Assembly: GCA_011390885.1 (NCBI GenBank)
Contig: JAABRO010000019.1
Coordinates: 1-55,111, forward strand
Source of the DNA: Gemmatimonas sp.
GTDB lineage: Bacteria > Gemmatimonadota > Gemmatimonadetes > Gemmatimonadales > Gemmatimonadaceae
DNA: 55,111 nucleotides
Direction: 5' to 3'
The translations under genes and the position numbers were made by a program. Each line of letters starts with the position of its first letter. The stretch's first letter is position 1. Positions 1 through 55,111 of the stretch are shown piece after piece. Under the pieces are notes generated by a model that saw only the letters and a program-made list of their open reading frames with translations, was not told the origin of the DNA and searched no databases.

Positions 1-2867
1 TGCCAGCGCAGCGTGACGTCGCGCAGGCGCAGCCAGTTGATGTCCTTCTCGATGAACAGCTCCTCGCTGATGCCGGTGTAGAACGCCGTGTTCACCGCCG
101 GGACCACCTGGATGGTGTTCCGCGTGGGGGTGGCCGTGTTCTCCTTGCCGTCGCGCAGCACCCCGTCGATCACGCGCGGCTGGTCGCGGTCGAGCGTGCG
201 GTCGGTGAGGCCGCGCGCGGTGAGGAAGTGCTCGGTCGCGTTGAGCACGTCACCGCCACGCCGGATGTCGAGCAGGAAGCTCAGCGACAGCGTCTTGTAG
301 CGGAACGTGTTGGTGATGCCGAGCAGGAAGTCCGGCTGGCGGTCGTAGCCCGCGTCCACGAACGACGTGGAGCGCAGCGGCAGCCCCGACGTGGGGTCGA
401 TGAGCAGCTGACCGGTGTTGTTGCGCAGGTAGAAGAGGCCCGTGAGCGAGCGCGTGGAGAGGTTGGGCTGCGTGCCGTTGCGCACGTTGCCGTAGAGCCA
501 CGTGTCCGACACGTACGACTCGGGGAGCTCGTTGGGGAGCTCGAGCACCGTGCCGCGCGCGCGCTCGAAGTTGGCGATCACGTCCCAGCTGAAGCGTTCC
601 TTCAGCACGGGCGTGCCGCGCATGGTGATCTCGAGGCCCTCGTTGCGCGTGACGGCGCCGTTGAGGTTGAACAGGATGAAGCCCGTGGCGTAGGAGCCGC
701 GGATGTCGTTGACGATCTGGTCCTTGGTCTGCTTGCGATAGACCGTCACGTCGAGGCCGAGGCGATCATCGAAGAAGCCGAGGTCGGTGCCCAGTTCGTA
801 TGACCGCGCGAACTCGGGGCGCAGCTGACGGTTGGGGCCCGTGAAGCCGTAGCCATAGCCGCCGCCCACCGTGGTCTTGAACTCGAGCGACGGCCGGAAG
901 GCGTACGGGCGCGCGTCCTTGCCCACTTCCGCGTAGCTGGCACGCAGCCGGCCCGTCATGAACTCGCCGATCGCCGGGATGGCGTCGGAGAAGACGAAGC
1001 TCGACGAGATGGACGGATAGAAGAACGAGTTGCGCTCGACCGGGATGGTGGACGTCCAGTCGTTGCGTCCCGTGACCGTGAGGTACAGGTAGTCGCGGTA
1101 GTTGGCCGTCGCGCTGCCGAACACGCTCATGAGCCGGCGCTGGAACAGGTTGCTCCGCGTGGTGCGCTGGTTCGTGTTGTTGACCGAGACGAAGTTCGGG
1201 TCGAGGAAGTTCAGGCCGTTGCTCGCGTTCGTGTTCGAGCGCGCGTCGTTGGCCGACGTACCCACGAGGCCGGTGACCGAGAGGTTGTCGGTGAGGTCGA
1301 TGCGGTTGACGTTGAACAGCACCTGGGCGTTCAGGTTGCGCGTCACGTCGGTGGCGACATCGAGCACACCGTTGTTGTTGATGCCGTAGATGCTCTCCGG
1401 GTGCCGGAGGATCAGGTTCTCGTTGGTGAAGCCGTCGGAGCCGAAGTTGGCGCGGATGTTGCCCCACGAGAACGGCGTGATGATGAACCCGAGGTTCGCG
1501 ATCAGGCGGTTGTTCGTGGAGTTGATCCGGTTCCGGTTCACGTTGAAGAACGGATTGTCGGTCTCCGCGCCGGCGGCGAGGGTGGTCACGCGGCGGCGGG
1601 TGCCGGCGGGGGTGAGCCACTGGCTCGCGTCATCGGTGCCGGGCCAGAGCAGCAGGCCGAGCAGCGTGCCGTTCGCGCCCTTGAAGGGCTGGTCGTTGTC
1701 GGCGATGGCGTATTGCAGCGACAGGTCGGTGCGCAGCCAGTCGGTGACCTGCGCCTGCGTGGCCCCGGTCAGGTTGAGGCGCCGGTACTGCGAGGTGGGC
1801 ACCACGCCGCCCTGGTCGTCCATGGAGAGCGACAGGCGGTAGTTCACGCGATTGTCCGTCGCGCCGCCGCTGAACGAGAGGTTGTGGCGCTGCGAGAGCG
1901 CGGTCTCGAAGAAGCTCGAGATGTTGTCGAAGAACGGCGTGCCGGCCGCGTACGGCGCGCCGAAGTAGGCGAAGCCGGTGAGCAGTTCGTCGGCCTGGCC
2001 GGTGGGGCCGAACGTGCGCTGCACCTGCGGTGCCGAGCGCGTCTGGTCCATGCGGAAGCGGTTGCTGTACTCGAGCCCGCCCGTGCCGGCGCGGCCGCGC
2101 TTGGTGGTGATCACGATCGCGCCGTTGGCGGCGTCGATGCCGTAGAGTGCGGAGGCCTCCGGTCCCTTGAGCACCACGAGGCTTTCGATGTCCTCGGGGC
2201 TGATGTCGGCCGCGCGGTTGGTGAAGTCGAGGCCGCGATTGTTGAAGGCCGTCGTCGAACCGGGGGCGTCGGACGCGAGCACGTTGGTGTTCAGCGTCTT
2301 GTTGTCCATCGGCAGGCCGTCGATGATCATGAGCGGCTGGTTGCTGCTCGAGATCGAACTCACGCCGCGGATCGTGATCGACGCCGAGGCGCCGGGCACG
2401 CCCGAGGAACTCGTCACTTCGACACCGGCCACGCGCCCCTGCAGCGCGTTCACGAAGTTCTCGCGACCGGTGGCCGCGATGTCGCGGCCGACCACCGTCT
2501 GCTGCGCCGTGCCGAGACTGCGGGTGACCGCCGTCTGGCCGAGTGCCGTCACGACGACCTCGTTGAGGTTCGTCGCCGCACGCTCCAATGCGACGTTGAT
2601 CGTGGTGGCGTCGCCGACGGTGCGCTCCTGCGGGAGGTAGCCGATCAGGCGGAACTGGAGGACCTCACCGCGGGCGGCGCGAATGGAGTAGTCGCCGGCG
2701 TTGGAGGTTTGCGTGAGCCGGTCCGTCCCTCGCACCAGCACCGAAACGCCGGAGAGGGGGGCGCCATCACGCGTGACCCTGCCGGTGATGACCTGCTCCT
2801 GCGCCAGGACGGGAGGCGCAAGCAGCACGGCACCGAGCAGGGCCATGAGCACTCGCTTCTGCAGCAT
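1..2867 (-). CDS. SusC/RagA-family TonB-dependent outer-membrane receptor (3' end outside window)
   Basis: Outer-membrane beta-barrel importer of the SusC/RagA type, which takes up oligomeric nutrients using TonB energy. The start at 2867 gives a signal peptide (residues 1-22, ending VLAQ), then a carboxypeptidase-regulatory-like beta domain (about 26-95: VITGRVTRDG...GYLPQERT), the linker motif LNEVVVTALG (101-110), and a plug domain with the family motifs ITIRGVSS, PLMIIDG and EASALYG. The frame stays open for 955 codons to the window edge. The last visible residues (WLRLRDVTLRW) match the region near the C-terminus of SusC proteins, so perhaps 100 residues are missing. No SusD partner is visible; it would lie beyond base 1. 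The substrate cannot be told. The family call is secure. Confidence 0.93.
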   Translation of the reverse strand, partial: MLQKRVLMALLGAVLLAPPVLAQEQVITGRVTRDGAPLSGVSVLVRGTDRLTQTSNAGDYSIRAARGEVLQFRLIGYLPQERTVGDATTINVALERAATNLNEVVVTALGQTAVTRSLGTAQQTVVGRDIAATGRENFVNALQGRVAGVEVTSSSGVPGASASITIRGVSSISSSNQPLMIIDGLPMDNKTLNTNVLASDAPGSTTAFNNRGLDFTNRAADISPEDIESLVVLKGPEASALYGIDAANGAIVITTKRGRAGTGGLEYSNRFRMDQTRSAPQVQRTFGPTGQADELLTGFAYFGAPYAAGTPFFDNISSFFETALSQRHNLSFSGGATDNRVNYRLSLSMDDQGGVVPTSQYRRLNLTGATQAQVTDWLRTDLSLQYAIADNDQPFKGANGTLLGLLLWPGTDDASQWLTPAGTRRRVTTLAAGAETDNPFFNVNRNRINSTNNRLIANLGFIITPFSWGNIRANFGSDGFTNENLILRHPESIYGINNNGVLDVATDVTRNLNAQVLFNVNRIDLTDNLSVTGLVGTSANDARSNTNASNGLNFLDPNFVSVNNTNQRTTRSNLFQRRLMSVFGSATANYRDYLYLTVTGRNDWTSTIPVERNSFFYPSISSSFVFSDAIPAIGEFMTGRLRASYAEVGKDARPYAFRPSLEFKTTVGGGYGYGFTGPNRQLRPEFARSYELGTDLGFFDDRLGLDVTVYRKQTKDQIVNDIRGSYATGFILFNLNGAVTRNEGLEITMRGTPVLKERFSWDVIANFERARGTVLELPNELPESYVSDTWLYGNVRNGTQPNLSTRSLTGLFYLRNNTGQLLIDPTSGLPLRSTSFVDAGYDRQPDFLLGITNTFRYKTLSLSFLLDIRRGGDVLNATEHFLTARGLTDRTLDRDQPRVIDGVLRDGKENTATPTRNTIQVVPAVNTAFYTGISEELFIEKDINWLRLRDVTLRW

Positions 2868-2935
2868 GCAACGAGTCCGGAGTGGTGGTAAGCAGCGTGT
2901 CGGAGGGCTGGGGAGCACCCCGTGGGAAAGCACAA

Positions 2936-2969
2936 CACCGCCCCCTCGACACTGCGCGAGAGGGCGGTG
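2936..2969 (-). terminator. Hairpin between ggt and the SusC-type gene
   Basis: Inverted repeat with 13-base arms (2936-2948 and 2957-2969, one mismatch) and an 8-base loop, 49 bases after the ggt stop and upstream of the SusC start on the minus strand. The minus strand after the stem reads TTGTGCTTTCCC, a weak U-rich tract. It probably terminates ggt transcription; it could also sit in the leader of the receptor mRNA. Confidence 0.55.
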
Positions 2970-3017
2970 GCCAACGATTCAGCCGGACTCGATCGCTGTC
3001 AAGCGGGGGAAACCCGC

Positions 3018-4745
3018 TCAGCGCTGAGGCTTCGTGGCTCCTGCCGCTCGCGTGATCGCGGGAAGCAACTCGGCGATCGCCGCACCATCCTTGCGCGGGT
3101 CGGACGCACCAAGGTTGAGTCCACTCGCGAAGTCACGCAGCACCGCCTGGCCGGCACCCATGCGCGTGCTCGAAAAGTCGCCGCGCATCACGATCTCATG
3201 CCCCATCGCGGCAAGCGAGTCGCGCACCGCGAGCGGGATGCGCGACTCGAAGTTCACGTCGCAGCCCGGGAACGTCTCCTTGGAGAAGCGTGGCATGTCG
3301 AGGGCGGCCTGGATGTTCATGCCGAAGTCCACCACGTTCGACACGAACTGGGCGTGCGCCTGCGACTGGTTCCACCCGCCCATGATGCCGAAGGCGATCT
3401 TCACGTCGCCCCGCTCCATGAACCCGGGAATGATCGTGTGCAGCGGCCGCTTGCGCGGCGCGACGAGGTTCGGGCTCGCGCTGTCGAGCGAGAAGCCGCC
3501 GCCGCGGTTGTGCCACACGAACCCGGTGCCGTCCACCACGAGCCCGGCGCCGAAGCCGACGGTGGAGTAGTTGCTCTGGATGAAGGAGATCATGTTCCCC
3601 TCCCGGTCCACGGCGCTCAGGTAGGTGGTGCCGGCGTCCAGCCCGTCCCCCTCGCCCGCAGGCACCGTGCAGGTCGCGACCGCGGGGTCGATGCGCGCGG
3701 CCTGCCGCTCGGCGTACGCCTTCGAGCGCATGCGCTCCACGGGCACCGACGTGAAGCGCGGGTCGGCCACATGCCGCTGCATGTCGGCGTACGCGAGCTT
3801 CTTGGCCTCGATCATGTGGTGGAGCGCGCGCGCCGAGTTGTGCCCCATCGCCGCGAGCGGAAAGCGCTCCATGATGTTCAGCATCTGGAGCGCGGCGATC
3901 CCCTGGCCGTTGGGGGGCATCTCGTAGACGGTCCACCCGTGATACGTGGTGGAGATCGGGTCCACCCACTCGGGCGCGTACTCGGCGAGGTCGGCTGCGG
4001 TCATGGTGCCACCGTGGAAGCGCGAGCTGGCGAGCAGCTTCGCGGCGACCGAACCCATGTAGAACGTCTTCGCGCCCTCGGCGGCGATCTGCCGGTACGT
4101 CCAGGCCAGGTCGGGGTTGCGGAAGATGTCGCCGGCCCTGGGCAGCTGCCCGCCCGGCAGGAAGGTGCGCGCGGTCGCCGAGTCGGCGCGCAGCGTGGTC
4201 TCGCTGTCCTTCCAGTACACGCTCACCACCTCGCCCACGGGAAACCCGGCCTCGGCGTAGGCGATCGACGGCGCGAGGATGTCGGCAAACGAGAGCTTGC
4301 CGAATCGCTGACGCAGCGCCTCCCACCCCTTCACCGCACCGGGCACCGTGGCCGCATCGATGCCACGCGAGGGCATGCGCGTGCGCCCCTTGGCGCGCAG
4401 GTAGTCGGCCGAGAGTCCCTTGGGGGCCCAGCCGGAGGCGTTGAGGCCGTACAGGCGCCCGGACTTCGCCTCGTACACGATCGCGAACAGGTCGCCGCCG
4501 ATGCCGTCGTTCATGGGGGCGACGAGCCCCATCATGGCGTTCATCGCGATGGCGGCGTCGATCGCGTTCCCCCCCTGCTCGAGGATGCGCGCCCCCACCT
4601 GCGAGGCGAGCACGCTCTCACTGGCCACGACGCCGAGCGTGGAGGCCACGGTGGACCGGGACTGCGAGCGGTCCTGGGCGGTGAGCGGCGCGGCGGCGAG
4701 CAGGGCGGCGCAGAGAACGAACGCGAGGCGAGGGGAGCGACGCAT
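3018..4745 (-). CDS. ggt: Gamma-glutamyltransferase (secreted)
   Basis: Gamma-glutamyl hydrolase/transferase of the N-terminal-nucleophile family, acting on glutathione and other gamma-glutamyl compounds in the periplasm. With the start at 4745 the protein is 575 residues and opens with a signal peptide (MRRSPRLAFVLCAALLAAAP...TAQ). A longer start at 4784 is possible but puts a Pro/Arg-rich extension ahead of the signal. Family features are the N-terminal GGNAIDAAIA, GGDLFAI, and the autoprocessing site GTTYLS with Thr373 as expected nucleophile, followed by VDREGNMISFIQSNY and late GGGFSLD and IMGGWNQSQAH motifs. The length is normal for the family. A 449-bp repeat-bearing spacer lies upstream and a terminator-like hairpin downstream, so it is probably its own transcription unit. 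Whether it acts on glutathione or as a cephalosporin-acylase-like relative is not resolved. Confidence 0.93.
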   Translation of the reverse strand: MRRSPRLAFVLCAALLAAAPLTAQDRSQSRSTVASTLGVVASESVLASQVGARILEQGGNAIDAAIAMNAMMGLVAPMNDGIGGDLFAIVYEAKSGRLYGLNASGWAPKGLSADYLRAKGRTRMPSRGIDAATVPGAVKGWEALRQRFGKLSFADILAPSIAYAEAGFPVGEVVSVYWKDSETTLRADSATARTFLPGGQLPRAGDIFRNPDLAWTYRQIAAEGAKTFYMGSVAAKLLASSRFHGGTMTAADLAEYAPEWVDPISTTYHGWTVYEMPPNGQGIAALQMLNIMERFPLAAMGHNSARALHHMIEAKKLAYADMQRHVADPRFTSVPVERMRSKAYAERQAARIDPAVATCTVPAGEGDGLDAGTTYLSAVDREGNMISFIQSNYSTVGFGAGLVVDGTGFVWHNRGGGFSLDSASPNLVAPRKRPLHTIIPGFMERGDVKIAFGIMGGWNQSQAHAQFVSNVVDFGMNIQAALDMPRFSKETFPGCDVNFESRIPLAVRDSLAAMGHEIVMRGDFSSTRMGAGQAVLRDFASGLNLGASDPRKDGAAIAELLPAITRAAGATKPQR

Positions 4746-5194
4746 GACGGCGGGGATTCGAGGGCGGGATGGTCTCGGCTGCACTCGTGAGGATAGGTCG
4801 CGTCCGAGGCGCGCGCCATGGCGACGGGAGGCGGCTGGTCGGCAGCGCGCTCGGTCTCACGAGCCGAAACGGCGAAAGACGCGAAGGCGCGAAGGGCGTG
4901 ATGGAGGCGCGCGGCCGGAACGGAGAAAGACGCGAAGGCGCGAGGGACGCGATGACGCGAGCACGGCATGTGGGGTGGAGGACGTCTCCCCGCGCGAGCA
5001 ATGGTCATCGCTACCGATGTGGGTTCGCGCAGGTACGCCCGCGACACCCGCGGCAGTTCTCGCGCTCCTCGCGCCCTTCGCGCCTTCGCGTCTTTCGTGG
5101 TTGACGGCGCGTGCCCATGCTCCCGGGTTACCCCGCTACCGCGAAAGACGCGAGGACGCGAACGCGGCACGCCCAGCGGAGGACGTCGCTCGAC
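4746..5194. repeat. Gene-free spacer with dispersed GAAAGACGCGAAGGCGCGAAG repeats
   Basis: No gene is visible between the permease stop and the ggt start. The spacer holds four copies of a 25-base unit beginning GAAAGACGCGAAGGCG: 4874-4898, 4925-4949, an exact inverted copy at 5072-5096, and a diverged copy at 5143-5167. The first two lie inside a longer direct repeat of about 41 bases with a 51-base period (4864-4904, 4915-4955). The exact inverted pair could form a 25-bp stem in RNA. The ggt promoter must also be here, but no convincing -35/-10 was seen. Confidence 0.8.
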
Positions 5195-6496
5195 TCAGGC
5201 GCTCGGATAGAACACGAAGAAGGCGAGCGCCATGGCGGCGAGGATCCACATGGGCGGCGCCACCTCGCGCACGCGTCCGGTGAGCAGCTTGAGCACCGGG
5301 TACACCAGCAGCCCTGCGGTCATGCCCACGCCAATGTTGTACGTGAAGCTGATGAGCACGATCGTGAGGAAGGCCGGGATGAGTTCCGTGTAGTCGTCGA
5401 AGTCCAGCGTGGCGACCGGGGCGAGCATGAGGATGCCGATTGCCACGAGCGCGATGCCGTACGCGTGCGGCGGCACGGCGGTGAAGAGGGGCGCGAAGAA
5501 GAGCGAGGCCGCGAAGAGCGCCGCGACCACCAGCGCCGTGAAGCCCGTGCGCCCGCCCGAGGCGATGCCCGTGGCCGACTCCACGTAGGCGCCGCAGGTC
5601 GTGGTGCCCACGAGGGGCGCCACGAGGTTGGCGAGCGCATCGGCCAGCATGGGCTTCTCGATGTCGGGCAGGTTGCCGCGCGCATCGAGCCAGCCGGCGC
5701 GCGCTGAGAGACCGATCAACGTGCCGATGGTGTCCACGAACGCCATCACGAACACGATCACGACCACCGGCAGCGCCTCGAGCGTGAGCGCGCCGGCGAT
5801 GTCGAGCTGTCCGAGGATCGGCGCCAGGCTGGGCGGCGTACTCACGAGTCGCTCGGGAAGCGCCGACACGCCGAGCGCGAACGACAGCGCCGTGGTGGCG
5901 AGCATGCCGATGATGAGCGCGCCGGTCACGCGGCGCACGAGCAGCCACGCGGTGAGCAGGAAGCCCGCCACCGCCAACAAGACGGGCGCACTGCCCACCT
6001 TGCCCAGCGCCACGGGCGCGCCCGGCACGCCCAGCGTCACGATCCCGATCTCGTTCAGCCCGATGAACGTGAGAAAGAGGCCGATGCCCACCGCGAAGCT
6101 GTGCTTGAGCGACGGCGGAATCGCGTCGGCCAGCCAGCCACGCACGCGAAACACGGTGAGCAGCGTGAAGAGCACGCCGGCCAGGAAGATGGCGCCAAGC
6201 GCAACTTGCCACGAGAACCCCAGTCCCTTCACCACCGTGAACGCGATGAAGGCGTTCTCGCCCATGTACGGCGCGATCGCGAACGGGCGCTTCGCATAGA
6301 CGCCCATCACGAGCGTGCCGAACGCCGCCGACACGATCGTGGCGGTGATCGAGGCCTCGCGGGGCAGTCCGGCGGCCTCGAGGATCGCGGGGTTGATGAC
6401 GATGATGTACGCCATCGTCAGGAAGGTGGTCAGCCCCGCGAGCGTCTCCTGTCGGTAGCTGGTCCCCTGGCCGGCGAAGTCGAAGTAGCGATGCAC
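5195..6496 (-). CDS. NCS2/AzgA-type purine (adenine/guanine/hypoxanthine) permease
   Basis: Inner-membrane proton-coupled purine base importer. It is 433 residues with about 12-14 hydrophobic segments. AzgA-group motifs are visible: the N-terminal FAGQGTSYRQETLAGLTTFL-like block, YMGENAFIAFTVV, VDTIGTLIGLS, and GTTTCGAYVESATGIASGGRTG-like block typical of the substrate site. It starts 15 bases after the nucleosidase stop, so the two are almost surely co-transcribed. The pairing makes sense: the nucleosidase would release adenine and this protein would take it up. The exact base specificity cannot be read from sequence. Confidence 0.92.
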   Translation of the reverse strand: MHRYFDFAGQGTSYRQETLAGLTTFLTMAYIIVINPAILEAAGLPREASITATIVSAAFGTLVMGVYAKRPFAIAPYMGENAFIAFTVVKGLGFSWQVALGAIFLAGVLFTLLTVFRVRGWLADAIPPSLKHSFAVGIGLFLTFIGLNEIGIVTLGVPGAPVALGKVGSAPVLLAVAGFLLTAWLLVRRVTGALIIGMLATTALSFALGVSALPERLVSTPPSLAPILGQLDIAGALTLEALPVVVIVFVMAFVDTIGTLIGLSARAGWLDARGNLPDIEKPMLADALANLVAPLVGTTTCGAYVESATGIASGGRTGFTALVVAALFAASLFFAPLFTAVPPHAYGIALVAIGILMLAPVATLDFDDYTELIPAFLTIVLISFTYNIGVGMTAGLLVYPVLKLLTGRVREVAPPMWILAAMALAFFVFYPSA

Positions 6497-6511
6497 CGAG
6501 CCGTGTGCCGG

Positions 6512-7528
6512 TCAGCGGGTGATCGTGGCGCGCGGGTAGGTCCGCAGGAACGCCATCACCACGGCCGCGGAGTTCTCGGCGGCGAGACGGCCGAACGTGC
6601 GCACCTCGTTGCCGCCCGGTCCGCCGCCGGCAAGATCGGAGAGCGACCGAAAGGCGATGTAGGGCACGGCGTTCTGGTACGCCACCAGCGCCACGGCCGA
6701 TGTCTCCATATCGAGCGCATCGGCGTGGAAGGTGGTCCACGCGTACTCGCGGTAGGCCGCGTTGTCCACGAAGGTGGAGCCGCTCACGCCATTGCCACCC
6801 ACCACCACGCGCGGCGTGTGCGCCAGGCACTCGTTGGCCGGCGTGCAGCGCGCCAGCTGGACGCTGCCGGCGACCGTCCGTGCGGTCGCGAGGGCGACGC
6901 TGTCGACAGCGAACCAGAAGCGGCGCGTGAGCGAATCGGTGCGCGCCCCGAGCACCGCCACGGAGGAGGCCCGCGGAAACATCATGCCGAAGTTGGTGAA
7001 CTCGCCGGCCATCCCGTTGTGCTCCCAGCCGGTCGGCGTCTCGCGCGCGAACACCTGCTCCTGATAGCTGGCCCACTGCGCGGGCACGGTCACGTCACCC
7101 ACGTTGAGCGCGGGGTTCACGCCGCCGGCGATGCCGGAGAACACGATGCCGCGCACCGTGAAGCGGTCGAGCAGCGCCTGCGTGGTCATCGCGGCGTTCA
7201 CCATGCTGTAGCCGCTGAGCATGAGCACGACCTCGTGACCGGCGAGGCGCCCGACCCAGTGCGTGCGGCCGTTGATCACGCGCGTGCCCGTGATCTCGGT
7301 CGCGGCGCGCAGCACCGCGAGCTCCTCCTCGAAGGCCGAGATGATCGCGAGGCGCGGCACGTGGTCGGCCTGAACCGCAGCGGGCGCGGCGGCGGGCGGA
7401 GATACCCTCGCGCAGGCGCCGAGCGCGAGGACGAGGCTCGTGCCGATCACTCCGCTGACGACGCTCCGCGCGAGCACGTTGCGCACGCCAAACGACGCGG
7501 CGAGCCTACGCTGTCGGCTCGGCGTCAT
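6512..7528 (-). CDS. Lipoprotein MTA/SAH-type nucleosidase (phosphorylase superfamily)
   Basis: Purine nucleosidase/phosphorylase fold, best matched to 5'-methylthioadenosine/S-adenosylhomocysteine nucleosidases. An ATG at 7528 with GGAGG seven bases upstream gives 338 residues. A lipobox (LALGAC, lipid Cys about residue 39) follows a hydrophobic stretch, so the enzyme is tethered to a membrane on the extracytoplasmic side. Fold motifs are AIISAFEEE at the start of the domain, VFSGIAGG, and the late DALDMETSAVA and SLSDLAGG blocks; the Met-Glu pair and following Asp correspond to the nucleoside-binding and acid residues of the family. It overlaps the 3' end of the NhaC gene by 23 bases and is followed 15 bases later by a purine permease. 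An extracytoplasmic location is unusual for an enzyme of this fold. Confidence 0.85.
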   Translation of the reverse strand: MTPSRQRRLAASFGVRNVLARSVVSGVIGTSLVLALGACARVSPPAAAPAAVQADHVPRLAIISAFEEELAVLRAATEITGTRVINGRTHWVGRLAGHEVVLMLSGYSMVNAAMTTQALLDRFTVRGIVFSGIAGGVNPALNVGDVTVPAQWASYQEQVFARETPTGWEHNGMAGEFTNFGMMFPRASSVAVLGARTDSLTRRFWFAVDSVALATARTVAGSVQLARCTPANECLAHTPRVVVGGNGVSGSTFVDNAAYREYAWTTFHADALDMETSAVALVAYQNAVPYIAFRSLSDLAGGGPGGNEVRTFGRLAAENSAAVVMAFLRTYPRATITR

Positions 7529-8978
7529 CCTCGCCCTCCACATGCTTCGCGATCGTGAACCCGGTGAAGCCGTAGATTGCCGCGACCAGCGGATTGATCA
7601 GGTTGAAGAACGCGAACGGCGCATACGTCGCCGTCGCCACGCCGAGCGTGCCGGCCATGAAGGCGCCGCAGGTGTTCCACGGCACGAGCGGCGAGGTGAG
7701 CGTGCCGGCGTCCTCGAGGGTACGCGACAGGTTCTTGGCCGCGAGCCCGCGCCGCTGAAACTCGGCGCGGAACATGCGTCCCGGCAGCACGATCGCGATG
7801 TACTGGTCCGACGCGATCACGTTCATGCCGATCGAGGTGGCCAGCGTGGCCGCGATCAGGCTGCCCGTGCCGCGCACCGCGCCCAGGATCGCCGCCGCGA
7901 TGCGCTGCAGCATCTGCGTGGTTTCCATCACGGCACCGAACGTCATGGCCGTGAGGATCAGCCACACCGTGTTCAGCATGCTCGACATGCCGCCGCGCGT
8001 GAGCAGTTCGTCGAGTGCCGCGTTGCCCGACTCCAGCTTGAAGCCGCTGTGCAACGCCGTCCACGCGCCCTTGAAGAGCGCCAGTCCCGGCGCGAGCGTG
8101 GGCTCACCCACGAAGCGCAGCACCGTTTCGCGCTGGAAGAGCACCGCAAACACGCAGCCGGCGAGCGCGCCGATGAAGAGCGCCGGGAACGCCGGCACCT
8201 TGCGCAGCACGAGCCCAAGCACGAGCACGGCCGGCAGCAGCATGATCGGACTGACCGCGAACTGCGTGGCGATCTGCGCCTGGATGGCCGCGATCTCCGC
8301 CGCGTCCGACGCGCCGCCCATGTACAGGCCGATGCCGGCGAACAGCGCGAGCGCAATGAGCACGCTTGGCACCGTGGTCCACAGCATGTGCCGGATGTGC
8401 GTGAAGAGATCGGTGCCCGCCATCGCGGGCGCGAGGTTGGTCGTGTCGGAGAGTGGCGACATCTTGTCGCCGAAGTACGCGCCCGAGATGATGGCGCCAG
8501 CGGCGAGACCGAGGTTGAGCCCCTGCACGGTGGCGATGCCCACGAGCGCGACGCCGATGGTGCCGGCCGTGGTCCACGAGCTCCCGGTGGCCAGCGCGAC
8601 AATCGCGCAGATCACCACCGCCGCTGCGTAGAACCAGGTGGGGCTCAGCACACCAAGCCCATAGTAGATGAGCGTGGGCACCGTGCCCGACAGGATCCAC
8701 GTGCCGATGAGCGCGCCCACCATGAGCAGGATCAGCACCGCGCCCGTGGAGAGCGAGATGCCGTGCACGATCCCCTTCTCGAGCTCCTTCCAGGTGTAGC
8801 CGTTGCGCACACCGAGCGCGGCCGCGACCATCGCGGCGAGGATCAGCGCGATCTGGTTGGGGCCGTAGGAGGAGTCGTCGGCATAGAGAAAGACGGACGA
8901 GGCGAGCAGTCCGACGAGGACCACGATCGGGATGAGCGCCTCGAGCAAGCCGGGGGCGCGCCTGGTGGGATTGGACAT
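7506..8978 (-). CDS. nhaC: NhaC-family Na+/H+ antiporter
   Basis: Polytopic inner-membrane antiporter, about 490 residues and 12 or so hydrophobic segments. Motifs typical of NhaC are TGSSWTTAGTIGVAL, GAYFGDKMSPLSDTTNLAPA and the C-terminal SDQYIAIVLPGRMF and SPLVPWNTCGA blocks. The start at 8978 (MSNPTRRAPGLLEALIP) is preferred to an upstream start at 9050, because the extra residues would run into the divergent spacer and have no family character. It heads the minus-strand group nhaC-nucleosidase-permease. Members of this family exchange Na+ for protons, or malate/lactate for Na+ and protons, so the exact substrate pair is open. Confidence 0.92.
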   Translation of the reverse strand: MSNPTRRAPGLLEALIPIVVLVGLLASSVFLYADDSSYGPNQIALILAAMVAAALGVRNGYTWKELEKGIVHGISLSTGAVLILLMVGALIGTWILSGTVPTLIYYGLGVLSPTWFYAAAVVICAIVALATGSSWTTAGTIGVALVGIATVQGLNLGLAAGAIISGAYFGDKMSPLSDTTNLAPAMAGTDLFTHIRHMLWTTVPSVLIALALFAGIGLYMGGASDAAEIAAIQAQIATQFAVSPIMLLPAVLVLGLVLRKVPAFPALFIGALAGCVFAVLFQRETVLRFVGEPTLAPGLALFKGAWTALHSGFKLESGNAALDELLTRGGMSSMLNTVWLILTAMTFGAVMETTQMLQRIAAAILGAVRGTGSLIAATLATSIGMNVIASDQYIAIVLPGRMFRAEFQRRGLAAKNLSRTLEDAGTLTSPLVPWNTCGAFMAGTLGVATATYAPFAFFNLINPLVAAIYGFTGFTIAKHVEGEDDAEPTA

Positions 8979-9121
8979 GACCGGGGAAGGTGCGTGGGAT
9001 GCACCGGCCCGGGCAAGCACCGACCCGGACTTCCGACATGGGCAAGGCACTCGAGCACCCGGGATGCCATCGACGGGTCATCCATATGGCGTCCCGCCCT
9101 CCCGTGCGACAGCTTCCGGCC
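8979..9121. promoter_or_regulatory. Divergent promoter spacer, nhaC / DUF1028 gene
   Basis: 143 bases separate the two divergent starts and must hold both promoters. No clear -35/-10 pair or operator was recognised, so only the location is supported. Confidence 0.4.
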
Positions 9122-9991
9122 ATGCCCCTCCCCGACACGCCTCTCCGTCGCCTCCGGCGACATGCCGCGACGCTGCTCACCCTGCTCCTCGCGCTCCCCG
9201 CCACCGCGCACGCCACCTGGTCCGTCATCGCCGTCGACATGGCGACCGGCCGCGTGGTCATCGCCTCGGCCACCTGCGTGAACCAGAACGACGCCTTCCT
9301 CATGGGCGTGCAGGCCGTGATCGTGCCCGGCAAGGGCGTGGCCGCCTGTCAGGCCGGCGTGGACCGCACGAAGGCCAACCAGATGCTCGTGTACCGCGAG
9401 CTCGAGAAGGGCACCGACCCGGCACGCATCATCGAGATGCTCTCGGCCGACCCCGCGTTCCAGACGCGGCAGTTCGGCATTCTCGACCTGCAGGGGCGGA
9501 GCGCCGGCCACTCCGGCCTCGCCAACGGCTACGTCACGCAGGACGTGCAGGGACGCGTGCCGGGCACGCAGATCTTCTACTCCATCCAGGGCAACATCCT
9601 GCGCACCGGCGACGTGATCCCCAACGCCGAGCGCGCGTTCCTGCAGGCGCGCGGCGCGCTCACCGATCGCGTGATGGCGGCGCTCGAGACGGCCGACCGC
9701 TTCGGTGGCGATTCGCGCTGCGTGTGTCCGCCGCTGCCGCCGGGCGAGGCGCCCCCCGCGATTCCGTGCGAGGGACGCACGAGCTACATCGCGTACATTC
9801 TCATGGCGGAGTCCAGCGACCGCACGGGCACGTCGCACAACGACGGGCAGTACGCCATGTACCTCACCGTCTCGCAGCCCGAGTTTCCCGGCCCCAACGC
9901 CATTCGCCCTGGGGAGAACCTCAATCCGGTGAAGACGTTGCGCACGCGCTACGACGCGTGGCGCGCGAAGCAGCCGCGGAGCTTCCGCTGA
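9122..9991 (+). CDS. Secreted DUF1028 (Ntn-hydrolase-like) protein
   Basis: The start at 9122 gives 289 residues beginning with a positively charged N-terminus and a hydrophobic core (LLTLLLALPATAHA), a signal peptide. The mature part starts TWSVIAVDMATGRVVIASATC, the usual opening of the DUF1028 family, and continues with GVAACQAGVDRTKANQML and the RQFGILDLQG block. DUF1028 proteins have an N-terminal-nucleophile-hydrolase-like fold, but their activity is poorly defined; some sit beside pectin or peptide degradation genes. The stop overlaps the next start by one base (TGATG), so the two genes are translationally coupled. In-frame starts further upstream (8990, 9086) are less likely because they bury the signal peptide. 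Confidence 0.85.
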   Translation: MPLPDTPLRRLRRHAATLLTLLLALPATAHATWSVIAVDMATGRVVIASATCVNQNDAFLMGVQAVIVPGKGVAACQAGVDRTKANQMLVYRELEKGTDPARIIEMLSADPAFQTRQFGILDLQGRSAGHSGLANGYVTQDVQGRVPGTQIFYSIQGNILRTGDVIPNAERAFLQARGALTDRVMAALETADRFGGDSRCVCPPLPPGEAPPAIPCEGRTSYIAYILMAESSDRTGTSHNDGQYAMYLTVSQPEFPGPNAIRPGENLNPVKTLRTRYDAWRAKQPRSFR

Positions 9992-10590
9992 TGCGCGCCC
10001 CGTTCACTCGACACAGTGCGATCGCGACGGTCGCACTGCTGGCGGCCTGTGCCCTGTTCGCGCCGACGGCCCACGCGCAGGGACGCGGCGCTGTGCGCGC
10101 GATGACGCTCACCTCGTCGGCGTTCCCCGACGGCGGCACGATTCCCACGAAGCACACGCAGTCCGGACGCGACGTCTCGCCACCGCTCACGTGGAGCGGC
10201 GCGCCCGACTCGGTGCGCAGCTACGTGCTGCTCGTGCACGATGCGGACGCCGTGACCGCGGACGGCAGCGACCCGCTGCTGCACTGGATGGTCTGGAACA
10301 TCCCCGGGTCGTCCACCTCGCTCCCCGAAGGCGTGCCCTCGGGTGCGCAGCGCGACGGCGGCGTGCGCCAGATGAGCGTGAGCGGCCCGTACTACCGTGG
10401 TCCGGCGGCGCCGAGCAGCGGCCCCGCGCATCACTACGTGTTCGAGCTCTATGCGCTCGACATCACGATCAACGTGCCGGCCGAGGGGATGTCGGCATCG
10501 GCCACGCGCGCGGCGGTGCTGGCCGCGATGAACGGCCATGTGCGCGGCAAGGGGGTGCTCGTGGGGCTGTACAAGCGGCCCATGCCGTGA
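9991..10590 (+). CDS. PEBP family (YbhB/YbcL-like) secreted protein
   Basis: 199 residues with an N-terminal signal peptide (ATVALLAACALFAPTAHAQ). Phosphatidylethanolamine-binding-protein fold motifs are visible: TSSAFPDGGTIP, SGRDVSPPLTWSGAP, HDADAV, LLHWMVWNIP, SGPYYRGPAAP and HHYVFELYALD. These form the small anion-binding pocket of the family. Bacterial YbhB/YbcL-like proteins have few defined roles; kinase inhibition by YbcL is one known example. The gene is coupled to its neighbours on both sides: TGATG with the DUF1028 gene upstream and a GTGA overlap with the oxidoreductase downstream. Confidence 0.88.
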   Translation: MRAPFTRHSAIATVALLAACALFAPTAHAQGRGAVRAMTLTSSAFPDGGTIPTKHTQSGRDVSPPLTWSGAPDSVRSYVLLVHDADAVTADGSDPLLHWMVWNIPGSSTSLPEGVPSGAQRDGGVRQMSVSGPYYRGPAAPSSGPAHHYVFELYALDITINVPAEGMSASATRAAVLAAMNGHVRGKGVLVGLYKRPMP

Positions 10591-11723
10591 CGCTCGACGC
10601 CGTGGCCTGGTGGGCCGGCATCGACGTGCCCGAGCGCGCGCCGCTCGGGGAGGACGTGCACGCCGACGTGTGCGTGGTCGGACTCGGCGGCTCCGGCCTC
10701 TCCGCCGTGCGTGAGGCGCGCGCGCTCGGTGCGCGCGTGATCGGCGTGGACGCCGGTCGAATCGCCGGCGCGGCGGCGGGGCGCAACGGTGGCCTGCTGC
10801 TCGGCGGACTCGCACCGTTCCATCACGACGCCGCCGAGGCGTGGGGCGCGGGTCACGCCACCACGCTGTACCGGCACACGCTCGAGGAACTCGCGCGGAT
10901 GCGTGCCGACACGCCCGACGACACGTGGTGGCGCGGCTCGCTGCGCATTGCCGAGGACGTCGAGGAGCGCCACGACTGCGAACGACAGCTCGCCGTGATG
11001 ACGCGCGACGGGCTGCCGGTGTCGTGGTACGAGGGCCCGGAGGGCGTCGGCCTGCGATTCCCCGCCGACGGCGCATGCCATCCCGTGCGGCGCGTGCTCT
11101 CGCTCGCGGCGCGCGCCGATCACGAAGGGGCCGAACTGCACGAACGCTCGCGCGTGTGTGCCGTGCATCCGGGCGCGGTGGAGCTCGCGAACGGCGCGTG
11201 TGTGCACGCGCCCGTGATCGTGGTGTGCGCCGACGGCGCGCTCGCCACGCTGCTGCCCGCCGCGGCGTCGCGCGTGCGCGCGGTGCGCCTGCAGATGCTC
11301 GCCACCGCGCCGGCCACCGACGTGCGGCTGCCGCAGCCGGTGTACGCGCGCTACGGCTACGACTACTGGCAGCAGCTGCCCGACGGCCGCGTGCTGCTGG
11401 GCGGCGGGCGCGACCACTTCGAGGCCGACGAGTACACCACGATCGACGCGCCGAGCGAGGTGCTGCAGACGTGGCTCGAACGGCGGCTGCGCGAGCGCAT
11501 CGGCACGCGCGCGCCGATCACCCATCGCTGGGCAGCGACGGTGGGCTACACCGCCGACGACCTGCCGGTGACGGAGCCCTTCGCCGACGGCGTGTGGGGC
11601 GTGGGCGGCTACAGCGGCACCGGCAACGTGGTGGGCGCGCTGTGCGCGCGTGGCGCGGTGCGGCGTGCCCTTGGCCATGCCGATGCCTTCCTCGACGCGC
11701 TCGACCTGGCGCGTCTCCCGTAG
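10587..11723 (+). CDS. FAD-dependent oxidoreductase (DAO/DadA-like)
   Basis: 378 residues with a GTG start at 10587 that overlaps the preceding stop by four bases (GTGA). A dinucleotide-binding Rossmann motif lies near the N-terminus (VVGLGGSGLSAVREARALGA), with the expected acidic residue at the end of the second strand (GVDAG), then AAGRNGGLLLGG as in amino-acid oxidase-like flavoproteins. The C-terminal block ATVGYTADDLPVTEPF...GYSGTGNVVGALCARG is the typical second FAD contact of the DAO superfamily. The substrate is probably an amino acid or other amine, but this is inference. The next gene starts 10 bases downstream, so it may be co-transcribed with the malonate genes. Confidence 0.85.
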   Translation: MTLDAVAWWAGIDVPERAPLGEDVHADVCVVGLGGSGLSAVREARALGARVIGVDAGRIAGAAAGRNGGLLLGGLAPFHHDAAEAWGAGHATTLYRHTLEELARMRADTPDDTWWRGSLRIAEDVEERHDCERQLAVMTRDGLPVSWYEGPEGVGLRFPADGACHPVRRVLSLAARADHEGAELHERSRVCAVHPGAVELANGACVHAPVIVVCADGALATLLPAAASRVRAVRLQMLATAPATDVRLPQPVYARYGYDYWQQLPDGRVLLGGGRDHFEADEYTTIDAPSEVLQTWLERRLRERIGTRAPITHRWAATVGYTADDLPVTEPFADGVWGVGGYSGTGNVVGALCARGAVRRALGHADAFLDALDLARLP

Positions 11724-11732
11724 CCCATCGAC

Positions 11733-13232
<1,500 letters not shown>

Positions 13233-13281
13233 TGACGCACGAACCGCGCGCGGCACGAGCGCCCCGCATGGCGAGGCCGGC

Positions 13282-14526
13282 GTGAACCCCGCGCTGCTTT
13301 CCGTGGGCGCGCTGCTGCTCGTGATCGTGGCGAGCTTCGGCACGCGGCTCAACGTGGGCGTGCTCGCCGTGGCGCTGGCGTGGCCGATCGCGCTCTACGG
13401 CGCCGGCTGGAAGGTGGACGCGCTCATGGATGCGTTCCCGTCATCGTTGTTCATCACGCTCGTGGGCGTCACGCTGCTCTTCGGCGTGGCGCAGGCCAAT
13501 GGCACCATGGGCGTGCTCACGCAGCGCGCGCTTGCGCTCAGTGGCGGCCGCGCGTCGCGCCTGCCGCTGCTCTTCTTCGCGCTCGCCTGCGTGGTCAGCA
13601 CGATGGGACCGGGCGCCATTGCCACGCTGGCGCTGCTTGCCCCGCTCGCCATGGCCGCCGGCGCGCGCGCCGGCGTGCCCGCACTGCTCACGGCGCTCAT
13701 GGTGGGCAATGGCGCCAACGCCGGCAACCTGTCGCCGTTCAGCGCGGTGGGGGTGATCGTGGAGGCCGGCATGGTGCGCGCCGACCTCGACGGCCACGAG
13801 TGGACGGTGTGGGCCGCCAACTTCGTGGCGCACGCGCTCGCCGCACTCGCCGCGTGGGCGCTTTTCGGCGGGCCGCGCCTCGCGGCGGCCACCGACTCGG
13901 TGTCCCTCGAAGCGGCGCAACCGTTCGACCGCGCGCACCGGATCACGCTGGCGGTCGGTGCGGCGTGGGTGCTCGCCGTGGTGCTGTTCAAGGTGAACCT
14001 GGGCTTCGCGGCCTTCGCCGCCGCCGCGCTGCTCGTGCTCGTGCGCGCCGGTGACGACACGGAGATGCTCAAGCGCGTGCCGTGGGGCGTGATCGTGATG
14101 GTGTGCGGCGTGAGCGTGCTCATCGGCGTGCTCGACGGCACCGGCGGCATGGACCTCTTCACCACGCTGCTCGCGCGCATCGCGTCGCCGGAGACCGTGA
14201 ACGGCACCATCGCGTTCGTGACCGGCGCCATTTCCACGTACAGCTCCACATCGGGCGTGGTGTATCCCACGTTCCTGCCCACCGTGCCCGGCATCGTGGA
14301 GAAACTCGGCGGCGGCAACCCGCTCGAGATCGCGCTCAGCATCAACGTGGGCGCGGCGCTGGTGGACGTCTCGCCGCTGTCGACGCTCGGCGCGCTGTGC
14401 ATTGCCGCGCTGCCAGCCGGTCAGGACCCGCGGCCGCTCTTCCGCAGCCTGCTCACCTGGGGCTTTTCGATGACCGTGACGGGCGCGCTCTTCTGTCAGC
14501 TCTTCATCGGGTGGTTCGCGCGGTAG
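13282..14526 (+). CDS. matC: MatC-like dicarboxylate (malonate) carrier
   Basis: Integral membrane protein of 414 residues with about 11-12 hydrophobic segments. The GTG start at 13282 has GAGG about seven bases upstream; the frame is open further upstream but runs over matB. Two repeated halves show MatC-type motifs: SLFITLVGVTLLFGVAQANGT and GNGANAGNLSPFSAVGVI in the first, CGVSVLIGVLDGTGGMDLF, STYSSTSGVVYPTFLP and ALVDVSPLSTLGAL in the second. It lies 49 bases after the MatB-like gene, so the pair would import and activate malonate. The gene ends 34 bases before the convergent arsR. Confidence 0.82.
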   Translation: MNPALLSVGALLLVIVASFGTRLNVGVLAVALAWPIALYGAGWKVDALMDAFPSSLFITLVGVTLLFGVAQANGTMGVLTQRALALSGGRASRLPLLFFALACVVSTMGPGAIATLALLAPLAMAAGARAGVPALLTALMVGNGANAGNLSPFSAVGVIVEAGMVRADLDGHEWTVWAANFVAHALAALAAWALFGGPRLAAATDSVSLEAAQPFDRAHRITLAVGAAWVLAVVLFKVNLGFAAFAAAALLVLVRAGDDTEMLKRVPWGVIVMVCGVSVLIGVLDGTGGMDLFTTLLARIASPETVNGTIAFVTGAISTYSSTSGVVYPTFLPTVPGIVEKLGGGNPLEIALSINVGAALVDVSPLSTLGALCIAALPAGQDPRPLFRSLLTWGFSMTVTGALFCQLFIGWFAR

Positions 14527-14560
14527 CCGCGTGCGCGCGCCGCCGTTCAGCGCGCGACGC

Positions 14561-14917
14561 TCAGCGCGCGCCGCTGACCACCCGCCGCACCGCCTGAACG
14601 TCGTCCTCGAGCCGGTCGCACATGAGCGCGCACAGCGCCAGCACCCGCTCGTCGGCCAGCGCATAGTACACGAACAGCCCCTGCCGCCGGCGACTCACGA
14701 AGCCGGCCGCGTGCAACTGCTGCAGGTGCTTGGACAGGTTGCCCTGCGACAGCCCGGTGCGCTCGACGAGCTCGGTGACGGTGCGCTCCCCCGGCTCGAG
14801 GGCGTGCAGGATGGAGAGTCGCGCTGGCTCGGCGAGCGCGCGAAACCGGCCGGCCACGAGCGAGAGCAGCTCGGGTGTGGGGGCGCGTTCGAGGCGGGCG
14901 GTGGAATCGAGGGCCAT
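14561..14917 (-). CDS. ArsR/SmtB-family winged-helix repressor
   Basis: 118 residues with a single winged helix-turn-helix: LAEPARLSILHAL, then TVTELVERTGLSQGNLSKHLQQLHAAGFV (about 46-75) as recognition region, and the wing RRRQGLFVYYAL. Two cysteines four residues apart sit in the C-terminal helix (Cys96 and Cys100). ArsR proteins of the BigR/SqrR group sense persulfide through paired cysteines, though at different positions, so thiol sensing here is only a guess. As last gene of the sulfur operon it is the likely local regulator. The nearby hairpin at 14942-14973 and the dyad at 19167-19192 are candidate sites. Confidence 0.88.
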   Translation of the reverse strand: MALDSTARLERAPTPELLSLVAGRFRALAEPARLSILHALEPGERTVTELVERTGLSQGNLSKHLQQLHAAGFVSRRRQGLFVYYALADERVLALCALMCDRLEDDVQAVRRVVSGAR

Positions 14918-14941
14918 GGAAACGAAAGCTAGACGCGATGC

Positions 14942-14973
14942 GGCGGCCGCGGCACCGGGGTGCCGCGGCCGCC
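14942..14973 (-). terminator. Perfect 15-bp hairpin between yeeE and arsR
   Basis: Arms 14942-14956 and 14959-14973 are exact inverse complements around two G bases (core GCGGCCGCGGCACC). The hairpin lies 26 bases past the second yeeE stop and 25 bases ahead of the arsR start. On the minus strand it is followed by GCTTTCGTTTCC, a moderately U-rich stretch. It may attenuate readthrough into arsR, or it may be an operator. It is unusually long and perfect for this window. Confidence 0.6.
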
Positions 14974-14998
14974 CAACCGACGCCGCGATGTCACACGC

Positions 14999-15538
14999 TC
15001 ACCCATGCTTGCGCACGTCCGTGGGCAGCCACGTGATGACCGCGATGAACAGCACGCCCACCCCGATCGCCAGCGGCACCACGGGCACGTGCAGCACATC
15101 GGCCAGGGTGATCTTGCCGAAGTCCATGACCGACACCAGCGGTTCGATGAGCGTGGTGTACACCAGCGTGAAGAGCAGCGCGCCGGCCACGCCACCGAGC
15201 AGCGCGAACAGCGCGTCGCGACGTCCCTCACCGATGCCCACCGCGCACGTACCGGGGCAGTAGCCGCTCAGCGCGAAGCCCACGCCGAACACGAGGCCGC
15301 CGAGCAGCACGCCCACCACATACGTGGGCTTGATGCTGAAGTGGAGCGCGTCCGGCATCACGAGCGAGAGCGAGTACACCAGCATCATGCCCACGGCGAT
15401 CGTCATGGCCATGAACTTGATGATCGACAGGTTCTCGAGCCGCAGGTTGGCGGCGATCGCTGCCGGGCTCGAGGCCCGGATGCGCTGGATGAGCAGGCCC
15501 ATCGCCACGCCGATGAACAGTGCGTAGACGTTCTTCAT
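14999..15538 (-). CDS. YeeE/YedE-family transporter, half-size (second subunit)
   Basis: 179-residue membrane protein (start 15538, MKNVYALF) with about four to five hydrophobic segments. The family signature SGYCPGTCAVGIGEGRRDA contains Cys94 and Cys98. YeeE/YedE proteins import thiosulfate or related sulfur species, passing the anion along conserved cysteines. This is the second half of a split pair: the gene just upstream carries the other signature, and the two reading frames are two bases apart. Their position after three sulfur-oxidation genes supports a role in sulfur compound transport. Confidence 0.88.
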   Translation of the reverse strand: MKNVYALFIGVAMGLLIQRIRASSPAAIAANLRLENLSIIKFMAMTIAVGMMLVYSLSLVMPDALHFSIKPTYVVGVLLGGLVFGVGFALSGYCPGTCAVGIGEGRRDALFALLGGVAGALLFTLVYTTLIEPLVSVMDFGKITLADVLHVPVVPLAIGVGVLFIAVITWLPTDVRKHG

Positions 15539-15540
15539 GG

Positions 15541-16098
15541 TCAGCGTCCTCCTGTCTTCGCCGCGTTGAGCAGCTTGGCCGTGCCGATGCCGGTGGCGAA
15601 CACGCCCGCCGCGAAGATGAAGCCGCTCACCGAGAGCTGCGTCATGCCGGAGATGATGTGACCGCTGGTGCAGCCGCCGGCGATGCGCGCGCCGAACACG
15701 ATGAGCATGCCCCCGATGAAGGCGTCGCGATACCGCTTGGCCGGCGTGGTCTCCGCCGGGTGCGTGGCTTCCATCTTGGGCGCCTTCACGCGATCGAAGC
15801 GCGCGCCGATGATGCCGCCCACGACGAGGCCGAGCAGGATGAAGGTTTCGGGGACGAGAATCGACCCCATCTTCACCAGGTAGGGGTTCTCCGCGGCGTA
15901 GCCGGGCGCGACGGCGCGCATCGCTTCGCCGATGATGCGCGGGTACGTGCCCGACACGCCGATCGGTCCCCAGGCAATGATCGACAGCACGCCGACCACG
16001 CCGAAGAGGATGCCGAGCGACGCCCACGGGGGCAGCTTGCCCGAGCGCTCGGCCGCGACGGACGCGGAAGAGTTGGTGACAGTGGCAGCGAACGACAT
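15541..16098 (-). CDS. YeeE/YedE-family transporter, half-size (first subunit)
   Basis: 185-residue membrane protein. It has a short hydrophilic N-terminus and then hydrophobic segments (LGILFGVVGVLSIIAW, FILLGLVVGGIIGA, FIGGMLIVFGARIAGG). The signature GGCTSGHIISGMTQLSVSG carries Cys143, the expected sulfur-relay cysteine of the YeeE/YedE family. It is followed two bases later by the partner half with the GYCPGTC signature, a PmpA/PmpB-like arrangement. The likely role is movement of thiosulfate or sulfane sulfur across the inner membrane; the direction and exact substrate are not visible. Confidence 0.9.
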   Translation of the reverse strand: MSFAATVTNSSASVAAERSGKLPPWASLGILFGVVGVLSIIAWGPIGVSGTYPRIIGEAMRAVAPGYAAENPYLVKMGSILVPETFILLGLVVGGIIGARFDRVKAPKMEATHPAETTPAKRYRDAFIGGMLIVFGARIAGGCTSGHIISGMTQLSVSGFIFAAGVFATGIGTAKLLNAAKTGGR

Positions 16099-16129
16099 CG
16101 TCGCAGTTCTCCTGACGGGGGTGACGGGA

Positions 16130-16813
16130 CTACTTCACGGGCGCGGGCACTTGCCGCGCATCCGGGATGAATCGGTCTGCGTACGGCATGCGCACGGCGC
16201 GCAGGCCGGCGGCGTCGAGCGTGGTGGTATCGGGGATCACGTCGTTGGCCGCGAGCAGGTACGCCGTGAGCGCGTAGACCTGGTCGTCGGTGAGCGAGCC
16301 GGGCGCCGTGAGCGGCATGGCGCGCTTGATGTAGTCGAAGATCGTGGTGGCGTACGGCCAGTAGTTGCCGATGGTGGGCACGATCTTCGGGTCGGTCGCG
16401 AACTTGAAATCCTCGCCTGCGGGATCGCGCCCGATGAGCGCCGGGTAGGCGGGGAGCATGCCCTCGCCGCGCTGCCCGTGGCACATGGCGCACTGCGCCT
16501 TGTAGAGCGCATTGCCGTCGGACACCGAGCCGCGGCCCGCGGGCAACTCCGCGCCGGTGTCGCCGACATCGAGATCGATGCGCGCGATGTGCGCCGATGT
16601 CGCGCTCGCACCGAGGCCGTACGCTCGGCCCGCGCCCGGGCCACCGGGGACCGCGCCGGCATCGTAATCGGCGAAGGTGGGGCGCATGCTCGCGGACGCA
16701 TCACTCGCACCGGCGGCAGTGGCAGCCCCCTCGCCCGCGCCGCTGCGCGGTGCCTCGCACGCCCCGAGCGCCACGAGGGTGAGAAGTGCCGCGGAAATGG
16801 AGACGATGCGCAT
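16130..16813 (-). CDS. Lipoprotein monohaem cytochrome c (SoxD/SorB-like)
   Basis: 227 residues, start at 16813, two bases after the stop of the sulfite dehydrogenase gene. A lipobox (LVALGAC, Cys19) predicts a membrane-anchored periplasmic protein. One haem site, CAMCH (Cys108, Cys111, His112), is followed by PALIGRDP, IGNYWPYATTIFDYIKRAMP and SLTDDQVYALTAYLL. This second half is characteristic of the haem subunit that pairs with SoxC/SorA sulfite dehydrogenases, with the Met in RAMP as probable sixth ligand. It should pass electrons from the molybdopterin subunit to the respiratory chain. Confidence 0.9.
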   Translation of the reverse strand: MRIVSISAALLTLVALGACEAPRSGAGEGAATAAGASDASASMRPTFADYDAGAVPGGPGAGRAYGLGASATSAHIARIDLDVGDTGAELPAGRGSVSDGNALYKAQCAMCHGQRGEGMLPAYPALIGRDPAGEDFKFATDPKIVPTIGNYWPYATTIFDYIKRAMPLTAPGSLTDDQVYALTAYLLAANDVIPDTTTLDAAGLRAVRMPYADRFIPDARQVPAPVK

Positions 16814-16815
16814 GG

Positions 16816-18141
16816 TCACGTCTCCCCGTGGAAGAACACCGACCCGTCGCGCTGCACCGTCCAGCCAAGGATCTGGTTGAAGTGGTAGTCGGTGCCCAGC
16901 CCGCGTCGCTCGATGAGCGCAGTGCGTGTGGGCTGCACCGCTCCCGTCTCGTCGGTGGCGCGGCTGAGCAGCACGGTCTCGTCGCCCGTCCAGTTCCACA
17001 TGTACTGAAAGCGCACCGTGCTCTTCGGCAGCGATTCGCCGAGCAGGTCGGCGTCGTGCCAGGTGCGTCCCGCGTCGGTGCTCACTTCCACGCGGGTGAC
17101 GCGTCCGTGTCCGCTCCACGCGATGCCGTTCACCGCGTGCCATCCCTTCGCGCTGAGCGTGGCGGGGTGTGACGGACTCGTGATGATCGACTTCACGTCC
17201 ACCGCGAAGGTGAACATCTCGGCGGTGCCGTTGGGGAGCGGATCGGTGTACTTGGCCGTCTCCCAGCGCGTCATCCACGGCCGGGTGCCGAGCTCGATGC
17301 GTCGGATCCACTTCACGTTGATGTTGCCTTCCCATCCCGGGAGCACCAGGCGCAGCGGATACCCTTGTGCCGGACGGAGTGGCTCGCCGTTCTGCGCCCA
17401 CACGATGATCGCATCGTCCCACGCCTTGGCGATCGGCACGGAGCGCGCGAGCAGGCAGGCGTCGCCGCCTTCGGCGAGGAACCACGTGGCCTCGGGCTTC
17501 ACGCCCGCCTCGCGCAGCAGCGTGGCGAGCGGCACGCCGGTGTACTCCGACGTGCTCACCATGCCCGACACGCTCTGCGCCGTCATGTCGGGCTTGGGCG
17601 CACGGTACGACGCGCGGCCATTGCCGGAGCACTCGATGAAGTGCGTGCGCACGACCTGCGGCAGCCGCTTGATGTCCTGCACGGAGAAGACGAGCGGTCG
17701 CTCGACGAGCCCGTGAATGGTGAGCGTGTGCTTGTCGGGATCGAGCGCGGGGATGCCGGCGTGGTGGCGCTCGAAGTGCAGGTCGGCGGGGGTGATCGAG
17801 CCGGTGAGGTGCTGCAGCGGCGTGAGCGAGCGCCCCACGGTCTCCCCGGTGGGGCCTCGCGCTGCGGTCACAAAGGGCGAGCGCGCGCCGAGCGAGGAGG
17901 TGGAGGCACCCTGCAGCTTGGTGGCGTCGGCGGGCACCGTGGGACGCGCGGCGGCCGCGGGGCTCTGGCCCTCGAGGGTGGCCGGGAGGCCGGCGAACAC
18001 GGCGCCGCCCACCATGCCGGCGGCGCCGGCGAGCATCTCGCGTCGGGTCAGCGCGGGAGCGGTCGTGGATCCGCCGGGCGCAGACGGCGCGGCACGCGGC
18101 GGGTCGTGCTCCTGCGGGGTGTGATCGCGGGGCGAGGACAT
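16816..18141 (-). CDS. soxC: Molybdopterin sulfite dehydrogenase subunit (SoxC/SorA type)
   Basis: Periplasmic sulfite-oxidase-family enzyme, 441 residues from the start at 18141. The twin-arginine signal LTRREMLAGAAGM is at about 31-43, as expected for export of a folded molybdoenzyme. The Mo-pterin domain shows FIECSGNGR with the Mo-ligating Cys171, and the dimerisation domain shows WAQNGEPLRPAQGYPLRLVLPGWEG, IKWI-like IRRIELG and GIAWSGHGRVTRVEVSTDAG. SoxC and SorA are hard to separate by eye; the downstream haem partner fits either. The gene lies between two cytochrome c genes with gaps of 2 and 10 bases, so it is part of one operon. Confidence 0.92.
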   Translation of the reverse strand: MSSPRDHTPQEHDPPRAAPSAPGGSTTAPALTRREMLAGAAGMVGGAVFAGLPATLEGQSPAAAARPTVPADATKLQGASTSSLGARSPFVTAARGPTGETVGRSLTPLQHLTGSITPADLHFERHHAGIPALDPDKHTLTIHGLVERPLVFSVQDIKRLPQVVRTHFIECSGNGRASYRAPKPDMTAQSVSGMVSTSEYTGVPLATLLREAGVKPEATWFLAEGGDACLLARSVPIAKAWDDAIIVWAQNGEPLRPAQGYPLRLVLPGWEGNINVKWIRRIELGTRPWMTRWETAKYTDPLPNGTAEMFTFAVDVKSIITSPSHPATLSAKGWHAVNGIAWSGHGRVTRVEVSTDAGRTWHDADLLGESLPKSTVRFQYMWNWTGDETVLLSRATDETGAVQPTRTALIERRGLGTDYHFNQILGWTVQRDGSVFFHGET

Positions 18142-18151
18142 GCGCCGCGTC

Positions 18152-19123
18152 CTACTGCCCGCGACGGCCGACGACCGGCGGATTGGGCACGATCGCCCGC
18201 TCGGGCGTCGCACGCGGCAAAAGCGGAGGCGGCCGATAGGCCTCGTGCCCGTTCGTGTTGTAGGGCACGTCCTTGGGCGCACCGCCCATGGGCCAGTCGA
18301 GCTCCTTGCCCGGCGAGTCGGGACGCGGATGCGAGTTCACGAAGGCCGCGAGGTCGAACGCTTCCTGCGGCGTGAGCGTCCCCGGTGCCGTCTGCGGCAT
18401 GTTGTGGTAGATGAAGCTCGCCGCGCGCTCCTCGCGCGTCATCGACGCGCCCACGGAGTATGACTTGGGCCCCCACAGCGGCGGGAAGACGCCGGGCTGC
18501 CCCTGCCCGTCCGGCATGTGACAAGTGACGCAGGTCTTGCTCACGTAGAGCTCGGCGCCGCGCGAGGCGTCACCGTCGAGGGTGTCCTTCATGGACACGA
18601 GTCCGTCGGCGCCCTCGATCTTGGTGCCCACGGGCACGTCCTTCGAGATGAACGCGAGATACGCGAGGATGTCCGTCATTTCCCGGCTTTCGACGGGAAG
18701 CGAGTTGCCAGCGAGCGAGCGGGTGAAGCAGTAGTTCACGCGGTCCGCGAGGCCGATGACGGTGCCGGATCGCGGCATGTACTTGGGAAAGCGCGCGTGC
18801 GAGCCGGTGAGCGGCCCAGCGGTGACCTTGATGCCATCACCCTGGTGGCAGCTGACGCACTGCATGCGGCCGGTGGCGTAGTCCGGCAGGCTGTCCGTGG
18901 GGTGGCGGAGCAGGTAGAGGCCGCGCTTGATCGAGGCCCCCATGGAGTCGTTCGGGATGTCCGCTTCGCGCGGCGGCTTCCACGACGCCTCGGTGAAGAT
19001 CACCGCGCGCTCATCGGCGACGGGGGCGGGGGGTTGGTCGGTGCTGCCGGCGCAGGCGGCGATCGACACGGACGCCGCGACGAGCGCCAGCGTCAGCGCT
19101 GGGGCCACGATCTGTGGGCGCAT
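18152..19123 (-). CDS. tsdA: Dihaem cytochrome c, thiosulfate dehydrogenase (TsdA)-like
   Basis: 323 residues. An N-terminal hydrophobic stretch ends in a lipobox-like SIAAC (Cys24). Two haem sites are present: CVSCH (89-93) and CVTCH (198-202). Between them is the TsdA-type block LADRVNYCFTRSLAGNSLP, in which Cys132 corresponds to the cysteine that ligates the active-site haem in TsdA, then SREMTDILAYLAFISKDVPVG. TsdA joins two thiosulfates to tetrathionate and passes electrons on. The C-terminal tail after the second haem domain is long and proline-rich. It is first gene of the sulfur operon. A more distant SoxA-like role is the alternative. Confidence 0.85.
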   Translation of the reverse strand: MRPQIVAPALTLALVAASVSIAACAGSTDQPPAPVADERAVIFTEASWKPPREADIPNDSMGASIKRGLYLLRHPTDSLPDYATGRMQCVSCHQGDGIKVTAGPLTGSHARFPKYMPRSGTVIGLADRVNYCFTRSLAGNSLPVESREMTDILAYLAFISKDVPVGTKIEGADGLVSMKDTLDGDASRGAELYVSKTCVTCHMPDGQGQPGVFPPLWGPKSYSVGASMTREERAASFIYHNMPQTAPGTLTPQEAFDLAAFVNSHPRPDSPGKELDWPMGGAPKDVPYNTNGHEAYRPPPLLPRATPERAIVPNPPVVGRRGQ

Positions 19124-19166
19124 GGGAGGGAACCTCGGAGGGGGGAGTGGAGGGGGCCCTTCGATT

Positions 19167-19192
19167 GCTATACTCCCATACAGTGATATAGC
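19167..19192 (-). promoter_or_regulatory. AT-rich dyad in the promoter of the sulfur operon
   Basis: GCTATA (19167-19172) and TATAGC (19187-19192) form an inverted repeat with a 14-base spacer, 44 bases or more ahead of the first cytochrome gene. It stands out in a segment of about 70% GC. TATAGC on the minus strand could itself be a -10 element. Palindromes with ATA/TAT half sites are common for ArsR-family repressors, and such a gene ends this operon. The link is inference. Confidence 0.5.
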
Positions 19193-19231
19193 GGACCGCG
19201 CCAGCGCGCCATAGGAACGGCCGGTCCGACC

Positions 19232-20413
19232 TCATCCGCGCCCGAGACGTTCCGCCATCCTCAGCAGCAGTTCGTCGTTGCCGCGCGCCGCCACGAGCGA
19301 CAGCCCGAGCGGGCATCCCCGCAGCGACGCGAAGGGGAGCGACAGCTGCGGCAGCCCGCCAAGTCCGGCCGCGCAGAGCAGCGCCAGCGCCCGCTCGCGC
19401 ACCGGCACCGCCGTTTCCGGCGGTTCGTTGAGCAGCGGGGCGATGTCCGGCATGGTGGGCATGAGCAGCACGGCGTCGCCGGTCAGGAGCGCGTCGAGCC
19501 GCGCCCGAATCGCCTCGCGCGCCGCGGCAGCGGGGGGCACGCTCGCCGGATCGGTGGCGGCCACTGCCTCGAACCGCGGGGCGATGCGCGGCCCGAAGCG
19601 CGGCTGCTCGGTGCGCACCCACTCTCCGTGCGCCTCCCAGATCTCCGCCGCCTGCAACGTGCGGAACACCTCGAACCAGCCGCGCAGCCCCTCCTCGCTG
19701 AGCACGACCGGCTCGGCGGCGCCGAACGCGGCCTCCACGCGCGCCACGGCCGGCGCAAGCGCGTCAGCCGCTTCCGGGAGGGCGTGCGCGAACGCGTCGG
19801 TAGCGATGAGCAGCCGGCCGATGGACGGGGCTGGCTGATCACCAAGCAGCACCGCGCCCACTCGCGCCAGCAGGTCGGCGTCGCGCGCGAACCAGCCGCA
19901 GGTATCGAAGCTCGGCGCGAGCGGACAGACGCCGTCGAGCGAAATGCGACCGTGGGTGGGCCGCATGCCGTAGATGCCGCAGAAGCTCGCCGGTGCGCGC
20001 ACCGAGCCACCGGTGTCGCTGCCGATCGCGAAGTCCACGAGTCCACCCGCCACCGCCGACGCCGAGCCGCTCGACGACCCACCCGGCACGCGCAGCGGCG
20101 CTGCCGGGTTGACCGGCGTGCCGTAATGCCCGTTCTCGCCGGTGAGGCTGAACGCCATCTCCTCCGTGTGCGTCCGGCCCACGAGCGTGGCACCGGCCGC
20201 CAGCAGGCGCGTGACCACCGAGGCGGTGCGCTCGGCCGGCTCGTGTGTGCGCAGCCAGTCCGGGCTGCCGAAGCCGGTACCGTGCCCGGCGACGTCGAAG
20301 ATGTCCTTGAGGCCGAAGGTGAGCCCTGCCAGCGGGCCGTCGGGCGCACCGGCGAGCTCGAGATGCGTGTGGCGGCAGAAGGCGCCGAGCGTGTCGCGTT
20401 CGAGTATGGACAT
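19232..20413 (-). CDS. Amidase-signature family hydrolase (cytoplasmic)
   Basis: 393 residues, start MSILERDT at 20413; no signal peptide. The amidase-signature catalytic set is visible: Lys36 in FGLKDIFD, the cis-Ser in GGSSSGS (about 113), and the nucleophile Ser137 in DTGGSVRAP. It is short for the family and resembles AMI1/indoleacetamide-hydrolase-like or small AtzF-like amidases. It is separate from the longer secreted amidase at 31967. It lies upstream of the sulfur operon on the same strand, with an AT-rich promoter between them, and is divergent from the CHAT operon. The substrate is unknown. Confidence 0.9.
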   Translation of the reverse strand: MSILERDTLGAFCRHTHLELAGAPDGPLAGLTFGLKDIFDVAGHGTGFGSPDWLRTHEPAERTASVVTRLLAAGATLVGRTHTEEMAFSLTGENGHYGTPVNPAAPLRVPGGSSSGSASAVAGGLVDFAIGSDTGGSVRAPASFCGIYGMRPTHGRISLDGVCPLAPSFDTCGWFARDADLLARVGAVLLGDQPAPSIGRLLIATDAFAHALPEAADALAPAVARVEAAFGAAEPVVLSEEGLRGWFEVFRTLQAAEIWEAHGEWVRTEQPRFGPRIAPRFEAVAATDPASVPPAAAAREAIRARLDALLTGDAVLLMPTMPDIAPLLNEPPETAVPVRERALALLCAAGLGGLPQLSLPFASLRGCPLGLSLVAARGNDELLLRMAERLGRG

Positions 20414-20523
20414 GCACGCAACATGACCTGTGGTGCCGGCCGGCGCACGGGGCACATCGGTCCGGTCACCACGCTTCGCGTGCGCGAGCGAACTCGACCG
20501 TGTGCATCGCGTCGTTTGCACGC

Positions 20524-20543
20524 ACTTGCATGGCGCTGCAAGT
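20524..20543. promoter_or_regulatory. Operator-like palindrome upstream of the CHAT-caspase-hydrolase operon
   Basis: ACTTGCA (20524-20530) and TGCAAGT (20537-20543) are an exact inverted repeat around six bases. A further TTGCA lies about ten bases upstream (near 20516). The site is 59-78 bases ahead of the first gene of the operon, within the 188-bp divergent spacer shared with the amidase. It may be a repressor site. No regulator gene is adjacent. Confidence 0.4.
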
Positions 20544-20601
20544 TGGATGGTCACTCGCACACCGTTCCGTCGCACGTTCCCCCCGCACACGCGAGCTCGC
20601 G

Positions 20602-22998
20602 ATGACGCCGCGCCGTCCGCCCAAGGACACGTCGAGCAGACGCTCCGCGAAGGCCCCCGCGAAGACACCGGCGACCGTACCGGCGAAACGCGCCCGCGTG
20701 ACATCGCGACCACCGGCCGCGCGCCGCGCCTCATCGTCCGATGCGTCGATCACGACATCGACCGCCGATCACGCGCGCGTGCAGCTGCTCACACCCAGCG
20801 GCCCGATCGACCTCCACTGGCCCGCACCGGGCACGCGCGCGCTCGCGACGCGGCAGCAGCAGGCCATCGAGTGGACGCACGTCGTGCGCAACCGTACACG
20901 CTGGGTGCGCTCACGCGACGGGTCCGGCGAGCAGGACGAACGGGCGCGCGATTTTCTGCGTGACCTTGGCGTGAGCGAGCCGCAGCGACGCTGGCTCGCC
21001 GAAGCGGGCACGGTGTGCGTGTGCATTCCGTACGAGGCCGAGCAGGTGGGATGGGAAGCACGCATCCTGCCGTGGGAGTTCCTGATCTCGGCGGGCACGC
21101 GCGACTTGCGCACCGGCATGGTCGCGGTCACGCGCTGGCTGCTGCGCCCGCCGGCGGCCGGCCCACTGCGTCTCGATACGGTGCTCTTCGTGGAGAGCGC
21201 GCCGGGCAAGCTGCTGCAGGACTGGGACTTCGAGAGCGAGCGCCGGCTGGTGGAGCGCTACACGAAGGCGAAGACGTTCGAGCGCCTCGTCTCGCCCACG
21301 CTCGACGAGCTCGGCGCGCGCATTCGCGCGCTGAAGCCCGGCATCGTGCACCTCGCAGGCTTCGACACGCACCAGGGGCTCGAGCTCGTGAAGGACCCGC
21401 GCGCCAGCGACATCGGCGACGGCTACGTGCTGGCCGCGCAGGGCGGTGTGGAGCCGGTGCTCGCCGCCGACCTCGCGCGCACCATCTGCTCCGGCGCACA
21501 CGCGCCGAGCGTGGTGTTCTGCAACATCTGGAACTCGGCCGCGCGTGTGGCGCCGCTGCTGGTGGCGGCCGGCGCCACGACGGCGATCGGCTTCCAGGAC
21601 GGCATGGACGACGCGCTCTCCGAGATCTTCCTCGGCAGCTTCTACGAGCGGCTCGCCGAGACGCGCATCGTGTACGCCGGCTTCGACGCCGGATGGGAAG
21701 CGCTGCAGGCACAACCCAAGCCGCTGCGCGGCACGGGCATCGTGCTGTGGCGCGGTGGCGTGGCGTCGGAGCTCGGCAGCACCGGACTGCAGTACACCGC
21801 ACCTGCGGCGCGCGAACGTTCGGCGCTGCTCCCCTCGTCGATGACGGCGCACGAGGCCCAGGAACTCATTGCGCTCACGGTGGAACCCGAAACGCAGTTC
21901 AGCTACGGGCTGCTGCACAACAACCGCGACCTGTTCCGCCGCTTCATCATCCGCAACCTCGGCGCCGCGCCCATTCACGGGCTCGAGGTGTTCGTCGAGC
22001 TGCACTCGAACGACGGCACGTATCCCTATCGCCAGAGCTTCTCGCTCGACGGGCCGGTGCGCGACCTCACGCGCGAGATCCGCATCGCGCTCACGTCCAA
22101 CCTCGCGCGCACGCTCGACGAGCTGCTGCGCACGAGCCTGTACGTGCGTGTCACATGGGGTCCGCACGAGATCTTCAGCCGCACGTTCCCGGTCACGCTC
22201 GCACCGGTGGACCAGTGGGCCGACACGGACGCCGACCGCAGCTTCCTGCCGTCGTTCGTGTTCCCGCGCGATCGCGCGGTGGGCACGGTGATCCGCAACG
22301 CCGAGCACTTCGTGACCGCGCTGCGCGACGACCCCACGGCCGGCTTCGATGGCTACCAGTCGCTCGACGCCTCGCTCGCCAACCCGGCCGCGTCGGTGGA
22401 CCACCAGGTGCAGGCGCTGTGGTACTCGGTGGTGTATCGCGTGCCCGCGTCGTACATCAACCCGCCGCCCACGTACGCGGTCGCGTCGCAGCGCATCCGC
22501 ACGCCGAGCGAGATCGTGGCCGGTGGCTACGGCACGTGCATCGACCTCGCGCTCATGTTCGCGGCCTGCCTCGAAGCGGTGGAGATCCATCCCGTCATCT
22601 TCCTGCTCAACGACCACGCGTTTCCCGGCTACTGGCGCACCGATCGCGCCCGCGAGTCGTTCCTCCGCGCGCTGGAGAAGCTCGCCAGCGTGCCGGACGG
22701 CGCGGTGGACGGCGCACTCGGCGACGGCTCGGCCGCACGTGAGCGGCCGAGCGTGGCGTGGTCGTTCGACGCCGCCACGCTCGACGTGATCGTGGCCGCC
22801 ATCAAGGGCAACCGCCTGGTGCCGCTCGAGTCGGTGGGGCTCACGCGCCGCTCCAGCTTCGCCGACGCGATCCTCGACGGGTGCGACCACTTCGCCGACG
22901 CGGAGCGGCCGCGCTTCCTCGCCATGCTCGACCTGCAGACGGCCCGCGAGCAGGGCGTGACGCCCATTCCTCTCGGCGCGCGACTGCAGCTGCCCTGA
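20602..22998 (+). CDS. CHAT-fold (catalytic residues lost) plus transglutaminase-like peptidase protein
   Basis: 798 residues from the start at 20602. After a basic, low-complexity N-terminus (1-50), residues about 150-390 match the CHAT (caspase-like) fold: ILPWEFLI, KPGIVHLAGFD, PSVVFCNIWNSA, and AGATTAIGFQDGMDDALSEIFLGSFYERL. The two catalytic positions are changed: the GHG His is Phe254 and the ACxTG Cys is Trp310, although Cys307 is close by. A beta-rich middle part follows. The C-terminal part (about 560-720) is a transglutaminase-like cysteine peptidase module, with GTCIDLALMFAACLEA (Cys646) and NDHAFPGYW (His672). That module resembles the one at the start of large DUF4011-type helicase proteins. 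First gene of a three-gene operon. Function is not known; a scaffold or sensor CHAT with a working C-terminal peptidase is one reading. Confidence 0.8.
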   Translation: MTPRRPPKDTSSRRSAKAPAKTPATVPAKRARVTSRPPAARRASSSDASITTSTADHARVQLLTPSGPIDLHWPAPGTRALATRQQQAIEWTHVVRNRTRWVRSRDGSGEQDERARDFLRDLGVSEPQRRWLAEAGTVCVCIPYEAEQVGWEARILPWEFLISAGTRDLRTGMVAVTRWLLRPPAAGPLRLDTVLFVESAPGKLLQDWDFESERRLVERYTKAKTFERLVSPTLDELGARIRALKPGIVHLAGFDTHQGLELVKDPRASDIGDGYVLAAQGGVEPVLAADLARTICSGAHAPSVVFCNIWNSAARVAPLLVAAGATTAIGFQDGMDDALSEIFLGSFYERLAETRIVYAGFDAGWEALQAQPKPLRGTGIVLWRGGVASELGSTGLQYTAPAARERSALLPSSMTAHEAQELIALTVEPETQFSYGLLHNNRDLFRRFIIRNLGAAPIHGLEVFVELHSNDGTYPYRQSFSLDGPVRDLTREIRIALTSNLARTLDELLRTSLYVRVTWGPHEIFSRTFPVTLAPVDQWADTDADRSFLPSFVFPRDRAVGTVIRNAEHFVTALRDDPTAGFDGYQSLDASLANPAASVDHQVQALWYSVVYRVPASYINPPPTYAVASQRIRTPSEIVAGGYGTCIDLALMFAACLEAVEIHPVIFLLNDHAFPGYWRTDRARESFLRALEKLASVPDGAVDGALGDGSAARERPSVAWSFDAATLDVIVAAIKGNRLVPLESVGLTRRSSFADAILDGCDHFADAERPRFLAMLDLQTAREQGVTPIPLGARLQLP

Positions 22999-23021
22999 CG
23001 TTTCTCACTGGCGGAGTCCCC

Positions 23022-24914
23022 ATGCAACGAGCCCTGATCGCGATCGGCGTGAAGAAGACCGGCGGCCTGCCCGAACTGCAGGCGGCCATCGAGGGCGCGC
23101 AGGCCATGCACGACTGGGCGCGCGGGCACCAGAAGATGCCGGCGTCGCGCGTGAAGCTGATCAGCGACGCGAAGTCGCGCGTGACGCGTGAGCGCATCTT
23201 CGACCAGGTCGAGAAGATCGCGAAGCTCGGCTTCGTGGAGCAGCTGATCGTGTACTTCTCGGGGCACGGCATCAACTCGGGGCTGCACGAGCAGTGGCTG
23301 CTCTCGCGCGCACCGGACGACCCGGGGGCCGCGGTGAACCTGCGCGGCAGCCACGAGCTCGCGCGCTATGCGGGCATCGGGCACGTGGTGTTCATCTCGG
23401 ATGCGTGCCGCACGGCGGCTGACGGCATCCAGGCGCAGAGCGTGAGCGGCGGCGAGATCTTCCCCAACTACCGCCGGCAGGGGCAGGAGAAGCCGGTGGA
23501 CCAGTTCTTCGCCACGCTGGTGGGTGATCCGGCGTTCGAGGTGAAGTCGGTGATCGACGCCGCGGCGCGCTATCGGGCGGCCTACACCACGGTGCTGCTC
23601 GAGGCGCTGCAGGGCCGCGTGCCGAGCGTGCTGCAGCCGCAGGATGGTGCGTCGGTGGTGCGCCCGTGGCCGCTCAAGGACCATCTCGCGGTGGCGGTGC
23701 CGGCGTTCCTGTCATCACTGACCATGCCGGGCGGCGTCACGCAGCAGCCGGACGCACGCGTGGAATCGCGCCCCGACGCCTGGATTGCGACGGTGCCCGA
23801 CGTGCCGGCGCCGGCTCCCCCTCCGGCACCGGCACCGGCGAAGCGCGCTGGTGTCAAGCGCGCGGCCGGCGGCGCGCAGCGACCTCCCGTCGCGCCACCC
23901 GCTCCCGCTCCGACCATCGACCTCGGCGACGACGACCTGCCACCGCCGGCCGTGGTGGGCGCGGCTTCGCCGGCACCCGACGTGGTGCGCGACGCCAGCG
24001 CCGAACTGCGCGCGGTGCTCGAACCGGGCGCGCCGCGGCCGAGCGCCAAGCGACGCGGTGCCGCGCGTGGCGCCGCGGCACGCGGAGAGGTCGCGCGCGA
24101 ATCCGTGCTCGCACACACGCTCGCGCGCACGAGCACCGGCTTCGGCCCGGACCATTTCGAGACGCAGTGCGGCATCAAGGTGCGCGGCGCCACGCTGGCC
24201 GACACGTACGCCCCGAACGCCGGCGTGTCGATCGGATACCTCGGCGATGTGATCCAGGTGGCGCTCGAACATGGACACGCGGCCACGAACGTGTTCGTGC
24301 AGTTCGCCGATGGATCGGCCGTGGTGGTGCCGGCGCTGCAGGAGCACATCACGGCGCTCACGATCGACGACGGGCGGCTGCGCGACGTGGCGTTCGAGCC
24401 GTCGCTGAACACGGCGCGCGGCCAGGCGTGGCTGGCACGTCGTGCCGAGTTCACGCGGCTGCGCGACCTCATCGCCGCCGCGAGCTCGCTCGGCGCGTTT
24501 CGCCTCGACGATGCCGCGCAGGGCACCGCACTGCTCGAGCAGCTTGGACGCACGGGTGGTCTCGACCCGGCGCTGCGTGTGTACGCGACGTGGGCGCTGC
24601 ACGACCGCCGCCTGCACGCCGAGATCACGCGGCTGCACGAGCAGGCGGTGCAGCAGCTCGGTGTGCGCGTCTTCGATCTCGCGCTGCTCGCTGACACCCT
24701 TGGCGACGAGCGCCTCACCACGGCCGGCCCCGGTCTCTTTCCGTGCGTGCCCATGCTCTCGCAGGGGTGGAGCCTGCTGTCGGCCTTCGACGTCACGCTG
24801 CGCGGACGACTGCCCGAGCTGCGCGCACACCTGCGCCCCGCGCTGTGGACGCACATCACGCCGGCCGGTGCCGGCATCCTGCTGGACTCCCTTCAGAGTG
24901 GACTGGTGGACTGA
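23022..24914 (+). CDS. Caspase-family (peptidase C14-like) protease with novel C-terminal region
   Basis: 630 residues, start at 23022 with GGAG seven bases upstream, 23 bases after the CHAT gene. Residues 1-250 are a caspase/metacaspase-like p20 domain: ALIAIGVKKTGGLPELQAAI, then the catalytic His82 in IVYFSGHG and Cys129 in VVFISDACR. Both catalytic residues are intact. A Pro/Ala-rich linker (about 260-350) leads to a beta-rich segment (380-460, ETQCGIKVRGATLADTY...FVQFADGSAVVVPAL) and a helical tail to 630; neither was recognised. Such proteases in bacteria often activate partner effectors by cleavage. Neighbours, a pseudo-CHAT/peptidase and an alpha/beta hydrolase, are plausible partners or targets. 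The stop overlaps the next start (TGATG). Confidence 0.88.
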   Translation: MQRALIAIGVKKTGGLPELQAAIEGAQAMHDWARGHQKMPASRVKLISDAKSRVTRERIFDQVEKIAKLGFVEQLIVYFSGHGINSGLHEQWLLSRAPDDPGAAVNLRGSHELARYAGIGHVVFISDACRTAADGIQAQSVSGGEIFPNYRRQGQEKPVDQFFATLVGDPAFEVKSVIDAAARYRAAYTTVLLEALQGRVPSVLQPQDGASVVRPWPLKDHLAVAVPAFLSSLTMPGGVTQQPDARVESRPDAWIATVPDVPAPAPPPAPAPAKRAGVKRAAGGAQRPPVAPPAPAPTIDLGDDDLPPPAVVGAASPAPDVVRDASAELRAVLEPGAPRPSAKRRGAARGAAARGEVARESVLAHTLARTSTGFGPDHFETQCGIKVRGATLADTYAPNAGVSIGYLGDVIQVALEHGHAATNVFVQFADGSAVVVPALQEHITALTIDDGRLRDVAFEPSLNTARGQAWLARRAEFTRLRDLIAAASSLGAFRLDDAAQGTALLEQLGRTGGLDPALRVYATWALHDRRLHAEITRLHEQAVQQLGVRVFDLALLADTLGDERLTTAGPGLFPCVPMLSQGWSLLSAFDVTLRGRLPELRAHLRPALWTHITPAGAGILLDSLQSGLVD

Positions 24915-25801
24915 TGCGACAGTTGATCTTCGTGCATGGCCGCGCGCAGCAGAACAAGGACGCGGCCGCACTCAAGCAGGAATGGATCTCGGCGTGGGAG
25001 CAGGGGCTCGCCACGCACGCGCTCACCAACCCGCTGCCGGACGACCACATCCGCTTTCCGTACTACGGCGACACGCTCGTGCAGATGGCCGGCGGTCTCA
25101 CGAGCGACGAGGCGGTGGAGGTGATCGTGAAGGGCCCGCCACCGCCGTCAGCCGAGGAAGATCTCATGCGCGAGATGATCGCCGAGATCGCGGCCCACGA
25201 GGGCGTCGCCGAGGCCGACATTCTCGCCGAGCTCGATCCGGCCGTGATCGCGCGCGGCCCCGCGAACTGGGGGTGGGTGCAGGGCATCCTGTCGGCGCTC
25301 GACAGGATCAGTCCGATCTCCAAGGCACTCGTCTCGCTCGTGACGGCGGATGTGTCGAAGTACCTCACCAACAGCGCGATCCGCGCCACGATCGACGCCG
25401 GCGTGCGCAGCGCGGTGCGCCCCGACATCGACGCGGTCGTCGTCTCGCACTCCCTCGGCACGGTGGTGGCCTACAACGTGCTCATGTCGCGCTCGGGGCC
25501 GTTTCCAGCGGTGCAGGTGCCGCTGTTCGTGACGCTGGGGTCGCCGCTCGCCGTGAACGCGATCAAGAGCCGACTGCGCCCGCACACGTTCCCCACGCCG
25601 GTGAGCAAGTGGTACAACGCGATGGACCCGGACGACGTGGTGTCGCTCTACCCGCTCACGAAGAAGCACTTCAACACGGGCGGCACCATCACCAACCACG
25701 ACAAGGTGAAGAACCATACGGACAACCAGCACGGCATCAGCGGCTACCTCGACGATCCGGCGGTCGCCAAGCGGATCTATGACGCGGTCATGGCACCGTA
25801 G
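24914..25801 (+). CDS. Alpha/beta hydrolase (lipase-like) of the caspase operon
   Basis: 295 residues, coupled to the caspase gene by a one-base overlap. The N-terminal strand and oxyanion motif QLIFVHGRAQQNK opens an alpha/beta hydrolase. The nucleophile elbow is SHSLG (Ser180), the acid is Asp240 or Asp241 in MDPDDVVSLYPL, and the base is His273 in NQHGISGYL. The order and spacing make a complete triad. An insert of about 100 residues between strand one and the nucleophile would form a lid. There is no signal peptide, so it acts in the cytoplasm. Lipase-type hydrolases are common as membrane-damaging effectors beside caspase-like proteases in bacterial conflict systems; that role is inferred. 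It overlaps the convergent next gene by 14 bases. Confidence 0.87.
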   Translation: MRQLIFVHGRAQQNKDAAALKQEWISAWEQGLATHALTNPLPDDHIRFPYYGDTLVQMAGGLTSDEAVEVIVKGPPPPSAEEDLMREMIAEIAAHEGVAEADILAELDPAVIARGPANWGWVQGILSALDRISPISKALVSLVTADVSKYLTNSAIRATIDAGVRSAVRPDIDAVVVSHSLGTVVAYNVLMSRSGPFPAVQVPLFVTLGSPLAVNAIKSRLRPHTFPTPVSKWYNAMDPDDVVSLYPLTKKHFNTGGTITNHDKVKNHTDNQHGISGYLDDPAVAKRIYDAVMAP

Positions 25802-26987
25802 CGCGTGCCGGCGCAGGTGCCGTTGCGGGTGTGCGCGGCGGCGCGCCCGCCGAGTCGGCCGGCGTGCGCGGCTGCTCCGGCGGCGTGCCGCGCCGGTAGT
25901 CCACGCCGAGCACACGCACGAGCTGCACGACGTCTGCCTCGCCCCACGCGGCGCCATCGGTGGGGCGCTCGTACCACCACGCCGCGGCCGTGGAATCGGG
26001 CATCACGATGAGCGGCGAGACTTCGCGAAACGTCGAGAACCCCTCCAGTCGCGCCGGGCCCATGCGCGGGTCGGAGGTGAGCGCGAAGTCCACGCGCTGC
26101 AGCACGCTCGACGCGGAGTCGAGCGTGACGCGGCCCCGCCAGTCGGGCCAGCGCACCGCCGGACCGGGCGCGAAGCTCAGCTGCACGAGGGCGCGCCCCG
26201 GCTCTCCTGACGAGGTCACGCCGGTGATGCAGTGATGCGCCCAGAACGCGGGGTCGCCCAGTGTCTCCACGAAGAGGATCTGCGCCGAGAAGCCGCCCCA
26301 GGTGCCGGTGCGCACCACGTCGCCCGGGCGATAGCGGTCGCCCCAACGATCGGAGTCGGCGCGTTCGTCGGCGCGCGTCTCGCGCGGCGGCCGCAAGCGA
26401 CGCCCGGTGGACTGCTTCTTCGACGTGCGTCTCTCGGTCCGCACGCGGAAAGGATACGCCTCGCGGAAGGATGCATAGCGCTCGGCGCCCTCGCGCAGCT
26501 GGCTCAGCGCCCAGAAGGCGAGCGGCGTCTGCTCGCGCGGCAGCACGGGACAGTCGCGCGCCTCGGTGATGGCGACCGTGGGCAGGGAGAGTGCCACGCG
26601 CTTGAGCTCCACCAGCAACGTGTCGCTGCCGTCGCCGCGCAGGGACGCGCGCTCGATCGTGCGGTCCGAGAACGCGAAGCCAAGCTGGCGGATGCGCAGT
26701 TCGAGCGCCCCGCGGGCAGGCAGACGCACGCGCGCGGCGCCGTTCTCCCGCGTGAAGGTGCGTGTGCCGCGCGTGCCGTCGATGATCTCCGCGTTCACCA
26801 GGGGCTCCCGCTCGGACGCGGTGCGTACGAGCACGACGAGCGTGCCAGGCTGCGCGGCGAGCGGCGAAGCGACCGCGGCCATCGTGAGCAGCGCGAGCGC
26901 GGCCGGCAAGGCGACGAGCACACGCCACCGATGCCACAAGTTCGTATCGCATTTGCCGTGGCCTGCCGCCCGGTGCATCGTTGTCAT
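25788..26987 (-). CDS. Secreted protein with carboxypeptidase-regulatory-like domain
   Basis: Up to 399 residues. A hydrophobic signal stretch (VLVALPAALALLTMAAVASPLAAQ) begins about residue 23, so the annotated ATG at 26987 may be too far upstream; a TTG near 26939 is an alternative. After the signal comes a beta-sandwich of the carboxypeptidase-regulatory type (LVVLVRTASEREPLVNAEI...ARVRLPARGALELRIRQLGF), common in Gemmatimonadota and Bacteroidota. The remainder (residues 140-370) was not recognised and ends in a Pro/Ala-rich tail. It overlaps the alpha/beta hydrolase gene 3' end by 14 bases and is divergent from the next gene, with only 26 bases between the annotated starts. Confidence 0.75.
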   Translation of the reverse strand: MTTMHRAAGHGKCDTNLWHRWRVLVALPAALALLTMAAVASPLAAQPGTLVVLVRTASEREPLVNAEIIDGTRGTRTFTRENGAARVRLPARGALELRIRQLGFAFSDRTIERASLRGDGSDTLLVELKRVALSLPTVAITEARDCPVLPREQTPLAFWALSQLREGAERYASFREAYPFRVRTERRTSKKQSTGRRLRPPRETRADERADSDRWGDRYRPGDVVRTGTWGGFSAQILFVETLGDPAFWAHHCITGVTSSGEPGRALVQLSFAPGPAVRWPDWRGRVTLDSASSVLQRVDFALTSDPRMGPARLEGFSTFREVSPLIVMPDSTAAAWWYERPTDGAAWGEADVVQLVRVLGVDYRRGTPPEQPRTPADSAGAPPRTPATAPAPARATVP

Positions 26988-27013
26988 GCCACCACCATAC
27001 CCAGGAGCCCTTC

Positions 27014-27682
27014 ATGCGTTTCGCATTCCCCGCGGCCCTCTTCGGCACCGCCGCCCTCATCACGGCCATCGCGCCGCGCCTCGACTCGGCCCAAACGCCC
27101 ACGGCCGCGCAGACGATGAGCTTCTTCATCACGAGCGTGGGCCCGGGCGACGGTGCCAACCTCGGCGGCCTCGACGGCGCCGACCGGCACTGCGCCACGC
27201 TCGCCGCTGCCGCCGGCGTGACGGGGCGCGAGTGGCGCGCCTACCTGAGCGCGACCGCGGAGAACGGCAAGCCGGCGGTGCACGCGCGCGATCGCATCGG
27301 CACGGGCCCGTGGTACAACGCGAAGGGCGTGCTCGTGGCGCGTGACGTCGCCCACCTGCACAGCGACGACAACGGGCTCGGCAAGGACGGCAGCCTCAAC
27401 GAGAAGGGCGCGATGGTGAACGGCCGAGGCGACACGCCCAACCAGCACGACATCCTCACCGGCTCCATGCCCGACGGCACGCTGGCGGTGGACAGCACCG
27501 ACACCACCTGCGGCAACTGGACGAGCAACAGCACCGGGGCGGCCCTCGCCGGCCACCACGACAAGCAGGGTGGCGGGGCGCGCCCCACCTCGTGGAACTC
27601 GGCGCACCCCACGCGCGGCTGCAGCCAGCAGAACCTGATCGGCACGGGCGGCAACGGCCTGTTCTACTGCTTCGCGCGCTGA
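27014..27682 (+). CDS. Secreted DUF1554-like (lectin-fold-like) protein
   Basis: 222 residues; the start at 27014 has AGGAG about seven bases upstream. A signal peptide (FPAALFGTAALITAIAPRLDSAQ) is followed by MSFFITSVGPGDGANLGGLDGADRHCATLA and WRAYLSAT, an opening that resembles the DUF1554 family described in Leptospira. Later parts have paired cysteines (DTTCGNW, RGCSQQN, LFYCFAR) and many Gly/Asn/Asp residues, as in C-type-lectin-like folds. The family match is by eye and modest. The PHP gene follows within four bases or so, so they may share a transcript. Confidence 0.65.
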   Translation: MRFAFPAALFGTAALITAIAPRLDSAQTPTAAQTMSFFITSVGPGDGANLGGLDGADRHCATLAAAAGVTGREWRAYLSATAENGKPAVHARDRIGTGPWYNAKGVLVARDVAHLHSDDNGLGKDGSLNEKGAMVNGRGDTPNQHDILTGSMPDGTLAVDSTDTTCGNWTSNSTGAALAGHHDKQGGGARPTSWNSAHPTRGCSQQNLIGTGGNGLFYCFAR

Positions 27683-27686
27683 GCGG

Positions 27687-28724
27687 GTGACGACGGGCAT
27701 GCCGCGCCGCGTCCTGCCGTTCCTCGTCCTCGGCCTGCTGCTGTCCAGCGCTGTGGCGCTGCGGCGCTTCGAGGATCGCGTGCTCACCACCCAGCCGCGC
27801 GCGCCGCGGTGGTACAAGGGAAACACGCACACGCACACGATCAACAGCGACGGCGACTCGCACCCGGACGACGTGGTCAAGTGGTACCGGTCGCACGGTT
27901 ACCAGTTCGTGGTGATCACGGACCACAACGTGATCACGAGCGTGGAGGGACTGAATGCGCTGCACGGACTCGACGCGCGCTTCCTGGTGATCCGCGGCGA
28001 GGAGGTGACCGACCGGTTCGGCGGCAAACCACTGCACATCAACGCCCTCGATCCCGCGCGGCACATCGCGGCGCAGGGCGGGTCGAGTGCGCTCGACGTG
28101 GTCCAGCGCAACGTGCATGCGATTCGCGCGGCCGAGGCCGTGCCGCACGTGAACCACCCCAGCTTCGGGTGGGCGCTCTCCGCCGGCGAACTCGCGCAAG
28201 TGCGCGACCTGAAGCTCTTCGAGATCTTCAACGGCCACCCGCAGGTGAACAACGAAGGCGGTGGCGGCGTGCCGTCGCTCGAGGGGATGTGGGACCAGAT
28301 CCTCTCACGTGGTGTGCTGCTGTACGGGCTGGCCGTGGACGACGCGCACCACTTCAAGCGCCACGACGACCGCACCGCATCGCGTCCCGGCCAGGGGTGG
28401 GTGTACGTACGGGCGGACACGCTCGCGCCGCGCGCCATCCTCGAGGCGATGGAGCGCGGCGACTTCTACTCGTCCACGGGCGTCGAGCTCAACGCTTACG
28501 ACGTCACCGACAGCACGATGACGCTCACCGTGCGGGAAACGGCGTGGAGCAAGTACCGCATCCAGTTCATCGGACGCGGTGGCGAACTGCTGCACGAAGC
28601 CACCGACAGCCCGGCGACCTACCGGTTTCGTGGCGACGAATCGTACGTTCGGGCGCGTGTGCTCGAGTCGAACGGACAGCGCGCCTGGACGCAACCGCTG
28701 TTCCTCCGATCGGCACCGCGCTGA
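27687..28724 (+). CDS. PHP-domain metal-dependent phosphoesterase-like protein (exported)
   Basis: 345 residues with a GTG start at 27687 (an ATG at 27699 is an alternative). An N-terminal hydrophobic anchor or signal (VLPFLVLGLLLSSAVAL) precedes a PHP domain. Metal-binding motifs are KGNTHTHTINSDGDSHP at the start, VVITDHN, IRGEEVTDRFGG, AVPHVNHP and YGLAVDDAHHF. The C-terminal 70 residues look like a small beta domain. Exported PHP proteins of this type are common, with no agreed substrate; they may hydrolyse phosphoesters outside the cytoplasm. Confidence 0.85.
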   Translation: MTTGMPRRVLPFLVLGLLLSSAVALRRFEDRVLTTQPRAPRWYKGNTHTHTINSDGDSHPDDVVKWYRSHGYQFVVITDHNVITSVEGLNALHGLDARFLVIRGEEVTDRFGGKPLHINALDPARHIAAQGGSSALDVVQRNVHAIRAAEAVPHVNHPSFGWALSAGELAQVRDLKLFEIFNGHPQVNNEGGGGVPSLEGMWDQILSRGVLLYGLAVDDAHHFKRHDDRTASRPGQGWVYVRADTLAPRAILEAMERGDFYSSTGVELNAYDVTDSTMTLTVRETAWSKYRIQFIGRGGELLHEATDSPATYRFRGDESYVRARVLESNGQRAWTQPLFLRSAPR

Positions 28725-28799
28725 CGCGCTCCACTGACGCATTCCGCCGAACCTTCTCGCGTCGCGCTCCCCTCCTCCTTTTCCCACGGACCGGCCCGC

Positions 28800-29237
28800 A
28801 TGACCACACCTCGCACCACCCACATCGACTCCGATCCGCCGATCGTCTGCCGCGTCACTGCCGACGGCGAGGTGATCTGCGAGACGCCGCCCCCCGACAG
28901 CGTCGCCGCCATGCGTACGGCCGACACCACGGAGTTTGCGGCCGTGCTCGCGAAGTCGTTTCCCGGCGTCGAGTGGGGACCGCAGCGCACCGAACTCGCA
29001 CTGCGCCTGCTGGCCACGCTCGCGGAGTCGAAGCTGCCCGACGCGCGCATTGCACGGCGCGCTGGCCAGAGCGTCGGGGCCGTGAAGGACCTGCTGCGTC
29101 CGGAGCCGCCGTCGATCCTGCTCTTCAACTACTCCGAGCAGCCCGCCGACGTGATGGGCGCGTGGTTCCTCAACAGGGCGCAGCTCGCGCGCATGCAGCG
29201 CGTGATCAAGCAGTTCGAGACGACCGTCGAACCCTGA
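28800..29237 (+). CDS. Small hypothetical protein with HTH-like segment
   Basis: 145 residues, not recognised as a family. No signal peptide or membrane segment. Residues about 65-100 (RLLATLAESKLPDARIARRAGQSVGAVKDLLR) have the spacing of a helix-turn-helix, so DNA binding is possible. Codon use matches the neighbours, and it lies 75 bases after the PHP gene and 26 bases before the convergent kinase gene. Its reality as a gene rests on good third-position GC bias and the absence of a better ORF. Confidence 0.65.
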   Translation: MTTPRTTHIDSDPPIVCRVTADGEVICETPPPDSVAAMRTADTTEFAAVLAKSFPGVEWGPQRTELALRLLATLAESKLPDARIARRAGQSVGAVKDLLRPEPPSILLFNYSEQPADVMGAWFLNRAQLARMQRVIKQFETTVEP

Positions 29238-29263
29238 TCGACGGCGCGCGCACCAGGCCGTGC

Positions 29264-31885
<2,622 letters not shown>

Positions 31886-31966
31886 CGGGCGAACATCCGG
31901 GGGCTGGTCGGTCGTACCACATCCATGCGGACTGGGTAATCTGGCGACATCCTGCGAACGGCGCGC

Positions 31967-33538
31967 CTACCGATCCGGGTTGGTCAGGGGCGGCGGACGC
32001 CGGTGCCGCGTGGCCTGTTCATAGTCGAACGCCAGACCGATCAGGCGCCCTTCGCTCCACGGGCGACCGAAGAAACTCAGGCCGGCCGGGAGCCGTCCGC
32101 CGCGCGTGTACCCCATGGGCACGGTGATGGCCGGGAACCCGGTGCTCGGCGAGAAGAGCTGGCTGTTGTCGCCGTGCGGCGTGTTGAGGTCGCCGATCAG
32201 GCGCGGTGGGTTGCTCCAAGTCGGGTACACGAACCCGTCGAGCTGCAGCGAGTCCATGAGCTGGAGCACGGCCGCGCGCAGCGCCTCGCGCGAGCGCTCG
32301 CGACTGACGCAGCCCGCGCTCTGCTCGGGCGGTTCGGTGGCCGCCGCGCCAGCGCGCAGGCGCGACTCCACGGTGGGGTGGAAGCGGCCGCTGCGCAGGA
32401 TCTCGTCAAGCGTCTTGACGGGAGCGTTGGGCGCGCGTTCGGCGAAGTAGCGCTCGAGGTCGGCCTTGAAGCGGTTGCACCCACCCTGCTGCAGGCGCAG
32501 GATCGAGTCGAGGGCGGGCACGCGCACGTCGGGCACGACCGTGGCACCGGCGCCGGCGAGTTCCTCGAGGGCGTGCCGGAACACGCTGTCCACCTCGGCA
32601 TCGTGCGAGGGGCGGGCGTAGGCCTGCACGAGCACCCCGATGCGCGCTCCGCGCAGCGCCCCGCGGCGGAGCGCGTCGGCATAGCGGCGGTCCCGCCGCG
32701 CGTCGGCGGGCGCGGTCACAGTGTCGGCCGGGTCGCTGGCCGCGATCACATCGAACACGGCCACGGCGTCGGCCACGGTGCGCGCCATCGGGCCGGCGAT
32801 GTCGGCCGCGAAGTTGAGCGGGATCACGCCGGCGCGCGACGTCAGTCCCATGGTGGAGCGGATGCCCACGAGCGCCTGATGCGCACTCGGTCCGCGGATG
32901 GAGTTGCCGGTGTCGGTGCCGAGCCCGACGGCGCCGAAGCTGGCCGCGACGGCGGCCGCGGTGCCGCCGCTCGATCCGGCGGTGACGCGGTCGAGCGCGT
33001 ACGGGTTCTTCGTGTAGCCGGGCAGGATCGAGCTGACGGTCTCGTACGGCGTGAACGCCCACTCGGCCATGTTCGACTTGGCGAGCACGATGGCGCCAGC
33101 CTGTCGCACGAGTCGCACCATGGTGGCGTCTTGCGGGGGCACCCACTCGGCGAGCGCCAGCGAACCGCCGGTGGTCTGCAGATCGTACGTCTCGAAGTTG
33201 TCCTTCACGATCAGCGGCACGCAGTGCAGCGGGCCAAGCGGGCGGCCGGCGGCGGCGTGCGCGTCGAGCGAGTCGGCGATGGCGAGCGCGCGCGGGTGCG
33301 TGACCACGATCGCGTTGATCGCGGGACCGCGCTTGTCGAGCGCATCTATACGGGAGAGGTACGCCTGCGTGAGGGCCCGGCAGGTGAGCGACTTTGCGCG
33401 CAGGGCGGCCTGCAGCTCGGCGACGGAGAGCTCGACGGCGTCCACGGCGGCCGGCTGGGCGAGGGACGATCGGGGCGCGGCGGCGGCGACGGCCGCGAGC
33501 AGGACGAGGGTGCGTGCACGGGTCATGCGCGAGAACAT
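31967..33538 (-). CDS. Secreted amidase-signature family hydrolase
   Basis: 523 residues, or 519 with the internal start at 33526. A signal peptide (RTLVLLAAVAAAAPRSSLAQ) indicates export. Amidase-signature catalytic residues are Lys112 (LIVKDNFE), the cis-Ser in AGSSGGT (about 189), and Ser213 in DTGNSIRGP. The residue before the nucleophile is Asn rather than the usual Gly (GNS instead of GGS), as seen in the peptide-amidase-like branch. Length and organisation fit exported peptide amidases. It is divergent from the BTAD-like regulator, with 228 bases between. The kinase gene lies just downstream on the same strand. Confidence 0.9.
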   Translation of the reverse strand: MFSRMTRARTLVLLAAVAAAAPRSSLAQPAAVDAVELSVAELQAALRAKSLTCRALTQAYLSRIDALDKRGPAINAIVVTHPRALAIADSLDAHAAAGRPLGPLHCVPLIVKDNFETYDLQTTGGSLALAEWVPPQDATMVRLVRQAGAIVLAKSNMAEWAFTPYETVSSILPGYTKNPYALDRVTAGSSGGTAAAVAASFGAVGLGTDTGNSIRGPSAHQALVGIRSTMGLTSRAGVIPLNFAADIAGPMARTVADAVAVFDVIAASDPADTVTAPADARRDRRYADALRRGALRGARIGVLVQAYARPSHDAEVDSVFRHALEELAGAGATVVPDVRVPALDSILRLQQGGCNRFKADLERYFAERAPNAPVKTLDEILRSGRFHPTVESRLRAGAAATEPPEQSAGCVSRERSREALRAAVLQLMDSLQLDGFVYPTWSNPPRLIGDLNTPHGDNSQLFSPSTGFPAITVPMGYTRGGRLPAGLSFFGRPWSEGRLIGLAFDYEQATRHRRPPPLTNPDR

Positions 33539-33766
33539 AGCGCGAACGACGGGCCGCGTGAGATGGGGCAGCGTCCGCGAGCGTCATGGGCGGAGGTCGC
33601 GACGAGTCGGGCCGTCGATCAAACGCCATCAGACGACGTAACGATGTCGCGGGCTCGATCAAGCGAGCGGTGGCCCGCTGGCGCGTCATACCGTGCGCGC
33701 GCATCGTGGGGCAGTCGACGGTGCGAACGCACGCCCGATTCCACGCTCCCTGGCCGGCTGACCGAC
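33539..33766. promoter_or_regulatory. Divergent spacer, secreted amidase / BTAD-like gene
   Basis: 228 bases with no gene. It must hold promoters for both divergent genes. No clear dyad or -35/-10 pair was recognised. Confidence 0.35.
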
Positions 33767-35137
33767 ATGCTCACGCCCCCTGCCACCCCGCCGCGATTCG
33801 ACCTGCAGCTGCTCGGCGACTTGTGCCTGCGCGACCTGCGCACCGGCGAGCGCATCGGCGAGCCGCGCCGCAAACCGCTGGCGCTGCTCGCCGTGCTCGT
33901 GACCGAGGCGCCGAACACCGTGGAGCGGGAATCGCTGCTGCCGCTGCTCTGGCCCGAGCTCGACCTGCCCCGCGCGCGTCGCGCGCTCGCGCAGACGCTG
34001 TATGCCCTACGCCAGGAACTCGGCGGCGAGGACGTGGTGGTGGGCGTGGCGCACCTCAGCGTCTCGCCACAACTCACCTCGGACCTCACCCGTTGGCGGG
34101 CGCGCTGCGCCGCGGGTGACCGGGATGGCTGCCGCCGGGAGTACGGTGGCCCGCTGCTCGAGGGCATGCAGGTGCGCGGCGGCAAGGCGTTCGATCGCTG
34201 GCTCGCCGAGCATCGCACTCGCATCGACGCGGCGCACGAGGCGCTGCTGTCGCCCGTGGCGCCGGCCTTTGCGGGCCCCTCGGCGGCCCCGCGCCAGCCG
34301 GCGACGAGCCGGCTCGCCAGACGCCGGTTGACGGCGACCGGGATTGCCGCCGCCTCGCTCGCGCTCGCCGCCGTGGCCGCGCTCGTCACGCGGGGCGAGC
34401 GTGCGACGCCGACGGCCGACGACTCAGTCGCTGCTCCTGCCACCATCTGGCAGGAATGGAGTCAGCTGAGGCAGGCGCAGCACGAGGCTCGGCTTGCGGC
34501 CACGGACTCCTCGAAGATCGGACGGCTGCTGGTGCTCTCGGCCCGGAACGTGTCCCGCGACCCTTCGCTCGACAAACTCCTTCCCCCTCTGGACGCCACG
34601 CTGCGCGCGATCCACGAGCACGAGTTCGCCCAGCCCGTGTCGCGGAAGATCACCAAGGCCCTGGAGCGCGAAGCCGCCGAATGGCGCCTTCCCGTGACGA
34701 CGGACATGCACATGGCCCGCATGCTCGCGACGTCAGGCGCTGGCCTCGTCGTGCGGCCGGTCCTGGAGTCGCGCGCGGACACGCTGTTCGTCTCCATGCA
34801 CATTTATCGAAGTATCGCGCACACGTCTGAGGCGATCCCTGGTTCCCCGAACCTTGAATCAGAGCGTCTTGGGGGCATCACCACCGGGTCAACCGAGTAT
34901 CGAGAAGTGTTCGCACTGGCACGGGAGGCGCTGGTCCGCTTCACCCGATCGCTCGAGCGCTGTGACCCGGCCTTCCATATAGGCGCCAACGACGCACCCT
35001 GGTGCTGGCGCACCCCAACACGCCTCGATCTGGTTCCCGGCACGCTCGAGCAGCGCCAGCGCGACTGGTTCGAGCAGGGCCGGAAACGCCGCGCCGAGCT
35101 CCAGTCCCGTTCTCTCGCCGCTCGGTCAGGGCCGTAG
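33767..35137 (+). CDS. Membrane-anchored BTAD/OmpR-like winged-helix protein
   Basis: 456 residues, start at 33767. Residues about 10-85 are a winged-helix DNA-binding domain of the kind that precedes BTAD domains: FDLQLLGDLCLRD, RRKPLALLAVLVTEAP, RESLLPLLWPE and RRALAQTLYALRQELG. A short helical part follows (to about 165), then one membrane segment (GIAAASLALAAVAALVT, about 190-206) and an extracytoplasmic part of about 250 residues that was not recognised. The topology is like CadC/ToxR one-component regulators. Codon use changes towards A/T-ending codons after about 34780, unlike every neighbour. It is directly upstream of the flagellar genes, but no link is proven. Confidence 0.75.
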   Translation: MLTPPATPPRFDLQLLGDLCLRDLRTGERIGEPRRKPLALLAVLVTEAPNTVERESLLPLLWPELDLPRARRALAQTLYALRQELGGEDVVVGVAHLSVSPQLTSDLTRWRARCAAGDRDGCRREYGGPLLEGMQVRGGKAFDRWLAEHRTRIDAAHEALLSPVAPAFAGPSAAPRQPATSRLARRRLTATGIAAASLALAAVAALVTRGERATPTADDSVAAPATIWQEWSQLRQAQHEARLAATDSSKIGRLLVLSARNVSRDPSLDKLLPPLDATLRAIHEHEFAQPVSRKITKALEREAAEWRLPVTTDMHMARMLATSGAGLVVRPVLESRADTLFVSMHIYRSIAHTSEAIPGSPNLESERLGGITTGSTEYREVFALAREALVRFTRSLERCDPAFHIGANDAPWCWRTPTRLDLVPGTLEQRQRDWFEQGRKRRAELQSRSLAARSGP

Positions 35138-35151
35138 CTGCGTGCATCGAC

Positions 35152-35170
35152 GGCGGCATTTTATGCCGCC
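35152..35170 (+). terminator. Hairpin after the BTAD-like gene
   Basis: Exact 8-bp stem (GGCGGCAT 35152-35159 / ATGCCGCC 35163-35170) with a TTT loop, 15 bases past the stop. There is no U-tract after it on the plus strand. The same stem sequence recurs before the fliQ block at 51392-51414. Probably a terminator. Confidence 0.5.
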
Positions 35171-35200
35171 AGTGGTGACCATCGGCACGAATTGCTCACC

Positions 35201-35213
35201 GGCAGTTCGTGCC
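35201..35213 (+). promoter_or_regulatory. Candidate activator site, GGCA-N5-TGCC dyad (flgB block)
   Basis: GGCA 35201-35204 and TGCC 35210-35213, within CGGCAGTTCGTGCCG. A related half site in inverse orientation (GGCACGAA, 35184-35191) and an exact repeat GTTGTCG/CGACAAC (35214-35220/35227-35233) lie alongside. The centre is about 95 bases upstream of the -24 GG. The position fits an enhancer-binding-protein site of a sigma-54 promoter. A near-identical dyad precedes fliQ. Confidence 0.45.
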
Positions 35214-35300
35214 GTTGTCGTTTGGCCGACAACGACCAGAAACATCCAAGTCATTGAATTACAAGAACTTGAACCGACCTTCCACGCACTGACACCGCTT

Positions 35301-35316
35301 TGGCCCAAGCATTGCT
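35301..35316 (+). promoter_or_regulatory. Sigma-54-type promoter of the flgB-flgE block
   Basis: TGGCCCAAGCATTGCT: GG at 35302-35303 and GC at 35314-35315 with exactly ten bases between, and a T-rich tail as in the consensus TGGCACG-N4-TTGCT. The start of transcription would be about 35327, giving a leader of some 34 bases before flgB. Confidence 0.75.
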
Positions 35317-35360
35317 TTTAGGCCCCGTGGACATCCACGCCCCTCCACGAGGTCAGGCAC

Positions 35361-35669
35361 ATGCTCTTCGGGTTCATCGATCGCGTCACCAATGCCACCC
35401 CGCTCCGCGCGGCGCTCGACCAGAGCGTCGAGCGCTCCCGCGCCATCGGGGACCGCGTCGCCAAGGCGTCGCTCGGCAACGCGGACGGCTTCGCGCTCCG
35501 CACCGGCGCGGCCGAGGGCGAACTCGGCGCCGAGGAGACCGCCCCGGTCGACGTCGAGCAGGAGATGATGGACCTCGCCGACGAGCAGCTCCGCTTCCTG
35601 ACCACGGCCAAGCTGCTCGAGCGGACCTACGCCAGCATCCGGACCGCGATCAAGGGCACCGGCGCATGA
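35361..35669 (+). CDS. flgB: Flagellar basal-body rod protein FlgB (short, diverged)
   Basis: Proximal rod subunit, 102 residues where about 130 is usual. The C-terminal half is clear FlgB: DVEQEMMDLADEQLRFLTTAKLLERTYASIRTAIKG-like, split here into EQEMMDLADEQLRF and LLERTYASIRTAI. The N-terminal rod signature (the ANNIANADTPGF-type motif) is replaced by a degenerate RVAKASLGNADGFALR. The start at 35361 follows CGAGG, and the sigma-54 start point only 34 bases upstream argues against a longer N-terminus. It is first gene of the block, and its stop overlaps the flgC start (ATGA). Confidence 0.85.
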   Translation: MLFGFIDRVTNATPLRAALDQSVERSRAIGDRVAKASLGNADGFALRTGAAEGELGAEETAPVDVEQEMMDLADEQLRFLTTAKLLERTYASIRTAIKGTGA

Positions 35670-36256
35670 GCACCCCGCGCCCCCTCGCCCTGCTCCCCGC
35701 CGCCGGCGTGGAGATGCCGCGCCCGCGCTTCCGCTCGCTCGGCATCGCCGCCAGCGGCCTGTCGGCGCAGCGCGTCCGCATGGAAACGATCGCCCAGAAC
35801 ATCGCGAACGCCGACGTCACGCGCACCGCGGAGGGCGGTCCCTACCGCCGCCGCACCGCCGTGATCGAGACGGCGACTGCCAACGACACCGGCACCGGTC
35901 GCCAGCCCGCAATCCACGGCACGATGAAGGCCCCCGTCGCCCCCTTCGGCAGCCAGCCCTTCCAGGTGCCCGCGCTCGGCGACGCCCGCCGGTCGATCGA
36001 GATCCCGGTGGTCACCCCTGACGATGGGCTGCACGGCGTGCGCGTGGCCGGCATTGCCGAGGACGAGGGCGACCAGGGACGCCTCGTGTACGAGCCGGGC
36101 CATCCGGACGCGGACGCCAACGGCTATGTGCGCTACCCCGACATCGACGCCACGCAGGAACTGGTGCAGCTGCTCGATGCGAAGCGCCTCTACGAAGCCA
36201 ACGCGACCGTCTTCCAGACCACGAAGTCGATGCTGCGCGCCGCGCTCGACATCTGA
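35666..36256 (+). CDS. flgC: Flagellar basal-body rod protein FlgC
   Basis: Rod subunit, 196 residues from the start at 35666 (a start at residue 17, MPRPRFRS, is possible). The N-terminal rod motif is present: SLGIAASGLSAQRVRMETIAQNIANAD. The C-terminus YVRYPDIDATQELVQLLDAKRLYEANATVFQTTKSMLRAALDI-like end is typical and forms the coiled pair with the N-terminus. Compared with the usual 130-150 residues, there is an extra stretch of about 45 residues after YRRRTAVIET (Gly/Thr/Pro-rich). It overlaps flgB by four bases. Confidence 0.93.
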   Translation: MSTPRPLALLPAAGVEMPRPRFRSLGIAASGLSAQRVRMETIAQNIANADVTRTAEGGPYRRRTAVIETATANDTGTGRQPAIHGTMKAPVAPFGSQPFQVPALGDARRSIEIPVVTPDDGLHGVRVAGIAEDEGDQGRLVYEPGHPDADANGYVRYPDIDATQELVQLLDAKRLYEANATVFQTTKSMLRAALDI

Positions 36257-36294
36257 TCCCATCGACGCACCACACACCGTCCCCGATCCCTGCC

Positions 36295-36666
36295 ATGAGT
36301 CTCAACGGCATCCCCCAGAACCCGCTGCTCGCCTCGCTCGCCCCCGTCGGGCGGCCGGCGAGCGCGCAGGGCACCGCGTCGGGCATCGCGCCCAACGGCA
36401 CCGGACTGCGGCCGACGCTCGAGCGTCCCGCGGCGCCCGACCGCCCCGCGGCCGCCCGGCCGTCGATCGCGTCGGCGCCGAGCACCGTGCCCCCCGAGGC
36501 ACCGGCCGGCACCGACCCGGCGCTCTGGAGCGTGCTCACCACCGAGGAGCGCGCCTTCTTCGCCAAGACGGCGACGCTCGGTCCGTTGACCTACGGCAAG
36601 ATCAAGAACGCCACCCTGCCGGCCCCGCCCGCCATGCGCGGCGGCCGCCTCGACGTGCGCGCCTGA
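36295..36666 (+). CDS. Unrecognised protein between flgC and fliE
   Basis: 123 residues, not recognised. The first 70 residues are low-complexity (Pro/Ala/Ser/Gly); the last 50 hold a defined block, DPALWSVLTTEERAFFAK, LGPLTYGKIKN, and a basic C-terminus. No signal peptide or membrane segment. It lies in line with flagellar genes, 38 bases after flgC and 11 before fliE, so it should be made with the rod and basal body. It could be an accessory rod or chaperone protein limited to this lineage. Confidence 0.7.
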   Translation: MSLNGIPQNPLLASLAPVGRPASAQGTASGIAPNGTGLRPTLERPAAPDRPAAARPSIASAPSTVPPEAPAGTDPALWSVLTTEERAFFAKTATLGPLTYGKIKNATLPAPPAMRGGRLDVRA

Positions 36667-36677
36667 GGCATCGACCC

Positions 36678-37004
36678 ATGTCCACCAAGATCGACCTCAT
36701 TGCGCGCAGCCTGCCGGAGTTCCGTCAGCCGGGACTCGACACGGGCGCGCGCGCGATTCCGCTCCCCGGCCTCGAGTCCGAGGGCCCGTCGTTCGGCGAC
36801 ACGCTCACCCAGGCGCTCAACGGCATCTCCGCCACGCGCGATCACGCCGGGGACATGACGCGCCGCTTCGCGGCCGGCGAGGACCTCGAGCTGCATCAGG
36901 TCATGGCCGCGCAGGAAGAAGCCGGCATCGCGCTGGACCTGCTCATCGAGATGCGCAACAAGCTCATCGAGAGCTACCGGACCCTCATCAGCATGCAGTC
37001 GTAA
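36678..37004 (+). CDS. fliE: Flagellar MS ring-rod junction protein FliE
   Basis: 108 residues. The C-terminal half is the FliE core: SFGDTLTQALNGIS, then LELHQVMAAQEEAGIALDLLIEMRNKLIESYRTLISMQ-like, seen here as HQVMAAQEEAGIALDLL and NKLIESYRTLI. FliE links the MS ring to the proximal rod and is needed for export. It lies between flgC and fliF in the standard flgBC-fliE-fliF order. Confidence 0.95.
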   Translation: MSTKIDLIARSLPEFRQPGLDTGARAIPLPGLESEGPSFGDTLTQALNGISATRDHAGDMTRRFAAGEDLELHQVMAAQEEAGIALDLLIEMRNKLIESYRTLISMQS

Positions 37005-37010
37005 GCCGAC

Positions 37011-38585
37011 ATGGCGAACGCGATGGAATCTCTCTTCGGCCGGGTGAACGGCTCACGCCAGACGGCGATCATCGCCGTGGGCGTCGTGGCCACCGTGGCG
37101 GTGCTCGCGCTCTCGCGCTGGGCCACGGCGCCGACGTTCGTGCCGCTCTACACCGACCTGCCGCTCGAATCGGCCGGTGTCGTCACCGACAAGCTCACCG
37201 AGTCGGGCATCGAGTTTCAGCTCGACCACGCCGGCTCCTCCATTCTCGTGCCGAGCGCCGACGTGGCCAAGGCGCGTGTGGCGCTCGCCCGCGAGGCGCT
37301 CCCGAACGCCGGCCGCCCCGGTCTCGAGCTGTTCGACAAGCCCACGTGGGGCATGACGGACTTCACGCAGAAGGTGAACTACCGCCGCGCGCTCGAGGGA
37401 GAGCTCGAGCGCAACATCGGCGCGATGCAGGGGGTCGAGCGCGTGCAGGTGCACCTTGCACTCGAAGACGAGAAGCTGTTCAAGGCCGACACGCGCGACT
37501 CGAAGGCCTCCGTCACGCTCGCCATGCGGGGCGGCGAGACGCCCGCACCGGCCACGGTGCGCGGCATCGCCAGCCTGGTGGCCGGCTCGGTGAGCGGCCT
37601 GACCGCCGAGCACGTGGTCATCGTGGACGAGCGCGGCAACGCGCTCACCGAGATCGACGACGCCGCCGGCATCGGCCTCTCCAGCCGCCAACTCACCGTG
37701 CAGCGGGAAGTGGAGCGGCACCTCGAGGAGAAGGCCGAGGCGCTGCTCTCGCGCATCGTGGGGGCCGGCAACGCGCGCGTGCAGGTCGCCGCCGCGGTCA
37801 ACTTCGATCGCGTCGAGCGCACCACGCAGTCGGTCAATCCCGACCAGCAGGCGATCGTCACCGAGCAGAAGAACGAGATCATTCCGCAGGCCGGACAGCC
37901 CGGCGCGTCCTCCACGAACGTCTCGACCAGCTACGAGACCACGAAGAGCGTGGAGTCGTTCAGCGGCGCGATCGGCAACGTGCGCAAGCTCACCGTGGCC
38001 GTGCTCGTGGCCGACAAGGTCACGCTCACGCCGACGGCCGACGGCGCCGAGCCGGTGCCACCGGTGGTCACGCCGCGCACCGCCGAGGAACTGGCGCGCA
38101 TCGAGACGCTCGTGCGCAACGCACTCGGCGTGGACGACGCGCGCGGCGACGGCGTGTCGGTGGTGAGCGCCCCCTTCGACCTGCCCATGCTCACCGCGCC
38201 CGTCGCGGACTCGCTCCCCGAGCCCACGCTCGTGACGCAGGTGATGAACAACCCCAAGCCGGTCATCACGATCGCCGCGATCCTTGCGCTGCTCGTGGTC
38301 ACGCTGGTGATGGTACGCGCGCTGCGGCCTGCGCCTGCACCGGCCGCACCGGCGCCCACGCCGGCGCTCGCCGCCGCGACCCCCGTCTCCGCCGGCGCGC
38401 TCGGCAGCGGCGCGATGGCGTCTGCCGCCACGGCGGCGGATGAACCCGAAGAGCTCGACGCCCCGAAGAAGCCGGTGAAGCTCCCGCCGCAGGCGACCAC
38501 TCCCGAACGGGAGCAGGCCATCGCCACCGTCGAGCAGCGCCCCGACGCCGCCGTGCGCGTGACCCGCGCCTGGCTGAGGTCCTGA
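37011..38585 (+). CDS. fliF: Flagellar MS-ring protein FliF
   Basis: 524 residues. Two membrane segments frame a periplasmic ring-building part: TAIIAVGVVATVAVLALS (about 18-35) and VITIAAILALLVVTLVMV (about 420-440). Ring motifs include FVPLYTDLPLESAGVVTDKL, FDKPTWGMTDFTQKVNYRRALEGEL and a central linker before EQKNEI. The cytoplasmic tail ends REQAIATVEQRPDAAVRVTRAWLRS, the FliG-binding helix. Length is normal. It starts six bases after fliE and ends one base before fliG. Confidence 0.97.
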   Translation: MANAMESLFGRVNGSRQTAIIAVGVVATVAVLALSRWATAPTFVPLYTDLPLESAGVVTDKLTESGIEFQLDHAGSSILVPSADVAKARVALAREALPNAGRPGLELFDKPTWGMTDFTQKVNYRRALEGELERNIGAMQGVERVQVHLALEDEKLFKADTRDSKASVTLAMRGGETPAPATVRGIASLVAGSVSGLTAEHVVIVDERGNALTEIDDAAGIGLSSRQLTVQREVERHLEEKAEALLSRIVGAGNARVQVAAAVNFDRVERTTQSVNPDQQAIVTEQKNEIIPQAGQPGASSTNVSTSYETTKSVESFSGAIGNVRKLTVAVLVADKVTLTPTADGAEPVPPVVTPRTAEELARIETLVRNALGVDDARGDGVSVVSAPFDLPMLTAPVADSLPEPTLVTQVMNNPKPVITIAAILALLVVTLVMVRALRPAPAPAAPAPTPALAAATPVSAGALGSGAMASAATAADEPEELDAPKKPVKLPPQATTPEREQAIATVEQRPDAAVRVTRAWLRS

Positions 38586-38586
38586 C

Positions 38587-39630
38587 GTGAGCACCGCCGT
38601 CGCCACCCGCGGCGCCGACCGCTACGCCCTTGAGCGCCTGACCGGCCGCCAGAAGGTCGCCATCGTGTGCATGGCGCTCGGCGCCAAGCATGCGGCGCGC
38701 ATCACGGGCCAGCTCGCGCCCGATGAAGCCGAGATCGTGGCGCTCGAGATGGCCACGCTCGACCGCGTCCCCCCCGAGACGATCACCGCCGTGCTCGAGG
38801 AGTGGCTCGAGCTGACCGTGGGCATGGACTCGCTCAACACCGGCGGCGTGGAGTTCGCGCGCGAGGTGCTCGAGGAGGCCTTCGGTCCGGCCAAGGCGCA
38901 GCAGATCCTCAAGCGCATCCAGGGGCAGCTCGCCGACAGCGACCGCTTCGGCCGCCTGCGTCGCGCCGACCCGCAGCAGCTCGGCAGCACGCTGCGCGGT
39001 GAACACCCGCAGACCATCGCGCTCATCCTCGCGCACCTCGACCCGGGGCACGTCGCGCAGATCCTGCGCGAGCTCGACAGCACGCTCGGCGGCGAGGTGA
39101 TGTTCCGCATCGCGCGCATGGAGAAGGTGTCGCCCGAGATGATCTCCCTCGTGGAGCGCGCCATCGGCAGCGAGGCCGAAATGGCGTTCACGCAGGGCAT
39201 GAGCAGCGTCGGCGGCCCGGCCGCGGTCGCTGCCGTGCTCAACCTCGTGAGCACGTCGCTCGAGAAGGAAGTCCTCGAGGCCGTCTCCGAGCGCGACCCC
39301 GCGCTCAGCGACCAGATCAAGAACCTCATGTTCGTCTTCGAGGACCTCATCACCCTCGACGACAAGTCGCTGCAGCGCCTGCTGCGCGAGATCGACGTGA
39401 AGCAGCTCGCGCTCGCCCTCAAGGCGGCCAGCGCCGAACTCAAGCAGCGCATCATGGGCGTCATGTCGCAGCGCGCCGTGGCGGGACTCAAGGAGGAGAT
39501 CGAGTTCCTCGGCCCGGTCAAGATGCGCGACGTCGAAGCCTCGCAGTCGGACATCGTGTCGAAGGTGCGCGCGCTCGAGGAGACGGGCGAGATCGTGCTC
39601 TCGGCGGGGACGGAAGATGTCATCATCTGA
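38587..39630 (+). CDS. fliG: Flagellar motor switch protein FliG
   Basis: 347 residues with a GTG start at 38587, one base after the fliF stop. N-terminal, middle and C-terminal domains are all present: LTGRQKVAIVCMALG, GEHPQTIALILAHLDP, the RIARMEKVSPEMI block, and in the C-terminal domain LMFVFEDLITLDDKSLQRLLREID with charged residues that face the stator (KAASAELKQRIMGVMSQRA). It forms the C-ring top and generates torque. The 3' end overlaps fliH by 14 bases. Confidence 0.97.
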   Translation: MSTAVATRGADRYALERLTGRQKVAIVCMALGAKHAARITGQLAPDEAEIVALEMATLDRVPPETITAVLEEWLELTVGMDSLNTGGVEFAREVLEEAFGPAKAQQILKRIQGQLADSDRFGRLRRADPQQLGSTLRGEHPQTIALILAHLDPGHVAQILRELDSTLGGEVMFRIARMEKVSPEMISLVERAIGSEAEMAFTQGMSSVGGPAAVAAVLNLVSTSLEKEVLEAVSERDPALSDQIKNLMFVFEDLITLDDKSLQRLLREIDVKQLALALKAASAELKQRIMGVMSQRAVAGLKEEIEFLGPVKMRDVEASQSDIVSKVRALEETGEIVLSAGTEDVII

Positions 39631-40354
39631 CGCCGCCATGCCGTCGCCGTGGGCGCTCGACGAACTCGACGTGGACGACGTGTTCACGCCGCTGCACGAC
39701 GCGTACGGTCACGCGCTGCCGTTGTCCGACATGGCACGCCAGGGCGATCCGCAGGTGCCGTCGGCCGAGCAGGCCGCTGCACTCGCCGCGGCCGAAGCGG
39801 ACCGCGCGGCGTTCGAGGCCCGCGTCACCGAGCGACTCGCCGCGCTGCGGCCGGCTGTCGAGGCGGAGGCCTATGCGCGCGGACGCGCCGACGGCCTTGC
39901 CGAAGGTGCCGCCCAGGGACGCGAGCAGGTCACGCGCGTGCTCGATGCGCTGATGGAGGCCACCGCCTCCGTGCATGCGCACGAACAGCGCTGGCTCGGC
40001 AACGTGGAAGAGAACCTCGCCGCCATCGCGGTCACCATCGCTCGGCATGTGATCCATCGCGAACTCGCCACCGACGCTTCGGTCGTCACCGACCTCGTCG
40101 CGCGCGCGCTGCGTCAGTTCCCGCTCGAGAAGCAGCTCACCGTGCGGCTCGCCGCCGATGATCACGCGATCGTGATGGACGCGCTGGCACACGGCGGCCT
40201 CGAGGTGCCCGCCACGCACGAGATCCGCTGGCTCGCCGACCCGCACATCGTGCGCGGCGGCTGCCTGGTGGAAGGGCGCGAGCGGGTGCTCGACGGCCGC
40301 ATCGACACCGCGCTCGAGCGCACCTATCGCGCCCTTGGCCAGGTGCAGGCATGA
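39617..40354 (+). CDS. fliH: Flagellar export ATPase regulator FliH
   Basis: 245 residues from 39617; an internal ATG at 39638 is an alternative that avoids the fliG overlap. The N-terminal half is an Ala/Glu/Arg-rich helix with AYARGRADGLAEGAAQGREQ, the glycine-spaced coiled coil typical of FliH. The C-terminal half (HVIHRELATDASVVTDLVARALRQF...TALERTYRALGQV) is the V-ATPase-E-like globular domain. FliH binds FliI and holds it at the export gate. Stop and fliI start overlap (ATGA). Confidence 0.9.
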   Translation: MSSSDAAMPSPWALDELDVDDVFTPLHDAYGHALPLSDMARQGDPQVPSAEQAAALAAAEADRAAFEARVTERLAALRPAVEAEAYARGRADGLAEGAAQGREQVTRVLDALMEATASVHAHEQRWLGNVEENLAAIAVTIARHVIHRELATDASVVTDLVARALRQFPLEKQLTVRLAADDHAIVMDALAHGGLEVPATHEIRWLADPHIVRGGCLVEGRERVLDGRIDTALERTYRALGQVQA

Positions 40355-41736
40355 GCGCCGCGATGCACGACCGCACGGCACCCGGCTTCGACGCCGACAC
40401 CTTCGCCGCCGACACTTTCACGGCGCGCCTCGACGACGTGGCCAGCTTCGCCACGTACGGACGGGTCACGCGCGTGGTGGGCCTCGTGCTCGAGGCCACC
40501 GGCCTCGACGCCGGCCTTGGCGCGCTCTGCCGCGTGACCAGCCACTCGCGCGATCGCTCCGTGCTCGCGGAAGTGGTCGGCTTCCACGAGCGGAGCGTGC
40601 TCCTCATGCCACTTGGCGAAATGGACGGCCTGCACCCCGGCGCGAGCGTGCAGCCGCTCGGCCGCTCCTTCGGCGTGGACGTGGGGCCGTCGCTGCTCGG
40701 CCGCGTGCTCAACGGCCTTGGCCATCCCATCGACGGCAAAGGCAAGCTCGATGTCGTGGAGCGCGTGCCGCTCTCCGCCGAGCCGCCGAATCCGCTCGAC
40801 CGCCAGACCATCGACCGGCCGCTCGAGACGGGCGTGCGCACCATCGACGGCCTGCTCACCGTGGGCCGCGGCCAGCGCGTGGGCATCTTCGCCGGCTCCG
40901 GCGTCGGCAAGAGCACACTGCTCGGCATGATCGCGCGACATGCGAAGGCCGATGTGAACGTGATCGCACTGCTCGGCGAACGCGGTCGCGAGGTGCGCGA
41001 CTTCCTGGACAATGCGCTCGGTGCGGAAGGGCTCGCGCGCAGCGTGGTGATCGTGGCCACTGGCGACCAGGCGGCGCTCGTGCGCGCGCGCGGTGCGCTC
41101 GTCGCGACGGCGATCGCCGAGTACTTCCGTGACCAGGGCAAGCAGGTGCTGCTCATGGTGGACTCCGTCACGCGCGTGGCCATGGCCTGGCGCGAGATCG
41201 GCCTCGCCACCGGCGAGCCGCCCACTACCAAGGGCTATCCGCCCAGCGTGTTCGCCAACCTGCCGCGCCTGCTCGAGCGCGCGGGCAACGGCGCGCGCGG
41301 CGGCATCACGGGCATCTACACCGTGCTCGTGGACGGCGACGACTTCAACGAGCCCGTGGCCGACGCCGCGCGCTCGATCCTCGACGGCCACCTCGTGCTC
41401 ACGCGCAAGCTGGCCGCACAGAACCACTACCCGTCCATCGACATCCTCGAGTCCAAGAGCCGCGTGCGCGACGCCATCGTGTCGCCCGCGCAGCGTGACG
41501 CCGCTTCGCAGGTGCAGCGGCTCGAGGCCGCGTATCGCGAGAAGGAGGACCTCATCATGGTGGGCGCCTACCAGAAGGGGAGCGATCCGTACGCCGATGC
41601 CGCGCTCGCGCATCGCGAGTCGGCGCTCGACTTCCTGCGCCAGTCCCCCGACGAGGTCACGCTCTTCGGTGACACGTACGGCGCACTCACGCAGCTCGGC
41701 GGCACCATCGCCGCCGCCACGCGGAGGCCGGCATGA
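40351..41736 (+). CDS. fliI: Flagellar export ATPase FliI
   Basis: 461 residues, F1-beta-like ATPase of the flagellar type III export apparatus. Walker A FAGSGVGKST is at about 180-189, Walker B VLLMVDSVTRVA follows, with the ALLGERGREVRDF and PPTTKGYPPSVFANLPRLLERAG blocks characteristic of FliI. The N-terminal 20 residues are an extension before the beta-barrel domain. It overlaps fliH by four bases and fliJ by four. Confidence 0.97.
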   Translation: MSAAMHDRTAPGFDADTFAADTFTARLDDVASFATYGRVTRVVGLVLEATGLDAGLGALCRVTSHSRDRSVLAEVVGFHERSVLLMPLGEMDGLHPGASVQPLGRSFGVDVGPSLLGRVLNGLGHPIDGKGKLDVVERVPLSAEPPNPLDRQTIDRPLETGVRTIDGLLTVGRGQRVGIFAGSGVGKSTLLGMIARHAKADVNVIALLGERGREVRDFLDNALGAEGLARSVVIVATGDQAALVRARGALVATAIAEYFRDQGKQVLLMVDSVTRVAMAWREIGLATGEPPTTKGYPPSVFANLPRLLERAGNGARGGITGIYTVLVDGDDFNEPVADAARSILDGHLVLTRKLAAQNHYPSIDILESKSRVRDAIVSPAQRDAASQVQRLEAAYREKEDLIMVGAYQKGSDPYADAALAHRESALDFLRQSPDEVTLFGDTYGALTQLGGTIAAATRRPA

Positions 41737-42215
41737 GCTTCACCTTCCGCCTCCAGCGCGTGCTCGAGTTGCGCGAGGAAGCCGAGCAGGCCAAGGCGCG
41801 CGCGTTCGCCGAGGCGTCCGACGACGCCGACCAGGCGCGGCGCCGACAGGATGCGATCGCCTCGCTGCGCACGCTGCAGCGGCAGGCGCTCGATGCGGCC
41901 GCGCGCGGCGTCATCACCGCCGGTGAGCTGCAGCACCTGTCATTCCTCGTGAGCGCGCTCGACGACCGGCTGGCGCGCGCCAGCGAGGACGTGCGCGAGG
42001 CGGAGCGCCTCGTGGCCGACACGCAGGCCGCACTGCAGGCCGCGTCGCGCGACCGCCGCGTGCTCGACCGCCTCAAGGAACGGCACAGCGAGCGCTGGCA
42101 GGAAGCCGCGCTGCAGCAGGATCGCCTCGCGATGGACGAGATCGCGCTCTCACAGTACACGCGCCGCACTCCCACACCGCCCGAGACGGCGGCTCACCAC
42201 CAGGACCTCGCATGA
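41733..42215 (+). CDS. fliJ: Flagellar export chaperone FliJ
   Basis: 160 residues, almost entirely helical: FRLQRVLELREEAEQAKARAFAEA at the start and long heptad-rich helices to the C-terminus (RRVLDRLKERHSERW). This is the two-helix coiled-coil of FliJ, which acts as the gamma-like stalk of the FliI ring and connects it to FlhA. Sequence is poorly conserved in this family, so position after fliI is a large part of the evidence. Confidence 0.88.
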   Translation: MSFTFRLQRVLELREEAEQAKARAFAEASDDADQARRRQDAIASLRTLQRQALDAAARGVITAGELQHLSFLVSALDDRLARASEDVREAERLVADTQAALQAASRDRRVLDRLKERHSERWQEAALQQDRLAMDEIALSQYTRRTPTPPETAAHHQDLA

Positions 42216-42883
42216 TCAAGTCCCTGATCCTTCCCGCGATCCTCGCGCTCGTCGTGGGCCTGGCCGGCAGTGCCGGCTACGCCGTGATGCACGCGCGCAC
42301 CGCACACGCCACCAACGTGGCCGCGGCCGATTCGATCGCGCGTGTGCACGCCGACAGCGTGCGCGCCGACAGCATCGCCGCCGACAGCATCGCGCAGCAG
42401 GCCGCGGTGGCGGCGGCAGCGCTCGAAAGCGTGCTGGACACCCCCGCCGATTCCATTCGCGCGCTGCTCGCCGCGCGCGAGGCGGGATTGGCCGCTCCGA
42501 CGCCGTCGGCCGCCCCCGCACCGTCGACCGACCGACCGTCCACCGCCACGCCGACAACCGCACCGTCGACACCTGATGCAGCGGCCGCCACGCCAGCGCC
42601 GGCCCCCGATCCCGCCGTCTCCGCCGCGACCGCCGCCACGCGCGCGATCGCCGAGAGCGCGTCGGAGACCATCCCCGAACGCCGCCTCGCCAAGATCTTC
42701 AGCGCGATGTCCGCGCGCGACGCGGCCAAGGTGCTCGAGCAGATGTCCGACAGCGACATCCGCACGATCCTCGCCATGATGGGTGACCGACAGGCCGCCG
42801 CTGTGCTCGCGCAGCTGCCGGCATCGCGCGCCGCGATCATCACCACGGGCAGCGCCCGTGCCACCGGGAGTGTCACGCCGTGA
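42212..42883 (+). CDS. MotE-like protein (MgtE N-terminal-type domain), membrane anchored
   Basis: 223 residues. One N-terminal membrane segment (SLILPAILALVVGLAGSAGYAV) is followed by an Ala/Asp/Ser-rich periplasmic-type helix, then a Thr/Pro/Ala-rich linker (90-145). The C-terminal 65 residues hold IPERRLAKIFSAMSARDAAKVLEQMSD and IRTILAMMGDRQAAAVLAQLP, a helical repeat shared with the N-domain of MgtE and with MotE, a chaperone of the stator protein MotC. It overlaps fliJ and fliK by four bases each. A role in stator or rod assembly is likely. Confidence 0.75.
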   Translation: MIKSLILPAILALVVGLAGSAGYAVMHARTAHATNVAAADSIARVHADSVRADSIAADSIAQQAAVAAAALESVLDTPADSIRALLAAREAGLAAPTPSAAPAPSTDRPSTATPTTAPSTPDAAAATPAPAPDPAVSAATAATRAIAESASETIPERRLAKIFSAMSARDAAKVLEQMSDSDIRTILAMMGDRQAAAVLAQLPASRAAIITTGSARATGSVTP

Positions 42884-45015
42884 GCCTGCTGCCCCTGTCG
42901 CCCTCGGCCGCACCGCGCAGCACGCGCGCCGCTGACAGCGACATCGTCACGCCGCGCTCGCGGTCCACCGAGCGCGCCGCGCGTACGGAGCGCCCGGACG
43001 GCGCCGACCGCAGCGCGCGCACCGACCGCAGCGAGCAGGCCGACGAGCGTGCGGCCCGTGACCGCGCGATTCGTGAACGTGTGGGCACGCCGCCTGACTT
43101 CGGGTCGATCATGGCTCTGATCGCGCTCGCGGCATCGCGCGAAGCGCAGGCAGCGCGCACCGCCGCGCGTGGTGACACGCCGGCCCCCGACGAAGCGACG
43201 CCCGTCGACGAGGCGGTGAACGAGAGCGTATCCGCCGAGGCGCAGGGCACCATCGACACGACCGACGACACGTCGCGCCGCGGCCTCGGCAGCTGGAGCC
43301 TCGAACAGCTGCAGACCGAACTGCAGCGGCGCACCGACAGCGTCGGCACCGATCCGCTCGCGAGTGTGCGCCGCGTAGCGCGCACCGTGCTCGCGTCGGC
43401 ATCGCCGGCAGCCACGGCGCCGTCCGAGCTCGACGCGCGCACCGCTGCACTCGCGCCGCGCGGCCTGTCCACCGACGACCGCCAGCTCGCGCTCGCGGCA
43501 CTGGCCGAGCGTGCGCAGGGCGCCAACGTGAGCGAACTGCTCGCGCGCGGTGATCGCGAAGCCGCCGGCCTGCGCGGCCGTCTCGATGCGCTGCTCGATG
43601 CCGCCGGCACCGCACGCGGTCGCGCGATCGCCGAGTCGGCGCGCCCCGAGTTCGCCAACGCCGTCGCGCGCTCGGCCGCCGACGTGAACGCCGCCGTGCG
43701 CGACGTGGACGCGCTCGCGCCCGAGTTCAAGGGCCGCCTCGATCGGGTGATCGATCGCATGCGCGACGAGTTCGGCCACGACGTGCAGGTGGTGGAGACG
43801 GTGCGCTCCCCCGAGCGCCAGGAGCACCTGCATGCGCAGGGGCGCACGCGACCCGGCCCTGTGGTCACGTGGACGCTCGACAGCGCGCACCTCAGTGGTG
43901 AAGCGGCCGATGTGATCGTCGACGGCAAGTGGAACAACCCGCAGGGCTATGCGCGTCTGCACGCGATTGCCGCGGAGGAAGGACTGCACACGCTCGGCAT
44001 GCGCGATCCGGGGCACCTCGAGCTGCGTGGGTCGGCCGGCAATGGCGCGCGCACGCTCTCCGCGCGTGCGACGGATGACAGCGCGGCGGCCATCGGCGCA
44101 TCGGGCGTCGGGGGAGCCGGCATGGCGAGTGTCGCACGCGTCGCGCAGGTGGCGCAGGTCGCGAGCGTCGCGCGTGTGGCCACGGTGGCGCGCCCTGGCG
44201 CGACGGGGCTCGCTCGCGCGGCCGAGCGCATCGGTCGCGACCCGGGCACACCCGCGCCTGCCGCCACGGACGGACTGCCCGCGAGCGCGTCGCGCGCGGG
44301 CATGCTCGCCAGCGCCGGCGCCGCATCGCGTCCGGCTGGCGGCGACACGTCCAACGAGTCGGGGCAGGATGCGGCGGGCGAGCGCGACCGTCGCGCGTCG
44401 CGCGTGAGTGAACTGAACGCCGCGTCGGCGCGCGCGACCGCGTCGATGGAGGGCACGTCGGCCATCGGCAGCCTCTCGCCGTCGACCGCGCGCCTGGTCG
44501 ACCAGGGCATCGCCGCCGTCGAGGCACCGGCCGAGAGCACCGCCGCTGCGCGCGCCGAGTCGATCGCCGTACTGCGTGAAGATGCGCCCGCGCGGCCGCT
44601 CACGTCGCTCACGATGCAGCTCGAGACCCCCGATGGTCCGGAGCAGGTGCGCGTGAGCCTGCGCGGTGGCGTGGTGGGCGCGCAGGTGAACACATCGAAC
44701 GCCGAGCTCGCCGATCGCCTGCGCCTGCAGACGGCCGACCTGCAGGACGCGCTCGGCCGCCATGGGCTCGACACCGAGCCGATGCGTGTGCAGCAGACGT
44801 CGCGCACGCAGGACGCCGACGCCGCGCGCCTCGCGATGGCTGATCGCGGCGAGACGCTCAAGGCCGCCGGCGCCGCTGCCGGCCAGCAGTCCGGGTTCGA
44901 GCAAGGTGGTCGTGACCGCCAGCCCGCGCGCCCGCAGCAGGACCGTGACGCGCGCGACGCGCAGCAGGACCCTCACCAGCAGCGCCGGCGCGATGACCGG
45001 CAGGAGCAGCGTTGA
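42880..45015 (+). CDS. fliK: FliK-like hook-length control protein with embedded M15 peptidase domain
   Basis: 711 residues, GTG start at 42880 overlapping the preceding stop. The C-terminal part (about 560-640: LTSLTMQLETPDGPEQVRVSLRGG...LADRLRLQTADLQDALGRHGL) is the FliK/Flg_hook domain that binds FlhB to switch export. In the middle (about 280-385) is a zinc peptidase domain of the M15 (VanY/endolysin) kind: VVETVRSPERQEHLHAQGRT, SAHLSGEAADV with His337 and Asp344, and DPGHLEL with His379 and Glu381. All metal ligands and the base are present. The long linkers are Ala/Ser-rich, as in ruler proteins, and the C-terminal tail is Gln/Arg/Asp-rich. Peptidoglycan cutting during rod passage is a possible role. 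Confidence 0.85.
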   Translation: MSLLPLSPSAAPRSTRAADSDIVTPRSRSTERAARTERPDGADRSARTDRSEQADERAARDRAIRERVGTPPDFGSIMALIALAASREAQAARTAARGDTPAPDEATPVDEAVNESVSAEAQGTIDTTDDTSRRGLGSWSLEQLQTELQRRTDSVGTDPLASVRRVARTVLASASPAATAPSELDARTAALAPRGLSTDDRQLALAALAERAQGANVSELLARGDREAAGLRGRLDALLDAAGTARGRAIAESARPEFANAVARSAADVNAAVRDVDALAPEFKGRLDRVIDRMRDEFGHDVQVVETVRSPERQEHLHAQGRTRPGPVVTWTLDSAHLSGEAADVIVDGKWNNPQGYARLHAIAAEEGLHTLGMRDPGHLELRGSAGNGARTLSARATDDSAAAIGASGVGGAGMASVARVAQVAQVASVARVATVARPGATGLARAAERIGRDPGTPAPAATDGLPASASRAGMLASAGAASRPAGGDTSNESGQDAAGERDRRASRVSELNAASARATASMEGTSAIGSLSPSTARLVDQGIAAVEAPAESTAAARAESIAVLREDAPARPLTSLTMQLETPDGPEQVRVSLRGGVVGAQVNTSNAELADRLRLQTADLQDALGRHGLDTEPMRVQQTSRTQDADAARLAMADRGETLKAAGAAAGQQSGFEQGGRDRQPARPQQDRDARDAQQDPHQQRRRDDRQEQR

Positions 45016-45803
45016 TGTTCGACATCACCCGCATCGCCAGCCCGACGGCGCTCGCGCCGCGGTTCGACACCGTGGCCGCCCCACCGCAGGCGGAAGCCGC
45101 GCCCACGCCACCGCCGCCCATCGGCTCCGGCAAGAAGAACGACGCCCTCGGCCGCAACGAGTTCCTGCAGCTGCTCGTGGCGCAGATGAAGAACCAGGAC
45201 CCGCTCAACCCGATGGACGGTCAGGAGATGGCCGCCCAGCTCGCGCAGTTCTCGCAGGTGGAGCAGCTCATCGACATCAATGAATCGCTGCAAACCGTGG
45301 CGGGCAGCCAGGTCGAGCTCGGACTGGCCATGGAGGACCTCACCAGCATCACCGTCGCACAGGGCGATGCGATGGCGCTGCTGCTCGAGCAGTCGATGGC
45401 GATCAACACCGTCGGTCGCACCGGCGTGCTCGACGGCAACCAGCTCTTCGTCGGCCGGGACGGCAGCGGCAGCATCACGATCGACTCCGGCGCGCTCGAG
45501 GGTGTCGGGCGGCTCACCGTCGTGAACGAGCGGGGCGACGCCGTGGCGACCGGCTCCGTGGCCGGCGTGCGTCCCGGCATGCAGTCCATCGACCTCGAGG
45601 ACTTCGGCTTCGATCCGCCGCTCCCCGCGGGCCGCTACACGTTCCGCTTCGACGTCACCAATGCGACCGGCTCCTTCCAGCAGGCGCAGACCTACACGAC
45701 GGGGCGCATCACCGGCCTCCGCTACGAGCAGGGCGTGCCCACGCTCATCCTCGGCGACTCCCTCAGCGTTCCCTTCTCATCCCTCCTGCAGATCCGCAGC
45801 TGA
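45015..45803 (+). CDS. flgD: Flagellar hook-capping protein FlgD
   Basis: 262 residues, ATG at 45015 overlapping the fliK stop by one base. N-terminal capping motif LGRNEFLQLLVAQMKNQDPL, then GQEMAAQLAQFSQVEQLIDIN, the conserved FlgD signature. The C-terminal half holds a beta-sandwich (IDLEDFGFDPPLPAGRYTFRFDV...) with Tudor/FnIII-like character. FlgD caps the growing hook and is discarded afterwards. It precedes flgE by 36 bases. Confidence 0.96.
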   Translation: MFDITRIASPTALAPRFDTVAAPPQAEAAPTPPPPIGSGKKNDALGRNEFLQLLVAQMKNQDPLNPMDGQEMAAQLAQFSQVEQLIDINESLQTVAGSQVELGLAMEDLTSITVAQGDAMALLLEQSMAINTVGRTGVLDGNQLFVGRDGSGSITIDSGALEGVGRLTVVNERGDAVATGSVAGVRPGMQSIDLEDFGFDPPLPAGRYTFRFDVTNATGSFQQAQTYTTGRITGLRYEQGVPTLILGDSLSVPFSSLLQIRS

Positions 45804-45839
45804 CCTGCGGCCACCCTTCCTTCACGAGGTTTCCTCTTC

Positions 45840-47360
45840 ATGCTGCGTTCCCTCTTTGCCGGCGTGTCCGGCCTGCGCAACCACCAGGTGCGCATGGATG
45901 TCATCGGTAACAACATCGCCAACGTGAACACGGTCGCATTCAAGGCCGGTCGCGTCACGTTCAAGGAAGGCTTCGCCCAGCTGCTGCAGGGCGCCAGCCG
46001 TCCGCCCGGCGACCAGGGCGGCATCAACCCCATCCAGATCGGCCTCGGCATGCAGATCGGGTCCATCGACCAGATCTTCAACCAGGGCAACATCGAGAGC
46101 ACCGGCCTTGGCACCGACCTCGCCATCCAGGGCGACTCGCTCTTCGTGGTGCGCAAGGGGAACCAGAGCTTCTACACCCGCTCGGGCAACTTCCAGGTGG
46201 ACGCGCTCGGGCAGCTCGTCTCGCCCACGAACGGCTTCGTCGTGCAGGGGCGCATGTACGACAACGGCATCCTGCAGGACGGCATCCAGGACATCCGCCT
46301 TCCCTTCGGCCAGAAGGTGTCGGCTCGGCCCACGAGTGAAGCCACGCTGGCCGGCAACCTCAATGCCTCGGCGCCGATCTTCCAGGGTGACTTCAACGAT
46401 CCGGTCGACCGGGCGCTGCCGAGCAACGAGCGGGCGTGGACCGAAACCCAGATCGCCGTCTACGACTCACAGGGCACCAAGCACGACGTGAAGATCCAGA
46501 TGTGGAAGACCGCGGCCAACGAGTGGCAGTGGCAGCTCGACCCCATGACCAGCGCCACGCGCCAGAGCTTCGAAACGGGCGCGGACCCGACAACCACGCC
46601 GGTGGTGCTCGGCGCGCCGCCGGCCGGCTACGAGATCCTGCCGGAAAACGTGCGGGTGACCAGTCCGACGGGCGCCAGCTACGAGACGCCGGCCGCCTGG
46701 TCGTTCTCCGGCGGGCCGCCGCCGCAGATCGACTTCACCGCGGCGATGCCGCCCGATGCCGCGATCGAGGTCTCGTACTTCATGAGCCCGACCGCGGCCA
46801 CGCCCGACGTGAACAGCGGCACGTTCACCTTCGACCCGACCGGCATCATGACCACCGACATCACGGCGGCCATCGACTTCGCCGTGCCGGGCGCAAATCC
46901 GGTGCAGGTCGAGCTCAAGCTCAACGGCGGCGTGAACGGCCTCACCCAGTTCGCCTCCACGGCCTCCACCGCCGTGCTGCGCGACCAGGACGGCTACACC
47001 GCCGGCTCGCTGCAGAACTTCTCGATCGACCGCTTCGGCCTGATCACCGGCTTCTTCACCAACGGCACCACGTCGCCGCTCGGCAAGATCGTGCTGGCCG
47101 ACTTCAACAACCCGGCCGGCCTGCTCCGCGTGGGCGACAACATGTACCAGGAGTCAGCCAACTCCGGCTCGGCGGTGCTCGGCTTCGCGCTCGAGGGCTC
47201 GCAGTCGCAGCTCACCAGCGGCGCGCTCGAAATGTCGAACGTGGACCTGGCGCAGGAATTCACGAGCATGATCGTGGCCCAGCGCGGCTTCCAGGCCAAC
47301 GGCAAGGTGGTCTCGACGGCCGACGAGATGCTGCAGGAGCTGATGAGCATCAAGCGGTAA
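45840..47360 (+). CDS. flgE: Flagellar hook protein FlgE
   Basis: 506 residues. The N-terminus MLRSLFAGVSGLRNHQVRMDVIGNN carries the rod-hook signature (VIGNNIANVNTVAFK), followed by the D1 domain start GTDLAIQGDSLFVV. The C-terminus GALEMSNVDLAQEFTSMIVAQRGFQANGKVVSTADEML is classic hook. The variable surface region (about 230-330) is longer than in enteric FlgE. It ends the first flagellar block; two strong hairpins follow. Confidence 0.97.
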   Translation: MLRSLFAGVSGLRNHQVRMDVIGNNIANVNTVAFKAGRVTFKEGFAQLLQGASRPPGDQGGINPIQIGLGMQIGSIDQIFNQGNIESTGLGTDLAIQGDSLFVVRKGNQSFYTRSGNFQVDALGQLVSPTNGFVVQGRMYDNGILQDGIQDIRLPFGQKVSARPTSEATLAGNLNASAPIFQGDFNDPVDRALPSNERAWTETQIAVYDSQGTKHDVKIQMWKTAANEWQWQLDPMTSATRQSFETGADPTTTPVVLGAPPAGYEILPENVRVTSPTGASYETPAAWSFSGGPPPQIDFTAAMPPDAAIEVSYFMSPTAATPDVNSGTFTFDPTGIMTTDITAAIDFAVPGANPVQVELKLNGGVNGLTQFASTASTAVLRDQDGYTAGSLQNFSIDRFGLITGFFTNGTTSPLGKIVLADFNNPAGLLRVGDNMYQESANSGSAVLGFALEGSQSQLTSGALEMSNVDLAQEFTSMIVAQRGFQANGKVVSTADEMLQELMSIKR

Positions 47361-47375
47361 ACGGCCGATCGGGAA

Positions 47376-47408
47376 CGCGTCCGAGGCGGGTTCGTCGCCT
47401 CGGACGCG
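47376..47408 (+). terminator. Perfect 13-bp hairpin after flgE
   Basis: Arms 47376-47388 and 47396-47408 are exact inverse complements with a 7-base loop, 15 bases after the flgE stop. It is followed by GC-rich sequence without a U-tract, so it may end transcription with Rho or protect the 3' end. Confidence 0.65.
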
Positions 47409-47428
47409 CGCGCCCCGGTGGCTGGCCT

Positions 47429-47458
47429 CGCGCCCTCTGCGAAACCGCGGAGGGCGCG
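47429..47458 (+). terminator. Second hairpin after flgE
   Basis: CGCGCCCTC/GAGGGCGCG (47429-47437 and 47450-47458) exact, extending inward with one G-U pair to a four-base loop. No U-tract. It follows the first hairpin by 20 bases and is probably a back-up terminator. Confidence 0.5.
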
Positions 47459-47589
47459 CTTGGCGTGCGGCCGGCAGAAGCTGCCGACGACCAGAAGGCG
47501 GCACTTGTTGCCGCCGACAAGACGATTGTGCCTGTCTCACTGGGAGCGCGCGCACGCGCCCGGTCGGGCACTCGAGCCACTGAAAGCAA

Positions 47590-47618
47590 CGCAAAGCATT
47601 TCGCTGCAATGCTTTGCG
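47590..47618. promoter_or_regulatory. Inverted repeat upstream of the fliL promoter
   Basis: CGCAAAGCAT (47590-47599) and ATGCTTTGCG (47609-47618), exact 10-base arms with a 9-base spacer. It lies 40-68 bases upstream of the -24 element. It could be a DNA-bending or regulator site between activator and promoter, or a hairpin. Confidence 0.45.
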
Positions 47619-47656
47619 CGAGAACTGCTGGTTCGGGAACGACGCCGCCAGTACGC

Positions 47657-47672
47657 TGGCATCACTCCTGCT
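47657..47672 (+). promoter_or_regulatory. Sigma-54-type promoter of the fliL block
   Basis: TGGCATCACTCCTGCT: GG at 47658-47659 and GC at 47670-47671, exactly ten bases apart. The stretch CACTCCTGCTTTGAGTAGCAC is nearly identical to that before fliQ. The start of transcription would be about 47682, 29 bases before fliL. Confidence 0.75.
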
Positions 47673-47710
47673 TTGAGTAGCACCGGACCTCCTACCTCCG
47701 CACCTCGACC

Positions 47711-48259
47711 ATGGCTGACGCAGACGCTTCCACCACCGAACAGGCCGCACCGGCTCCGACCGGGCTCAAGGCCAAGCTCCCGCTCGCGCTCGCCGTGATC
47801 ATCGGCCTCGCGGTCGGCGCCGGCACGGGCGCGGTCGTCGTGGGCCCCGTGGCCGCCAAGTCGCTCGGCTACACCGCTACGGCGCCGGCCGACAGCACGG
47901 CCGGTGACCACAGCGAGGAGGACGCCGCCGAGGATGACTCGGCGGCCACGAGCAGCGCCCCCGCCGTGCTTACCCTCGAGAACCTCGTGCTCAACCCGGC
48001 CGAATCGGGCGGCGCGCGCTTCCTGCTGCTCACCGTGGCCATGGAATGCAAGGATGCCGCCGCCGTGAGCTCGCTCCAGGCGCGCGATGCCGAACTGCGC
48101 GACGTCGTGCTCAGCACGCTCGGCCGCAAGACGGTGGACGAACTCGCCGCCATCGCCGGCCGCGACTCCATCAAGACGGAGCTCACCGCCGCGCTCAACG
48201 AGCGCTTCGGCAAGAAGTCCGTCCTGCGCGTCTACTTCCCGCAATACGTCGTCCAGTAG
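47711..48259 (+). CDS. fliL: Flagellar basal-body protein FliL
   Basis: 182 residues. One N-terminal membrane segment (LPLALAVIIGLAVGAGTGAVVVGP), an acidic linker, and a periplasmic domain beginning VLTLENLVLNPAESGGARFLLLTVAMEC and ending LRVYFPQYVVQ, the usual FliL pattern. FliL surrounds the stator and supports torque. It heads the second flagellar block and is eight bases ahead of fliM. Confidence 0.93.
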   Translation: MADADASTTEQAAPAPTGLKAKLPLALAVIIGLAVGAGTGAVVVGPVAAKSLGYTATAPADSTAGDHSEEDAAEDDSAATSSAPAVLTLENLVLNPAESGGARFLLLTVAMECKDAAAVSSLQARDAELRDVVLSTLGRKTVDELAAIAGRDSIKTELTAALNERFGKKSVLRVYFPQYVVQ

Positions 48260-48267
48260 GGCGCCCC

Positions 48268-49245
48268 ATGGCCTCCGAAACGCTCTCCCAGCACGACATC
48301 GACCGCCTGCTCGGCAGCGGCGCGTCCCGCCCCACGCCGCGATCCGGCTCGGGCATGGACGTGCAGGTCTACGACTTCCGCCGTCCGGCGCGCGTCTCCA
48401 AGGAACGCCTGCGCACCCTCGAGGCCATGTACGAGCGCCTCGTGAAGAACCTCGAGGCGTGGGTCATTTCCCGCGTGCGCGGCCAGATCGAGGTGCGCCT
48501 GCAGAGCGTCGAGCAGTTCAGCTTCGGCGAGTTCACGCTCTCGCTCCCCACGCCGTGTTCCGCCTTCATCTTCGAGATCGGCGGCACGGGGCAGAAGGGC
48601 GTCATCGACATCGGGCCCGAGTTCGGCTTCTACGTGATCGATCGCGTCTTCGGCGGCACGGGCACCGCCGCCGTGCCCATGCGCTCGCTCACCCCGATCG
48701 AGCGCATGGCCATTCGCACGGTCGCCGAGCGCGTCACGCAGCTCACCGAGGAGATCTGGCAGGACCACGTGCCCATGGAGCTCGCCGTGACCGGCTTCGA
48801 GTCGTCACCCGAGATCCTGCAGGTGGCCAACCGCGAGGATCCGGTGCTCGTGGCCAACGTCGAGATCACCGCCGGCGGCCAGAGCGGACTCATGCTCATC
48901 TGCCTCCCCTTCTCGGTGCTCGACAAGTTCTTCACCTCGAGCGGCCAGCAGCGCCTTGCCCTGCTCCACTCGAGCGACGCCGAGCGCGAGGCCACGCGCC
49001 TGCGCACGGAAACGGCGGTGCGCGAGATGCCCGTGCCGATCTCGGTGCGTCTCCCGCAGTTCGAGCTGTCCATGGAAGACCTCATGCAGCTCAAGGTGGG
49101 CAGCCTGATCCCCACCGGCATTCCGAAGGACGCCAAGCTGCTGGTGCGCACCGGCGACCAGGAGCGCTTCCTCGGCGCCGCCGGTCGCGTGGGCGGCATG
49201 CTCGCGGTCCGCATCGTGGACAGCGTGTCGCCCAACGTGACCTGA
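48268..49245 (+). CDS. fliM: Flagellar motor switch protein FliM
   Basis: 325 residues from 48268. N-terminal LSQHDIDRLLGS matches the FliM CheY-binding segment (LSQxEIDxLL). The middle domain shows YDFRRPARVSKERLRTLEAMYE and FGGTGTAAVP, and the C-terminal SpoA domain PVPISVRLPQFELSMEDLMQLKVGSLIP. It forms the C-ring wall between FliG and FliN and sets rotation direction. The presence of the N-terminal segment suggests chemotaxis control through CheY. Confidence 0.97.
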   Translation: MASETLSQHDIDRLLGSGASRPTPRSGSGMDVQVYDFRRPARVSKERLRTLEAMYERLVKNLEAWVISRVRGQIEVRLQSVEQFSFGEFTLSLPTPCSAFIFEIGGTGQKGVIDIGPEFGFYVIDRVFGGTGTAAVPMRSLTPIERMAIRTVAERVTQLTEEIWQDHVPMELAVTGFESSPEILQVANREDPVLVANVEITAGGQSGLMLICLPFSVLDKFFTSSGQQRLALLHSSDAEREATRLRTETAVREMPVPISVRLPQFELSMEDLMQLKVGSLIPTGIPKDAKLLVRTGDQERFLGAAGRVGGMLAVRIVDSVSPNVT

Positions 49246-49302
49246 CGCGCTGCGCCCACTCCGACGACTCCACTCCACTCCGTCAGCCCTGGACTCCAGA
49301 CG

Positions 49303-49719
49303 ATGAATCCCGCAGAAATCGACGCGCTCGTGGCGAGCGTGCAGGCCGCGAAGGCCGCCGGCCAGCCGATCGCGGCCACTCCCGCGCCGGCGTCGGCCGA
49401 CCCGGCCGCGCCCCAGCTCGCCGAGTTCGAGCGCCTGACGTCGTCGAACCCCGAAGTGCCCCTCGCCATGCTGTTCAGCCTCACGCTCCCCATCTCCATC
49501 GAGCTGGGGCGCACGAGCATGTCGGTGCAGGAGATCCTGCGACTCGGGCGCGGTTCGGTGATCCAGCTCGAGCGTCTGGCCGGCGAACCCATCGACATCT
49601 TCGTGGGCGACCGCCGGTTTGCCGAAGGCGAGGTGGTCGTGCTCGGCGAGCACTTCGGCGTGCGGGTCACGCGCATCCTCGGGCGCGGCGGCGTTGCCGC
49701 CCAGGACGCGGCCGCGTGA
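49303..49719 (+). CDS. fliN: Flagellar motor switch protein FliN
   Basis: 138 residues. After an Ala/Pro-rich N-terminus, the SpoA/FliN domain is clear: LFSLTLPISIELGRTSMSVQEILRLGRGSVIQLERLAGEPIDIFV in pieces, then FAEGEVVVLGEHFGVRVTRIL. It forms the base of the C-ring. It follows fliM after 57 bases and precedes the fliO-fliP fusion by 42. Confidence 0.96.
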   Translation: MNPAEIDALVASVQAAKAAGQPIAATPAPASADPAAPQLAEFERLTSSNPEVPLAMLFSLTLPISIELGRTSMSVQEILRLGRGSVIQLERLAGEPIDIFVGDRRFAEGEVVVLGEHFGVRVTRILGRGGVAAQDAAA

Positions 49720-49761
49720 TCCGCTCCGCGCGCTCCTCCCGTTCTGTTCGCTGAGATCCCG

Positions 49762-51336
49762 ATGCTTCCCGCCGGCCTCGGCATCCTTGCCGCCCTCGCG
49801 TTCGTGCTCGGCCTCATCGCGCTCGCGGTGTGGGTGCTCAAGCGCTTCGGCGCCGGCACGCTCGGCAGCAAGTCACGCCTCCCGGTGGAAGTGGTGCAGC
49901 GGCTGCCGCTCGGCCCCAAGGCTGGTTTGGCCGTGGTGCGCGTGGGCGAAAAGGTGATGGTGGTGTCCATGGGCGAGGGCGGCGTCCATGCGCTCTGCGA
50001 CGTGGACGAGGCCGACCGGCAGCGGGTGCTGGCGGGTAGCCCGCTCACAGGCAGCCCGGTGGCGGTGCCGCTTGCCTCGAGCGAGGCGGCGACCGCCTCG
50101 TTCGCGCGGGCGTTCCGTCGCTCGGCGCGTGCCGATGCGGCGCCGGTGCGGCTGACGCCCTTCGGCGAGACGCTCGCCTCGGCCGTGAACGCAACGCCGA
50201 GTGCGGACGCGGCGCCAGTCAGCGGGCCGGACGTCTCGCCGGTCACCTCGCCGGTGTCGCCGCGTCCGCAGGCGCGTGCTGCCGCCGACCGTGACCTGCG
50301 ATCCGTGCTGTCGATGACGCTGGCACCGTCCACGCGGCTCCTGTCCGCGGCGCTGGTCGCGGCGCTGGCCGCGTTCGCGCCGATCGACGCCGCGTCGGCG
50401 CAGGGAGCGCCCCCGGCGCAGCCACCGGCGCAGCCACCGGCGGCGGAGCCGGTGGTCGTACCGGCACTGCCGCCGCTCACGTTGCCGGAGGTCCCGCCGG
50501 CCGTGGGTCGGCAGCCCGCCTCGGCGCGCGCGACGGCCCCCGCTGCGGCGCGCCCTGCCGCGGCGCGCCCCGCGCCTGCGCCGGCCGAGGCCGCGCAGAC
50601 GGCGCCAGCGCAGGCGGCATCCGCGCAGCCCGCCACCGCAGAGGCAGCCGTCGCCGCCCTTGTCCCGCAGCTCGACCTACGACTCGGCAGCGGCGAAGAC
50701 ACCGAACTGCGCCTCAACGGTACGGTTGGTGTCGTATTGATGATGGGACTCATGACTCTCATCCCAACGCTGCTGCTCATGATGACGGGGTTCACCCGCA
50801 TCCTGATCGTGCTGCACTTTCTCAAGCAGGCCATGGGCACGCAGAGCGCCCCGCCGGCCCACCTGGTGGCCGGTCTCGCGCTGCTGCTCACGGGGTTCGT
50901 CATGGCGCCCACCATTACCGAGGCCAACCGCACCGCCATCCAGCCCTGGCTCAAGGGCGAGATCCAGCAGGTGGAGATGCTCAAGACCGGGGTGCAGCCG
51001 TTCCGCGAGTTCATGCTCCGCCAGACCAACGAGAAGGACCTGCGCACCTTCGTGGGCATGAGCCGCATGGAGCAGCCGGAGACCCCCGACGACGTGCCCC
51101 TGCACGTACTCATGTCGGCCTTCGTGGCCAGCGAGCTTCGCACCGCCTTCCAGATCGGCTTCGCGATCTACCTGCCCTTCATCGTGATCGACGCCGTGGT
51201 CGCGTCGGTGCTCATGGCCATGGGCATGTTCATGCTGCCGCCCGCCATGATCTCGCTCCCCTTCAAGCTGCTGCTCTTCGTGCTCGTGGACGGCTGGAGC
51301 CTCACGATCCAGAGCCTGGTGCAGAGCTTTCGCTGA
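49762..51336 (+). CDS. fliP: FliO-FliP fusion, flagellar export gate
   Basis: One frame of 524 residues. Residues 1-110 are FliO-like: a membrane segment (LGILAALAFVLGLIALAVWVL) and SRLPVEVVQRLPLGPKAGLAVVRVG. Residues 330-524 are FliP: MMGLMTLIPTLLLMMTGFTRILIVL, FLKQAMGTQSAPPAHLVAGLALLLTGFVMAP, and FIVIDAVVASVLMAMGMFMLPPAMISLPFKLLLFVLVDGW-type blocks. Between them, at about 185-213, lies a stretch with every mark of the FliP signal peptide (STRLLSAALVAALAAFAPIDAASAQ), so either the fusion is cut inside or FliP also starts at Met185 (50314). A Pro/Ala-rich linker (215-300) follows. FliP forms the core export pore with FliQ and FliR. Confidence 0.92.
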   Translation: MLPAGLGILAALAFVLGLIALAVWVLKRFGAGTLGSKSRLPVEVVQRLPLGPKAGLAVVRVGEKVMVVSMGEGGVHALCDVDEADRQRVLAGSPLTGSPVAVPLASSEAATASFARAFRRSARADAAPVRLTPFGETLASAVNATPSADAAPVSGPDVSPVTSPVSPRPQARAAADRDLRSVLSMTLAPSTRLLSAALVAALAAFAPIDAASAQGAPPAQPPAQPPAAEPVVVPALPPLTLPEVPPAVGRQPASARATAPAAARPAAARPAPAPAEAAQTAPAQAASAQPATAEAAVAALVPQLDLRLGSGEDTELRLNGTVGVVLMMGLMTLIPTLLLMMTGFTRILIVLHFLKQAMGTQSAPPAHLVAGLALLLTGFVMAPTITEANRTAIQPWLKGEIQQVEMLKTGVQPFREFMLRQTNEKDLRTFVGMSRMEQPETPDDVPLHVLMSAFVASELRTAFQIGFAIYLPFIVIDAVVASVLMAMGMFMLPPAMISLPFKLLLFVLVDGWSLTIQSLVQSFR

Positions 51337-51391
51337 CGGTCGGCGTCCGCCCGGACGCCGACGCCCACCCCGACATCGCGATGGGAAGAAC

Positions 51392-51418
51392 ATGCCGCCT
51401 CCACAGGGCGGCATTTTT
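51392..51418 (+). terminator. Intrinsic terminator after the fliO-fliP gene
   Basis: ATGCCGCC (51392-51399) pairs with GGCGGCAT (51407-51414) around a 7-base loop and is followed at once by TTTT. It is 55 bases past the fliP stop. This is the most canonical intrinsic terminator in the window and ends the second flagellar block. Confidence 0.85.
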
Positions 51419-51433
51419 GCGCGTGGTCTACCC

Positions 51434-51446
51434 GGCAAATCGTGCC
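51434..51446 (+). promoter_or_regulatory. Candidate activator site, GGCA-N5-TGCC dyad (fliQ block)
   Basis: GGCA 51434-51437 and TGCC 51443-51446 within CCGGCAAATCGTGCCTGTTCG, matching ACCGGCAGTTCGTGCCGTTGTCG ahead of flgB. A second exact repeat GTTCGC/GCGAAC (51448-51462) follows. The dyad centre is about 106 bases upstream of the -24 GG. Confidence 0.45.
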
Positions 51447-51544
51447 TGTTCGCAGGGCGAACCGAGCGAGCGTCCATGACATGCACTCAAACGTAAAGCG
51501 CTATCAAACAAAGACTTCCATTATCCGGAACAGGAAAATCAACG

Positions 51545-51560
51545 TGGTACGACTCCTGCT
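51545..51560 (+). promoter_or_regulatory. Sigma-54-type promoter of the fliQ block
   Basis: TGGTACGACTCCTGCT: GG at 51546-51547 and GC at 51558-51559 with ten bases between, and a T-rich tail. It lies in an AT-rich stretch (51480-51545) unlike the rest of the window. The transcript would start about 51571, 35 bases before fliQ. Confidence 0.78.
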
Positions 51561-51605
51561 TTCAGTAGCACGCGTCACAGGACCACATCCACCGAGCCGA
51601 CCCCG

Positions 51606-51875
51606 ATGTCCCATCAGTTCGTCATCGACCTCTCACGCGACGCCATCCTCACCGCGCTCATGATCGCGGCGCCGATGCTCATCATCGCGCTCGGAGTCGG
51701 CCTCGTGGTCAGCGTCATCCAGTCGGTGACGCAGATCCAGGAGCAGACGCTCTCGTTCGTCCCCAAGCTCGTCATGGTGGGCGGCGCGTTCATCGTCGGC
51801 CTCCCGTGGCTGCTGCAGATCCTCATCAAGTACACCACCTCGCTCATCCAGGGCATCCCCGGGATGGTCGGGTGA
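51606..51875 (+). CDS. fliQ: Flagellar export gate protein FliQ
   Basis: 89 residues with two membrane segments: AILTALMIAAPMLIIALGVGLVVSVIQSVTQIQEQTLSF in pieces and LVMVGGAFIVGLPWLLQILIKY. The QSVTQIQEQTLSFVPK stretch is the family signature. Typical length. It overlaps fliR by four bases (GTGA) and heads the third flagellar block. Confidence 0.96.
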   Translation: MSHQFVIDLSRDAILTALMIAAPMLIIALGVGLVVSVIQSVTQIQEQTLSFVPKLVMVGGAFIVGLPWLLQILIKYTTSLIQGIPGMVG

Positions 51876-52666
51876 CCGGCATGCCCGACCTGTTCGCCCC
51901 CGGCGCCGCGTCGGCGCTCGTGCTCGTGGCCCTGCGCGTGGGCGGCCTGCTGCTCGTCGCGCCGCTCTGGTCGGCCCGCACGGTACCCATGCGCCTGCGC
52001 ACGGCCGTGCTCGTGCTCTTCGCCGTGCTGCTGCTCCCCACCGCGCTCGCCAGCGCCCCCGCCACCGGCGTGGCCATCACGCCGGCCACGTTCCTGGGGG
52101 AGACGCTCATCGGCTTCGCCATCGGCTTCGCCGGCGCGATCGTGATCGCCGGCGCCGAGGCGGCCGGTGACGTGCTCTCCATCTCGATCGGCCTCTCTGG
52201 CGCCGCGATCATGAACCCGACCGATGGCGGGCAGACGCTGGTGCTCGGGCAGTTCATGCAGCTCTTCGCGCTCACGCTGCTGCTCACCGCCGGCGGCCAC
52301 CTGCTCATGCTCGAGGCGCTCGCCGACACGTTCCGCATCCTGCCGCTCGGCGGCACGCTCGCCATGGCCGACGGCGCCCGTGCGCTGGCCGAAACGGGCA
52401 CTGCGATCTTCGGCGCCGCCATCCGCTTCGCCGCGCCGGTGCTCGGCGCGATCATGCTCGCCAACGTGTCGCTCGGCGTGCTGAGCCGAGCCGCGCCGCA
52501 GCTCAACATCTTCAGCGTGGCCTTCCCGCTGCAGATCGGCATCGGCCTGCTCGTCTTCGCGCTCTCCCTCTCGGCGGTCGCCGCCGCGTTCGAGCAGTGG
52601 CCTGCGCAGTTCGCCGGCTCGCTCGAGCGCACGATGGGGGCGCTCGCCGTCCCGGGAGGCCGCTGA
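51872..52666 (+). CDS. fliR: Flagellar export gate protein FliR
   Basis: 264 residues from a GTG at 51872 that overlaps the fliQ stop; an ATG at 51881 would remove three residues. Six or so membrane segments with FliR marks: ALVLVALRVGGLLLVAPLWSARTVP, GETLIGFAIGFAGAI, GLSGAAIMNP, and FSVAFPLQIGIGLLVFALSL. FliR completes the FliP-FliQ-FliR pore and contacts FlhB. It ends one base ahead of flhB. Confidence 0.95.
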   Translation: MTGMPDLFAPGAASALVLVALRVGGLLLVAPLWSARTVPMRLRTAVLVLFAVLLLPTALASAPATGVAITPATFLGETLIGFAIGFAGAIVIAGAEAAGDVLSISIGLSGAAIMNPTDGGQTLVLGQFMQLFALTLLLTAGGHLLMLEALADTFRILPLGGTLAMADGARALAETGTAIFGAAIRFAAPVLGAIMLANVSLGVLSRAAPQLNIFSVAFPLQIGIGLLVFALSLSAVAAAFEQWPAQFAGSLERTMGALAVPGGR

Positions 52667-52667
52667 C

Positions 52668-53765
52668 ATGGCCAAGGAAGGACCGGGCGGCGAGAAGACC
52701 GAAGACGCCACCGACAAGAAGCTCCAGGACGCGCGGCTCGACGGCCAGATCGCGAAGAGCCCGGAGCTCATGACGGCGGCCTTCCTGCTGGCCACCACGC
52801 TCACGATGACCATGGCCGGTCCGCCGCTGTGGAGCTTCCTGCTCGACACGATGGGCCAGACGCTCATGTATGCCGGCGATCCGGCGCGCTTCGGCACCGC
52901 GTCCGTGGCGCTCCTGCAGGGCATCGGCTGGAAGACGCTCGCCGCCCTCGCCGGTGTGCTGGCCGCCAGCCTCGTGATCGCGGTCGGGGTGAACATCGTG
53001 CAGGTGGGTCCGCTGCTCACCGGCAAGCCGCTGGCGCCGAAGTTCTCGCGCATCAACCCCATCAGCGGCGCGCAGCGGATCTTCTCCATGCGCTCGATCG
53101 TCGAGCTCTTCAAGTCCCTCGGCAAGATGGGGATCATCGCGCTCGTCGTGTACATGACGCTGCGTCGCGCGCTCCCCGACCTCGAGGTGCTGCCGCTGCT
53201 CGAGCCCACCGCCCTCATGGGCACGGTGGGCACGTACACCATGTCGCTGCTGCGCAATGCCGGCATGCTCTTCCTCGTCGTCGCGCTGGCCGATTACGGC
53301 TACCAGCGCTGGCAGCGGCAGGAAGACCTGAAGATGACCAAGCAGGAAGTGAAGGACGAGTACAAGAACCAGGAAGGCGACGCCAACATCAAGGCGCGCC
53401 GCCGCGCGATGGCCCGCGATCGCAACCGCAAGCAGATGTTCGCCGACGTGCCGTCGGCCGACGTGGTGATCGTCAACCCCACGCACATCGCGATCGCGCT
53501 CAAGTACGACCCCGACCTCGCTCCTGCGCCGTTCGTGCTCGCGCTCGGCCAGCGCAAGATCGCCGAACGCATCAAGGCCATTGCCTTCGAGGCGGGCGTG
53601 CCCGTGATCGAGAACAAGCCGCTCGCGCGCGCGCTGATCAAGACCGCGCGCGTGGGCTCCATGATCCCCGTCGACTTCTACCTCGCCGTGGCCGAAGTGC
53701 TCGCCTTCGTGCTCCGCCAGCGGCAGCGCCATGGCAAGGCCTGGCGCGGCACCGCTGCCGCCTGA
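52668..53765 (+). CDS. flhB: Flagellar export switch protein FlhB
   Basis: 365 residues. N-terminal EKTEDATDKKLQDARLDGQIAKSPEL is the FlhB opening, followed by four membrane segments and the basic linker LKMTKQEVKDEYKNQEGD. The autocleavage motif NPTH is at 270-273 (VIVNPTHIAIALKY), with cleavage expected after Asn270. FlhB changes export from rod/hook to filament substrates after interacting with FliK. No truncation is seen. Confidence 0.97.
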   Translation: MAKEGPGGEKTEDATDKKLQDARLDGQIAKSPELMTAAFLLATTLTMTMAGPPLWSFLLDTMGQTLMYAGDPARFGTASVALLQGIGWKTLAALAGVLAASLVIAVGVNIVQVGPLLTGKPLAPKFSRINPISGAQRIFSMRSIVELFKSLGKMGIIALVVYMTLRRALPDLEVLPLLEPTALMGTVGTYTMSLLRNAGMLFLVVALADYGYQRWQRQEDLKMTKQEVKDEYKNQEGDANIKARRRAMARDRNRKQMFADVPSADVVIVNPTHIAIALKYDPDLAPAPFVLALGQRKIAERIKAIAFEAGVPVIENKPLARALIKTARVGSMIPVDFYLAVAEVLAFVLRQRQRHGKAWRGTAAA

Positions 53766-53770
53766 CGCCC

Positions 53771-55111
53771 ATGACCAGCGCCGCTCTTCCCCTTCCGATG
53801 GACGCCCTCGCGGGTCGCCGACGCGCCGAAGTCGCGCTCGCGCTCGCGGTGGTCTTCATCATCGCGCTCATCGTGCTGCCGCTGCCGCCGCTGCTGCTCG
53901 ACCTGTGCCTCGCGGCCAGCATCGGGCTCTCGCTGGTGGTGCTGCTCGTCTCGCTCTACAACACCAACCCGCTCGACTTCAGCTCCTTCCCGGCGCTGCT
54001 GCTGCTGCTCACGCTCTTCCGCATCGGCCTCAACGTCTCGAGCACGCGCCTCATCCTCTCCAAGGGGGAAGCGGGCGAGGTGATCGAGGCCTTCGGTGCG
54101 TTCGTGATCGGCGGCAACTACGCCGTCGGCATCGTCATCTTCCTCATCCTCGTCGGCATCAACTTCATCGTCATCACGAAGGGTGCCGGCCGCATCGCTG
54201 AAGTTGCCGCGCGCTTCACGCTCGACGCGATGCCCGGCAAGCAGATGGCGATCGATGCCGATCTCTCGGCCGGCCTCATCGACGAGAAGGAAGCGCGCCG
54301 TCGCCGCGACGAGATCTCGCGCACCGCCGACTTCTACGGCGCCATGGACGGCGCCTCCAAGTACGTGAAGGGCGATGCCATCCTCGGCATTCTCGTCGTG
54401 GGCATCAACATCCTCGGCGGCATCTTCATCGGGGTGGTGCAGCGCGGCATGGAGCTCGCCGACGCGGCCTCCACCTACACCATCCTCACCGTCGGCGACG
54501 GCCTCGTCTCGCAGATCCCCGGGCTGATCATCTCCACCGCGGCCGGCGTGATGGTCACCGCCGCCACGGGCACCGATCGCATCGGCGTGGTGATCAGCAC
54601 GCAGCTCGGTGCGCACCCGCGCGCGCTGTGGGTGGTCAGCGGGCTGCTCGGCGCCTTCGCGCTCGTGCCTGGCCTCCCCTTCCTGCCGTTCCTCGCGCTC
54701 GCCGGCGGCACCGCCCTGCTCGCGCGCTCCAGCGGACAGCGCGAGACGCGCCGCGAGGAGCTCGCGCTGCTCGGCCCCACGCCGGAGCCCGAGGAGCCGC
54801 AGGAGGCCGATCCCATGCGCGACCTGCTGCAGATCGACCCGATCGAACTCGAAGTGGGCTACGCGCTCATTCCGCTGGTGGACGAATCGCAGGGCGGCGA
54901 CCTGCTGGAGCGCATCGCGCTGCTGCGCAAGCAGGCCGCGCTCGAGCTCGGCATCCTCGTGCCACCCATCCGCATTCGCGACGACATCCGCCTGCCGGCC
55001 AACGAGTACCTCATCAAGCTGCGCGGCTCCGAAGTTGCGCGCGGCGAGGTGCTGCCGCGCTTCCTCATGGCACTCGATACCGGTGGCGTGGTCGCCGACA
55101 TCGACGGCATG
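53771..55111 (+). CDS. flhA: Flagellar export gate protein FlhA (3' end outside window)
   Basis: 447 codons are visible; FlhA is usually about 690 residues. The membrane part has eight or so hydrophobic segments with FRIGLNVSSTRLIL, GGNYAVGIVIFLILVGINFIVITKGAGRIAEVAARFTLDAMPGKQMAIDADL-type blocks, and VSQIPGLIISTAAGVMVT. A cytoplasmic linker (RRDEISRTADFYGAMDGASKYVKGDAI is the FHIPEP-like loop) and the start of the C-terminal domain (IELEVGYALIPLVDE, LPANEYLIKLRG) are present. It recruits export substrates and uses proton flow. It starts five bases after flhB. Confidence 0.97.
   Translation, partial: MTSAALPLPMDALAGRRRAEVALALAVVFIIALIVLPLPPLLLDLCLAASIGLSLVVLLVSLYNTNPLDFSSFPALLLLLTLFRIGLNVSSTRLILSKGEAGEVIEAFGAFVIGGNYAVGIVIFLILVGINFIVITKGAGRIAEVAARFTLDAMPGKQMAIDADLSAGLIDEKEARRRRDEISRTADFYGAMDGASKYVKGDAILGILVVGINILGGIFIGVVQRGMELADAASTYTILTVGDGLVSQIPGLIISTAAGVMVTAATGTDRIGVVISTQLGAHPRALWVVSGLLGAFALVPGLPFLPFLALAGGTALLARSSGQRETRREELALLGPTPEPEEPQEADPMRDLLQIDPIELEVGYALIPLVDESQGGDLLERIALLRKQAALELGILVPPIRIRDDIRLPANEYLIKLRGSEVARGEVLPRFLMALDTGGVVADIDGM

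Follow-up and report, generated by a model that had tools for sequence, protein, structure and literature searches.

The window, by which we mean the whole stretch of 55,111 nucleotides of Gemmatimonas sp. that was analyzed (contig JAABRO010000019.1), contains a group of three closely spaced genes (Table 1). Gene 2 starts 23 bases past gene 1, and the start of gene 3 overlaps the stop codon of gene 2 by one base (TGATG). The gene 2 product matches a PADLOC caspase model (E 3.7e-6) and the NCBIfam model caspase_w_EACC1 (E 7.8e-5), while its Pfam Peptidase_C14 match (E 0.0029) falls under the cutoff. With 22.3 bits against a cutoff of 140, it is not assigned to the EACC1-type caspases (NF047832), and a His/Cys dyad is present. 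Both flanks appear housekeeping-like, with amidase and cytochrome c genes upstream (15000–20500) and the flagellar gene FliF and a FliI-type ATPase gene downstream (37000–41700), and no defense island was seen in either of these intervals.

Table 1. Genes, domains and residues of the gene 1 locus, in positions of the window.
Feature	Position	Strand	Basis
Gene 1: pseudo-CHAT + beta-sandwich + transglutaminase-like protein, 798 aa	20602..22998	+	Open frame, ATG 20602
Pseudo-CHAT region, residues 57–388	20770..21765	+	Model, Foldseek, VIA-align, Pfam CHAT in relatives
Phe254 at catalytic His position	TTC 21361–21363	+	Profile alignment to 8tl0, joint alignment
Asp255, family-specific, D in 34/36	21364..21366	+	Family alignment, joint alignment
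Cys307, proposed shifted nucleophile	TGC 21520–21522	+	C in 4/36
Trp310 at catalytic Cys position	TGG 21529–21531	+	Profile alignment to 8tl0, joint alignment
Predicted beta-sandwich, ~residues 414–540	21841..22221	+	Strand-rich in full-length model; within module matching start of ProA model
Transglutaminase-like (TGL) domain, ~residues 541–798; C646 (22537), H672 (22615), E743 (22828)	22222..22995	+	Pfam in relatives, triad conservation
Gene 2: caspase-like protein, 630 aa; H82 of SGHG (23265), C129 of SDAC (23406)	23022..24914	+	PADLOC, NCBIfam, Pfam
Gene 3: alpha/beta hydrolase, 295 aa; SHSLG serine S180 (25451)	24914..25801	+	Weak PGAP1/Abhydrolase_6 matches

Residues 57–388 of the gene 1 protein are a CHAT/separase-type fold according to structure prediction and profile comparison. 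The AlphaFold2 model of residues 57–400, built from 36 sequences, reaches a pLDDT of 91.7 and a pTM of 0.91, and a Foldseek search of the PDB with the pseudo-CHAT model returns SAVED-CHAT (PDB 8tl0) as the best match (E 5.8e-10), with Csx29 and separase among the next. Superposition on 8tl0 with VIA-align yields a Z of 20.5 at an rmsd of 2.6 over 178 residues, followed by DdvA, gingipain, Csx29 and separase at about Z 13.6–15.4. The profile of 36 relatives also matches 8tl0 by sequence (E 8.7e-9), and Pfam CHAT (PF12770) is matched by 12 of 30 full-length family members (best E 4.5e-5); neither the window protein alone nor the window's genome gives a Pfam CHAT match. The alternative that the region is not a CHAT fold was rejected on the profile match to 8tl0 together with the Foldseek and VIA-align results. 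The full-length model has a low pTM (0.51) and the domain arrangement is not readable from it; the CHAT half dominates its structural matches in the PDB.

A first-pass annotation, made from the sequence alone, had reported that this domain lost both catalytic residues while the rest of the fold was well kept; the CHAT fold, the loss and the conservation of the domain are all supported. It had placed the loss at 21349–21540, which is exactly the stretch coding for residues 250–313, and had aligned HLAGFD and PSVVFCNIWNSA by hand to the CHAT motifs. Both segments occur in the gene 1 protein where it had located them, and the alignment agrees with that of the family profile to 8tl0, in which position 254 lies opposite the second His of HFIGHG and position 310 opposite the Cys of LNAC. 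For the same columns, the family was also aligned jointly with 15 canonical CHATs of related genomes. These had been chosen for carrying the motifs, so that the test consists in whether the motifs land in columns 254 and 310. They do so in 15/15 sequences for His and 15/15 for Cys, as opposed to 0/36 and 1/36 in the family. Among the 36 aligned family sequences, position 254 is occupied by Phe (12), Val (10), Ile (6), Cys (5), Met (1), Leu (1) or Gln (1), and position 310 by Tyr (15), Trp (9), Phe (4), His (3), Glu (2), Asp (2) or Cys (1). Six more members from sampled genomes, which include near-duplicates of the 36, carry F/M/V/F/I/V at 254 and W/E/F/H/Y/Q at 310. Neither the gene 1 protein nor its family thus qualifies as a CHAT domain protease, for which catalytic His and Cys are needed. 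As judged from these alignments, dyad loss is family-wide and extends across several phyla, and since it is common to sequences that are just 25–45% identical to the window protein, it goes beyond chance. Sequencing error and local decay of a single gene were rejected as explanations, given that relatives in several phyla have the loss in common and that the close pairs of relatives compared evolve under purifying selection.

The only Cys at position 310 belongs to a divergent family member (L039), which has Gln at the His position. Just outside the family branches a sister CHAT-TGL protein (L085:3394-5676 in G262; support of 0.995 for the clade including it), in which the Cys motif is kept as VVVNAC and LHLSPPS stands at the expected His motif in an alignment of this region by eye. 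This protein is a possible intermediate with the His apparently lost and the Cys motif kept. Based on these two sequences, the His may have been lost first.

The dead CHAT domain, which the first-pass annotation had called conserved, is kept by purifying selection. Across 15 close pairs, dN/dS amounts to 0.13–0.31 in the CHAT half and 0.06–0.16 in the TGL half, the dead half being the faster-evolving one. At the former catalytic motifs the family displays a pattern of its own, HxxG-hydrophobic-D255 and N308-x-310-x-S312, in which D255 is conserved in 34/36, N308 in 31/36 and S312 in 34/36 sequences. Purifying selection and this family-specific pattern make the binding or sensing role suggested in the first-pass annotation plausible, and a ligand was not found.

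The first-pass annotation had missed the C-terminal half of the protein, which is predicted to consist of a beta-sandwich followed by a TGL domain whose Cys646-His672-Glu743 triad appears intact. Residues 435–684 match positions 2–242 of the NCBIfam model antiphage_ProA (NF058533; E 1.7e-48), which is matched by 30/30 family members; with 165 bits against a cutoff of 1500, the match concerns the N-terminal module only and does not amount to full-length membership. Pfam labels of the TGL domain are weak, namely DUF553 in 13/30 and Transglut_core in 3/30 members, and the window protein scores 17.3 bits against the DUF553 cutoff of 20.5. The triad is conserved throughout the family (C646 in 39/39, H672 in 39/39, E743 in 38/38) as well as in ProA-type proteins (10/10, 10/10 and 9/10, respectively). 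Papain-fold enzymes bear their Cys at the start of a helix and their His at the start of a strand; in the full-length model, C646 starts a helix and H672 starts a strand. The third triad residue of classical transglutaminases is Asp, as opposed to the Glu of the TGL domain described here. Conservation of Cys, His and Glu and the placement of Cys and His in the model suggest that a dead caspase-like domain sits on a probably live thiol enzyme. Nor is the gene 1 protein necessarily devoid of enzymatic activity, since every relative retains an intact TGL triad and gene 1 is the first in an operon with further hydrolases.

The beta-sandwich and TGL module is also found elsewhere. A tblastn search of plasmids recovered it within DUF3320/DUF4011 proteins, and the best-ranked plasmid and phage matches cover the C-terminal half only, lying in DUF4011/DUF3320 proteins or unannotated records, with none reaching at least 80% of the query. 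In another protein (L097 in G455), the same module is preceded by a fused AAA+ ATPase-like sequence, which points to shuffling of the module among N-terminal partners.

When 84,980 species genomes were scanned, 37 loci of the gene 1 family were identified in Gemmatimonadota, Acidobacteria, Planctomycetota, Myxococcota, Verrucomicrobiota and Proteobacteria. At 33 of these, the gene 1 homologue is adjoined by a gene for a DUF7379 alpha/beta hydrolase, which carries the serine motif HSRGG in 30/30 examined cases; in 20/30, there is a 4-base overlap with the stop codon. The four loci without an adjacent DUF7379 gene comprise two at contig ends (L018 and L020), one with a metallopeptidase-like gene as neighbor (L005), and L039, where the most divergent pseudo-CHAT-TGL gene is immediately followed by a canonical CHAT-nSTAND1 gene (a STAND NTPase fusion; L039:4798-5694). 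No DUF7379 match was obtained in the window's genome, so the two-gene cassette of the relatives is absent there. The window cassette instead seems to join two modules, because a caspase and alpha/beta hydrolase pair resembling genes 2 and 3 occurs without gene 1 in another genome (L084:8551-11333 in G007).

In six Bradyrhizobium genomes (L033, L034, L035, L037, L038, and L040), the pseudo-CHAT and TGL halves are encoded by separate, overlapping genes. These split copies form one clade beside fused Bradyrhizobium copies in the tree; the split, which is restricted to this clade, is a gene fission at the domain border, and it suggests two separable units that are retained together. Inheritance of the family is patchy. 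Members occur in 3/99 close relatives, the window's own genome included, and the full architecture is found in about 1% of 399 Burkholderiales-order genomes and about 1% of 392 Planctomycetota genomes. Copies from the genus of the window fall on different branches (the window copy near L004 and L005, L027 near Bradyrhizobium), which suggests horizontal transfer.

PADLOC defense models matched none of the family members (0 matches, gene 1 protein included). An uncontrolled scan of 95 neighboring genes against PADLOC and Pfam gave isolated matches, several of them to generic families, and no evident defense island; the neighbors of the family loci are mostly housekeeping genes with scattered PADLOC matches. 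A literature search on the function of anti-phage ProA or DUF4011/DUF3320 proteins found none beyond one study predicting that the TGL domain of giant DUF3320 proteins is a protein-cleaving defense arm (PMC3710099) and a mention as a hotspot marker (PMC10250203). A survey of bacterial conflict systems describes the pairing of caspase-superfamily domains with genes for alpha/beta hydrolases and gives the inactive share of caspase domains in effector position as about 70% (Kaur et al., 2020, PMC7159879).

We lean, with modest confidence, toward gene 1 encoding a pseudoprotease-regulated effector of a conflict cassette, in which the dead CHAT domain recognizes or docks, the TGL domain acts, and a hydrolase is coupled. 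The CHAT domain is probably a regulator or sensor rather than a protease. Its fold would provide a recognition, docking or oligomerization module, probably by means of the remodeled former active-site groove and its pattern of D255 and a mostly aromatic position 310. It would control the C-terminal beta-sandwich and TGL thiol domain, and the latter would carry out the chemistry on a protein target, either cleaving peptides or transferring them. The neighboring hydrolase, which is coupled translationally, may represent a second effector or a substrate, this arm being DUF7379 in most relatives and a caspase plus another alpha/beta hydrolase in the window. Such a cassette would most likely serve as an anti-phage or programmed-death conflict system. 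Precedents exist in PMC7159879 (caspase and hydrolase pairs, inactive caspases), PMC3710099 (giant DUF3320 proteins with TGL) and PMC10028731 (Csx29). The data directly establish the fold, the loss of the dyad across the family, selection, the retained TGL triad, the coupling of the genes and the patchy inheritance, whereas TGL activity, its control by the CHAT fold, the trigger and a role in defense are inferred. Counting against this reading are the lack of PADLOC matches to family members and of an evident defense island, the weak Pfam labels of the TGL domain and its Glu in place of Asp, and the low pTM of the full-length model. A more far-reaching and tentative proposal, which may well not hold, is that of a hitherto undescribed defense cassette, where a pseudo-separase/CHAT domain would have changed from a protease into a sensor of the trigger that sets off a transglutaminase-type effector. 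Its hydrolase arm would be exchangeable, being a DUF7379 hydrolase, a caspase with a hydrolase, or CHAT-STAND.

It is rather unlikely that the CHAT domain, instead of regulating the TGL domain, acts as a decoy or dominant-negative mimic whose active-site shape traps a phage or host protein, or which pairs with a neighboring active caspase. This role has been proposed for inactive enzymes in related systems (PMC7159879), it would suit the faster evolution of the dead half, and the gene directly after gene 1 encodes a caspase with its dyad in the window and a canonical CHAT-nSTAND protein in L039. In most relatives, however, the neighbor is the DUF7379 hydrolase, which is neither a caspase nor a CHAT protein, and the caspase-hydrolase pair exists without gene 1 in G007. 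We also doubt that the domain is a mere structural or oligomerization scaffold that joins the TGL domain and the hydrolase without recognizing a ligand, as the constraint on D255, N308 and S312 at the former active site is not obviously required of a scaffold; filament formation by the activated SAVED-CHAT protein (title of 8tl0) and the continued adjacency of both parts in the Bradyrhizobium split would fit such a function. The near-invariance of D255, S312, R315 and D333 could hint at another enzyme with a new active site, for instance D255/S312/R315. This is very improbable, since the sole invariant His of the family, H250, is just as invariant among canonical CHATs (15/15) and hence probably structural, S312 corresponds to the Thr/Ser of the canonical motif in the joint alignment, and the family alignment contains no conserved Cys in the domain. 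Lastly, the suggestion of the first-pass annotation that Cys307, three residues ahead of position 310 in the window protein, might be a shifted nucleophile, in which case the domain would still be a protease, can safely be set aside, as position 307 is not conserved (Leu 15, Phe 8, Cys 4, Ala 4, Trp 3, Met 1, and Val 1 in 36 sequences) and lies within a predicted strand (304–308, full-length model), and no relative has His at 254.

Animals are well known to regulate active proteases through dead ones (iRhoms and cFLIP), and a pseudoprotease-regulated effector as favored here can be compared with several bacterial systems. The gene 1 protein shares its CHAT fold with SAVED-CHAT (8tl0); in contrast, the HFIGHG and LNAC motifs of the latter are replaced by HLAGFD and CNIW, and a beta-sandwich and TGL domain are found instead of the SAVED sensor. 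The CHAT architecture likewise aligns with that of separase and of the TPR-CHAT protein Csx29 (Craspase) across almost the whole model (residues 1–331). In Csx29, where CHAT is under allosteric control, H615 and C658 are required (PMC10028731), whereas both positions are lost in the gene 1 protein. Anti-phage ProA and the DUF4011-DUF3320 giants (NF058533) have the beta-sandwich and TGL module with the same Cys-His-Glu triad in common with it. These giants also bear helicase and nuclease domains (PMC3710099), and the ProA model extends over 1903 aa, while the gene 1 protein has a pseudo-CHAT N-terminus and stops after the TGL domain. Genes 2 and 3 resemble the caspase and alpha/beta-hydrolase pairs of Kaur et al. 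(2020), the available part of which reports and predicts inactive caspase-like effectors in bacteria and contains no description of a TGL domain fused to a dead CHAT domain; unlike in the systems covered there, no MoxR-vWA or VMAP gene was recognized beside the window cassette (PMC7159879). A whole CHAT branch in which the dead state has become fixed, and which is joined to a second thiol enzyme that appears intact, constitutes a clean test case. How a caspase-like fold of bacteria can turn from a cutter into a switch becomes testable with it, and it ties caspase-type signaling to the TGL module of anti-phage proteins of the ProA type, which is little understood.
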